From the NCBI GenBank assembly GCA_029204225.1, contig CM055099.1, positions 43,772,914 to 43,836,913 on the forward strand: DNA of 64,000 nt. The letters are read 5' to 3'. Of this stretch, positions 1 to 64,000 are shown one piece after another; position 1 is the stretch's first letter; each line of letters begins with the position of its first letter. A program made the translations under genes and the position numbers. The notes under the pieces were generated by a model, which was not told the DNA's origin, ran no database searches, and was given only the letters and a program-made list of their open reading frames with translations. Source of the stretch: Diphasiastrum complanatum (Eukaryota; Streptophyta; Lycopodiopsida; Lycopodiales; Lycopodiaceae).

Positions 1-22
1 GATTAATTCAATGTGCATGTGG

Positions 23-26
<4 letters not shown>

Positions 27-80
<54 letters not shown>
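27..80. repeat. (CT)27 microsatellite
   Basis: Uninterrupted CT dinucleotide run of 54 bp. Similar CT/AG runs occur at about 37.7, 37.9, 46.1, 50.7 and 60.0 kb. Confidence 0.98.
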
Positions 81-83
<3 letters not shown>

Positions 84-1199
84 AAGGATTCATGAGGGGC
101 TAGCTTATATTAGGTGATGTGGGAACCTAGTGTGTAGCTCTTCATACTTGTCGCAAGATTGTTTTCTTTCACCTACATTTCATGTACATTTTATATGAAA
201 GATTGACCTAACCAATCATATTCAATGAGAAATCTATTTCATTTACATATTTATTTATTTTTTCATTTGCAATAGTTTTAGATACTATCTTATTCAATTC
301 AAACATTGTTTTTTGGTAGTCCTTTGATTCTCACAAGAGGCTGAAGATATATGCTCTTGTTGAGTTTTCTATGCATCATGTTGAAGGCTCTACTTGAGCC
401 CGGTAATGTTGTTCAATGCAGTGTATTTTTTTCTATTGAACGTTTGCTTGCTTATTTTTCTTCTACAATTTTTCGTATCCACCATGAATAAGCTTGGTCC
501 GTCCTTCTCAGATTTATTTTGATCACGGAAAAATGTCCATGAATTTGTAAAAGCTACTCACGAGTTCAAGCCACAATGAATTCAAATGTGTCTACTTCCT
601 TTAGTACGTCTTATCTAACCACAACCAGTGTAGCACCCAAACATGTTTGGTTGCTATACCAATGTGTTTGAAAGATGCCACATTCAAATGGGTTTGTAAC
701 ATGGCATTGAAAAACTAAAAAATGCACCTGAAAAGAACAAAATTTGGGGGCTTTAGGGTTTTTGACATAAGTCTCATGTTTGTAATGATATTGTAAGCTT
801 GTTCATTTTAGTATGCTTTTTTATTTGATTCTTTTATTATTCTATAACAACTAATTTGCTTTTTTTTGTAGAGATTTCAAACTTTTTTAATTTTTTTGTA
901 AACCCTAACGTTTCAAACATTTGGTCAATCTTTCTAGGTGTTTGGAACTTGTTTCAAATGTTTCACGTTTGGTTGGCCCACAACCCAAAACCACTACCTG
1001 TTGTGTAGCAACTCACATCTTCAATCAACATAGATTCTACTAAGTGACTCCATTTTCCCACTGCAAGCATAGCTAATTGTCAGGCTCTCCCTGAACTACA
1101 CTCATACACAAACCACAGTTTTTCATGTAGAGATAGTTCTCAAACCCAAACTTTATTTGTTTGTATGTTTGCATGTTGAACTTTTTGAAAATACGCATC
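81..1199. other. AT-rich noncoding DNA at left edge
   Basis: I see no credible coding region. Because the inverted decarboxylase leader at 1200-2065 points left and keeps its 5' splice donor, this stretch would correspond to the leader intron of a leftward gene. I cannot align it to the right-hand intron beyond about 60 bp past the donor. Confidence 0.5.
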
Positions 1200-2065
1200 C
1201 ATAATAGGCAAGCATTGTAAAGTTAAACTTACAAAGTTACCGCGAATATCGAGTTGATCTCTTCACAGGTCGCAGCAACAATGCTTTTTCAGACTCCTGG
1301 CAACGAAAAAACAACACCGCACTAAACGTTGGAGCGCCCGCCTTCATGCAACTTCTCCAATGCGGAAAGCTCGCCTAAATCACGAGCAAACCAAAAAGCC
1401 AAATACGGACCAACCAAATCAACCACACACACAATCTCAACAACAACAGCACTAGATTCGACTTCACACCGAAACCGCATTACCGCATCTGAACAAATTT
1501 CCAATCACATCAAATCCTCACAAAACATGTGGTCACATTATGTTGGTTGTAGTTATGTTGCAAGAAACACTCACCGCATAAATTTTATCCCCCAAATTTG
1601 ATCAGACCAACAAAAGTATCACACAAAAAACACGCAGTGCATGAAATCATTGAGCAATTCAAGACAGATTTGAGCAAATTTAAGGAAGATATTTACTCCA
1701 TCATCCGATTTATCGATCCAAATTGGATACGAGATTCGAAGGCGATGACGAAGCCCAGATTTGCTCGCAATGGAAAAGATGAAAAAGAACAAGACGACGA
1801 CGGAAGAAGGCCAATCCAAAGCGCATTAGGTCTTCTTAAGCGCGCCCCACTAACAAACCGACACGTGCTCAGTAAAAGCGCCGTCCTCTGAAGAATACGT
1901 GTCAAAGATCTGAACGTTCATTATACAATCCAACGGTCGTCATCATGCTGCGCTATGCAAATGTAAATTATTTTTAATAAATCGGGTCCCCACTATTATT
2001 CTCTCTAATAATCACTAAAATAAAAATAGGAGATGTCCTTTGAGGTTCCTTGCAATATCATGCAA
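1200..2065 (-). pseudogene. Inverted copy of arginine decarboxylase promoter and 5' leader
   Basis: Read on the minus strand, this block aligns almost end to end with 52497-53460, the promoter and first leader exon of the arginine decarboxylase gene. Identity is very high at the transcript end, covering the segment before the donor, the donor GTAAGT at 1227-1232 and the start of the intron. It is patchier in the promoter half. The TATA box of the right copy has no counterpart: that part of the alignment is replaced by unrelated T/C-rich sequence. One short upstream ORF (MHCVFF-type) is kept. No decarboxylase coding sequence follows within the window, so this is either the leader of a second gene beyond the left edge or an orphan leader. 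Small ORFs here, such as 1598-1891, are shadows of noncoding leader. Confidence 0.85.
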
Positions 2066-2070
2066 TTTTT

Positions 2071-2233
2071 TGATTTTTTGGCCTTGCCTAAGGCTATTAA
2101 TAGTACGTGTTTAGGTCGGTCAATGGAGCTTAAAAAAAAGTTAAGGTTTGTATTTTTTGATTTTTTGGCCTTGCCGAAGGCTATTAATAGTACGTGTTTA
2201 GGTCGGTCAATGGAGTTTAGAAAAAAGTTAACC
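2071..2233. repeat. 87-bp tandem duplication (two units)
   Basis: Units begin at 2071 and 2158, both starting TGATTTTTTGGCC and containing ATTAATAGTACGTG. They differ at only a few bases. The array touches the upstream end of the inverted decarboxylase leader. Confidence 0.93.
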
Positions 2234-2259
2234 TTAAAGGACAAACTGTGATAAAGGCC

Positions 2260-4002
2260 TCAATTTTTTGGGTTTAGACCTAGGTTAACATGTAAGTGAT
2301 CATGCATGCATAAAAAATAACAAACTACAATGGAAAAAAGTGAATGCATGTACACTTTGATTTGGTTTGTATTTAAATGATATGCAATTGATCCATAGCA
2401 AGCATGCATCCCATTGACTATCTCCATCACAATGCTTGTGCATAACAAAGTTTGCATGTACAAACTTTTGTGCATGGTAAGCAAAAGCTTTTTGTAATGT
2501 ACCAATCTTTTTATTAGGCCTATGCTTCCTTCCAAATTTTTCACGGGTGAGTCCATTTATGGAGAAGCATGTATTGATGCTTGTTGATAGTCAAGGCGGC
2601 CATGGGCAACCACTCGGCATGCCTCCTTAGAAAAGCATTGACATGCCGCTATATGAAAGGCCAAAAATATTTGGAGATTGGTGTCGATAGGTTGTGGCTT
2701 CTTAAATCCTCCATCTTGTGCTTGGAAGTGCTGATTGTCTGACAATAGACATGGCGTGTTATGGTGTTCTTGATTGAGGGACCGGTGAAGACCTCCCTGA
2801 AAGAGTCTTCGGGTTGTGCACATGACATAGATAAAGATGGGTTCAACCATTTTTGTGGATTCGTTTGCTAGTTTCTATATACAGTTTTGTTGTAGTCTTT
2901 GGATTTATTCAAAAACATTAGTTTCCATATATGCAAGGGGAGCAACAAACCATCTAATCCTTCATGTATTCTTGTTTGTGTGGAAGCAACTTGAGTAGCC
3001 ATACATTGGCTCAACAAGTTCCACAAATAGATTGTGATCTTAATACATCAGCCCTTTTGCAAATGTTGGAGGAGCGCTGGATTTTGTGTGTGTCTGTTTC
3101 TGCCATGCTATCCTGATTTTCTTGTTGCAACATCCCACCAGCCAAGAATAAAAATCCTAGAAAGAATCAAATTTCCTTGTTGATCCAGTGTGAAGATTGG
3201 CACAAATCAATCGTTGAGCCTTGTTTCTATGGTTTTGGAGGGACGTAGGCATCTGTCTCTCCACTTGGCATTTTTTTCAAGGTTTTCTTTTGTACAATCT
3301 TCACTATTTGGCTTGCTTTCCTTCACTTGAATGGAAATGCTTGCTAATTATGGACCTCATGTTGCTAGTACTGGTGTTCGCCTGCTATAGCTTTTATCTT
3401 TAGATTTTTTTTTTTTGCAATTTTCTTTTCTAAGCATCTGTTTTGCCATTGATTAGGCTATCTGTAAGCATTGGTGTATTTCTTTTGAAGGCAAACTGCT
3501 TTATTTACAAAATCGCTAAGATTGAAGAGTTATAGGTGCCTAGTGTGCCTGGATCGTTCATGAGCATAGTATTCGCAATTTTGAGAAGGGTGGAGTGACA
3601 AGAACAAAGTTACCAGATTGAGGGAACATTGCATTGGACGGGGGAGAAAAGAATTGAGAAAAAGTTGAGATGTGAAGAGCAAAATTTAAGTGAAAAAAGA
3701 GTCAGGCCCTTTGACTGTAGATACTTATGCTTTAACAAAATTCAAAGTGCTTGTGGCCTGAGCATTTGAGATTACTTCAAGAAAATTCAGTCATGACCAA
3801 AAGGCAAGCATAAGCATGTGAAAGCCAACATGAGGTTCAGATATTGAGAAAACCTCGCAGATATATGATCTAATAACTACTTAACTGGATTCTTCTTTGG
3901 AAGGTAATCAACTTGTAGCATCTTTTTTCACAAAAATGTCTTCTACACTCGGCTGCTCTTCTTAGGGTAATGCTTCATTTATTTTTTATCTGAAGTAGTT
4001 CT
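2260..4002. other. No recognised gene
   Basis: Intergenic DNA with only short ORFs on both strands. I recognise no domain, RNA gene or repeat structure. Confidence 0.6.
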
Positions 4003-4432
4003 TTAGAAAAGGTTTCCATTCCAAAAGTTTATTGAAAAAAAATCATAAAAAAGTCCCACCCAAAAGATTTGAAAGTCGACATCATGCATAAAAGGGGCAA
4101 TTCTTGATGTCCTTCCACCCCCATAAGTGTGGTTTGGATGTCAATTTCCTTTAGGACAGTCCTTATTAAACACAATATAAACTAGCATGTGGGGCGAAGC
4201 TTTATTTCAAAATGTTCAAAAAATATCTGAGCCAAGGATTAGTTCTTGTGGGTTGTTCCATCCTTGTGAGGCCCAAATGGGCCTCTAGAACCTATCACCT
4301 CATTGAGTGGAAGGGCCTCAAAACATTCACGTTTTTCTTAAAAGAAAATTTTCAAAATTCAAGTTGTTTCCGAGAGATTTAAATTTTGAGCAACCAAAAG
4401 ATTTGAGGATGGACCTGAGATTTAGAACATTG
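4003..4432 (+). repeat. Dispersed repeat family R1, copy 1
   Basis: This block is a diverged direct copy of 52054-52460. Shared landmarks in the same order are AAAAGGTTTCCATTC, TCCCACCCAAAA, GGGTTGTTCCATCCTT, GAAGGGCCTCAAAAC, CCGAGAGATT and GAGCAACCAAAAGATTTGAG. A weaker fragment may exist near 49420-49500. It encodes nothing that I recognise, so it is probably a nonautonomous mobile element or an LTR remnant. Confidence 0.8.
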
Positions 4433-5459
4433 TGGCATATCACAAAGGCCTTGGCATTATTGTGGTGTTTTTGAAATTTGTAAATTTTGACATGAGAAAT
4501 GACCATTTAGTAAAAATGGATGCAGATTATTTAGTAAATTTTCTAAGTTTACAAATTGTTAGCATCTGTGCTAATATAGAAAAAATAAAAAAAGAGAAAA
4601 ATAAAACTCCGTGGCATGTGTTTCGTAAGACCACGTGCGAGTGTTTGTTAATAAACTTCCGCCATGGCATGTGTTTGTAAGCCCATGAGTAGAAGCTTAA
4701 AAAATAATAAAATAGCTTAAACTTAGATTTAGAACTTAGACTTAGGAAACTTAAGATTAGAAATATTTTATCTTAAGTTTTCCTACGTGAAGAAACTTTG
4801 AAGTTCTAAATCCTAAGTTAAAAGTTCTAGAAAGGCTAGAAATAGATTAGTCCCATAAGTTAGTGGATAATTATGGAAGACCCTCCTTGCCATAAAAGGA
4901 TAGGTATTTGCCTTGTAAAGAACACTCTGAGATTATGCTAAATTGCTCTCTCTTTGAGATTATCATTCTATTTCTCTGTGTTCCCATTGGAAGGTGCATA
5001 GTTTGAGGGAAGGTGCTCGGGCCTTCTCTTGCCTCCTTTCATTGGATTATTGTGGCATGCTTTATTTGTTATTTATTTAGTTAGCCGCAATTTATCTTTT
5101 CAAACCTTTTTTCTAATTCAAGCACTGGTTGGGTAAGCCTTAATGCTCATCATTGTTTTTTTCTATTTTCACATTCCGTCTGAAGCTTGGTAGAAACTCA
5201 GGAAGCGGACGATCCTCTCTATACTACACCACATCGTGAGTAGATCTAGCCAAACAGTGACAAATCAGATTTACTTCCAACACAAATAATCATAATTATT
5301 TTTATATTTGATTATTTATCATGTCACAAAATTAGAATCAGTAGTCATAAAATTATTATTAATTTTTAAAATAGCAGATTCACAATGTTGCAATCAGTTT
5401 TCAAAAGTAACAACAAATTTTATTATTGGGTATTTGTAGTTTTATAGCATATTCAACCT
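4433..5459. other. No recognised gene
   Basis: AT-rich DNA. The 82-codon ORF at 4432-4680 has no recognisable motif and is probably chance. Confidence 0.55.
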
Positions 5460-5976
5460 CAAGTAGAAAGGATCAAGAGAATGAATGATTGCACACTAAA
5501 CTAGCTTCGATTCCAAAAACAATGAGATGGAAAACATTGGCAAGCTAGTTAGCATGAAGGCAAGAGCATTCATCACCATCTAACTATCATTACACCTCAA
5601 ATGGATCAAATGGAAGCTTTACTTGAAGAAGTGTATACTTGTGGTACAAAGCCACCATATTTATAATACAAGAGGCCTTCTAGAACTCGTGAAGAGAGAG
5701 AACAATCTAGATGCCATATTGCCTCTACCTCTCTACTAGATGACAAAAAGAGAGATGGATAAGACTTGAGAATCTCTCTTTTTGAGAATCCTTTGACCTA
5801 CAAGAGTAGCCTCAAATGCTTCTTGATAGGTTCTAGACCCGCACATCACTATGAAGACAAAAAACTATTTTGACTCTAATTGCAAAGTTACTAGACTAGT
5901 CTGCCTCAAGTTTGGACAAACCCCAAAACTTGAATCTCTAAGTTTAATATTATTTTAATTTTACAATATTTTTACA
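5460..5976 (-). repeat. LTR-A (3' LTR of copia-A)
   Basis: Lies directly downstream of the copia-A RNase H stop. Read on the minus strand it starts TGTAAAAATATTG, and it matches 11767-12285 on the opposite strand almost base for base for about 500 bp. The last roughly 27 bp of the LTR are not recognisable here. Confidence 0.9.
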
Positions 5977-5980
5977 CTCC

Positions 5981-6775
5981 TTAAAATAAAAAAATATTTA
6001 CAATACTAAGGACTTGGATAAAGCCAAGATTTGATCTATGTCTTTCAAAGTCCTTCTTAGCTAGAGGCTTGGTGAGTAAATCTGCACAACAATCTGAAGT
6101 TGATACATGCTCAAGGAGAATCTCACCATCCATAACTTTTTCTCTTACATAGTGGTGTGCTACCTCTATGTGTTTACTTCTTGCATGGAAGATTGGATTA
6201 CTTGCAAGATATTGGGCTAAGATGCTATCACATTTGATGCAAGGTATTTCCTCCTCTTGAATGATCCCGAGCTCCACTAGTAATCTTTTGATCCAAATGA
6301 CTTCCTTTGTTGTGATAGTCAAAGCCTTGTACTCGGCTTCACATGAGGATAAGGAGATAGTGTCTTGCTTCTTAGATTGCCAAGAGACAAGATTACCTCC
6401 CAAAAATATTGTATAAGCACTTGTGGACTTTCTATCCACCTTATCACCTACAAAATTCGAATCTGAAAAGGCAACAAGGCTTAAATCATGTCTTTTAAAA
6501 CAAAGTCCATACTCTTGAGTAGATGCAACATATCTCAAGATCCTCTTCTCCTTTTTCCAATCATGGATCTTTGGATTTTGCATGCTTTGACTAAGCTTAT
6601 GCACACTAAAACTAAGATCAGCCCTAGTGCTAGTGAGCCATATTAAAGAGCCTATTAGACTTCTAAAAAGTGTGATGTCCTCAAATGATGCTTCATCACA
6701 AGTTTTAGTGTCTTTAACATTAGACTCCATAGGAGTATCTATGCTTTTATGATCTTGCATTTTAAAACTTCTCAA
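5981..6775 (-). pseudogene. Copia-A RNase H region
   Basis: 264 codons. It contains the copia features SLIGSLIWLT, RADLSFSVHKLSQ, the RNase H acidic patch near AFSDSNF, RKSTSAYTIFLGGNLVSWQS, SLSSCEAEYKAL, the KHIEV motif with YVREKV, and the terminal DLLTKPL. This is the C-terminal domain that degrades the RNA strand during reverse transcription. It overlaps the reverse transcriptase block by a few bases in another frame, so one frameshift separates them. Confidence 0.92.
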
Positions 6776-7320
6776 GCATAGATCTTACATAACTTTCTTG
6801 AGAAATGAAAGCTAAGTCATTAGAGATCTTAATCTCTAATCCAACTACATGATGTAAAAATTCAAGATCTTGCATTTTGAATTCCTTTCCTAAGGAGATC
6901 TTGGTATCAACAAGTAAATCCATGTTGCTTCCACATAATAGAATGTCATCAACATAAATAAGCAACATGATTATATCATTACCAACATGTTTAAGATATA
7001 ATGATGGATCATATGAACTAATCTTGAAACCAATAGAAAGAAGATAAGTGTTCAACCTCTCATACCAAGCCCTTGGAGCTTGTTTCAAGCCATAAAGACT
7101 TTTCAAAAGTAAGCATACTTTTGATCCTTTGTCATTCACAACAAAACCTGGAGGTTAATGCATATATATTTCTTTTTCTAAGTAACCATTTAAGAAAGCA
7201 TTGGAAACATCAAGTTGAAGCATTTTCCAATCATAAAGCAACAAATAGTAATGAGAATTCTAATGGTTACCATCTTTGCTATGGGAGCAAAGGTTTCTTC
7301 ATAATCTATGTCTTTGATTT
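6762..7320 (-). pseudogene. Copia-A reverse transcriptase core
   Basis: The open part (6762-7139) carries KSLYGLKQAPRAWYERL and the catalytic YVDD box in LLIYVDDILLC. The sequence from 7140 to 7320 continues the upstream palm and fingers segment but is out of frame. A plus-strand ORF over 7073-7360 is a shadow. Confidence 0.92.
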
Positions 7321-7756
7321 AGCCTTTAGGACAAAGCCTTGCTTTGCACTTATTGATTGATCCATCATTATTGAGCTTGATTCTATAGACCCACTTGCAT
7401 CCAATGACATGCTTGTCATTATGTGGATCTACAAGTTGCCAAGTCTCATTTTGCATCAAAGCTTCATACTCAGCCTCCATAGCTTTGATCCAATCCTTTG
7501 ATTGAAGAGCTTCATCCACACTTGATGGTTCTTCAATGGAAGTGTGAAAAGCATGTAGAGAACTTGAATCCTCCACTTGTTTGTCTTTTTCCAAGTAGGT
7601 GAGTCTTCTAGGCTCGGATCTCTCTCGGGTTGATCTTCTTGGAGTCATTGGTAGACTTGGCTTCTCTTGTGATCTTGGCCCCAACAAGTCTTCATCTTGA
7701 TCAATACTTGAAGAAGACTCCTCCTTGATGAATAAGCTCTTGAGATTTCTGCACAT
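7319..7756 (-). pseudogene. Copia-A integrase tail and reverse transcriptase N-terminus
   Basis: 145 codons. A charged linker with RRSTRERSEPRRL is followed by the start of the copia reverse transcriptase: KDWIKAMEAEYEAL, NETWQLV, CKWVYRIK and KARLCPKG, where the usual form is KARLVAKG. The frame breaks at both ends. Confidence 0.9.
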
Positions 7757-7861
7757 TGTCCTTCATCTACATTCGATCTTCATGGAAGATCACATCTCTA
7801 CTTATCATAGTTTGATTAGTAGATGGAACAAAAATCCTATAGGCTTTACTTGAGTAGCCTA

Positions 7862-8611
7862 TCATAATGCCTTTAAGAGCATTAGCATCTCCTTTTTTCT
7901 TGTTTCAAGAGGTACATGTACAAAGCATACACATCCAAATGTTCTAGGATGATTGACCTTGGGTTTCCTTCCATACAACTTTTCATAAGGTGAAATATCT
8001 TCTATAGCATGATTTGGCAAAAAATTGCAAAGATAGTTAGCACATCCTATTGCTTCTCCCCAAAAATCTTTAGAAAGAGAGGCTCCTAGTCTAAGTGCCT
8101 TTGCACATTCACATAGAGTTCTATTTTTTCTTTCAACCACTCCATTAGATTGAGGAGAGTAGGAACAAGTGAAATCTCTTCTAATGCCAAAATCATTACA
8201 AAAGTTTATGAACTTTGTGGAGATGTATTCACCTCCATTATCACTTCTCAAAGCTTTAATTTTACAAGGTAGTTGATTCCCAACAAAAGTTTTGAGTTTC
8301 ACAAAAGTTTCATATGCAAGTGCTTTAGAAGATAAGAGGTAAATCCAACAAAAACGTGAGTAATCATCAATAAATGCTAGAAAACATGTAGCTCCACCCT
8401 TGCTCTTGGTGGATGAGAAATGGATGTCACTATGGATGAGTTCCAAAGGTGCTTTGGACTTGATGGTTGATCTTTGATGTGGCCTTGCATGTGATTTAGC
8501 CAATGCACATGCATCACAAGGACTTGGCTCCTTGATCATGGACTTAGGCAAACCATGAGCTAGCTCCAACTTGCACATAGATTGCATGGCCTTGGAGTCG
8601 GGATGACCCAA
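7862..8611 (-). pseudogene. Copia-A integrase core
   Basis: 249 codons. Begins with the pre-integrase zinc motif region (GHPDSKAMQ, then CDACALAKSHARPH). The catalytic core follows, with acidic residues in IHSDIHF, LRSDNGGEY and NGVVERKNRTL. The region FWGEAIGCANYLCN and YGRKP marks the end of the domain. It inserted the cDNA copy into host DNA. It is separated from the neighbouring blocks by frame breaks. Confidence 0.93.
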
Positions 8612-8620
8612 CCTCCTATG

Positions 8621-9457
8621 TCATAGATCTTCATTTGAAAGCTTTCCTTGTAGAACAATATCCGAGCAAAGATTAGCATTTCCATTTCCATCAAGCTTGA
8701 ATAACTTTCCAAAACGATAACATGATGCTATTATATCATCATCTTTTGTGATCAAGCAAGTACCATCTTTAAAATCTACTTGTAGACCATCATCATTGAG
8801 TTGGCCTACACTTATTAGATTCTTAGTCAAACTAGGAACATAGAGCACATCATTGAGATCAAGCTTATCTAATGATATGCTTCCTATGCCTTCTATCATA
8901 CATTCCTCATCATTTGCTGTATAGATACAACTTCTAGATCCTTTGTATGGTATAAGATTACAAAAAGAGTTTCTATCACTACTCATGTGGGATGAGGCAC
9001 CACTATCTAGCCACCATACATTAGAATGCTTGAAAGAGGAAGATGAAAAGTTAGACATCATAAGTGAATCTTCTTTGTCACAAGGAGATTCATATTCACA
9101 AGTGATGTTGGCTTGATTTTTCCTTTTGTAGCGTTGGGAGGCAAAATGCCCGTTCTTGCCACATGAGAAACAAGTAACCTTGTACTTGTTCTTCTTCACA
9201 TTGGATGAGCTTGGTTCCTCCTTGGATGTCTTCTCCATTGCTTTTGTGTTGTCCTTGGAGCTCTTGCCATTCTTCTTGTCTTTTCTCTTCTCCTTGGAAT
9301 TGGTGAAGAGTGCTTGATCACTTCCTCCATCCTTGAGAGACAATCTCTCAAATCTTGCCACTCGAGTTTGATGCCTATGCTCCTCAGCTATCAAGACTCC
9401 TTGTAAGGCTTCTAAAGAGGGTAAATCCTCTTTAATTGCATAAGATTGACGAAGCGT
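8621..9457 (-). pseudogene. Copia-A gag remnant and aspartic protease
   Basis: Reading leftwards: a lysine-rich stretch, a CCHC zinc knuckle (CFSCGKNGHFASQRYK, in which the fourth ligand is not visible), then the protease motif WWLDSGASSHM and LYVPSLTKNLISVGQL. Codons beyond 9457, up to the apparent start at 9502, come from the adjacent LTR-B and are not gag. Most of the capsid part of gag is missing. Confidence 0.9.
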
Positions 9458-9913
9458 GAAGACGTAGACAGGCTGTATGCGAAATACTGTGTAAATATGC
9501 AATTTGTCACATTTTTATTTTTCTCTTTGGTCTCTCACTTCGCATTCTTCAGAAGTCGAACTTTGACATAGAACGCATTGTGGCATTTTGGAAAAATGCG
9601 AAAAAATCATCAAACAGTTTATTTGCTGAAGTAGAGTGGATTGCTGCATTTTTGAAAAAATGCGAAAAAAAATAGACAATCAATTCATTTTTTTCAAACT
9701 GTTTGAAAATAGGGACTGTCGAAAATGTCGCATTTTTTCAAAAAAATGCAAATTGTGCGACAAACGGTTCATTTTTGCACACTGTTGCGAAAATAGTTCA
9801 TTTTTGCGGACTATTGCGAAAACAATACATTTCTGCAGACTGCTTTGAGAGAGTAATTTACATAAGTGAAAAGGAGGGCAATTAGGGTGATAGGAGAAAG
9901 ATTCACTCCAACA
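9458..9913 (-). repeat. LTR-B (partial 3' LTR of copia-B)
   Basis: Starts TGTTGGAGTG on the minus strand at 9913, preceded by the polypurine tract GGGGGAG at 9914-9920. About 450 bp match 24391-24851 in inverted orientation. Only the U3-like half is present: the TATA box and R-U5 seen in the 24-kb copy are missing. It contains three small foldbacks of the form GCATTTT..AAAATGC. Confidence 0.88.
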
Positions 9914-10006
9914 CTCCCCCTTAAGCTTACTACTACGAATTTTAATTAAGATTGAGATTTGACATACCTACTAAAGTACAATGTTTATCTCTTGACAATG
10001 ATTTTG

Positions 10007-10369
10007 TCAAAATATCAGCCAACATATATTGTCTGTATGACAATAACTTAGTATAGCATCTTTATTCTGAACTTTCTCTCTAATAAAATGAAACTGAACT
10101 TCTATGTGTTGAGTTCTAGTATGAGTTCGTGGGCTTGGAGATATAGCTATATAGCTTTGATTGTCGGACTGGAGTATAGTTGGACCGATCTGTGGAAATT
10201 GTAGATCTTGTAGCAACATTCTGAGCCAAATAAACTGCTGATGTAGTTCCAACATATTCTGATTTTGTAGAGGACAACGAAATGCATTTTTGTTTTCTAC
10301 TGTTCTATGAAATGGGTCCTTCTGCAAGGAAACAAATAGAACCTGATGTGGACTTTCTGGTATCCACAT
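10007..10369 (-). pseudogene. Copia-B RNase H C-terminus
   Basis: Contains HRTVENKNAFRCPL (a diverged SLSSTEAEY region), a SDNQS motif, QHIEVQFHFIREKV and a decayed end (CHTDNICWLIF in place of the usual TTKPL type). It overlaps the next block out of frame. Confidence 0.85.
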
Positions 10370-10850
10370 GTCCTGCCCAATCTGAATTTGAATATGTCAC
10401 TAATGTAAGTGCAGCTTCTGTATTACCATTATAGTACAAAGCATAGTGCTTCGTAGCTTGAATGTACTTCAGTACTCTTTGCAGAGCCTTCCAATGCTGT
10501 AAGCCTGGATTGGACATGTATTGAGACAGTGTGCTTACCGCATATGTTAGATCAGGTTGTGTGTACATCATAGAATACATTACAGACTCGATTATCAACT
10601 GATAAGGGTATCTGCACATTTCTTGTTGTTCTGCTTGAGTTCTGGGACACATGTCTTTTGATAGTTTGGATCCTAGATCCATACGTGTGTGTCTACAGTC
10701 CTCCATGCCATATCTACGAAGTAAATTGGTTAGAGAGGCTTCTTCGCTTATAGCGATCCTTCTGCTTGCGCGATCTATGATGATCTCCATACCAAGTAGG
10801 TAATGAACTGGGTCTAAATCAGTCTGATGAAAGCAACGATTTTGTTTCAT
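10305..10850 (-). pseudogene. Copia-B reverse transcriptase end and RNase H
   Basis: 181 codons with DPVHYLLGMEI, KLSKDMCPRT, SVMYSMMYTQPDL, YAVSTLSQYMSNPG, HWKALQRVLKYI, SNSDWAGH and RKSTSGSICFL. It is closely similar to 61140-61929, the copia-C equivalent. Confidence 0.9.
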
Positions 10851-10881
10851 GCAATAATTGATTTAAATTGTTGATAATTAA

Positions 10882-11600
10882 TTAATCATCAAAATACAAT
10901 GCTATTATGACATAGCTTGAGCCTTTACACTTGAGATACACATTTGAGTCTGCGGAGCAAGAAGTAAAGTTGTGCTGCAACAAGAAGTGACTACTTCTTT
11001 CATACCAGGATCTAGGAGCTTGCTTGAGGCTATAGAGTGTCTTTTGCAATTTACATAACATATGCTCTTGGCCTTGAAGGACGTAACCTTTTGGTTGATA
11101 AATGAAAATGTCTTCTTGTATATATTTGTGAAGGAATGTTGTTTGGACGTCCATCTGGTGAATGTCCATACCCTCTGCAACAGCTATAGCTAGCAAGGTT
11201 CGAATATATTGATGCTTTATCACTAGATTGAAAGTGTCAATGTAATCTATTCTGTAAACTTGCTCATATCCTTTAGCCACTAAACGAGCTTTCCATTTGG
11301 ATATTGATCCATCTGGCTTAAGCTTTAGCTTGAAACGGTCAATCGATTTTATACATGTAGGAAGATTAACAAGACTCCAGATCTTGTTCTTCATTAAATA
11401 ATGGTACTCAGCATCCATAGCAACTTTCCATTTGTTTGCATCTGACAATGACAATGCTTCTGCAACAATGGCAAGTTCATCATGATTGATGAACACATGA
11501 GGGATGAAACGATCAGGTTGCTGTCATTGTCATGTAGATCTTCGAACTGCAGGTTCCTGAGCAGATGTCTATCATGGATGAATGATAGGGATGTCTTCAA
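10882..11600 (-). pseudogene. Copia-B reverse transcriptase
   Basis: 204 readable codons (10882-11496), continuing upstream out of frame to about 11600. Motifs are DANKWKVAMDAEYHYL, WSLVNLP, KARLVAKGYEQ, MDVQTTFLHKYI, SLKQAPRSWYER and IIALYFDD. The catalytic box reads YFDD instead of YVDD, so this copy would be inactive even without the frame breaks. Confidence 0.9.
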
Positions 11601-11766
11601 CTTGTAGTCATAGGTTTAGGCCTATCGATGGTAAATGGAGTTGTTGGGACAAACTCCTATATTTGTTGCTTCTGCTTGAAATCATAAAATTTGTCTTCAA
11701 GGAAGACAACATCTCGGTTGACTAAGATCTTGACCTATTTCATCATCATAAATGCGATATGCTTTA

Positions 11767-12312
11767 TGTGAAAATATTGTAAAATCAAAATAATATTAAA
11801 CTTAGAGATTCAAGTTTTGGGGTTTGTCCAAACTTGAGGCAGACTAGTCTAGTAACTTTGCAATTAGAGTCAAAATAGTTTTTTGTCTTCATAGTGATGT
11901 GCGGGTCTAGAACCTATCAAGAAGCATTTGAGGCTACTCTTGTAGGTCAAAGGATTCTCAAAAAGAGAGATTCTCAAGTCTTATCCATCTCTCTTTTTGT
12001 CATCTAGTAGAGAGGTAGAGGCAATGTGGCATCTAGATTGTTCTCTCTCTCCACGAGTTCTAGAAGGCCTCTTGTATTATAAATAAGGTGGCTTTGTACC
12101 ACAAGTATACACTTCTTCAAGTAAAGCTTCCCTTTGATCCATTTGAGGTGTAATGATAGTTAGATTGTGATGAATGCTCTTCCCTTCATGCCAACTAGCT
12201 TGCCAATGTTTTCCATCTCATTGTTTTTGGAATAGAAGCTAGTTTAGTGTGCAATCATTCATTCTCTTAATATTTTCTACTTGCAGCTGGTTCACACGTG
12301 TGAAACGTTCTC
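11767..12312 (+). repeat. LTR-A copy in opposite orientation (5' LTR)
   Basis: Starts TGTGAAAATATTG and ends ACGTTCTCA directly before a primer-binding site, so it reads as a 5' LTR on the plus strand. It is nearly identical to the inverted LTR-A at 5460-5976. TATTATAAATA at about 12075 is a likely TATA region. The element body that should follow it is not visible. Confidence 0.88.
12291..12304. promoter_or_regulatory. Perfect 14-bp palindrome with G-box core
   Basis: TTCACACGTGTGAA, containing CACGTG, lies at the end of LTR-A just before the primer-binding site. Such sites bind bZIP and bHLH factors in plants; use here is not shown. Confidence 0.5.
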
Positions 12313-12313
12313 A

Positions 12314-12325
12314 TGGTATCAGAGC
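12314..12325 (+). other. tRNA-Met(i) primer-binding site
   Basis: TGGTATCAGAGC follows the LTR end after one base. It is the standard copia primer-binding site complementary to the 3' end of initiator tRNA-Met, and it fixes the orientation of the LTR. Confidence 0.9.
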
Positions 12326-13086
12326 TTGATAGGAGAATACACATCTAATCATTGCTTTGTCAAATGGAATGACTTCTCATCATTGTTGGTTACTAGCACT
12401 CGATTTTGAGCTAACTAGATCCACTCTCATCATCACTTATCAATGTATCTTTTTCTCTGATTTCAGAACTGTACGGCCTACTGTAGCAGCACGTGTGAGG
12501 CCTCTAATCAAGATAGAGTGGGGGCTATGTTAGTTCTCATCTTTTCCATCCATGTTGCATATGAATGGAAAGCTAATCAAGTGTAGATTGTGATGCAAGT
12601 GACCTCAAGAGGATTGGTGGAACCTAAGGAGAGTTCTTTGCACTCAAAGTGAGGCATATTGAAGAAGAAAAATATAGTTTTACATGCTTGAAGGCTGTAC
12701 TATCAAAGATCCTTTATTGGAGGAGTCAAAATAACAAATTTTGACTACTTTTCAATTTTCTTCAATCTAAGAAGCATTGTTTGGATCTATATGAATGGAT
12801 GTAGGGATCAAACCAAGAAATGTTAGAATCCATGGAAAAGTTGCAATCCGAGAGTTTAAAATCTGTTGTTGGTATAAAAGTTAACAAAAAGACAATGATG
12901 AAGAAAAAAAGAAAGAGAGTACCGATGAAGAATATTGATGACTTATATACACATAGCGACAATCAGAAAGAAAAAAAAAATTCGAACATTCAAGCATGTT
13001 TTCTTATAAATTGTTTATTTGATTTGTATTTGTCATTAAGTTTGATTTGCAATTGATAACATGGATTATTAATTATTAAATATAAT
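12326..13086 (+). other. Retrotransposon leader and unassigned DNA
   Basis: Follows the primer-binding site and would be the untranslated leader of the LTR-A element. I find no gag or pol sequence, so the element stops within this stretch. Confidence 0.45.
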
Positions 13087-15040
13087 TTGAGTATTATATG
13101 TTTGTTCAGATCATGTTTGGTGGCAAAGAACTATTTAACAGATCATTCATGCATCGGATCATCTTTAAGTCGTGTTTTACCAAGAAAGTCAGCAAAGACA
13201 ATGATGAAAAATGCTCGGTTTGAAAAAATGAAAAATGAAATTGTAGAGACTGTTTTGAATAAGGTTCAATCATACTTGGATGCAAATGTGATAGTGGGTG
13301 CATGTGATATTTCTAGAATTAGCAAAAATGTTTATTCTACTTTTTTTAGAATAGTTAAAGAAGTTTTTTCTCAAGTGAAGGTGAAGAAAACTTATCTTCC
13401 GCATTCATATCGGGTAAGATTAACAAGAAATTATTGTAATGACCGAATGTTCAAAGTAGTTGGCCAACCACTTCATATAACTGAATTATACAAATTAGAA
13501 TATGGTGAGCTCAATCACAACGATTGCAATAATATTTTTCTTGATATTGAAAATATTCTAAAATACATTATTTGATTCTATAAACTAGACGAACATTGGA
13601 TAAATGGAAAGATCATTATTGTAATAAAATTGGATGAATCCGAAATCATCAAAGATCAAAAGTTGGAACGAGTGAGTGTCACTTTGATGAACAAAATTTC
13701 AGATACAGATGATCGAACGTTTAGTGTTTAATCGAAAAATCACATATAGTGGTTGGCTGCATTCCAAGTATACATTTAATTTTCGTTTAAAGTTTCATTA
13801 TTAACATTTCATACATTGCATTTTTTATTGACATGTCATGTATTACTTGCTTCTCTACAAGTCTTGAAAGAGTACCATAAAATACTTTCATGGATATTTT
13901 CACGAACAAATTATGGTGAGATTATAAAGAGACATTTGGAGGGTGAGAAATTTACAATTGAAAACCATGGAAGTTTTCAAATTCAATGGCACCTTGCAAG
14001 AGATTTGAAAACATTAAAATTTATGTATAATGTCTCTTATGGGGCAACATCAAAGCATCTATGTGTTTATTGCATGAAAAATTGCTACAATATGAATTTG
14101 GGATGATCAAACACTGTCCCAACATGAGAAGTAGAAGATCCAAATATGAAAAGTGTTCTAACCAATTCCATTGAAAAATGTTCACATATGCACATTGCAT
14201 GCTGAGGTTTGTATTATTGAGAAACTTATTTACCTGCATATTCTCCTAGCATGGAATCATAAACTGGAGTCTATGGCTAAAGCAGCAATTAGGAGGTTGG
14301 AAATAGTTCTGTCAAAGGCAGGACTACATAAAGGGAATGTCACTATTGAAAAAAGTGACAGACTATCCGAAAAAAAAAATGTTCCTAATAAGCCATCAAT
14401 TGGAGGTGCTAAAGCAAGAAGATTCTTATCCAATCACACATGCAAAGAATGTAGTGTTAGATACGAAATTTGGAAAGAAATTGTTAACACAAACACTGGA
14501 AGTAAGTAATCGAGTGGAAAAGGGACAAGTGTGGAACAACTTAGACAAACTCATAGGTGTTATCAGGAAAGAAAACCTATCATCAGAAGATTTGAGGACT
14601 TTGCAAAATCATTACACCACATTTGTAAAATCTGTACATGATTGTTGGGGAAAAGACAACATTACATATTACATGGTACTAATCTATTTCATGATCTGTT
14701 ACTTATCTCATTCATGCTTACATTTTTTTCTACTGATATAACTAATCAAAACTCTTGTTTGTAGCACATCTTTCTTCATCATGCAACTTATTTTGCAAAG
14801 GAATATGAGAGCTTAAGTATCTGGCCATCACAAGGCATGGAAAAATCTCATTGGCAAGCAAGAGGAGTATTTCATAGAGCTACAAATCATGGAGGACACA
14901 ATTCAAAAAATTAATATTTAGTTCAACTTTTTCAGTGTTTTTACAGAAGAGCACAATTCAGATATCAAGCTAAAAACTTGCCAAATGTTACGATGTTTCG
15001 AAAGGCATTCACATTCATAAAAAAAGAGAGATCCTTGTAA
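13087..15040 (+). pseudogene. Degenerate multi-segment ORF, unnamed eukaryotic family
   Basis: Four to five plus-strand reading blocks look like one protein. 13087-13575 continues in frame past a TGA with KLDEHWINGKIIIVIKLDE. 13816-14106 has WHLARDLKTLKFMYNV and then CVYCMKNC, a possible zinc-binding pair. 14171-14509 has VHICTLHAEVCIIEKL. 14337-14741 has KGQVWNNLDKLIGVIRK. 14761-14940, in another frame, reads YFAKEYESLSIW, QGMEKSHWQARG and FHRATNHGGHN. From memory the order and motifs resemble a large uncharacterised, multi-copy family in plants and invertebrates that is probably transposon-linked. I cannot name it or prove a function. Stops and frame changes mean the copy is dead, or that some breaks are introns. 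Confidence 0.5.
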
Positions 15041-15069
15041 TATATCAATAATCTATTACAGAAAATTGT

Positions 15070-15638
15070 TTAGTTATCATCATCATCCTCTTTAAAATTC
15101 AGATAGATGGTATTGTCATGAAGGAATAATCTCCTTTCATATGGATCCAAAATTTCTAAAATTTTCCTTTTGCTTATATCAATGTAACCCAAATAAAGGG
15201 CCATTGCAGATAATTGTCTTGTAGTCCCATTGGGAGTATAACCCAATATTTTAATTGCCAAATCCCTTTTCACAAAAAATGTTTTATATGTTCCTCTGGC
15301 GTACGCATGGCCTCCCAAACAAACTGATAATGACTTAATGGCCATAATGACGGTGATAGCATATGGATTAAAAGATGAATGATATATACAAATCTCATTA
15401 TTTTGAAAGCTTTTCAAATAATGAGATAGAGACACATCCTTTCTCCCGGCTGCATCTATTTCAATAGCATCCTATGAATGAGCCAAGAAAATAAATTTAG
15501 AACGATACATAACACTGCAAACTCAAACTTCAACACAGTGTTTCAGAAAACTGAATAATATCAATACCAATATAATATCTACTTACCAGATCATAATCAA
15601 CGTATTCAACAACGTTTGGTCTGCGTTGCTACTCCTAT
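15070..15638 (-). CDS. Two-exon gene fragment, unknown protein (3' end)
   Basis: Minus-strand exon 15471-15070 (134 codons with stop) is preceded by acceptor ATAG. A 125-bp intron with donor GTAAGT at 15596-15591 separates it from a short exon at about 15638-15597. The two join in phase 0 to read through VVEYVDYDL and DAIEIDAAGRKD. The larger exon has CLGGHAYARGTYKTFF, KRDLAIKILGYTPNGTTRQL, RKILEILDPYERRLFLHDN and an acidic end EDDDDN. I recognise no domain. The start of the gene was not found upstream, so this is either the 3' end of a broken gene or part of an unknown one. It points towards the neighbouring degenerate family. Confidence 0.4.
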
Positions 15639-17039
15639 AATCCCAATGTCCTAGATTTTTATTTAGTAAATTGCAATTGTTATTGACATATTTAGAAAGA
15701 AAATATAGTCTATTGTTGAGCTTCTTGTATGCAAGTTCTAAATATCATAACAATCTTCTATAATAATACCTCTTGTTCAATAGTATAGGCAATATCTGAT
15801 TTTTTGTTTTTTTTAAACCTAATAAACTTTTTTCACTATTTGTCAATGCACCTTTTGCAACATTTAATGGTGAAATCTACATCAGGTATTTTCATTTCCC
15901 TTGCATACTCAAACTATGGTTGGCCTTTGTGTAGGGCATGTTTCTCGTGTCTTCAATATCTTGTAGCTCGTGTGGGTAAGGTTCTTTGTTTAGCCTGATG
16001 TGACAACCTAGGAATATATAAAAATATTATCTTCCCCCTCACATTTTAAGACAAATTTAATTTATTGGAATTAGCTTGCCCAATGCTTCCTTGATTGTTA
16101 TCTCCCAACAACGATGTATTTCTCCTAAATATTTTACTTTTGGAGTACTCTATAGCGTTGTAGGAGGTTCAAAAACTTTGATGAAGCACATGGATCTTCC
16201 TTGATGTAATTGTAATTGTAATTTAGCTTGTTGATGTAGAATTGTTCTAGTCTCCATCTGCTCTTTTGATAGTAACTTGTCCTCTTTTAGACATGGTTAG
16301 CTATGCAAGTGTTTTGATAAAATTCATAGAACTTAGCTTGATAAATACGTTTAGCTACTACAAGCTTGTAAAGACCACTAGGGACAATCACCTAAGATGA
16401 GGATAGGAAAACACAAGAGAGACTATGGAGCAAAACCACCCAACCAATCCTAGATCCCTCCTGGAGAATCCTCCTCGATCTAGTCCCCAAGCCATGCCAA
16501 TGTGACAACAAGAGGAGAAGAGCTCATCAGGTAACCTAGACCAAGTCGTCGACGGAATAATCTCTACCTCAATATATAGAGAGTAGGATCCAGTGCATGA
16601 GCACATGCAATCCCCATGCAGGTCAACAATAAATAGGTTAAAGCTCTACATGCATACGTCCTGCCTATATCAGTCACACGCACATGCACTACTCCATATG
16701 TCTCAATTAGAGTGTCTGGGTCCTCTCAAGGTCATTTGTCACCAACAGGCCTTGACTTGGAATAGAATCTAGGCGTGACCAATAATCTCGAATACTGGAG
16801 GGCCGGCCTACCATATTAGGACTATTCTAGGTCCTTAACCGAATATGGCCGTAACAAAGCTAGTCTTATTTTGGTGTTTATTGGCACAAAATCAATTGAA
16901 CCATTATAATGTTGTCTAGCTTTAAGAAAAAATCACTTAGAGGCCTTTTTAATAAAAAATTTTTTGACATAGATTCTATTGGTTAAAGCACTTAGTAGAT
17001 GTCCACAAAGAGAAATTGCCAAATTCCTTATAATTTCGT
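15639..17039. other. No recognised gene
   Basis: Short ORFs only. The stretch 16380-16860 has the composition of LTR debris (compare the gypsy LTR at 47.4-47.8 kb), but I cannot define ends. Confidence 0.45.
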
Positions 17040-17844
17040 CTTTGTAAAAAAAATTATTTACAGCTTGACAACTTTGCTAGAAAAATAGAAATCAAACTAT
17101 GTTGGCATACTTGTTAGTGTTTGTAGACAAAAAGAGTCAAGAAATAAAAATAGGATTCTTGTTGGTGGGCCACACCCATGATCAAGTAGATCAAATGTCG
17201 AGTTGCTTTTTCAAGATGCTTAGACATAAGAAGATATTTACTTTACCTGTGTTTCAAATTATTGTTGAGGAATTAAATGCGCTAAAATCAAGTGTGTCGT
17301 TAATGTGGTTACATTAAGACTCCTAATGAGATAGAGGGTTGCATAGCTGATATTAATGACATTAGCTTTTAGCATCAACTTAAAATTAAATGTAATAAAA
17401 TTGGGTTTTCGTTGTTGTGGGGTAAACAATATTCAAGTTCATAGTTACCTTTTAAAGGAATATAATTTGGCTCAGTGCCTTCTATTCAAGTCAAGCTTGC
17501 ACTATTGTCTCCTTTTAAGTCCATGTTAGAAGAACAAAAAGCTCAAAGAGAGCATGTGTTGTTGATCCATTAGCCTCATTAAACTTTTTGGAATAAAGTA
17601 TTCAAGCATCTTGCCACCTTTTGATAAATTTGATTGGCATTGGTGGGTAGAATCGTTTGAAGAACAAAAGATCAGTTTGCTCCAGCTTGGAGATGCATTT
17701 TCAATTGAAGAATTTCAATGGCCTTTCACTTTAGGAGCTCCAGCAACAATTTTCAAATTTTTACTCCATAAAATAATGACTTATTACAACTTGTGCAAGG
17801 CAAGAAATATGAAAAAAAAATTGGGCTCAAGAAAAAATACATAA
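17040..17844 (+). pseudogene. Degenerate DUF7869-like transposon-associated protein
   Basis: Reading across frames gives LDNFARK, AYLLVFVDKKSQEIKIGFL, then LVGHTHDQVDQMSSCF and LRHKKIFTLPVF. The signature is GHTHxxxDQxxSxF, which is typical of DUF7869-type proteins often found in eukaryotic transposon-like families. A second block, 17611-17844, starts MPPFDKFDWHWWVESF and has no assigned domain. Several stops and frame changes separate the blocks. The assignment rests on memory of the HTH-D-DQ signature. Confidence 0.5.
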
Positions 17845-18239
17845 ACCAAAACTGTCAAAATGAAGTGGTGTGGTGATCTTAATGAAATTTGAATTGGGAG
17901 TCTTGTTGCACTTTTGGCTTTTGAAAATAGTGAAGGACATCCATTTTTTATTTCAAAAGTGGTTGGATTATTTAAAACAGTAACCAGACAAAAGTATTAT
18001 GAGTCCATTGGGTGCTCAGCACATCTACTAATGCTTTTTAGGAATCTATATAGATCAAAGCAAAATTAATTCCCTCAATCACTTGCTTAATCTCTTCAAC
18101 ATAAGTAAGCCTACTTAAAATTTTGTTCACTCATAACCTCCTAATAATAGGTGTGATAGTGGAAGTGATGGTTCCTCCTAATCAACAACATCAAGATCAT
18201 CATGAGCAAAATCTTGATCAATCCATCTAGATTTGACTA

Positions 18240-18620
18240 TTAAAAGGACCATTTCCATCAACAAGATCATCAAAGATCACATCTCTACTTAAAATGGTTT
18301 TTTTATTAGAAGGAATATATTCTCATGCTTTACTCCTTTCACTATATCCAACGAATTATATGCCTTTTCTTGATGTGAGATAATTCTTAGAACTATCTTC
18401 TAAGGGAATATAAGAATAAAATGTACATCCAAAAGCCTTGACAATTTTCACATTGGGCTTCTTACCATAAAGAACTTGCCATCAAGAGGAGCACTTGGTA
18501 ACATGTTCCAAAGATAATTAGCACAATTGATTGCCTCATCCCAAAACGCCAAAGGAAGGGAAGCATCCAATCTAAGAGATTTAGCACACTCAAAAAGTGT
18601 CCTATTCTTTCTTTTAGTGA
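18240..18620 (-). pseudogene. Copia integrase fragment
   Basis: On the minus strand, KRKNRTLFECAKSLRLDASL, AFWDEAINCANYLWN and LPSAPLDG match the end of a copia integrase core. The left part (18240-18450) continues out of frame into the integrase C-terminal region. It joins unrelated sequence abruptly at about 18618. Confidence 0.85.
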
Positions 18621-18767
18621 TAAGAAACGGTTCTCGTCGCGCTACCGGATAATAGTATGGATTGGTGCGCATGTAGGAGGGTGCTTCAAGATATCGTGCC
18701 ATGGAGGTTTTTCTCTGAAGGAAGAGCTCATGGTGCCAGATGGTTGTGGATCCAGGAGCTTGCCTCC

Positions 18768-19880
18768 TTATGGGTTTTGCAGTGGTCCAGCAGTACGTAG
18801 CCGCCTCGCTCCTTTGTAGTTTGATATTTCTTTGCAAAGAAGCGGAAATCCTTGAGATGCAAGAAAATCCTTGCTAGGTTCAGTAGGCGTGATCCTGTGC
18901 CTTATGGTTGGTGCTTCAGCTGCCAAGACATATTCTATTTGTGGGTCAGGTTGAGGGGATATATGTGGTGAAGGATTAGAATCAGCAATTTGTTGAGATT
19001 CTAGAGAAAATTGGCGTTGGATAAAGGGAAAGTTAGTGGTGTCGATGGGGTTAGAAGCGGAAGAGTGGAAAAGATGGTATTGGGAGCCAATACCACCAGA
19101 GCCATGTGGATTGGTTGGTGCTTGAGTTCCTTGCACTTGAGGTTGTTCTTGAAATGACGAGCCTTGATTGACATGTGGAGGCTGTTGAAATCCCACCCCA
19201 TCACCACCATCTGATCCATCATAGTAACGCCCCGATTGGTGAAACTGGGTGTGCTTTGCATGGACAGAAGGTGTGGATTGAGCAACTGCCTTTAACCTTT
19301 CTTCTAGGGTGGCGATATGTTGGCTGAGGGTCTTGATGGATGCAGTATGTGATTCTTGCATTTTGGAGTGCTGCTCTGTCGTGGCTTTTAACTTTTGTGC
19401 CAATGCTTGATATGCCTCCACTAGAATCAGAGTTCCCTCAAGAATAGCTGGTGGTGTGAAATCATGGAAATCTACCAGTTCCATCTGTTCCTTCATATTA
19501 GAACATGCTGCTTGTGCATCTGCTAAGGCCTTGTCACATTCGGCAGTAAGTTGTGTGAGAGCAGTATGATGGTTGGAGATCTTCAGCTAGAGTTGGTTCT
19601 GGAGGTGGTTGAGCATTTGTTGTTGTTGTTGATTATAAACAGTGAGAGTCTGGATCTGTTGCTGCTGTTGCTTGTTTTCTGTCTCCAATCTTGTTTTTTC
19701 TTTCTGAAGATCTGCCATGGCGCCATCATCAAACTGCCTCATGGTATATTGTCTGCGTAAGGTGCCGAACATGTTGTATTGGAGCTCATTCACCAACCGT
19801 GCCGCTTTTTGGGTTGTGAGGGGTAATTGTTCCCAAGGGTCGATGTCTAGGAGGGTGCATGTATAATTAGAATATGGCAT
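18768..19880 (-). pseudogene. Coiled-coil, Q/P-rich ORF interrupted by one TAG
   Basis: Two ORFs, 19880-19587 and 19496-18768, are in the same frame and separated by one TAG (about 19589-19587) and 30 open codons, giving about 370 codons overall. Order: an N-terminal block with LLDIDPWEQLPLTTQKAARLV; a long heptad-like coiled coil rich in Q, K and E, running through the TAG and on to ATLEERLKAVAQ; then a low-complexity region rich in G, Q, P, S and H. It may be a structural or gag-like protein of an unclassified element, since copia debris follows and an LTR-like TATA lies upstream. I cannot name it. Confidence 0.45.
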
Positions 19881-20650
19881 GGGATTGAATGGAAGAAAGT
19901 CTGGAATGGGGGGAGATGTTGAAGCGTGAGAAAATGCAGGGGGAGGTGATTGTGGTATGATAGGAGGTGATGGTGGTGGATGTGGTTTGTGTTAGTACCT
20001 ATAATGCAAAGTCGTCTACATTGACTGCAAAGTCAAGTAGGGTGAAAGATTGTACAGATGAGGGCTTTCGGGAGATTGTGGAATCAAAGCCCATGTTAAG
20101 TGTGAATGAGGGGGTGGATGTGGTAGTAAATGGTGGGGGTAGTGGTAGAAGGGGAGTGGTGCTAGTAGGTAATGATACTAGAATGGTGGAAGTGATCTGA
20201 GTGGACGAAATCATGCCTACTGAACCAAAACCTGAAGCTCCTCCTTCCAATGAGCTGCCTGCTACTGCTACAGCTTGTCTTCATTGTTGGGCCTGTTGGA
20301 GTGAGGCCTCCTGCTGTGCTAGAACCTCTATTGGGACTTGAGAGGATTTCCCGTACAACAGCAACAGCTTACTATCTTTCACACATGTGGAATCAAGATC
20401 AACAACACAAATGACATTCTACAAACTAGAAATCAAGATATCTTGAGAAATACACATGAGATGGACATAGAATCAATATAGATTCTCCACATAAAATGAG
20501 AATACAAAGATACCTTCTCCACTCTGGTACTACTATTTATAGCTGCTAAAATGTCATTTGTCCAATTTCCCCAAACTTGCCTTGAATGGTAACTTCTTGG
20601 TACTTCATCAAAAACCTATAAATTCTAGTCTAGATGCAATGTATGAAATC
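19881..20650 (-). other. Upstream region of the coiled-coil ORF
   Basis: On the minus strand the sequence encodes P/S/T-rich peptide in changing frames directly upstream of the coiled-coil ORF. Further right is a TATA-like AGCTATAAATAG on the minus strand at about 20540. This could be an LTR-leader-ORF arrangement, but no second LTR was found. Confidence 0.35.
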
Positions 20651-20662
20651 TAGCCAATTAGA

Positions 20663-22350
20663 ATGGGTCCAAATCCGACATCATGTTGGCCTCAAAATTG
20701 CCAAAATAGATCAACTAAACTAGTTGAATTTTTCACAGAAGAATCAACAAACAATCAAGTGATCAAGTGGAGTGACTTACCAGAAGAGGCCATAGTAACA
20801 GTGGACGTCGACATTCAGAACCATGACGTGAATGTCAAAGAGCCTAATCAGAAAGTGGACAAAGATGCAACAACCCTCAATGATGTACGCAAAAAGAAGA
20901 AAGTTGATGAGCCTCTAGCTCAAAGGTCATTAGACCAAGCTTTGACATAAGCTTCAAGGATGTCAGAAGCAATGCAAAAATTGTCACTCACAAATCACGC
21001 TAAAATCAATCTTTTGAAGAAAGAAATGAGTAAGACACCATCACATGATGTGCTAGAAAACTTCAAGAGTTATACCTTGGATGACATGGTCATAATGCTA
21101 TCCAAAGCACAACAGGAGCCTGATGCAAATCAAGAGAGATAAGAAAAAGTCTACGAGGGACATGCTTGCACACAACCAATGAATCTAGTAGAGCCAGGTG
21201 AAGAAGACAAAATTGTTCATGTGGGAGCACAACTCAAGTCCTCACAATTCACCAAGCTATAGATACTATTGATGGAATATAAAGACTCCTTTGCACAGTC
21301 TTACAAAGATATAAGGAAATTCCATCATTTGTAGTCTAACAGATCATACCTTTGGTCAAAGGAGCAACACCAAAAGTGAGCCGATCAACCCTCGAAACTA
21401 CATCGAGTTGCTTAAGCCAGAGTTGTAGAAGTTGCTCGCTATCAATTTCATCTATGAAATCGAGCACACAGAATGGGTATCACCCATAGTCATTGTCCTA
21501 AAAAAGAATGACTAAATCTGAAGGTACTTAACGTTGTGACATAGAAAGACCATTTTCTCTTACCATTAACAAAAAGCATCCTAGATCAAGTAGCTGGAGC
21601 AGAAGCCTACAATTTATTGAACAACTTCAGCGGCTATAACCAAGTGAAGATTGCACCTGAGAATCAACACAAGACAACATTTGTTATGGAATGGGGTACA
21701 TATGCCTATAAGGTTATGCCATTTGGTCTTTGTAATGCCCCCAACACCTTCTAGCACGTCATGTAGATGGCATTCAAAGAATACTTACAGAAGTTCCTAG
21801 AGATATTTATATTAGATCTTTGCATGCACGGACATAATGATGAACACTTATCTCACTTAGAGAAAGTGCTTTCACAATGCCACAAATTTTAGATATCACT
21901 AAACCTAGAAAAATGCCAATTTTGGGTCACACATGGTCTTATCTTAGGCCACATAGTATCTAGACATGGGATCACTACTGATCTGTTTAAGATACGTGCT
22001 ATCATGGATCTTCCACTCTCTTGAATGATTCAAAAAATATATGTCTTCATGGGACATGCCAATTATTATTGGATCTTCATTCTATTCTTTGTGGATTTGG
22101 TACGTCCTAATTACAAGCTCATAATTGATCCACATTGGACGAAGGAAGCTTTGCAAGCTTTCCAAAAGCTGAAGGATGCACTCATATCTACACCGATCTT
22201 CCGACCTACCAATTGGACAATTGAATTTCATGTGCATACTGACACATCAAAGTATGCTATAATATGCTATAGGAGCATTGTTAACCTAGCCAAGCAAGTA
22301 CAAGAAAGACTTTCCTATCCGATTTGCCAATCAACAACTCAATGATACTG
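20663..22350 (+). pseudogene. Ty3/gypsy pol fragment: protease linker, reverse transcriptase, RNase H
   Basis: Plus strand. A charged segment (20663-21142) is followed by reverse transcriptase motifs in shifting frames: APENQHKTTFVMEWGTYAYK, VMPFGLCNAPNTF, LNLEKCQFWV and LGHIVSRHGI. The connection and RNase H start follow (WTKEALQAFQKLKDALISTP, then EFHVHTDTSKYAI). The catalytic YxDD box is destroyed. The FGLxNAP motif marks it as Ty3/gypsy rather than copia. Confidence 0.85.
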
Positions 22351-22379
22351 AAATCAATCACTTTGTCAACGAGATTATC

Positions 22380-22745
22380 TAGGTCTTATCAAAAGAGTTC
22401 TTCGTGATCCATCATTTCAACATGCCTTATTACCCTCAAGGTAATGGCCGAAGCTGAATCTTCCAATAAGATTATGTGCGGCATTTTGACAAAGATTGTG
22501 GAAACAAGTAGATCAAATTGGGAGCACAAGCTACATGCTACTTTGTGGGCTTTTAGAGCTGCATACAAAGATGCATACAAAGACAACACCAAACAAATGT
22601 TATTCCAACTGGTGTATGGCCAAGATGTAGTAATGCCGAATTCCTCATCCCATCTCTTTGGATTGCCACAATGCAACGATTGGATGATACAAAATCGCTC
22701 CACCTTCGTCAAGAAGCACTATACAAGTTATGCAAAACATGCTTG
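22380..22745 (+). pseudogene. Ty3/gypsy integrase C-terminal fragment
   Basis: KEFFVIHHFNMPYYPQGNG, AESSNKIMCGILTKIV, NWEHKLHATLWAFRAAYK and QLVYGQDVVMP match the end of a gypsy integrase core with its third catalytic region (PQGNGRAE). The rest of RNase H and the front of integrase are deleted, so this joins the previous fragment across a large internal deletion. Confidence 0.85.
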
Positions 22746-23207
22746 TTAGCAGTCTATGCTCTTGTTGTAGAGAAAACATGTCGCAAGGCTTGGCATGATC
22801 GTTGTCTTCACATTCGGATCTAATATGCTTGATCCACTCAATGTAGTCTCGCACCCTCTCCTTCTTTCCCATTTTAATTTTATTTAAGAGTAGGAAAGGA
22901 TCTTCCAAGATTTCCTAGGCTTAAATTTCGTAATGAGGGTAGCTTTAATTGCTTCCCAATCTAAACGTTCCATCAAGTATTGATTGTAAAACCAATCTTG
23001 TGCCGCCCCAATTAAGGACATAGGAAATAATTTAATTTTATCCTCTAGATTAGCTTCACCATAGACTTCGCATGATTCAATAAAGTTTTTGATGAATCTA
23101 ACTGGATCATATAATCCATTGTACTTAGCTAACTCCAGCTGATGAGGTCTTCTAATAATAATATGTGGGGTTACCTCAACTTCATATTCAGAATCCGAAT
23201 CTGCCAT
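22645..23207 (-). pseudogene. Ty3/gypsy gag fragment
   Basis: Minus strand, two frames: 23207-22884 starts MADSDSEYEVEV and has PHQLELAKYNGLYDPVRFI, FPMSLIGAAQDWFYNQYL and WEAIKATLITKF, the retrotransposon gag signature. 22908-22645 continues with KKERVRDYIEWIKHI. The orientation is opposite to the pol fragment on its left, so the two come from different insertions or from an inversion near 22645. Confidence 0.87.
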
Positions 23208-23678
23208 TCTCTCAAATCACTTCAGAATAGGTAATAGATAATGAGATTGGTTCTAGATTTTTCATCTATTTTTTGATATGACCTATAAAAATCATATCAC
23301 TTGATATCAAACAGATTATAACTTCATAAAAGAGATCTTGATAAAGTAAATGGCACTTTAAAAATAGAAATTTTCTCAAAGTCAATACCAAATCTATTCA
23401 GAATCTTTCATAGACTTGTCAGTAGCTAGATCAAATAGATCAAAACTCAAAAATAATACTAGCGAAGGTTCCCCAGACGAAGGTTAACTCGGCGAGGGTT
23501 CTTTCATACTATTTTTGGTAAAAACTCACTTAACTGGTTGTTTTGACAAATTTGAAAAACTAACCTTCACTTGTTTGACAGTAGATAGATTTGCCAAGGA
23601 TGAAGCTAGGGTAGAAATGACGAAAGTTCTTTTGGTGAACAATGCTTATTTTACAGCTTGGTGAGGGTTAAAATGAAT

Positions 23679-23745
23679 TTTTTGATAGATCTAGATATAA
23701 CTTTTTGATAGATCCAGATATAACTTTTTGATAGATCCAGATATT
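23679..23745. repeat. 23-bp tandem repeat, three units
   Basis: TTTTTGATAGATCCAGATATAAC recurs at a 23-bp period with one or two changes. It lies in the gypsy leader. Confidence 0.85.
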
Positions 23746-24195
23746 GCTATTTTTGCAAAAAAGAGCACTTTTTTTTGACAAAAATAGCTCAATATAACAA
23801 CTGACCTTGACTTAACGTTCACCCAATTTACCGATCACCAAAAATAGTAAGATAAACTGACTGTGCCTCTGGCGAAGGTTCCTCTCAAAGAACTGATATT
23901 CTTGTAGAAAGGTGTAAAACTTTCTACAAAAGGTTACCACCAACTAGTGGAACGGTCACTTTAGCCTTCTATTTTTAGAATTAACCTTTGTCGACTTGGC
24001 TATAAGTAGATCCGGCCTTCATTTCTCAACAATCAAAAGAGATTTCAATCAAAAAATCCACACAAATCAAACAAAATTTCTCCCAAAATTAATCCTAAGA
24101 TGCATCTGACACTAATATGCCAAGAGAAGATGCTTGAATACAAACTAACATCCATCCATGGATCAAACATGTTGAAAATGAAAAGTTGGCATAGC

Positions 24196-24213
24196 TCCCC
24201 GATAACGACACCA
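24196..24213 (-). other. Gypsy primer-binding-site-like sequence
   Basis: On the minus strand, TGGTGTCGTTATCGGGGA resembles the TGGCGCCGTTGCCGGGGA site found in many plant gypsy elements (14 of 18 by eye). It lies upstream of gag on the same strand, as expected. Confidence 0.65.
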
Positions 24214-24390
24214 AAATTTTAGCGAGTACTTCCTATCCACCTTCAACCCTAGATCCAAGCACATCAAACATCAAAGGAGATGAAGATGATTAACATGTTG
24301 TCACACGGAGATTCGTTCCCATGAGAGCGATAACATTTTTCATAATCAAGCACATGCTTATGATCCACATCTAATACTAAGATTAACAGT

Positions 24391-25100
24391 ATGTGCTAGA
24401 GTTAATCTTTCTCCTACTCATCCTAACTACCCTCCTTTTCACTTATGTAAATCACTCTCTCAAAGTAGTCTGCAGAAATGAACTGTTTTCGCAATAGTCC
24501 ACAAAAATGGACTACTTTTGCAGTCTATAGAAATGAACCGTTTGTCGCATAATTCACATTTTTCCAAAAAATGTGACATTTTTGACAAAGTGACTATTTT
24601 CAAATAGTTTGAAGAAATGAACTGATTGCCGATTTTTCACATTTTCTCAAAAATGTGGCAATCTAGTCTACTTTAGCAAATAAACTGTTTGTTGGTTTTT
24701 TTGCATTTTTTTCAAAATGCCACAATGTGTTCTATGTCGAATTTCGACTTCTGAAAAATGTGAAGTGAGAGACCGAAGAAAAAAAAAAATACGACAAAAC
24801 TGTAGATTTACACAGGATTTTGTGTACAGCCTGTTTACATCTTCACGCTCCATCAATAGCCAATCTATTGATCAATTAAACAGCTATAAATGATCTTGTA
24901 ATTGTAAACTAGAATAACACAGAGATCAAATGACCAAAATTGGTTTTTAGAGTATCTGACTCCTCAGAGTTAGAGATCGTAGAGAGAGAGAGTAAAATAT
25001 TCATAACTATAGGAATTGACTTGTTTTTGTAAGCGCGATTGTCTTGTTATCTTATAGTTGTTCTATCTCATTAAGCACGACCTGTATGCTGATTCAGTAG
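24391..25100 (+). repeat. LTR-B copy, inverted relative to copia-B
   Basis: 24391-24851 matches the inverted LTR-B at 9458-9913. The copy continues through a TATA-like AGCTATAAATG (about 24884) and a short AG run (about 24978-24993), so it is more complete than the left copy. No copia body adjoins it; it is probably a solo or truncated LTR inserted into the gypsy leader. The right end is approximate. Confidence 0.8.
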
Positions 25101-25196
25101 GTTCAGCATCTGGCATGTGTGAAGAGTGCGCCACATCATTTAGATCCACCAATGGGAGACTTAGGAGGAGATTGTCTAGCAGTTAGAATGTCATGT

Positions 25197-25242
25197 AGAG
25201 GAGAAGGATGGAGCTAGTCTGAAGTACTCAGCAAATTTGTCA
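25197..25242 (-). repeat. 46-bp partial copy of the H3-like gene's 3' coding end
   Basis: Matches 25376-25422 within the H3-like ORF with about three differences. It corresponds to the codons for its segment around DKFAEYFRLAPSSP. It lies in direct orientation 180 bp downstream of the ORF's own segment. Confidence 0.85.
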
Positions 25243-25324
25243 TGCTTAGAAAAATTTGTCACTTTATTAGGAGGGTCAAAAGATCTCCTCTTCTTTGAAA
25301 CACTCTCATTCTGTACTCAAAAAA

Positions 25325-25783
25325 CTAGCCGGGATGGTTGAGATTGTTTTCGGTTTTTTTTTCTGCATCTTGTTTAGGAGGAGAGGATGGAGCTAGTCTG
25401 AAGTACTCAGCAAATTTGTCATAAGTGTCCCGTAGTTTGAACATGACGTTGAAATCTTTCGGCATGATGGTCACCGTTTTGGAATGGACAGCTGCAACAA
25501 GACTATCTGAAGAATTTTTCACTTGGAAATTCTCATATGCTGTGTGTAGAGCTTTAATTGTCGTTACAGTCCATCTCACATCTGCAGATAGACTTCTTGT
25601 TACCTGTCTGATGGATCTCTGTATGTGAGCTTTCAGAATAAGAAGATTATTGGTCTTCTGTAGCTTCCAAATATCCTTCAGCCATGGCGGGTCTCTTGGT
25701 CTGCCCCTTGGCCTAGGAGGAGGTGGTGGTGGACGAGACGGTGGTGGTGGATTGATACGTGCTGTTTGCTTAGTGCTTACCAT
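25325..25783 (-). CDS. Divergent histone H3-like protein with AT-hook
   Basis: Intact 152-codon intronless ORF starting at ATG. Residues 2-9 (VSTKQTAR) match the H3 tip (ARTKQTAR), keeping T3, K4, Q5, T6, A7 and R8 but with Ile at position 9. The usual tail (K9-K36) is replaced by a proline-rich stretch with an AT-hook core, R-G-R-P at 27-30 flanked by R/P. From about residue 35 a histone fold aligns with H3 without gaps: alphaN with LQKTNNLLI, alpha1 to about 70, RWT at 70-72, alpha2 to about 99, VTIMPKDF at 104-111, then alpha3. I count about 31 identities in 87 columns against canonical H3. The Trp71 and Phe111 substitutions occur in plant CENH3, but there is no loop-1 insertion. The C-terminal tail (126-152) is extra, rich in S, P, K and N. 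Neighbours are an LTR and repeats. It could be a live variant, a retrogene, or a transposon-borne histone. Confidence 0.72.
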   Translation of the reverse strand: MVSTKQTARINPPPPSRPPPPPPRPRGRPRDPPWLKDIWKLQKTNNLLILKAHIQRSIRQVTRSLSADVRWTVTTIKALHTAYENFQVKNSSDSLVAAVHSKTVTIMPKDFNVMFKLRDTYDKFAEYFRLAPSSPPKQDAEKKTENNLNHPG

Positions 25784-25915
25784 TAGGATTCAATATCGGA
25801 TCAGCGGGCAAGCAGGGAGATTTCAGGATTAGAATTCAGGTTGGGCACACCAAACCAATACCTCTATGAGAACGAAAGAAACTTTATGCAAAAAATTTTA
25901 AGCATCGTGCATCTG

Positions 25916-25923
25916 ATTATATA
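25916..25923 (-). promoter_or_regulatory. Possible TATA box of the H3-like gene
   Basis: TATATAAT on the minus strand about 133 bp upstream of the H3-like ATG, a plausible promoter distance. There is no other evidence. Confidence 0.35.
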
Positions 25924-26300
25924 GTGCCAACTCCAAAATGATTGCAGTCGTGGTGGTTTGGAATATTGAGGCACAGATTACGGTCATCTCTTAATTCGAG
26001 ATATTCTGAGACTTGAAAATCAAATCCTAATCAAATATCCATCGGTCATCAAAATGATTAGTCGATATGGCTAATGATGACTGTAATTATGGAAAAGCAT
26101 GGAAAAGTGATTATGAAAAAGTATGGTCACAGAATATAATTTCTGCATCTAATTTTGATATCCATTCATATAATTTCGAAAGATTTCAACGACCTTTTTT
26201 TTCTCCAATAGAGAATCGATGTGCGGATACTGGATGTGTCCCCCAGAGAAGCTATTCTCGCGCTTTGAATCGATATTGGATTGCAATATGAATGATCAGA

Positions 26301-26356
26301 GCTTGACTTGATAGATTCTTCTTAGCTTTATATTGTAAGAATCTACCGAGGCAAGC
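26301..26356. repeat. Short foldback, copy 1
   Basis: Arms 26301-26320 (GCTTGACTTGATAGATTCTT) and 26337-26356 pair with a few mismatches around a 16-nt loop. A diverged second copy lies at 26557-26615. Confidence 0.7.
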
Positions 26357-26556
26357 TTTGATCATACATAATGTCGTCCAATAATTTCGACAGATTTCAA
26401 AAACCTTTTTTTTTCCTACAATAGCAATTCGACATGCTAAGTCCTAGGAAAAAAACTCTTTCTTCTCTCAGGCATGCTCATCCGATATCTGAGTCCCCCA
26501 GTAAAGCTATCTGAGTCACGCTGAACATATATTAGACGGCACTGTAAATCATCAGA

Positions 26557-26615
26557 GCTTGCCTTGGCAGATTCTTTTTAGCTTTGGACTGTATGAGGAA
26601 TCTACCGAAGCAAGT
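26557..26615. repeat. Short foldback, copy 2
   Basis: Arms 26557-26576 (GCTTGCCTTGGCAGATTCTT) and 26596-26615 pair over about 17 bp with two mismatches. Flanks such as AATCATCAGA and AATGTAGTCCAA are shared with copy 1, so the whole unit is duplicated at a spacing of about 256 bp. Confidence 0.7.
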
Positions 26616-27239
26616 CATAATGTAGTCCAAAGGCGAATCCACGTATGCAGTCCAAGCTAAAAAAATATCTTTCTTGTAACAGGCGCGTTGATTTGATATC
26701 TGAGTCGCCACTTACCGAAGTGTCGCATCAACGCATGCCTATTTGATAAGTTCTCGTGAAGCATTTCTCCTCGCGTGTGGAATCGATATCGTCTTCTTCT
26801 GAATGCTCTGCCTATTGAAAATGTTCTAAATGAACAATTATCTCAAAAGAAAAATTTCATCTTTAAGGTGCTTAAATAGGATGAGAGTCTGTAATAATTG
26901 CCCTCGTAAACATTTTTCAATGATGTCTGTTTAATATTTGTTTAATGCACGAGTCATGATGTTGGTTTAGTGTTGTGCGGCGTAGGTACAAATATAGGGT
27001 GAGGGCTAATGATAATTAGGAAAGGCTACTGGTAGACTATTAAATGTATTGCGGCGGACGTACAAATTTGTCTCACTCTAATTAGTGGATAAATATAGGC
27101 AGCGGACCTCAATTCATTTTTTGACAAATGTATGGTTGTGATCAACATGAATGGGCTATAAATATGGGCACCAATCTCCATACTATGATTCCATGATTTT
27201 TTATACAAAACTCCTTTGTCATTTTGTTTTCTAACTTTC

Positions 27240-27490
27240 TCTCACGATATCGAATCGACGCGCGCCTTGTCCTACATGCACAGTCGGATTCATTCAGACG
27301 TGCTGAATCGATATCAGTCTCTTCTGACGTAATATCAAATCAACGCGCGCATTGCTCATGTCCTCATCCGGAAAATTTCAGTCATGTTGAACCGATATCG
27401 GTCCTTTTCAACGGAATATCAGATCAATGCGCGTCTTGTTTTTGAGTCCTCAACTGAAATCACAGGCGCATTCAACCGATATCAGGTTCA
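27240..27490 (+). repeat. About 85-bp degenerate tandem repeat with GATATC and GCGCG words
   Basis: Three units each contain GATATC(A/G)(A/G)ATC(A/G)A(C/T)GCGCG (about 27247, 27333 and 27415), followed by a second word, (T/C)(G/A)A(A/T)CCGATATC-like (27305, 27388 and 27474). Single scattered words of the same type occur at about 26270, 26690 and 26785, some inverted. Confidence 0.7.
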
Positions 27491-27492
27491 AT

Positions 27493-27988
27493 ATGGCTAG
27501 TTCCTCCATGTCCTCAGATAACAAACAAACTTCTGAATTTTTTGAATGCCAGTGACATTCCATCAGAGAAATTAGAGTATTTTTCCATTATTTATTTTGC
27601 ACTTTTCGATATCGATAAGCTAGTTTATGAGAATCGTTATAATTTACTTTTTCTTCTTGATAATTTTTTTCTAATTATTAGTACTCATGTTCAGGATATA
27701 GATAATTTTTGTTTCATTCATTTTCAAGACCTTGTACATTCTCAATCGTCCTCTAAGCATAAACATAATAGAGAGTACGCTAACCTACATGATCATTTCA
27801 AAAGAAATATATATTGTGGTATCCACAAAAAAATATATCGTCTTCTAATCAAAGGAATGGCTTTTGTCTTTTATATATCTGTTGAAATTCCAGATGATGA
27901 GTTTGTTGGATCATTTGTATGGATGACCAACTACCTCACTGTATCATTTTTTTTTGGAAATACCACGAGAGATGTATTTGATAATTAA
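27493..27988 (+). pseudogene. Unknown ORF, apparently frameshifted at a T-run
   Basis: An ATG at 27493 opens MASSSMSSDNKQTSEF, which runs into a T homopolymer at about 27536-27541 and then stops. Shifting one frame there gives a further 148 open codons to 27988, with KLEYFSIIYFALFDIDKLVYE, FCFIHFQDLVHS, HKHNREYANLHDHFKR and EIPDDEFVGSFVWM. The longer part lacks its own early ATG. It may be a broken small gene, an exon, or an ORF split by a sequencing error in the T-run. I recognise no domain. Confidence 0.35.
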
Positions 27989-28186
27989 GGATGTATTTCA
28001 TTGACAAAAAAATGGATTATCTCACAAGTGAACTAAACACATGAAATAAAATATCACTTTGAAAGAGAGCTTGTAGAAACAAATGAAATATGCTTAGAAC
28101 ATTATGCTAATAGTGACAAAATATCATCTCCTCCACAAAAAAAACCTATCATAGAATATTACAAAAAGGTATATTTAGGCCAACAT

Positions 28187-28553
28187 TTGAAGGCTACTAT
28201 TGGAAATTAACAATTGTCGGCCGCAATGTCATAATTTAGAGATTTTTTGCGGTAGCTTATAATCATACGATTATGACATAAAGTTAGTTACATGAATACC
28301 TCAAAAAAAAAGATAGGTGAATAAAGGTTGAATCTCTTTATCTCCTGCATGCCTTTCTCGCAATAGAAAACATAGCTAATGTTGAAGGCTACTGTTGGAA
28401 ATTAGCAATTGTAGGGTGCAATGTCATAATCTAATAATCATACGATTATGACATAAAGTTAGTTACATGAATATCTCAAAGAAAAAGATAGGTGAATAAA
28501 GGTTGAATTTCTTTATCTCATGCATGCCTTTCTCGCAATAGAAAACATAGCTA
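28187..28553. repeat. 195-bp tandem duplication
   Basis: Units start at 28187 and 28382 (TTGAAGGCTACT) and share ATAATCATACGATTATGACATAAAG and TTTCTCGCAATAGAAAACATAGCT. The second unit has a short deletion. Confidence 0.92.
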
Positions 28554-30079
28554 GCACTACAAGAGGGACCAATCAATTTTGTGGTTAAATTTTACTTTAT
28601 TTCAAGTTTCATTGCAGTTAAAGACCAAACAAGTTAATATTCACAACAAATTTCTTACTAAAGCATTCCTCTCACATGAGTCAAGTCTTTATTTGCTCTA
28701 GTTGAGGTATAAAGGGGTGTCACAAATGGGACCTACTGGATCATTTTTTCCCTTTCGTCAAAGATATGGTACTACACTCCATTTAGCCCTCCCAAAAGAG
28801 AATACAAGAGAACAAAAAATTGTACTAAAGCATAGCCTATTACGCAAGCTCCTTGACCAATGCTAAGTGACTTGTTGGTGAAAGCCTCCTTTGATCAAAA
28901 ATCTCAAGCTTGACTCGATTCATCCACCCAAAAAGGACAAGCCGACACATGCTTAAACCATGGTCTATGTGTCGTTGACATCTTGGAATCAAACAAAACC
29001 ATGGTAGATCATTGCTTGGTTTGTTGATAACGTCTTGGAGCCAAACCAAACCGTGGTCATTGCGTCCCTACATCTTAGAGCCAAGGGTTTCCTTGTTCAA
29101 GCTTGATGTACTACTAGGTGTACATGTACCTTTTATACATGGTCATAAAATTTTTCTATTCTTTGGCACTACAAAAAAAAAAACAAAAAGGAGAATAGAG
29201 ATTGTATTAAAGCAACGAGCATATCTAAAGAGCATATACAAACCACCTATTTTTCAGACTGGAAGTGCTGAGCACACAGACTGTCGGCAATAGATTCGCC
29301 TCCTGGGCAACGGATGCGACCGCGTACCTAATTCATTCTTTTGTCTTCAAAGCCGGTAAGATAAACGAACTGGCCTCTCGTCGGCAGCTTGGCAGTTTGG
29401 AAACAGATTTTTAGCTTCCCCTGTTGCTTTTCTGAGTTTTCTCTCAACAGGGCATCAGCTAAATATCAGCTTGATCAGCATTGCTTATCGTAAGCTTCTC
29501 CTTCAAAATCGGTTTGCCGGTTTGTGATACCATAGGAGGGGGGGAACTGATTAGTTCCTCGTAGAGCAATCCCACAGAGAGGTAGCATCTGGCCCAGCTT
29601 GCGCGTTCAGGGTCGTTGCATTGCTGAAAACATTTTGGCAATTCAGGCTCTTTCAATGTGCTGGTAAATCTAGGCCACGTGAAAATCTGTTGACCTTATT
29701 TGCACAATTGACTGGATTAAGTATAGGAAATTGAGCACCTACTTGCCCTGCTTCATGCTCATGGAGATGTGCAAGAATGTGAGGTGGGTTTGTTTTGGAT
29801 TACCTTGGGGGTCAAGAAAAATTGTGTCTTGTGAAAAGCAGCGTACGTTAGATCGTGGGTTGTTCGTACTTCAGCTAGATTCTATTCCTCTCACGCAAAC
29901 TGAAAATTGACTTCTTTTTGGGTGTGATGAGGAAGAGCCCAAGAAAAGGATCATCTGGGTGCAATAGGAACTAGCAGGAATTAAGTTCTGCAATTAAATG
30001 ACGCATGCTGGCTGAACTTTTGGTGCTGGAGATAATCAACTAGCATGCAGGTTGAGAATTTTTGTGAAAGGTTGGAAAT
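28554..30079. other. Upstream region of the heparanase-like gene
   Basis: No coding sequence that I can support. The last several hundred bases must hold the promoter and 5' leader of the gene starting at 30080; I could not fix a TATA box. Confidence 0.45.
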
Positions 30080-41694
<11,615 letters not shown>

Positions 41695-42400
41695 GTTCTG
41701 AGCAAGAAGAACAGCTTCCTACAGAAAATGCAAACCCGAGATGTGCACGTCTTCTTCTGCAAGCATTATTTGGAGACGTTATTTATTCAGCCATTCTTTA
41801 CAGAACGAGGAAAGAGATAACAAATAAACAAGAAATGCGATCAGCAAGAAATTTTCATCCAGATCTCATGACATTCTTGAAAGATTATCTTTCACAGATT
41901 CTTCACAAGCCGGCATTCGATCAAATGCGCACCCTATGGAAGAATAAGTTTTCTTTTCTGCAGAATTTTAATCTGCATTACAGGAAAACATAGATCTCAG
42001 CATTCAATCGATATCAGATATTAGATTTTCGCACAGTTACAGCATCATCAACATGATGCTATTGATTTTGACTATCAACAATCTCATCCAACTCTGCACA
42101 ACAGCATAACTTTGGAGCTTGAAAAAATTTCTAGTATCTTATTCTTGATTTTGAATCGATGTTATAAGCTGATGTGATTGATTTGAGCAGTAAATCTACT
42201 TCCATCCTCACCAGTAGTTGAAATAATCTTTCTGAAATCAAATGTTTTCTCAATTAATGATTCCTTTGGCTTTGGAGGTAGTAGGAACCTTCAAGGATGC
42301 ATTGTCCTCCATCTTCAAAGTGGCTTCATGGTATTGATCAAGGAAAAAGCCTTTTTGTCATCCAAGCTTTTCATAAAGAAATCAAACATTTGGTGGATAT
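41695..42400. other. 3' flank of the heparanase-like gene
   Basis: Probably includes the 3' untranslated region, with AATAAA at 41823-41828. The 106-codon ORF at 41673-41993 overlaps the CDS end in another frame and is not supported. Confidence 0.5.
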
Positions 42401-42640
42401 GATCATGAGTGTGACCAACAAGCGAAAAATCACACATATTTTAGTGAATAGCTTAGGGTCTACCAACATCAGTACATAACATACATTGGTCAATCTGATC
42501 ATGAGTGTGACCAACAAGCAAAAATTTCACATTTATTTTAGTGAATAGCTTACGATCTACCAACATCAGTACCTAAGTAGATAGGATACATTGGTCAATT
42601 CGATCATGAGTGTGACCAACAAGCAAAATTCCCACCTTCA
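42401..42640. repeat. About 100-bp tandem repeat, 2.3 units
   Basis: GATCATGAGTGTGACCAACA recurs at about 42401, 42498 and 42602, with GTGAATAGCTTA and CTACCAACATCAGTAC in the full units. Confidence 0.9.
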
Positions 42641-44781
42641 GTTATATTTTTTTGGTTACAAACGTGCATTTATGTGCAAAAACCATTTTGAATTTTGTTT
42701 TCACATGTTGCACTGTAGAGTTGGAAACATAGCTCATCAAGTAGCATGTCATTAGATTCGAGTTTTTTTATTGTGGATTAAAGTGATACTCAATTCATGA
42801 TCATTTCTAACTTTCCAATAGGACAAAACCCCAATGAAGTGAGTTTGGATATTATCTACCTCATTTGAGTTATGTGAAACATGAACAAAATGTGAAAGTA
42901 GTGTTTTCTTTTGGTCCATCTTGTTAATGACATGTCCCAAATATTTTATGGGGACTTCTAACATTGCTTTCTATGTTCTGCAAACTTGATATGCTCAATT
43001 GTGTATTGTTTCAAGCGTAGCTACAAAGCTTCAACTACCATGTGACACTTTTCAAGTCTAATCAAGATCATGTGACGCTGCAATTATATCCATAGATGTA
43101 TAATTCAATCACAAGGCTAACTAGTTGCACATATATTTTGTGATTGTACATTTTAGACCTCTCTATGTAAGATAATTAATCAACATAGTTTTGTGTGCAA
43201 CATACATGAGCTTGACGACCAACAGACTAAAATAACCAATGTTTGTCATTCTTAATAGAATAGGCTACTACGTGTCCGTCTATTTGAGAAAATACCTTTT
43301 CTCTAGTTAGACATAGATGCAATTAATCAATGTACTCTTGCATTGTCATTCATCACATAATATCAATTGATTATTAGTCAATTTTACTTCTTGGGTCTAT
43401 CAAAAATGTTATGATTGTAAAACTATCAATTATGGTTGTCAATGTGTTTGTGAATCTACTCTCTAGAATTGTGGTCGATTCTTCAGTGCAATAATTGATC
43501 TCATGGTTGCCAAAGACATCTCAAATATCAATTCCCAGCAGTTGAAAATACAACAATCAACTTGTCATAATGCCCTCCTACTACAAAACTTTGCATGTAA
43601 TTCGGAATGGCGCATATATGCAAGATGGCGACGATGAATGCATAGGTGAGACATGCATGCATCATGCGGCTTAGAGTTTGTGGTAGATATCAAAAATTCT
43701 TTCGTGATGTATCTAAACCCCATTCCTGTGCTTGCGAAACTTTCAAAGAAGTGAAGGATGTCAATATGCATAGCTTTCAACAACTTACAAGCTTATCATA
43801 ATGAGGTAGTACTTTTTTTTTTATTTTGAAAATCTCATTCAAATGTATTCTAAATATTGTAGTTTTACTTTTATCTCTTCCTACAAGGTACATCAATTGA
43901 GAGGGACTTCATTTTATGTAATTATTAAATGTGGTTCTTCATGAACAATTGTTGCTACTTCCATTGTTGCAGATTACCTCTTTGTTGCCATGTGCCACAC
44001 CAATTTTGAGCCTTATTATTGGCTGGCTACTTGATTTCTTTGAGAATATTTCAACACCGGTTCTTGGCGCTTCTATCACTGGTTCTTCAGCTTTAATCCT
44101 TATCACTTGTTGTCTTTTTCTTGGGTTTTCAGCGTTACCGCCAAGCTGATTCTCATAGTTGGATTTTAATCAATTTTCGTCCTCTTTTCTCCCTATTTTT
44201 AGGCTACTTCATTATTGCTTCTTGAGGATATTGTAGTGTTTTTTCCACACTACTCCATCATGATTTTTTTAGATTACTTTAGTGAGGTATTGCTACCATT
44301 TTCAGCACTCAATTCTTACTACTTCGTTATTGATTTTGATACATATTTTTGATAAGGTTTACTGCTATTTTTACTTGCTACTTGGAGACTATCGTTGCTA
44401 CTCTTTCTTAGCACAATTTTCAATATCATTTTGACATTGACTAATGATATCTCTTCACACTTTGGAGGTGATCTTCTCATCTTAATTTCTTATAGTTACT
44501 ACTCTATTTAATTCTTAAGATTCATTGAAATATTCGATGGGGAAGATTTTCACATGTGCAAATTCAAAATGAAGATGATTCTTCTAGAGCGAATCCATCA
44601 ATGTCCTTAGCCCTAGTTAATCCAAACAAGTCATTGTTTTTTTTCCATTCGCGCATAGATGACACTATTGCACAGCTTGAAACCGATTTGTCAAGGGAGC
44701 CCTAGTCATGAATGCTGCAAAAGTCGGTTTCAGGAAAAAAAAAACCTTTGAAAAAAACGTGCAAAAATGAGACCGAAAAAT
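42641..44781. other. No recognised gene
   Basis: AT-rich intergenic DNA with only short ORFs and no domain that I recognise. Confidence 0.55.
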
Positions 44782-45137
44782 GTTGGAGCAAAACATCATG
44801 AAAACCCGAACAACAAAATTTGGGCAAGTTACGGGCAATAAGCAGAATGTGCAGGCCAAGTCGGTAACTCAGTAGGGCAAAAACCCAACAAACAGGCCAA
44901 CCAGTACACGCTATCAAAAAAATCAAGGAGAAGCCAAATGGGGTACTAAAAAATCAAGGAGAGGCCATATGTTGGGGCAAAACATCATGAAAATCCTAAC
45001 GACAAAATTTAAGCAAGTTTCGGGCAATAAGCAGAATGGCAGGCCAGGTCGGTAACTCAGTAGGGCAAAAACCCAACAAACAGGCCAACCAATACACGCT
45101 ATCAGAAAAATCAAGGAGAGGTCAAATGGGGTACTAA
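44782..45137. repeat. 189-bp tandem duplication
   Basis: Units start at 44782 and 44971 (GTTGG(A/G)GCAAAACATCATG) and share GGCAATAAGCAGAATG, GTCGGTAACTCAGTAGGG and CACGCTATCA. The twin minus-strand ORFs with CIGWPVCWVFALLSYRPGLP-like text are a product of this duplication, not genes. Confidence 0.93.
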
Positions 45138-45969
45138 GAAAAACGAAGGCCACCTACAAAAATAGGGGTTGACAAAGGGTACCACCCAAATTTGGATAAT
45201 AATGGGTAAGAGAACTTGGAAGCTAAAAATTTAGGAAGGGTGCACCCACTAGCCTTTGACAAAAGTGACCATCTATGCTAGTTTTGGGTGTGCCCAAGAG
45301 GAAGGCTTTAAATGCACCACTCCTCCACTCTCTGATGGAGGCCACTTGGTGTACTTTTTCAATAGGGTGTGAACAATTGGCGAAAGGCTTGAAGTGCATG
45401 AAAGTTGGCAAAACCCCATCTTGAGGGGGGGACCATTGGGAGTTGGCTATAAGAAGGAGCCCACTCTTTGTATTTTGAGAGTTAGTATATTTTGGATTCT
45501 TGTTTTATTGTTTCATACGAGTGGAGAGCTTCATATGATGTGTTTGTGAGTGTTTGAGTTGTACTTTTGGGTTGTGTGTTGTTTGATGGTACGAGTTGCA
45601 TAATGAGTAGTGTGCTTTGCTTTTGGAGCGATGATTCTTGGTTGAGGGTTGCCTCACTAGCATGTTTACTTCTTGGTTGAGAAATGATAGTGATCTACAA
45701 ATCGTTAGGTGTGTGTTGTTCATGCTTGGTTGTGAGTGATTCATAGTATGCTAAAGCTCATGCTTTGCTTGCTTTGAGTTTAGAGTTCCTTTGAGTTTTT
45801 GGTTGCTTGAAGTATTGCATTTGGATGGAGAGTGTGGCAATGCTAAGGGTTGAATGAGTTGCTTGTGTGATGTTTTGATTGATTAGTTGCTGATTTTTTT
45901 TCAGCCATTGTGTTTTCTGGCTTTTTTATTTTGTTTTTTATAGACTTGTGATGTAGTTTTCTTTGAACT
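45138..45969. other. No recognised gene
   Basis: G/T-rich on the plus strand with repeated TTGAGTG-type words (45545-45860). No supported coding region. Confidence 0.45.
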
Positions 45970-46352
<383 letters not shown>

Positions 46353-46590
46353 ACTCTCCCTCAATGATAAAATTACATTCTTCTATGCCTAAGAGACTAC
46401 GAAGGTTCTCAAATTTACATTTACCTACAGACTTAGTAAAAATATCAGCCACTTGATCTTCAGATTTACAAAAAACTAGATCAATGGTGCCATCAATTAT
46501 TTTCTCTCGAACAAAGTGAAGATGTATCTCGATGTGTTTTGTTCGAGCATGTAGAATTGGATTTCTGGTCGAAGAAAAAAAACGTTTCTA
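46353..46590 (-). pseudogene. Copia-D pol C-terminus
   Basis: On the minus strand the sequence encodes the end of a copia polyprotein: HFVREKIIDGTIDL-like, SEDQVADIFTKSVGKCKFENL and RSLLGIEEC. It is truncated on the right at about 46590, where it joins other debris. Confidence 0.75.
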
Positions 46591-46770
46591 ATTATAAAGC
46601 CTTGCTAGCTTTCAGCCCTCTGTCTGACGAAGATGTTCGCGAACACAAAAGTCAAGAGACACGAAGCACGAAAGATTTGCGAACACTTGACAAGAAGACA
46701 CGAACACAAAAGATTTGTGAACGAGAATCTTTTGCGGTCCAACATGAAAAAGTCAGACGACAGAAACGAA
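46591..46770. repeat. Junction segment with short CGAACAC repeats
   Basis: Contains TTCGCGAACACAAAAG, GCGAACACTTGACAAGAAGACACGAACACAAAAG and related words, partly palindromic (GTTCGCGAAC at about 46636). It separates copia-D from gypsy sequence. Confidence 0.5.
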
Positions 46771-46771
46771 A

Positions 46772-47260
46772 TCAACGAACAAAAAGCTCTTTTTCTTGCA
46801 TGGTATATCGAGTTTGTGCATCAAAGAATTTTCCACTCTCAAAGGCAACAAGCCTTCTCTCTTGGAGTAGAACCATACCAATAGCAAAATCACTAGCATC
46901 CACTTTGACAACATAAAGTTTATCAGGATCCACTATGACTAGGACCAGTGCCGAGACAATTTGATCTTTGAGTTTATTGAAACACAAATCTTATTCCTCA
47001 TTTCACTTGATTGGTGGGTTGGGCCTACTCTTTCGAGTTTTAACCCCTTTCAACACACTATCGAGAGGTGCAACAATCTTCAAATAATCAAGAATAAATT
47101 TGTGGAAGAAAACTGTGAATCCAATAAAAGATTTGAATTCACGCATGATCTTAGGAATCGACTACTCAATAATTGTCTTTATTTTTTCTCAATCGATCTT
47201 AAACCCTTGCCAAGATATAACTTGACCAATATAAAGCAGTTATTTTTTAAAGAATTCACA
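46772..47260 (-). pseudogene. Ty3/gypsy reverse transcriptase end and RNase H
   Basis: Minus strand, shifting frames: LLYIGQVISWQGFKIDREK, IMREFKSFIGFT, FFHKFI, APLDSVLKG, DLCFNKLKDQIVSA, then the RNase H start VDPDKLYVVKVDASDFAIG, VLLQERRLVAFES and RYTMQEKEL. These are typical of a plant chromovirus-type gypsy element. Confidence 0.87.
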
Positions 47261-47339
47261 TTTTGATTATTTTACATAAAGCTTCTCTTGTTTAAAGAAC
47301 CTCAAAACAATTCAGAGATGTTTTATAAAGTCCTACACA

Positions 47340-47795
47340 CATGATACTATCCTAAGCATGTCAAACAAAGCAACATTAACAAAGGGAATGGGTGGTGGAT
47401 AGACCAGCCCAACCAAACCTAGATCATACAGATCTAGCCCCCGAGCTATAGATTAATCACAATCATGGAAAGAGGAATCACACTAGCAGCATGTAGCTAC
47501 TAATCACATAATCAAGCATACACTAGTGAGAGCCCAATAGGTATACTTATACCCTCCAAGGCCCATGCACCACTAGTAGTGCACTGTGACACCTCACTGG
47601 ACACCTCTACAGCCTATTGGGGCCACGTCATCCAGTTCCCCAATGACTCACTGAAAGACCCATACCAACTCCACCACCATGTGTTTAGGCCTACAACCAT
47701 TAATTATGACCATGTACACATAAGGGCCCCTTACGGGTTGTTGGTCTACTGATCCTTAGCGTGGACATGCTACCCAAGACCAGTCATGGGCATGA
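47340..47795 (-). repeat. Gypsy LTR (partial)
   Basis: On the minus strand it begins TGTCATGCCCATGACTGG at about 47795, next to a polypurine tract. Its left end is approximate. A 70-bp fragment of the same LTR start recurs at 48197-48266. Confidence 0.65.
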
Positions 47796-47810
47796 CATTC
47801 TTCTCCCCTT
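47796..47810 (-). other. Gypsy polypurine tract
   Basis: AAGGGGAGAAGAA on the minus strand lies immediately before the TGTCATGCCC LTR start, as expected for plus-strand DNA priming. Confidence 0.65.
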
Positions 47811-47825
47811 ATTCAAGTATTGTCC

Positions 47826-48180
47826 TCAAAATTTAAAACTAGGGAAGTCCTTCCTTAAGCTTTGTTTATGTTCCCAAGAATCATCATCGTCTGTACATCC
47901 CTTCCATCGAACTAGATGCTTGGTAACTATACGGTTTCTCAATCGTTTAGTTCTTGTATCCAAGATCTTTTCACCGTTCAAGTCGAGATACACCCGGTGA
48001 TTCATCCAACAAGTCCAATTGATTTCTAGATCCAAGATGCTCTCCTTCACATAGACTCTTCTTGAGTCGGCTTATGTGAAATATCGGATGCACTTGAGAT
48101 TCTTCCGGGAGTTCTAATTGGTAAGCTAAGGATCCGATCTTTTTCAAAATCTGATACGGTCCTCTATATCTAGGGGACAA
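47826..48180 (-). pseudogene. Chromovirus integrase C-terminus with chromodomain
   Basis: Two overlapping minus-strand frames: 48180-47971 with SPRYRGPYQILKKIGSLAYQ and HPIFHISRLKK, and 48050-47826 with EKILDTRTKRLRNRIVTKHL, VRWKGCTDDDDSWE. The latter is the chromodomain-like module that directs chromovirus insertion. One frameshift separates them. Confidence 0.88.
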
Positions 48181-48196
48181 TTATAGTCACAATTAA

Positions 48197-48266
48197 CTTA
48201 CGGGTTGTTGGTCTACTGATCCCTAGCGTGGACACTCTACCCGAGACCAGTCAAGGGCATGACATG
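48197..48266 (-). repeat. 70-bp gypsy LTR-start fragment
   Basis: Nearly the same as 47730-47795 (CTTACGGGTTGTTGGTCTACTG, GACCAGTCA). It lies between the integrase end and reverse transcriptase fragments, so the element was rearranged. Confidence 0.8.
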
Positions 48267-48830
48267 TTTCATATGCTCTTTTCGTGTCCTACTGTAGATA
48301 ATAATATCATCTTAGGAATACCACTACAAACTTTTCCAGATACGGATGAAATAAATCATTCATCATTTGTTGAAATGCATTAGTCAAACCAAAAGACAAA
48401 ACAAAAAATTGATAATGATCGAACCGAGTTTTGAAACCAATTTTTGATACATCATCCATATGTATCCTGATTTGATAATAACCCGTTCAAAAATCAATTT
48501 CAGTGAAGTATTTAGCTCCACCCAAATGATCAACCAGATTGTCCATCCTAGGCAAAGGATCTTTGTTCTTGATAGTAACTTTATTCAATTCCTTATATAC
48601 ACATCCGAAAGGTACCATCCTTCTTATCCTTTAGAATAACTGATGCTCCCCATGGGGGCTTACTAGGACGAATATGACCCATTTGGAGATATTCCTCAAT
48701 TTGTCAAGTCACTTCATTCTCGTCCTTCAGCCTAAACCAATACAATTGTTGAAAAACAGGTTGACTACTCGGAATGAATTCTATCTTATGATCTACTGAC
48801 TAAGATGGTGGCAAACCATGAGTCAATGGG
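48267..48830 (-). pseudogene. Ty3/gypsy reverse transcriptase fragment
   Basis: Minus strand in broken frames: [25 protein letters not shown], then FGLTNAFQQMMNDLFHPYLEK and FVVVF. It matches the palm region of gypsy reverse transcriptase and is broken at the YxDD region. Confidence 0.82.
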
Positions 48831-49522
48831 GAACACCTAACGAAATTCTTGTTTAAAATCTAATAACAACCTTAAACTAACATTAGTTTTAAATTTCAAT
48901 AGTGAAATTTTTATTGTAGTGTTTTACCTCTTTAATTAAAGTGTTGCACATATTTTTGGTGTGATATTTTATTCAAACACTACCTTCAAGTCAAATGTAC
49001 ATCTTTGAACTGAGTGCCTCAATCTCCTTGAAGGCTCTTCACCTACCTCACCTAACACAATTCTACCAAAAATATGAGTTGGTTTTCTCAAATTTAGGCT
49101 TGGAAGTTTGTGAAATGTGCAATCTCCACTTGTTGACTCAAGACAGGAGCAAATAAAAAGTCTTGGCTTTGATTTCAAGAAGAACAACCCTATGACTTTT
49201 CCACCTTGAGCTACAACCCTAGAAAAAGGGCCTCATCATACATGAACCTTTTCTCGTAATGTCAAAATTTTAGAATCTCTTTTTCGCATTTTAGACATGC
49301 CTTAGTATGAAATTTTTTTTGACTTGAACCTCGTCGAAAAACAAATTGGGACAAACAAAAGTCAAAGCTGTGTCTAGAATTAATACTATAAACAAGAATA
49401 AAAAAAAGTCAAAATCAACATAAAAAAGGGCCTTTTCTTGTGGCCTTTCCCACCACATGAGATGAATTAAGGGCCCCCTTCAAATATACATGGTAGTGGA
49501 AAACTTATCTTGAAAACAATAT
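48831..49522. other. No recognised gene
   Basis: AT-rich DNA. A possible weak fragment of repeat R1 lies near 49420-49500. Confidence 0.45.
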
Positions 49523-49537
49523 CACGTCAGTGACGTG
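49523..49537. promoter_or_regulatory. 15-bp palindrome with paired TGACGTG sites
   Basis: CACGTCAGTGACGTG is self-complementary except for the central base. TGACG(T) is the core bound by plant TGA/bZIP factors. Confidence 0.45.
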
Positions 49538-49574
49538 TAACATATACCTTTTTGATGGCCATGACACATCTCCT

Positions 49575-49690
49575 TATTCCTCGATGCCCGTCAATGCCCG
49601 TCATGCAACGTTCCCCCTCGTTCCTGGATGGCCGTCAATGCCCGTCATTCCAGGTTCCTCCTCGTTCCTTAGCTGGCCGTCAATGCCCTT
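49575..49690. repeat. About 55-bp tandem repeat
   Basis: Units share GGCCGTCAATGCCCGTCAT and CCTCGTTCC; there are two to two and a half copies. Confidence 0.8.
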
Positions 49691-49744
49691 CATTTAGAAG
49701 ACCTTAAGTATTTCATTTGAAGCTTTGAAGTGAGAGTTTGACGG

Positions 49745-49860
49745 CTTTGACGTCACGTTCACGATAAAATGCACTAACGCAGCAGTACCACACTGCAGAG
49801 TCCACGCAAAATGAACGCAAGAGCATTGGCGAATCGGTTATAGCCACGTGTCAGCCACGT
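49745..49860. promoter_or_regulatory. Cluster of bZIP-type motifs
   Basis: TGACGTCAC at 49748-49756, CACGTG at 49845-49850 within GCCACGTGTCAGCCACGT. They look like an orphan promoter, but no ORF follows on either side. Confidence 0.35.
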
Positions 49861-50650
49861 ATTGAATAGCAAACCCAGTACAGCTCGAATTTCCATTACT
49901 ACATGGAAATTTCCAGGCGCCTTCTTGGAAATTTGGAAAATTTTAATTTAAAAAAAACGTCAATTTCCAAATTTGTTTTTTTTTCTTTGTTGGTAGAGGG
50001 TCAATTTTTTTTGGTTTTGAAATTTCAGATATTAATTTAAGTAGAACTAAACCAATATTAAAATTACTTAACAAGAACATTATTAAAATTAATAAAAAAA
50101 ATTCAAACTTCAAAGGCTTCAAAAATCCAAAGTGACAGTGGGACCGGTGTTCGAGAAACATTTTTTTTGATTCTAGTGTGAATGAACCGAGCTAGTTGGT
50201 ATGTGCCCTTCTAATACAAGGGTTACCTTGTGCTCGCACTCGAGTTTGTACCTTATTAAGTGTCGTGTCACCCTTGGAGATTGCTTTAGTCACCAAGTGC
50301 TACATCACCATCCATCATTGTATCTTTGTATCGTCAACATATATATGTAGTAATGCAAGATTCTTGGGCACTTTCAATTGTTCGACATAATAAAATTAGA
50401 GAACGGCTCCATCACGACTTCCCGCGTTACCCATCAATGATAATATTAAAGCTAGTGACTCGGAGGACATGTAAGCTAATGGGCTTTTCCATCCTTATTT
50501 CATATAAGCATGGTTTTTTAAAGCATGGTTTTTTAGTTTGCCTTTGGCCTTACTCTTGTTGTCCATTTCTAGCCTTGTTGTGAGTGGTAAGCCATCTCGA
50601 CATTTTTTTGATGTGCATTTGTTTGATGAATTGAAGTTTCAAAATGCAAA

Positions 50651-50655
<5 letters not shown>
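49861..50655. other. No recognised gene
   Basis: T/A-rich with only short ORFs. Confidence 0.5.

Positions 50656-50725
<70 letters not shown>
50656..50725 (+). repeat. (CT)35 microsatellite
   Basis: About 70 bp of pure CT. ORFs in this area encoding poly(SL) or poly(RE) are artefacts of it. Confidence 0.98.
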
Positions 50726-50734
<9 letters not shown>

Positions 50735-52053
50735 TGCAGTTTGTCTTCGAAAGTGCATGACAAAGCTCTTGGGATATTTAGTATCAAATTCTTTTATGTT
50801 TGGACGATTCTTGAGTCTCGTAAAGTGCATTGGAACACTCCAATTAAAACCTATTGGAAAATATTATACAACAAATGTTTCCAAGTTAATTAGGGGAAGG
50901 CCATCCCTTGTTTAAGTCTTGGCAATTATTGTAAAGTGTATTGGAACACCCCAATTAATACAACAAATATTTCCAAATAAATAGAGGAATGGCATTCCTC
51001 AATTGAGTGCGAGGGGGAGAAGATCCATGTCAAACTTAACAACACTAGTTTGTTAATATATGAAGTATCCAAATAGGAAAAATTGAAAGCATTCATCCCA
51101 AAATCCTTCAACAAGGACTAGCTAAATGTGTCCCAAGCAGGAAAAAGATGAAGGACACCTAACACATTTGTTCATTGCTTCTCACTTGAGTGAGTTTCTA
51201 GGAGTATAGATTATCAAGCAACAAGATAGTACCAAAACAAAATTAATGACTTAGGGGACTCGTTTAAAGTAGTGACTCTGAAAGTAAAAATGGCACAAGC
51301 TCAAAATAGCTTCTCAAAACTTGAAATTGTGTGAAGTTCAGTCAAAAGCCCATTGCAAATAATACAAACATGTACATCACAAACTTTAGTGAGGTCAACA
51401 TAAATTGGTACCTCAGTTGGCGAATCACATTTGGAGCCAACAGAAAGAGTAGGAGGAACAGAAGTATAGTGGTTTTGTAGGCTAACAAAAGAGGACTCTA
51501 ATATTTAGAACGTCTAAATTTTTGTCGACACTTTTCAATAAGTCCTTTTTAGACTTGAGCAACATAGATTACTATTTTTTTTTTGGTGTGTAGAAGTTGT
51601 TGTAGGTTCTCTCTTTGAAGAATTGAGAACAAATTGTGAGAGGTTGCGAATTTATAAATATGTAGACTTTTAGATGTTTCTAAAATTAATGGGGGTTGAT
51701 GCATTGTTTTGCGTTGTTTTTTGTAAGAAAATTTCTGACTGCCAATCCATTGGGCATTCAGTTTTCGCAACATTAAACTATTGATCTAAAGATGATTGTA
51801 CTATAAGCAAATGCCATCCTAGTTGCAAGGTGGGGTCCACCCTCATCCGAGGGTGGTAGGTCCTTGCATCTCTCAAGCACCCACCAACTTAAGATGAATC
51901 ATTGCCATGGGAATGGAGGTTATAGACTCACCTCTAATTAAACCCAAGACTTATTTGTCAATTTTGTAGGCAAACTAACTATTTTTAATCCAGAGGTGCC
52001 AATTCTTAGGTTTCCTTTTGTATTTAGTGTAAGCCCGATAGAGCTCAATATGT
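50726..52053. other. No recognised gene
   Basis: Contains one direct repeat: AAAGTG(C/T)ATTGGAACAC(T/C)CCAATTAA at about 50822 and 50935. Otherwise nothing recognised. Confidence 0.5.
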
Positions 52054-52460
52054 AGTAGTTCTTTGGAAAAGGTTTCCATTCAAAAAGTTCAACAAAAAAA
52101 AAACATCATAAAAGAAATCCCACCCAAAAAATCTTAAAATTGACGTCACGTGGAAGAAGGGGCCATTCTTGTTGCCCTTCCAACCCCAAAGTTCCTTTCA
52201 AAATATTCATCCAAAAATCCAATCCATAATACAAAACCTAGAAGAAAAATCTTAAAATTAACTATGTGTGAGACAAGGGTTGGTTCTTGCGGGTTGTTCC
52301 ATCCTTTTGAGGGAAATGGGCCTCTTGAACCCATCACCTCAATGGGTTGAAGGGCCTCAAAACTTCCGCTCGCGTTTTCCTTAAAAGAAAAAAGTCGTCT
52401 CCGAGAGATTAAAATTTTGAGCAACCAAAAGATTTGAGAATGGACCTGGGATTTAGAAGT
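52054..52460 (+). repeat. Dispersed repeat family R1, copy 2
   Basis: Direct, diverged copy of 4003-4432 with the same landmarks in order. Just inside it, TGACGTCACGTGG at 52141-52153 overlaps C-box and G-box motifs; it lies about 700 bp upstream of the decarboxylase TATA box. Confidence 0.8.
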
Positions 52461-52755
52461 CAACAAATAATTTAAAAAAAAGGCCAACAAAAAAAGTTGC
52501 ATGATATTGGAAGGAACCTCAAAGGAGCTTTCCCTATTTTTATTTTAATTATTATTAGAGAGAGTATTTGTTGGGACTATCCCAAATTTATTAAAAATAA
52601 TATATATATATATTATCTTTTAAATTTTTTTTTTATTATTATTAGTCTCACTATTTCCTATGGGCATAGCTCGGGATGATAATGGCCGTTGGATTGTGTC
52701 ATTAGCGTTTCGATCTTTGACACGCTTCATTGAGGGGGACGGCGCTGTTATCAGG

Positions 52756-52763
52756 CACGTGGC
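52756..52763 (+). promoter_or_regulatory. G-box/ABRE-like site of the arginine decarboxylase promoter
   Basis: CACGTGGC, 68 bp upstream of the TATA box. The inverted copy has CACGTGTC at the same place. ABRE-type sites fit the known stress and ABA induction of plant arginine decarboxylases. Confidence 0.55.
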
Positions 52764-52830
52764 GGTTTGTTAGTGGAGCGCGCTTATGAAGACCTAATGC
52801 GCTTTGGATGGGCCTTCTTCCGTCTCCTCG

Positions 52831-52838
52831 TATAAAAT
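52831..52838 (+). promoter_or_regulatory. TATA box of the arginine decarboxylase gene
   Basis: TATAAAAT in CTCGTATAAAATTACC. Transcription would start near 52860. The corresponding segment is absent from the inverted copy at the left edge. Confidence 0.7.
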
Positions 52839-52951
52839 TACCCCGCCGTTTTATTATCTTCGTCGTCGTTTCAAAAACAGCTAACGATCCAATTGCGACC
52901 AAAATCGGGCTTCGCCTTCGCCTTCGCCTTCGCTTCTCGTATATTGGATCG

Positions 52952-52972
52952 ATGAATTGGATGATGGAGTAA
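52952..52972 (+). CDS. Upstream ORF 1 (6 codons) in the decarboxylase leader
   Basis: Encodes MNWMME then TAA. In the inverted copy the first ATG is ATA, but the internal ATGATGGAGTAA is kept. Possibly regulatory. Confidence 0.4.
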   Translation: MNWMME

Positions 52973-53021
52973 ATATCTTCCTTAAATTTGCTCAAATCTG
53001 TCTTAAATTGCTCGTGATTTC

Positions 53022-53048
53022 ATGCACTGCGTGTTTTTTTCTGTCTGA
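53022..53048 (+). CDS. Upstream ORF 2 (8 codons) in the decarboxylase leader
   Basis: Encodes MHCVFFSV. The inverted copy encodes MHCVFFV, one codon shorter, so start, stop and peptide are kept while the flanks drift. Confidence 0.45.
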   Translation: MHCVFFSV

Positions 53049-54232
53049 TTCTTTTGTTCGTCTGATCAAATCTGGGGGATAAGATGTATGCGGTGAGTGT
53101 TTCTTTCAAGATAAAGGACAAGATTATGTGTTGAGATGTTTTTGTGAGGATTTGCTGTTGTGAGAAATTTGTGAGGATGCGGTAATGCTGTTTCGGTGTG
53201 AAGCGGAATCCAGTGCTGTTGTTGTTGAGATTGTGTGCGTGATTGATTTGGTTGGTCCGTGTTTGGATTTTTGGTTTGCTCGTGATTTTGGCGAGCTTTC
53301 CGCATTTGAGAAGTTGCATCAAGGCGGCCGCTCCCACGCTTAGTGCCGTGCTGTTTTTTCATTGCCAGGAGTCTGAAGAAGCAGTGTAACTGTGACCTGT
53401 GAAGAGATCAACTCGATATTTGCGGTAACTTTGTAAGTTCAACTTTACAATGTTTGCATATTATGGATATGTATTTTCAAACAGTTGAGCATATTTTTGC
53501 ATGAAACGTTCGATTACTATGCATCGAGCTTTGTAAGGAAAGTGTATATTAATGAGGGAAGTCCTGATAACTTGTATGTTTGCATGAGCGGAATCATCTC
53601 CTAAGTACTTTCACATAAGGAAAATCGAACTTATTAAACCTTCGGATGACAAAGAAGCAGTCAACTAATAGGCCACATATCTCAGGCTCCTAATATGAGG
53701 AATCTAGTCTATTTGTGGTTGAACAGTTTGTTTGTTGGTTTCCGTTAGTACATATTCCAATCCTCATTCATATTGTTAGCTCCTAACGTAGAAATTTCTT
53801 TTGCTTATGCCAACTGGAAGTTTGTGAGAAATTTGCATTCAGATTCTTAAATTGCGATCCCTGGTTGGATTTACCATCATTTATGGCTCCTCACTAAATA
53901 TTGAGGTTTTATTCTCATCCAGTATAACAGAAAAAGCATTTCCAATAGCTATACACCATAAGTCATTGCCAAATTGAAAACTCAGTTCAGAAAAGCTCAG
54001 CTTAGAAATGGTGTAGCCTATCACCTGAATGGAAATCCTTCTGCGCTCCGATGTCTGATGTATTATTCACTTGTGTGCTCCTAATATTACTTCATTCTGC
54101 TTTCTTCGAAAGTCTGTCATGCTGACACAATAATCAGTAGTATTAGTAAATTATTTCTGAAACTCTTCAAACCGTACAGGATCTTTCTGGAGTTAAATAC
54201 AGTTCTAGAAAATTGATTCAGCAGAGCTCGAG

Positions 54233-54250
54233 CCGAGGCTCCAGCCTCGG
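54233..54250 (+). promoter_or_regulatory. GC-rich leader hairpin, ADC-box-like
   Basis: CCGAGGCTCCAGCCTCGG forms an uninterrupted stem 56 nt upstream of the start codon. A conserved GC-rich stem-loop (ADC box) that limits translation is known in plant arginine decarboxylase leaders. I judge this to be its counterpart from position and shape. Confidence 0.55.
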
Positions 54251-54306
54251 CGTCTTGCCAAGAGTGTTCTTTGGAGGATTTTGCGCTTTTGCTGCCGGCG
54301 AAGGCC

Positions 54307-56340
54307 ATGCCCCCCTTAGCATGCGTGGAAGGGTGTCAGGCCCTTTCTTTCGATACTCTCAATGGCTCTTTTGCATTAGATATTGACAAATCGAGCGCAA
54401 ACTGGTCCCCAGAGAAATCTATGGGTTTATACAGGATAAACGGATGGGGATCACCCTATTTTGTTATCAACAAACAAGGTAATATGGCTGTACGTCCTCA
54501 TGGCAGCGCAAGCCACTCTGACGAGATAGACCTCGTGGAAGTTTTGCAAAAGATTCAAGAGGGCGGAGAAATGGCTCCTCCCTTGATCATCCGTTTCCCC
54601 GAAATCCTTCGAAACAGGATCGAGACATTACAAGGTGGATTTAACACTGCTATTCTCCTTCGAGGATATATGGGCAGCTTCCAGGGCGTATTTCCGATTA
54701 AGTGCAACCCTGACCGCTTCGTGGTTGAAGATATTGTCAAGTTCGGTCGGAGCTTCTCTTTTGGGCTCGAGGCAGGATCGAAACCCGAGCTAGTGATGGC
54801 GATTGCATGCATGTCAAAACTTGCAAGTAAAAATGCCCTTCTCATTTGCAATGGCTACAAAGATGCTGAGTACATGCAGCTAGCATTGGTGTCTCGAAGA
54901 CTTGGAATACAGTCCGTGATTGTTTTGGAGGAGGAAGATGAACTAGACCTGGTTCTCAAGACAAGCGAGATATTGCAAGTGCAGCCTGTGATCGGTGTTC
55001 GAGCGAAGCTTAGCACTAAACACGGGGGCCACTGGGGAGAAACCTCTGGAGACAAAGGCAAATTTGGTTTATCGTCATTCCAGTTGCTAAGAGTGGCTCA
55101 AAAACTGAAGAAGCTCGAGATGATGGAATGCCTTCAATTGCTGCACTTTCATATAGGATCTCAGATTCCATCTTTGTCCATTCTCAAGGAAGGGGTTAGC
55201 GAGGCAGCTCATATCTACTGCGAGCTCTCTCGCATGGGAGCTGGCATGAAATATTTAGACGTCGGTGGCGGACTTGGGGTAGACTACGATGGATCGTACT
55301 CATCTGCTTCGAAAATGTCTGTTGGTTACACCACTACCGAGTATGCCGAGCAGGTGGTGAATGCGGTCGCTGATGCCTGTGCGGTGAAGAATGTGAATCC
55401 TCCCATTATCTGCTGCGAGAGTGGCCGGGGATTGGTCTCTCATCACTCCGTACTTTGTTTTCAGGCCATGTCCACTAGCCAAATGCCGGATCACAGTGAA
55501 AGGTTGAGCAGCATGGAGCAAGATCTGAGAGCTCTATTTGAAATGGAAAGCCTTCCCCAAGAATTGATGGCTTTATTAAGCAAAATTACCCATCTGGTTC
55601 GAGTTGGAGATTTTGCCAATGCCGTTGCTTCTGCTAAGCATCTCAAGCAAGAATGTGCACGGCTATTCAAACGTGGTCTGCTAAATTTGGAGGTAAGAGC
55701 TTTGGCTGATAGGGTTAATGAGATCCTCTGTCATATTAGTAATCCTGAATCCCAAATTACTACCTACAACATAAACCTCTCAATATTCAAGTCCATACCA
55801 GATAGCTGGGCAATCGGCCAGATTTTCCCAATTGTTCCTTTACAAACATTGGATCAAGAACCAGACGTGCAGGCAGTTTTGTCTGATCTAACGTGTGACA
55901 GCGATGGCAAAATATGTTCATTTGTTGGTGGTGACGCACATGAAAAGAAGGCCGCTCAATGCCTTCATCTGCACAAACTTCAAGCTGGCAGACCTTATTA
56001 CCTGGGTATGTTCCTGGGAGGCGCATATCAAGAAATCTTAGGCAGCATGCACAATCTTTTTGGTTCGACACATGTGGTTCACATATTGGGAAAGGCCGAA
56101 GGCAGTTTCCAAATTTTCCGTGAGTTGCCAGGCCAAACCATATCCAATGTTTTGCGTGCTATGCAACATGATCCAGCCAACATGACAAATGATCTTCAGG
56201 CTCGTGTGGTCTCTGCTCTTCAAGAAGGGCGATTCAAAGATCAAACCGAAGCAACGGCGACTTTAAATATTATATTCTCTAGCTTCTCTTCATACACCTA
56301 CCTCGCTCCTGATCGCCATTTTAGTTCTCACACAGAGTAA
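54307..56340 (+). CDS. ADC: Arginine decarboxylase
   Basis: Single intronless ORF, 677 aa from the first ATG (54307, context GGCCATGCC); 12 in-frame codons upstream begin with TTG and are leader. It converts arginine to agmatine using pyridoxal phosphate, the first step of the plant arginine route to putrescine and polyamines. The N-terminus (MPPLACVEG) resembles other plant enzymes. The PLP lysine is K132 in FPIKCNPDRFVVEDI. HFHIGSQ is at 280-286, the glycine-rich phosphate-binding DVGGGLGVDYDG starts at 318, CESGRG is at 370-375, and the active-site cysteine is C530 in TCDSDGKI. YYLGMFLGGAYQE is at 564-576. Length is slightly short of the usual 700-720. The promoter and leader with uORFs and a GC hairpin suggest translational control. 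No defects seen. Confidence 0.97.
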   Translation: MPPLACVEGCQALSFDTLNGSFALDIDKSSANWSPEKSMGLYRINGWGSPYFVINKQGNMAVRPHGSASHSDEIDLVEVLQKIQEGGEMAPPLIIRFPEILRNRIETLQGGFNTAILLRGYMGSFQGVFPIKCNPDRFVVEDIVKFGRSFSFGLEAGSKPELVMAIACMSKLASKNALLICNGYKDAEYMQLALVSRRLGIQSVIVLEEEDELDLVLKTSEILQVQPVIGVRAKLSTKHGGHWGETSGDKGKFGLSSFQLLRVAQKLKKLEMMECLQLLHFHIGSQIPSLSILKEGVSEAAHIYCELSRMGAGMKYLDVGGGLGVDYDGSYSSASKMSVGYTTTEYAEQVVNAVADACAVKNVNPPIICCESGRGLVSHHSVLCFQAMSTSQMPDHSERLSSMEQDLRALFEMESLPQELMALLSKITHLVRVGDFANAVASAKHLKQECARLFKRGLLNLEVRALADRVNEILCHISNPESQITTYNINLSIFKSIPDSWAIGQIFPIVPLQTLDQEPDVQAVLSDLTCDSDGKICSFVGGDAHEKKAAQCLHLHKLQAGRPYYLGMFLGGAYQEILGSMHNLFGSTHVVHILGKAEGSFQIFRELPGQTISNVLRAMQHDPANMTNDLQARVVSALQEGRFKDQTEATATLNIIFSSFSSYTYLAPDRHFSSHTE

Positions 56341-58260
56341 GGTCTTCAGCCTGAACTGAACGTTAGCAGGTTTGCTTACGGGAAGTACTTTGGAGTTCCG
56401 TTATTCAAGCAACTAAATAATGAAACGGATTAACAAATTATCCAAAATCATTCAAATCACATGCTTAATCATGTTACTTTAGTTCGTCTCAATTGCATAA
56501 TATTCCCTTTTTGATCAACAATTCTCGTCAATAAAAGCTTAATCAGGCTGTACTTCAATGTTTTAGTTGAAGCCACAGACGTTTGAAGAGAGATCCTGCA
56601 TCATAAATCCAGCTGCCTCTTATGTTTGACTATTGTTTGCAGAGCTCCTTTCTGCAAGCCCACGCCAGTAATTCACGAGAGTTTGATTGAGGCGGGTATT
56701 TGAAAATTTGGTTATTTCTAGCTCTTGGAACGGTATTTAGGACTGCAGCTATGAAATTATGCCAATTTTTATTTGGTTTGAAATGGAAAATTGTTGTTAA
56801 GTAAAATAAGCTCTGCTAATTTTAATAGCTAACATTAGGAATAGTTTGTTCTAAACATGCATGTGATGTAGCAAGAAGCCCTTGCCATATAATCACATTA
56901 GCACTCATAGTATTCTAGGTTTCATAGGAATGTTCTACCTGCAAGTTTCTTTTAGAATGAGCAGTTGATATGAAACTGCTAGAAAAGTGGCGTACTTTCT
57001 ATTCGGGAAAAGAGCACGTTGTAGAAACCAAATGGAGTGACTAAATAGCCAACGGTTGTATCTCATCTATATATGCATCTCATCATAGTAGTGCTGAGTT
57101 TGGACCACATGTATAACTAGATAAATTTGTTATAAAAGGACATGGTAAGTTTTAGAAAGTGTACTAGGACTTTATGTCAAGGAAGGCCCTGGGGTGAGAG
57201 CCTTTCCCTTACATAAATAAAAAGAGAGGAATCATTCACACCAAAATGAGGAGCAAATCTCACATTTCTTCACTCTATGCGGATATGGATAATGAATAGA
57301 TTAAATTGGCTCCTCTTATAGTCTAAAGTGGCTCATGGTAAGTGGACACACTCCATTTTAGCCATTAATCCCTCTCTCAAAGTAGATTGTTAAAATAGGT
57401 CCAATCTAGCTAAAAGATCATATTAAAGCTTAGTGGCCTCTAAACGTAACTTTTGACTCTCAAATTCAAATTAGTAGAATAAATTTTGCAAAGCCTTTCA
57501 ATTGTGTTTGTTTGGCACAAAATTGCATCAATCATCAATGATCTAATCTATAAAAATATCTCCAATTAATTTATTGACAATTCCTTAAGTCTTCCGCAGC
57601 TTGAAGTATCATTGATGATCACCATGACAAAATTTCTAACATTAGAACTGTTGATATTGTTGATTTGGATTTTCTATATGTACGTCTTGATGTTGCAAGA
57701 TAATGAGACATAGTTGTAAATGAGCTTGTAGAGCTTGATTGAATCGGTTTCCTAAATATCCAACACCTTTTGATATGGATGTCTAGCATTAAAATTAGAT
57801 AGAAACTACCAAAAGTATGATTTGTAATGTTGAACTACTACATGTATGCCAAATGTGCTCGATCTATGAAGAAGATATTCAAGCAGTTGTTTCAATGGAT
57901 CTCTAGGGTGTTGAAAAATTGTAGAGTTGCATAATTTGGTGATGTATGATATTCATTATGATTCTTTTTAATGCATGAGCAAAAGTCTAGCATTTGGGTG
58001 TTGAAAAAATGTATGGCTATTTATAAATTTTGGATATCGACATATTTTGTTCTTTAGATGATTGGATGTGTATTTGATTAACTAGTGCTAATTATAGTAG
58101 TTTATTTTGTTAGAATATAAGTTTTAGTTTATATCTTGGCAAAGAGTTGGTCATATATGTACACTACTGATTTGGGCAATATACACATGTTTTCTATATT
58201 GGGTCTAGTGTGGCTATGCACGAGCTGTGTTATGACAAGTATTGGGATCTTGAAATTTAA
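56341..58260. other. 3' flank of the decarboxylase gene; no recognised gene
   Basis: AATAAAAG near 56530 could be a poly(A) signal. The remainder is AT-rich without a supported coding region. Confidence 0.5.
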
Positions 58261-59658
58261 AGATCCAAAATCGATCTAATCATTAGATCTAGGCCAACAT
58301 TGAATGCAAAAGCCTCCACAAAGCTAGAGTTAGACAAAAATGAACCAATTGGCAACAATTCATGGTACCTAGACTTTGGAGCTACACAACACAAGACATT
58401 TCACAAGGATTGGTTCCAGCAATATCGATCGAATGTCACCAACAAATTCGTCAACTAGGTAATGACAATGCTCATTGTGTTACTGGTGAAGATATTGTAA
58501 AGCTCCACTTTTAAAATGGGAAAGTGAAATTCCTTCAATGTGTTTTATGTCCCTAGTCTACAAAGGAATTTACTCTCCATAGCAAGATAGTAGACTTAGG
58601 ACATAGAGTTGAATCTAATTTTGATTGTCGCAACATCTAGGATAGTTCAATTAATGTTTTTGCACTTGGAAGGAGACAAGGCTACCAATGTAACTTAAGT
58701 CATATCTTTTTTCTAACGTCCAAGCTTTGAACACTTCCACCTCAATAAATAAATATCTACTTTGGCAATCAAGACTGAGTCACATTAATTTTAATAGTAT
58801 ATTGTACGTGTATAAGCAAAATCAGTACATTGCATACATTCATTTAACAATGCAAATCATCCAATATGCAAAATCAAGCACTAGGAAATCATTCACGTAT
58901 GATCATAATTCCAAAAGTTTATTTGATGTGCACAATGGCATCTGTAGTTTATCTCTAGGAGGGGCAAAGTGTTTCTTAATTTTCATAGATGACTTTTCTA
59001 AGAGGTGTGTAGTACATTTTTTAAAGTAAAAGTCAAAAGCCTTTAGACTCGTTAAGATGTTCAAAGCTGAATCAAACACACAAATTCGTAGGAAGCTTAA
59101 ACTTATTCCAATAGATGGTGAGGGAAAATACATCTCAAATAAACTTAGAGATTATTGTCAGAGTAATGTGATCATCCATCAAATTACAATAAGCTATTTT
59201 CCACAATCCAATGACATAGCATAAAGAAAGAACAAAACATTGGTGGAGTGTGCCAAAGTATGTTGGCACATGCATCTCTCCATAATGTTTTGGACAGAAG
59301 CTATTGCAATAGCAGACTACATTCAAAATAGGTACACTACCAAGATTCTAAACAATTAGACTCCTATTGAAGGTTGGACCGGACAAAAACCTTTTGTCAA
59401 AAGTTAAATGTTTTTGGTTGTATTACTTATTTTTACATTTCAAATGAGCTAAGAAAGAAGATAGATAATCTTAGCATTAAATCTATCTTTGTTGGTTATT
59501 TCCTAGTTGATAAAGCTCTTAACTTTTATAACCCTATAACAACAAAAATATTTGTGAGCAAGGATGTCATATTCGTTGAAGATCAATTTATAAATCTTAA
59601 AGATAAAGCCAAGATGTCAATAGAACCTTCGAATTCCACTAATACAGAGGCTTCATGA
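58261..59658 (+). pseudogene. Copia-E fragment: protease and integrase
   Basis: Plus strand with many stops. The protease motif NNSWYLDFGATQHKTF has DFGA in place of DSGA. FYVPSLQRNLLS, pre-integrase LLWQSRLSHINFNSI and integrase GAKCFLIFIDDFSK follow, then YFPQSNDIA and RKNKTLVECAK, FWTEAIAIADYIQNR and the C-terminal block LNVFGCITYFYISNELRKKI, SIFVGYF. There is no reverse transcriptase or LTR on this strand, so it is 5'-to-middle pol only. Confidence 0.88.
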
Positions 59659-59859
59659 TTGTGAAAATGAGTGAAAAGCGATCTAAATCAATCATAAAGT
59701 GATGGATATTTTACAAAAATTCAAATTGAATTCATACTAGCTTGTTATCCTTTTGAGTTATCAAAGTAGGAGTCTGAGACTGTCGTAACAGTAGGATTGC
59801 GAAGCATTAGGCGTCTTGGACAGCCATGCGATCCTTTGTCTCTGATAACCGTGTCTGTG

Positions 59860-60011
59860 TGTAGGAAAGTGAGAGAGACAATTTTAGTCAATCAAGAACA
59901 TAATAATTGAACAATACCAAATCTGTGTAAATGAAAGAATTGGAACACAATACAGTAGCACTGATAAAGCGCATACTCCTACTTACAGATTTTGAAACAA
60001 TGGCTACAGTT

Positions 60012-60050
<39 letters not shown>

Positions 60051-60834
60051 AATCACTAACTCTAAGGAGCTAGCTTGTGCATCTATAGATTGTTCAACTC
60101 AACAACACTATCACCCCTTCTCTTTGCTCAGATACATATTTATAGCTGTTAGAGTCTTTTGATTCATTGTAATTTACAAGATGATTAACAACCGTTTAAA
60201 TAAGATCCGTAGATCCGTTATTGGAGCATCGCGAAGGAGGAGAAGTACAAAGTAACGTATCTTTCGTATGCATCATAGTGCAAGGATATAGGCCGTGATG
60301 GCCGTAGTCTGTTCACAATCGTTTGAACAATTGCTGATCATTCGATCAGTTGTTGATCATTTGCTTCCTTCGTTGATAACCGTAAGTGATAACTTACGGA
60401 GCTAAATGATGAGATGGGTCAACAGTCGTTAGTTGACTTCGTAGGAACTCACAAACCATTGTCGCTATTGACTTCGTTGACAACCGTAAGTAAATTGCTT
60501 ACATTTTCAAACGGTTGAGGAGAGTTGACTCTGGTCATAGCTTCCATCGTAGGAGATCGTAAGAAGGTCACTTGCGGTGGTCGACGGGATTTCGCAAATG
60601 CTCGTAGATAGTAACCTACGGGTTTTAACGACTCCCTGTGGTTTGCAGTTTGAGCCGTGCTTCTTTGTAAACATTCATTTTAACGGTTCTCTTTGGTCAG
60701 ACCGTAATCTGGCGATGGCCTTGCGGTTTTGTCTAATTCGACTTTGCGTATATTGCAGACTGATTCAGAGAGATAGAATTTTTGAGAGTAGAAGGAGGGC
60801 AAAGGGATGAGTAGAGAAGACTAGAATTCCAACA
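59860..60834 (-). repeat. LTR-C (3' LTR of copia-C)
   Basis: On the minus strand it starts TGTTGGAATTC at 60834 after GGGGGAG, like LTR-B. It contains a TATA-like CTATAAATATG (about 60145) and a CT microsatellite in R-U5. Shortly after its presumed end the minus strand reads GTTATCAGAGAC, which loosely resembles a tRNA-Met site. The left end is approximate. Confidence 0.7.
60015..60048 (+). repeat. (TC)17 microsatellite inside LTR-C
   Basis: Pure TC run of about 34 bp. Confidence 0.97.
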
Positions 60835-60849
60835 CTCCCCCTTAAGCTT

Positions 60850-61373
60850 GCTGCTACGAATTTGGACTCAAATTGAGATTTAACAATTCTACTAGAGTAG
60901 AATGTTAATCCCTTGACAATGGTTTTGTCAAAATGTTAGCCAACATACTGTCTGTGTGACAATAAATTAGTGCAAGGTCTTCGTTCTGAACCTTCTCTCT
61001 GCGAAAATGAAGTTGAACCGCTATGTGTTTGGTCCTTTTGTGAGCTCGTCGGTTCAACGACAAAGCTATACAACTCTGATTGTCGCACTGGAGTATAGTT
61101 GGACCAACCTATGGAAATCTCATATCATGTAGTAGTCCTCTAAGCCATATAAATCTCCTTCACTGATGACGTAGCTGCGACATATTCTGATTCCGTAGAG
61201 GATAATGAAATGCATTTCTGCTTCCTGCTATTCCATGAAATGGGTCCTCCTGCAAGAAAGCAAATGTAGCTAGAGGTGGATTTTCTGGTATCTATGTCTC
61301 CTGCCCAGTCTGAATCAGAATAGGTAATCAAAGAGAGTGCAACTTCTGTATTTTCGTTGTAACTCAAGACCAT
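60850..61373 (-). pseudogene. Copia-C RNase H
   Basis: YSDSDWAGD, RKSTSSYICFLAGGPISWNS, KQKCISLSSTESEYVAATS and VKEIYMA are readable at 61140-61373. The downstream part to about 60850 is out of frame. Better preserved than copia-B. Confidence 0.9.
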
Positions 61374-61929
61374 AGTGCTTTGAGGATTGAATGTATTTCA
61401 AAACTCTTTGTAGAGCTTTCCAGTGTTGTAGGCCTGGATTGGACATAAATTGCGACAACGTGCTTACAGCATATGCTAGATCAGGTCGTGTGCAAATCAT
61501 AGAGTACATGAGAGAACCTATGATAGACTGATAAGGGCACTTGCACATTTCTTGTTGATCTGCCTTTGTTCTGGGGCACATGTCTTTGGATAGCTTGCAT
61601 CCTGGATCCACAGGAATCTCTATGGGCTTGCAATCCTCCATGCCATATCTTCAAAGTACATTAATTAAGTAGGATTGTTGGCTTATGGTGGTCCTTCTGC
61701 TCGCGCGATCTCTGTGAATCTCCATTCCAAGTAGGTAATGGACTGGACCTAAATCAGTCATATCAAACTCTGATGAGAGTAAGGACTTAGTTTCTTGCAG
61801 CAACTGATTTGAATTGCTGATGATTAGATAATCATCAACGTATAATGCTATTATAACGTAGCTTGGTCCCTTTGGTTTTAGATACACATTTGAATATGTG
61901 GTGCAGGAGGTAAAGTCGTGCTGCAACAA
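61315..61929 (-). pseudogene. Copia-C reverse transcriptase (C-terminal half)
   Basis: Blocks 61929-61651 and 61641-61315: TYSNVYLKPKGPSYVIIALYVDDYL with intact YVDD, SSEFDMTDLGPVHYLLGMEI, then KLSKDMCPRTKADQQEM, SLMYSMICTRPDLAYAVSTL and HWKALQRVLKYIQ. A frameshift lies near 61645. Confidence 0.92.
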
Positions 61930-61999
61930 GAAACAATTTATTCTTTTATAATCGACTTTTCATGTTGACAAAACTGTGTGAAACACATCTTATGTCTTA

Positions 62000-62143
62000 C
62001 CATGCACAGTTAGTCCACAAACAATGACAGAAGGCCTGGCATGATCGTCATGTCCGGACCAAGGATATTCACCATGCACAGTTAGTCCACAAATGACGAC
62101 AGAAGGCCTGGCATGATAGTCATGTCCGGACCAAGTATATTCA
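62000..62143. repeat. 72-bp tandem duplication
   Basis: Two units (62000 and 62072) start CCATGCACAGTTAGTCCACAAA and contain GACAGAAGGCCTGGCATGAT and TGTCCGGACCAAG. Confidence 0.95.
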
Positions 62144-62325
62144 CGATGGTGATAAAGTTTTACTTTACACATCTTCCAAAGTCCATCCAGGCAAATTGAA
62201 ATTCCATAGCCAAGGTCCTTATGTTGTCCAGAAGATTTTTACAAATGGTGTCGTGCAATTGGAGATGCTAGAAGGCATACCCCTTGACACATTAGTCAAT
62301 GGTAGCTGTCTACAACAATGCTATG

Positions 62326-62409
62326 AAGACACCTTTACCATAGATCCTATTTGAGGTGCATTTCATCATAGCACCTTTACCATAGATCCTGTTTGAGGTG
62401 CATTTCAAG
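62326..62409. repeat. About 42-bp direct repeat
   Basis: CACCTTTACCATAGATCCT(A/G)TTTGAGGTGCATTTCA occurs twice in tandem. Confidence 0.9.
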
Positions 62410-62447
62410 ACTTCTTCTCATTTTCTTCTATTCTTTTCTCGTGTCTA

Positions 62448-63084
62448 ATGATTAGACTTATTTTTTTTCCATGTATATTCCTACCCAAATTTTTTACAAT
62501 ACCCTCTATTTGTATCCGCTATTTGTATACGCCATCTGCATCTGCCATCTTTCACAGGTACCCTCTCTTTGTATCCGCCATTGTACTTATCAGTTCCATC
62601 TGCCCACCACCAACAAATAGTTCCATCCCACAAGAAAATTTGAATACGCCAGCTTGTATCCGCCATCTACTTTATCTCCAGCCGCCATACTACGTTTTTG
62701 CATCAGCAGATACGGTAGTCCAAGAAAGTGCAGATTATTATTTATCCATAGTCTTTCTCATGGCTTTGGAGTGCTACTGGGATAAGGGGCTACCACCCAT
62801 AAAGTTGAACGTAAATCAACCTTTGCAATCAGAAGATGATGGCCAGGCTTTATTTTCGAGCCGCATTTACTTCCAATCAGTACGTGCAGATGATTGAGAA
62901 GTGGTATCAAAATAAGTTCATAATTGGAATAAGACCGTACCTAGGACCTATTTTGTTGGGCGCAAAGACAAGATTCATCACATTTGAAGCCATCGGGAAG
63001 AAGGTCGGCTACGAGAAATCTCTTGATAGAAGAAAAGCTGAAAAGAGCAAGCAAGAGACTCTCGGCTACGCAAGGATATCCTAA
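62448..63084 (+). other. Two overlapping weak ORFs, unknown
   Basis: 62448-62897 (149 codons) is partly made of short repeated TTTGTATCCGCCAT words (62500-62680). 62836-63084 (82 codons) is K/R-rich. Neither has a domain that I recognise; coding is doubtful. Confidence 0.2.
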
Positions 63085-64000
63085 TAAGCTGCTGCACCTT
63101 TGAAATTTTGTCGAGAAGAGCAACAACGAAGCCAATAAGTTATTGGTTTTACGTAGGCAAACGTTGATCTATGCCTTTCCAAGAATCACACGTCAAAGTT
63201 GCAGCAATGTAGTGGGACCTGCAACACTATAGGGGGAGGATAATGTTAGCTGATGCCATGCCCCGAGGTGTCGATGCAGAGCCTCTCCACTCAAAAGGGC
63301 TTCTAGCAGAGATGAAGTTGAGAGCCGAGTCTGAGAGCACGAGAATTATAGTGCTAGGCTAAAATATACAATTGTGAGCCCCATGGTACGTCCCGAAAGA
63401 TGGATAGCCATGTGGGAGCTAGCAAATTAGATTATCTCAACTTGAGTTATGTTTTTTAATAAAGAGGCCTCCTATTATCAAGTAAGAGGTGGAACTCAAA
63501 TTATTTTAGATTGGGATTCACTCTTTTGCAAGAGGTGGACTCCAAAATAATATGTAATTGGGTTCTACAGCTCGTGGCTATTCATAGAGGCCTCCTCCAT
63601 GAGTTCAGGAGCATGTAATCTGTATTGAAATGCTGTTACTTTGTTAATGGAAGGTCATTCTACGTGCATTTCTTCTCATGCTCCATTTTCATGCATTCTT
63701 GTTTGGGTATTGATGTATGAATGTGCTTGTTGATGCTTTCTTCTCTTGGAGTTTGGTTTGGAATTAGTATCAGGTAGATGTGCAGGACCTGGAGATTGAT
63801 CTACCATTCCACTATATTCTGATGTCTCTTGGTTTCTACTCCCTGAGGAGTTCTTCTTACAACTGTTGAGTGATAGTTGTAGGAAGCAATTTGTAGGATT
63901 TTCATTGCTGTAGTTTAGAAGTTGTTGTGCTGATGTTGATTCTCTGATTTCAATAGGAGTAGATTTAGTTTAATTCCATATTCTTGCTTAGTTTAGTTTA
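63085..64000. other. No recognised gene at right edge
   Basis: Only short ORFs. G/T-rich text near 63680-63960 without recognisable motif. Confidence 0.5.

Follow-up and report, generated by a model that had tools for sequence, protein, structure and literature searches.

In the usual view the position of a centromere is independent of DNA sequence and is marked by cenH3. Replication-coupled H3 genes are intronless. The features stated for cenH3 in PMC4359364 include a loop 1 longer than that of H3 and a divergent tail, and the banana CENH3 genes mostly have seven exons and six introns. The lily generative-cell histones gH3, gcH3 and leH3 are divergent plant H3s that trees do not readily tell apart from cenH3 (PMC3380720). 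In fission yeast, the proline-rich GRANT motif of CENP-A, printed as PDGPIPRP, binds the NASP-type chaperone Sim3 (PMC9602348).

In a 64-kb stretch of the Diphasiastrum complanatum genome (the window, meaning the whole stretch of DNA that was analysed), a minus-strand ORF at 25325-25783 is open from ATG to stop over 152 aa and contains no intron, just as the preliminary description had reported an intact ORF. Its parts and flanking features are as follows.

25325..25783, minus strand: intronless H3-family histone ORF, 152 aa (ORF reading, Pfam, PDB search, alignment)
25757..25783, minus strand: H3-like tip MVSTKQTAR, residues 1-9 (alignment)
25709..25756, minus strand: Pro/Arg linker INPPPPSRPPPPPPRP, residues 10-25, replacing H3 9-39 (alignment, translation)
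25697..25708, minus strand: RGRP, residues 26-29, AT-hook-like core aligned to H3 R40-x-R42-P43 (alignments)
25430..25681, minus strand: core of the histone fold (residues 35-118), aligned to H3 48-131 with no gap, 31/84 identical
25328..25417, minus strand: 30-residue C-terminal extension past the H3 end, residues 123-152 (alignments)
25384..25422, no strand assigned: 39-bp segment within the ORF, exact copy of 25205-25243 (repeat search; 45/46 positions in a second comparison)
25205..25243, no strand assigned: the identical 39 bp again, in the 3' flank, 179 bp from the ORF segment (repeat search)
25917..25923, minus strand: TATATAA, 140 nt upstream of the ATG (motif scan)
25263..25268, minus strand: AATAAA, starting 57 nt after the stop (motif scan)

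The claimed homology to histone H3 is borne out by the gapless core, by a significant profile-HMM match (Pfam-A Histone PF00125, E 2.9e-13, 50.6 bits against a cut-off of 26.4) and by the PDB, where 173 distinct sequences match at E <= 0.01. The best 60 of these 173 are all H3-type by name, headed by H3mm15 (E 3.1e-13), and CENP-A is absent among them. By phmmer, H3.1 is the best match at 50.6 bits, ahead of Arabidopsis CENH3 at 47.1 bits. The H3-specific elements are all present, namely the TKQTAR tip, an R-x-R-P before alphaN, and VTIMPKD. Judged by this homology, the ORF encodes a very divergent H3-family histone. A single-chain AlphaFold model made without an alignment has a pLDDT of 46.3 over the whole protein and 47.6 over residues 30-131; its predicted helices follow the histone order at a confidence too low to rely on.

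No second histone locus was found in the 64-kb window by tblastn with a histone set: a 13-residue duplicate of this histone's own C-terminal tail gave E 0.001, and all other rows had E >= 0.059. A protein database returned 329 candidates for the full protein, none at E <= 0.001, and one candidate for residues 30-130, with none at E <= 0.01. Canonical H3 also has VTIMPKD, so this database seemingly contains almost no eukaryotic H3, and its silence would be uninformative on orthologues. Among viral contigs (3 pattern matches) and genome contigs (25 pattern matches) no relative was found, and phages gave zero matches, all of which is to be expected of a plant gene.

The core identity amounts to 31/84 against Arabidopsis H3.1 and 30/84 against human H3, both reference sequences being provisional; of the earlier by-eye figure of 31/87, the gapless alignment and the 31 identities stand, and the aligned length becomes 84. 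Retained H3 residues include K56, K64, R69, R72, R83, H113, K115, T118, K122 and D123, and the substitutions include R63 to L, K79 to S, F84 to W, L103 to N, F104 to S, R116 to T and L126 to V. The Trp at the F84 position in loop 1 and the Phe after the KD motif are both present as first described, and they form part of a wider excess of CENH3-type residues. The protein resembles H3.1/H3.3 in its gapless fold, loop 1 length, TKQTAR tip, VTIMPKD and lack of introns; unlike them, it has a core only 31/84 identical, a replaced 9-39 segment, no K79, R63 or R116, and a C-terminal extension. With the Arabidopsis CENH3 HTR12 (provisional sequence) it shares 34/84 core positions, a loop-1 W followed by T, T75, S-D-S, the F after KD, and L130, together with a divergent tail. 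Unlike HTR12, it has a loop 1 two residues shorter, an altered RPGTVAL, a retained VTIMPKD, a 30-aa C-terminal extension and no intron. As a divergent plant H3 it can also be set beside lily gH3, gcH3 and leH3, by description only.

When three plant CENH3s are compared with H3, 13 core residues of the ORF protein are found in plant CENH3 only and 5 in H3 only, the plant CENH3 sequences being provisional. Null models of descent from H3, which carry no site-specific limits of the histone fold, give a mean of 3.3-3.9 CENH3-only residues, and 13 was reached in 0/3000 runs under each of two rate schemes and in 0/1500 with either of two codon models. The number of H3-only residues, in contrast, is unremarkable: under the two rate schemes, 9% and 93% of runs had <=5. 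Two trypanosomatid H3s used as controls against the plant set give CENH3-only/H3-only counts of 3/12 and 3/11. With a set of seven cenH3s the query has 18 CENH3-only residues and 1 H3-only residue (null mean 6.2-7.0; 0/3000 each), and the trypanosomatid controls have 9/4 and 12/4. The fly CID row was excluded from the CENH3 sets. With PDB-verified CENP-A alone (human CENP-A, Cse4, and a chimeric chicken CENP-A that begins with H3 sequence) the excess is modest: the count is 8 against a null of 3.3-3.7, it was reached in 11/1500 and 38/1500 runs, and one trypanosomatid control reaches 7. Taken singly, the CENH3-only/H3-only counts are 11/8 for Arabidopsis, 7/6 for rice, 3/8 for maize and 3/7 for S. 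pombe, which makes Arabidopsis and rice the main sources of the signal. Arabidopsis CENH3 also has the highest core identity among the 11 sequences compared (34/84, against 31/84 for H3.1). By these counts, the core has more residues in common with CENH3, in the provisional sequences used, than H3 ancestry alone yields.

Phylogeny and architecture give a more mixed picture. In a maximum-likelihood tree of 14 rows, built from an alignment from which 4 of 90 columns had been removed, the query joins Arabidopsis CENH3 with support 60/75; a group of the query and the three plant CENH3s is supported at 47/2.7, the query's branch length is 2.33, and a grouping with H3 is not rejected (p-AU 0.346). 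Loop 1 is of H3 length, one residue shorter than in rice CENH3 and two shorter than in Arabidopsis CENH3 and human CENP-A (the rice and Arabidopsis sequences being provisional), and so does not show the lengthening described for cenH3. Because of this H3-length loop, the missing introns, the phmmer ranking and the weak tree, membership of the cenH3 class is not established.

The reading that we prefer, tentatively, is a fast-evolving cenH3-type H3, which could be the CENH3 of this plant, although a paralogue of that CENH3 is the likelier case. The Pfam and PDB homology, the 13 against 5 residues, the divergent tail and the flanking TATATAA and AATAAA speak in its favour, and the H3-like TKQTAR and VTIMPKD, the N and S in place of L103 and F104, and the loss of R63 and R116 speak against it. 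A serious though doubtful alternative is a lineage-specific, divergent, non-centromeric H3, for example a gamete-specific one resembling the lily generative-cell H3s, derived from an intronless replication-type H3, in which the CENH3-like residues would be convergent and permitted by the fold. Such an origin agrees with H3.1 as the best phmmer match, with the H3-length loop 1, H3 tip, VTIMPKD and lack of an intron, with the unrejected H3 grouping, and with the trypanosomatid H3s, which likewise gain residues of the wide cenH3 set; those same controls, however, show no excess against the plant set, and the plant-CENH3-type residues of the ORF exceed the H3-derived nulls.

The new C-terminal tail noted earlier is present, at 30 residues past the last residue of H3 rather than 27. 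Its codons include a nine-A run, on which the frame of the last ~14 residues rests, and it overlaps the 39-bp repeat, so part of the extension may be a recent local duplication. TATATAA, seen upstream, has 6 occurrences in the whole window, both strands counted, with ~0.009 expected per 200 nt of one strand; AATAAA is frequent by chance (0.175 per 200 nt). Two codons separate the ATG from an in-frame TGA before it, and no poly(A) tract was seen by eye in the 404 nt past the stop.

The surroundings of the gene include pieces that resemble mobile elements. Ty1/copia-like pieces lie at 5981-9502 and 10007-11496 (minus strand) over several ORFs, with Pol_BBD in 8621-9502 and RVT_2 in 10882-11496 by Pfam, which was run on 11 of the 25 window ORFs of >=120 aa. 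An inverted repeat pair of ~490 bp (24372-24857 and 9445-9935, 82.7%), both copies with 29-bp tandem repeats, places one copy at the upstream end of the minus-strand copia-like ORFs (9445-9935) and the other just 3' of the histone gene (24372-24857); given the position of the former, the latter may be a solo LTR. Some 400-800 bp upstream of the histone ATG, 26170-26614 contains overlapping direct and inverted repeats with 47-nt arms, 79-81% complementary, and could be a small mobile element. Facing away from the histone gene, 30080-30493 (plus strand) is a probable exon for a GH79 glycosyl hydrolase N-terminus (E 8.6e-19). A 188-bp unit is repeated in 1.9 copies at 44780-45142 (92% matches), and an uninterrupted arginine decarboxylase (ADC) ORF of 689 aa lies at 54271-56340 (plus strand; Orn_Arg_deC_N, E 3.2e-31). 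Taken together, the copia-like pieces, the ADC ORF and the GH79 exon suggest land-plant DNA.

That the ORF is instead a non-functional or decaying H3 or CENH3 copy, open by chance and perhaps a former retrocopy, is unlikely. It is intronless and sits amid copia-like elements, and codon usage trained on the ADC ORF gives no coding signal: the stop-to-stop histone ORF scores -0.013 and ranks 69th of 109 among ORFs of >=80 codons with the ADC region excluded, and in the core another frame scores higher than the true one (0.102 vs -0.066). Over the C-terminal extension, the true frame outscores both others (0.218). A test trained on one gene is weak, yet it counts against coding. The loss of the fold residues L103 and F104, the nine-A run in the codons after the H3 end, and the 39-bp duplication at the C-terminus are likewise in keeping with decay, as is the proline stretch of the linker, whose codons are CCA or CCT in most cases and look like triplet slippage. 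Neutral decay to 31/84 identity, however, takes ~0.53 changes per site, after which 84 codons remained stop-free in 3% of 4000 runs even before any indels; the probability of escaping a frameshift ranges from 0.12 to 1e-7 (0.12 at an assumed indel ratio of 0.02, 2e-5 at 0.1). Hydrophobic positions are retained at 26 of H3's 30, against 20.4 +/- 2.4 under neutral decay, a value reached in 1.5% of runs. The start codon, tip and entire core in a single frame, the TATATAA upstream and the lack of a visible poly(A) tract also argue against a decaying copy. The decay figures favour selection for most of the history of the ORF; present use is unproven.

As first described, much of the N-terminal tail has been replaced: H3 residues 9-39 (31 aa) are exchanged for the 16-aa Pro/Arg-rich linker. 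The tip reads VSTKQTAR against ARTKQTAR in H3, retaining K4 and R8 and altering A1 and R2. Many K4 readers rely on A1 and R2 of H3, so the earlier proposal that regulation through K4 is kept is weakened by these two changes, even though K4 itself is present. As for other lysines, K56, K64, K115 and K122 are present, and K79 is absent, as is R63.

An AT-hook, the other element claimed for the tail, is represented by an R-G-R-P core at residues 26-29, but the segment coincides with H3's own R40-x-R42-P43 in both the HMMER and MAFFT alignments, sitting one residue farther from L48 than the R-x-R-P of H3. It is therefore probably part of the H3 backbone rather than of the inserted linker, and the first reading, an inserted AT-hook, was set aside. 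On this alignment a single Tyr/Phe41-to-Gly change would suffice to create the AT-hook core. When the linker is shuffled 200000 times, an R-x-R-P falls within one residue of the H3 place in 5.8% of shuffles, which makes homology of the segment likely but unproven, and RGRP itself occurs in 2.1% of them. In nucleosome structures, this stretch of H3 (R40-P43) is where the tail crosses the minor groove at the ends of the nucleosomal DNA.

In its P-R-G-R-P-R core the protein resembles AT-hook proteins such as HMGA and plant AHL; unlike them, it has a single core, followed by D-P-P, that is inside a histone and unreported by Pfam. A basic residue is usual after the core in the AT-hook consensus. 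Pfam gave no AT-hook report at E <= 1 for the whole protein or at E <= 10 for two peptides; the AT_hook model is very short, and HMMER filters may drop such peptides. With a core that coincides with an H3 segment, no AT-hook reported by Pfam and a D where a basic residue is usual, the proposed built-in preference for A/T-rich DNA is reduced to something possible. The fuller scenario, a cenH3-type histone that uses H3 R40-Y41-R42-P43 as an AT-hook, lacks K9, K27 and K36, keeps the K4 tip, and forms a centromeric or gamete nucleosome preferring A/T-rich DNA, is in our estimate improbable.

The layout had been put forward as undescribed. In a literature-only search, neither a variant with this layout nor an AT-hook-bearing H3 occurs among the titles and abstract openings of the matches listed, in most cases 5 to 20 of up to 752, and in the CENP-A-related literature consulted the AT-hook mentioned is that of Mif2 only. 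Fission-yeast Cnp1 has a comparably short tail with a proline/arginine stretch (the GRANT PDGPIPRP) a short way before a presumed R-x-R-P segment. Unlike the ORF histone, Cnp1 (provisional sequence; core 27/84) has a longer loop 1 and no R-G-R-P.

Highly improbable is a histone-fold protein that has left the nucleosome, for example as a subunit of a kinetochore or repair complex or as a DNA-binding factor of the AT-hook kind. The altered core residues, the C-terminal extension and two weak hits in Pfam, CENP-T_C (E 0.055) and CENP-S (E 0.093), might suggest it. Both hits, however, are well below their cut-offs and overlap the Histone match, and it is H3 in particular to which the protein, its H3 tip retained, aligns without a gap.

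Under the preferred reading of a fast-evolving cenH3-type H3, the known contact roles of the retained histone-fold residues suggest how the protein could act. It would pair with H4 through the retained alpha1-alpha2-alpha3 fold and with a second copy of itself through H113 and D123, the DNA being wrapped by R69, R72, R83, K64 and K115, and it would take the place of H3 at a limited number of sites. Its Pro/Arg tail may act like the GRANT motif of fission-yeast CENP-A and be bound by a NASP-type chaperone. RGRPR could grip the minor groove where the tail exits the nucleosome, so that A/T-rich DNA would be favoured there.

Whether a centromere histone can read base composition could be tested directly on an H3 or cenH3 whose AT-hook core lies at the minor-groove crossing. 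The protein would further illustrate how small a change (Y41 to G) turns an H3 segment into an AT-hook. If the AT-hook cenH3 reading is true, a plant would have a centromere histone that reads sequence.
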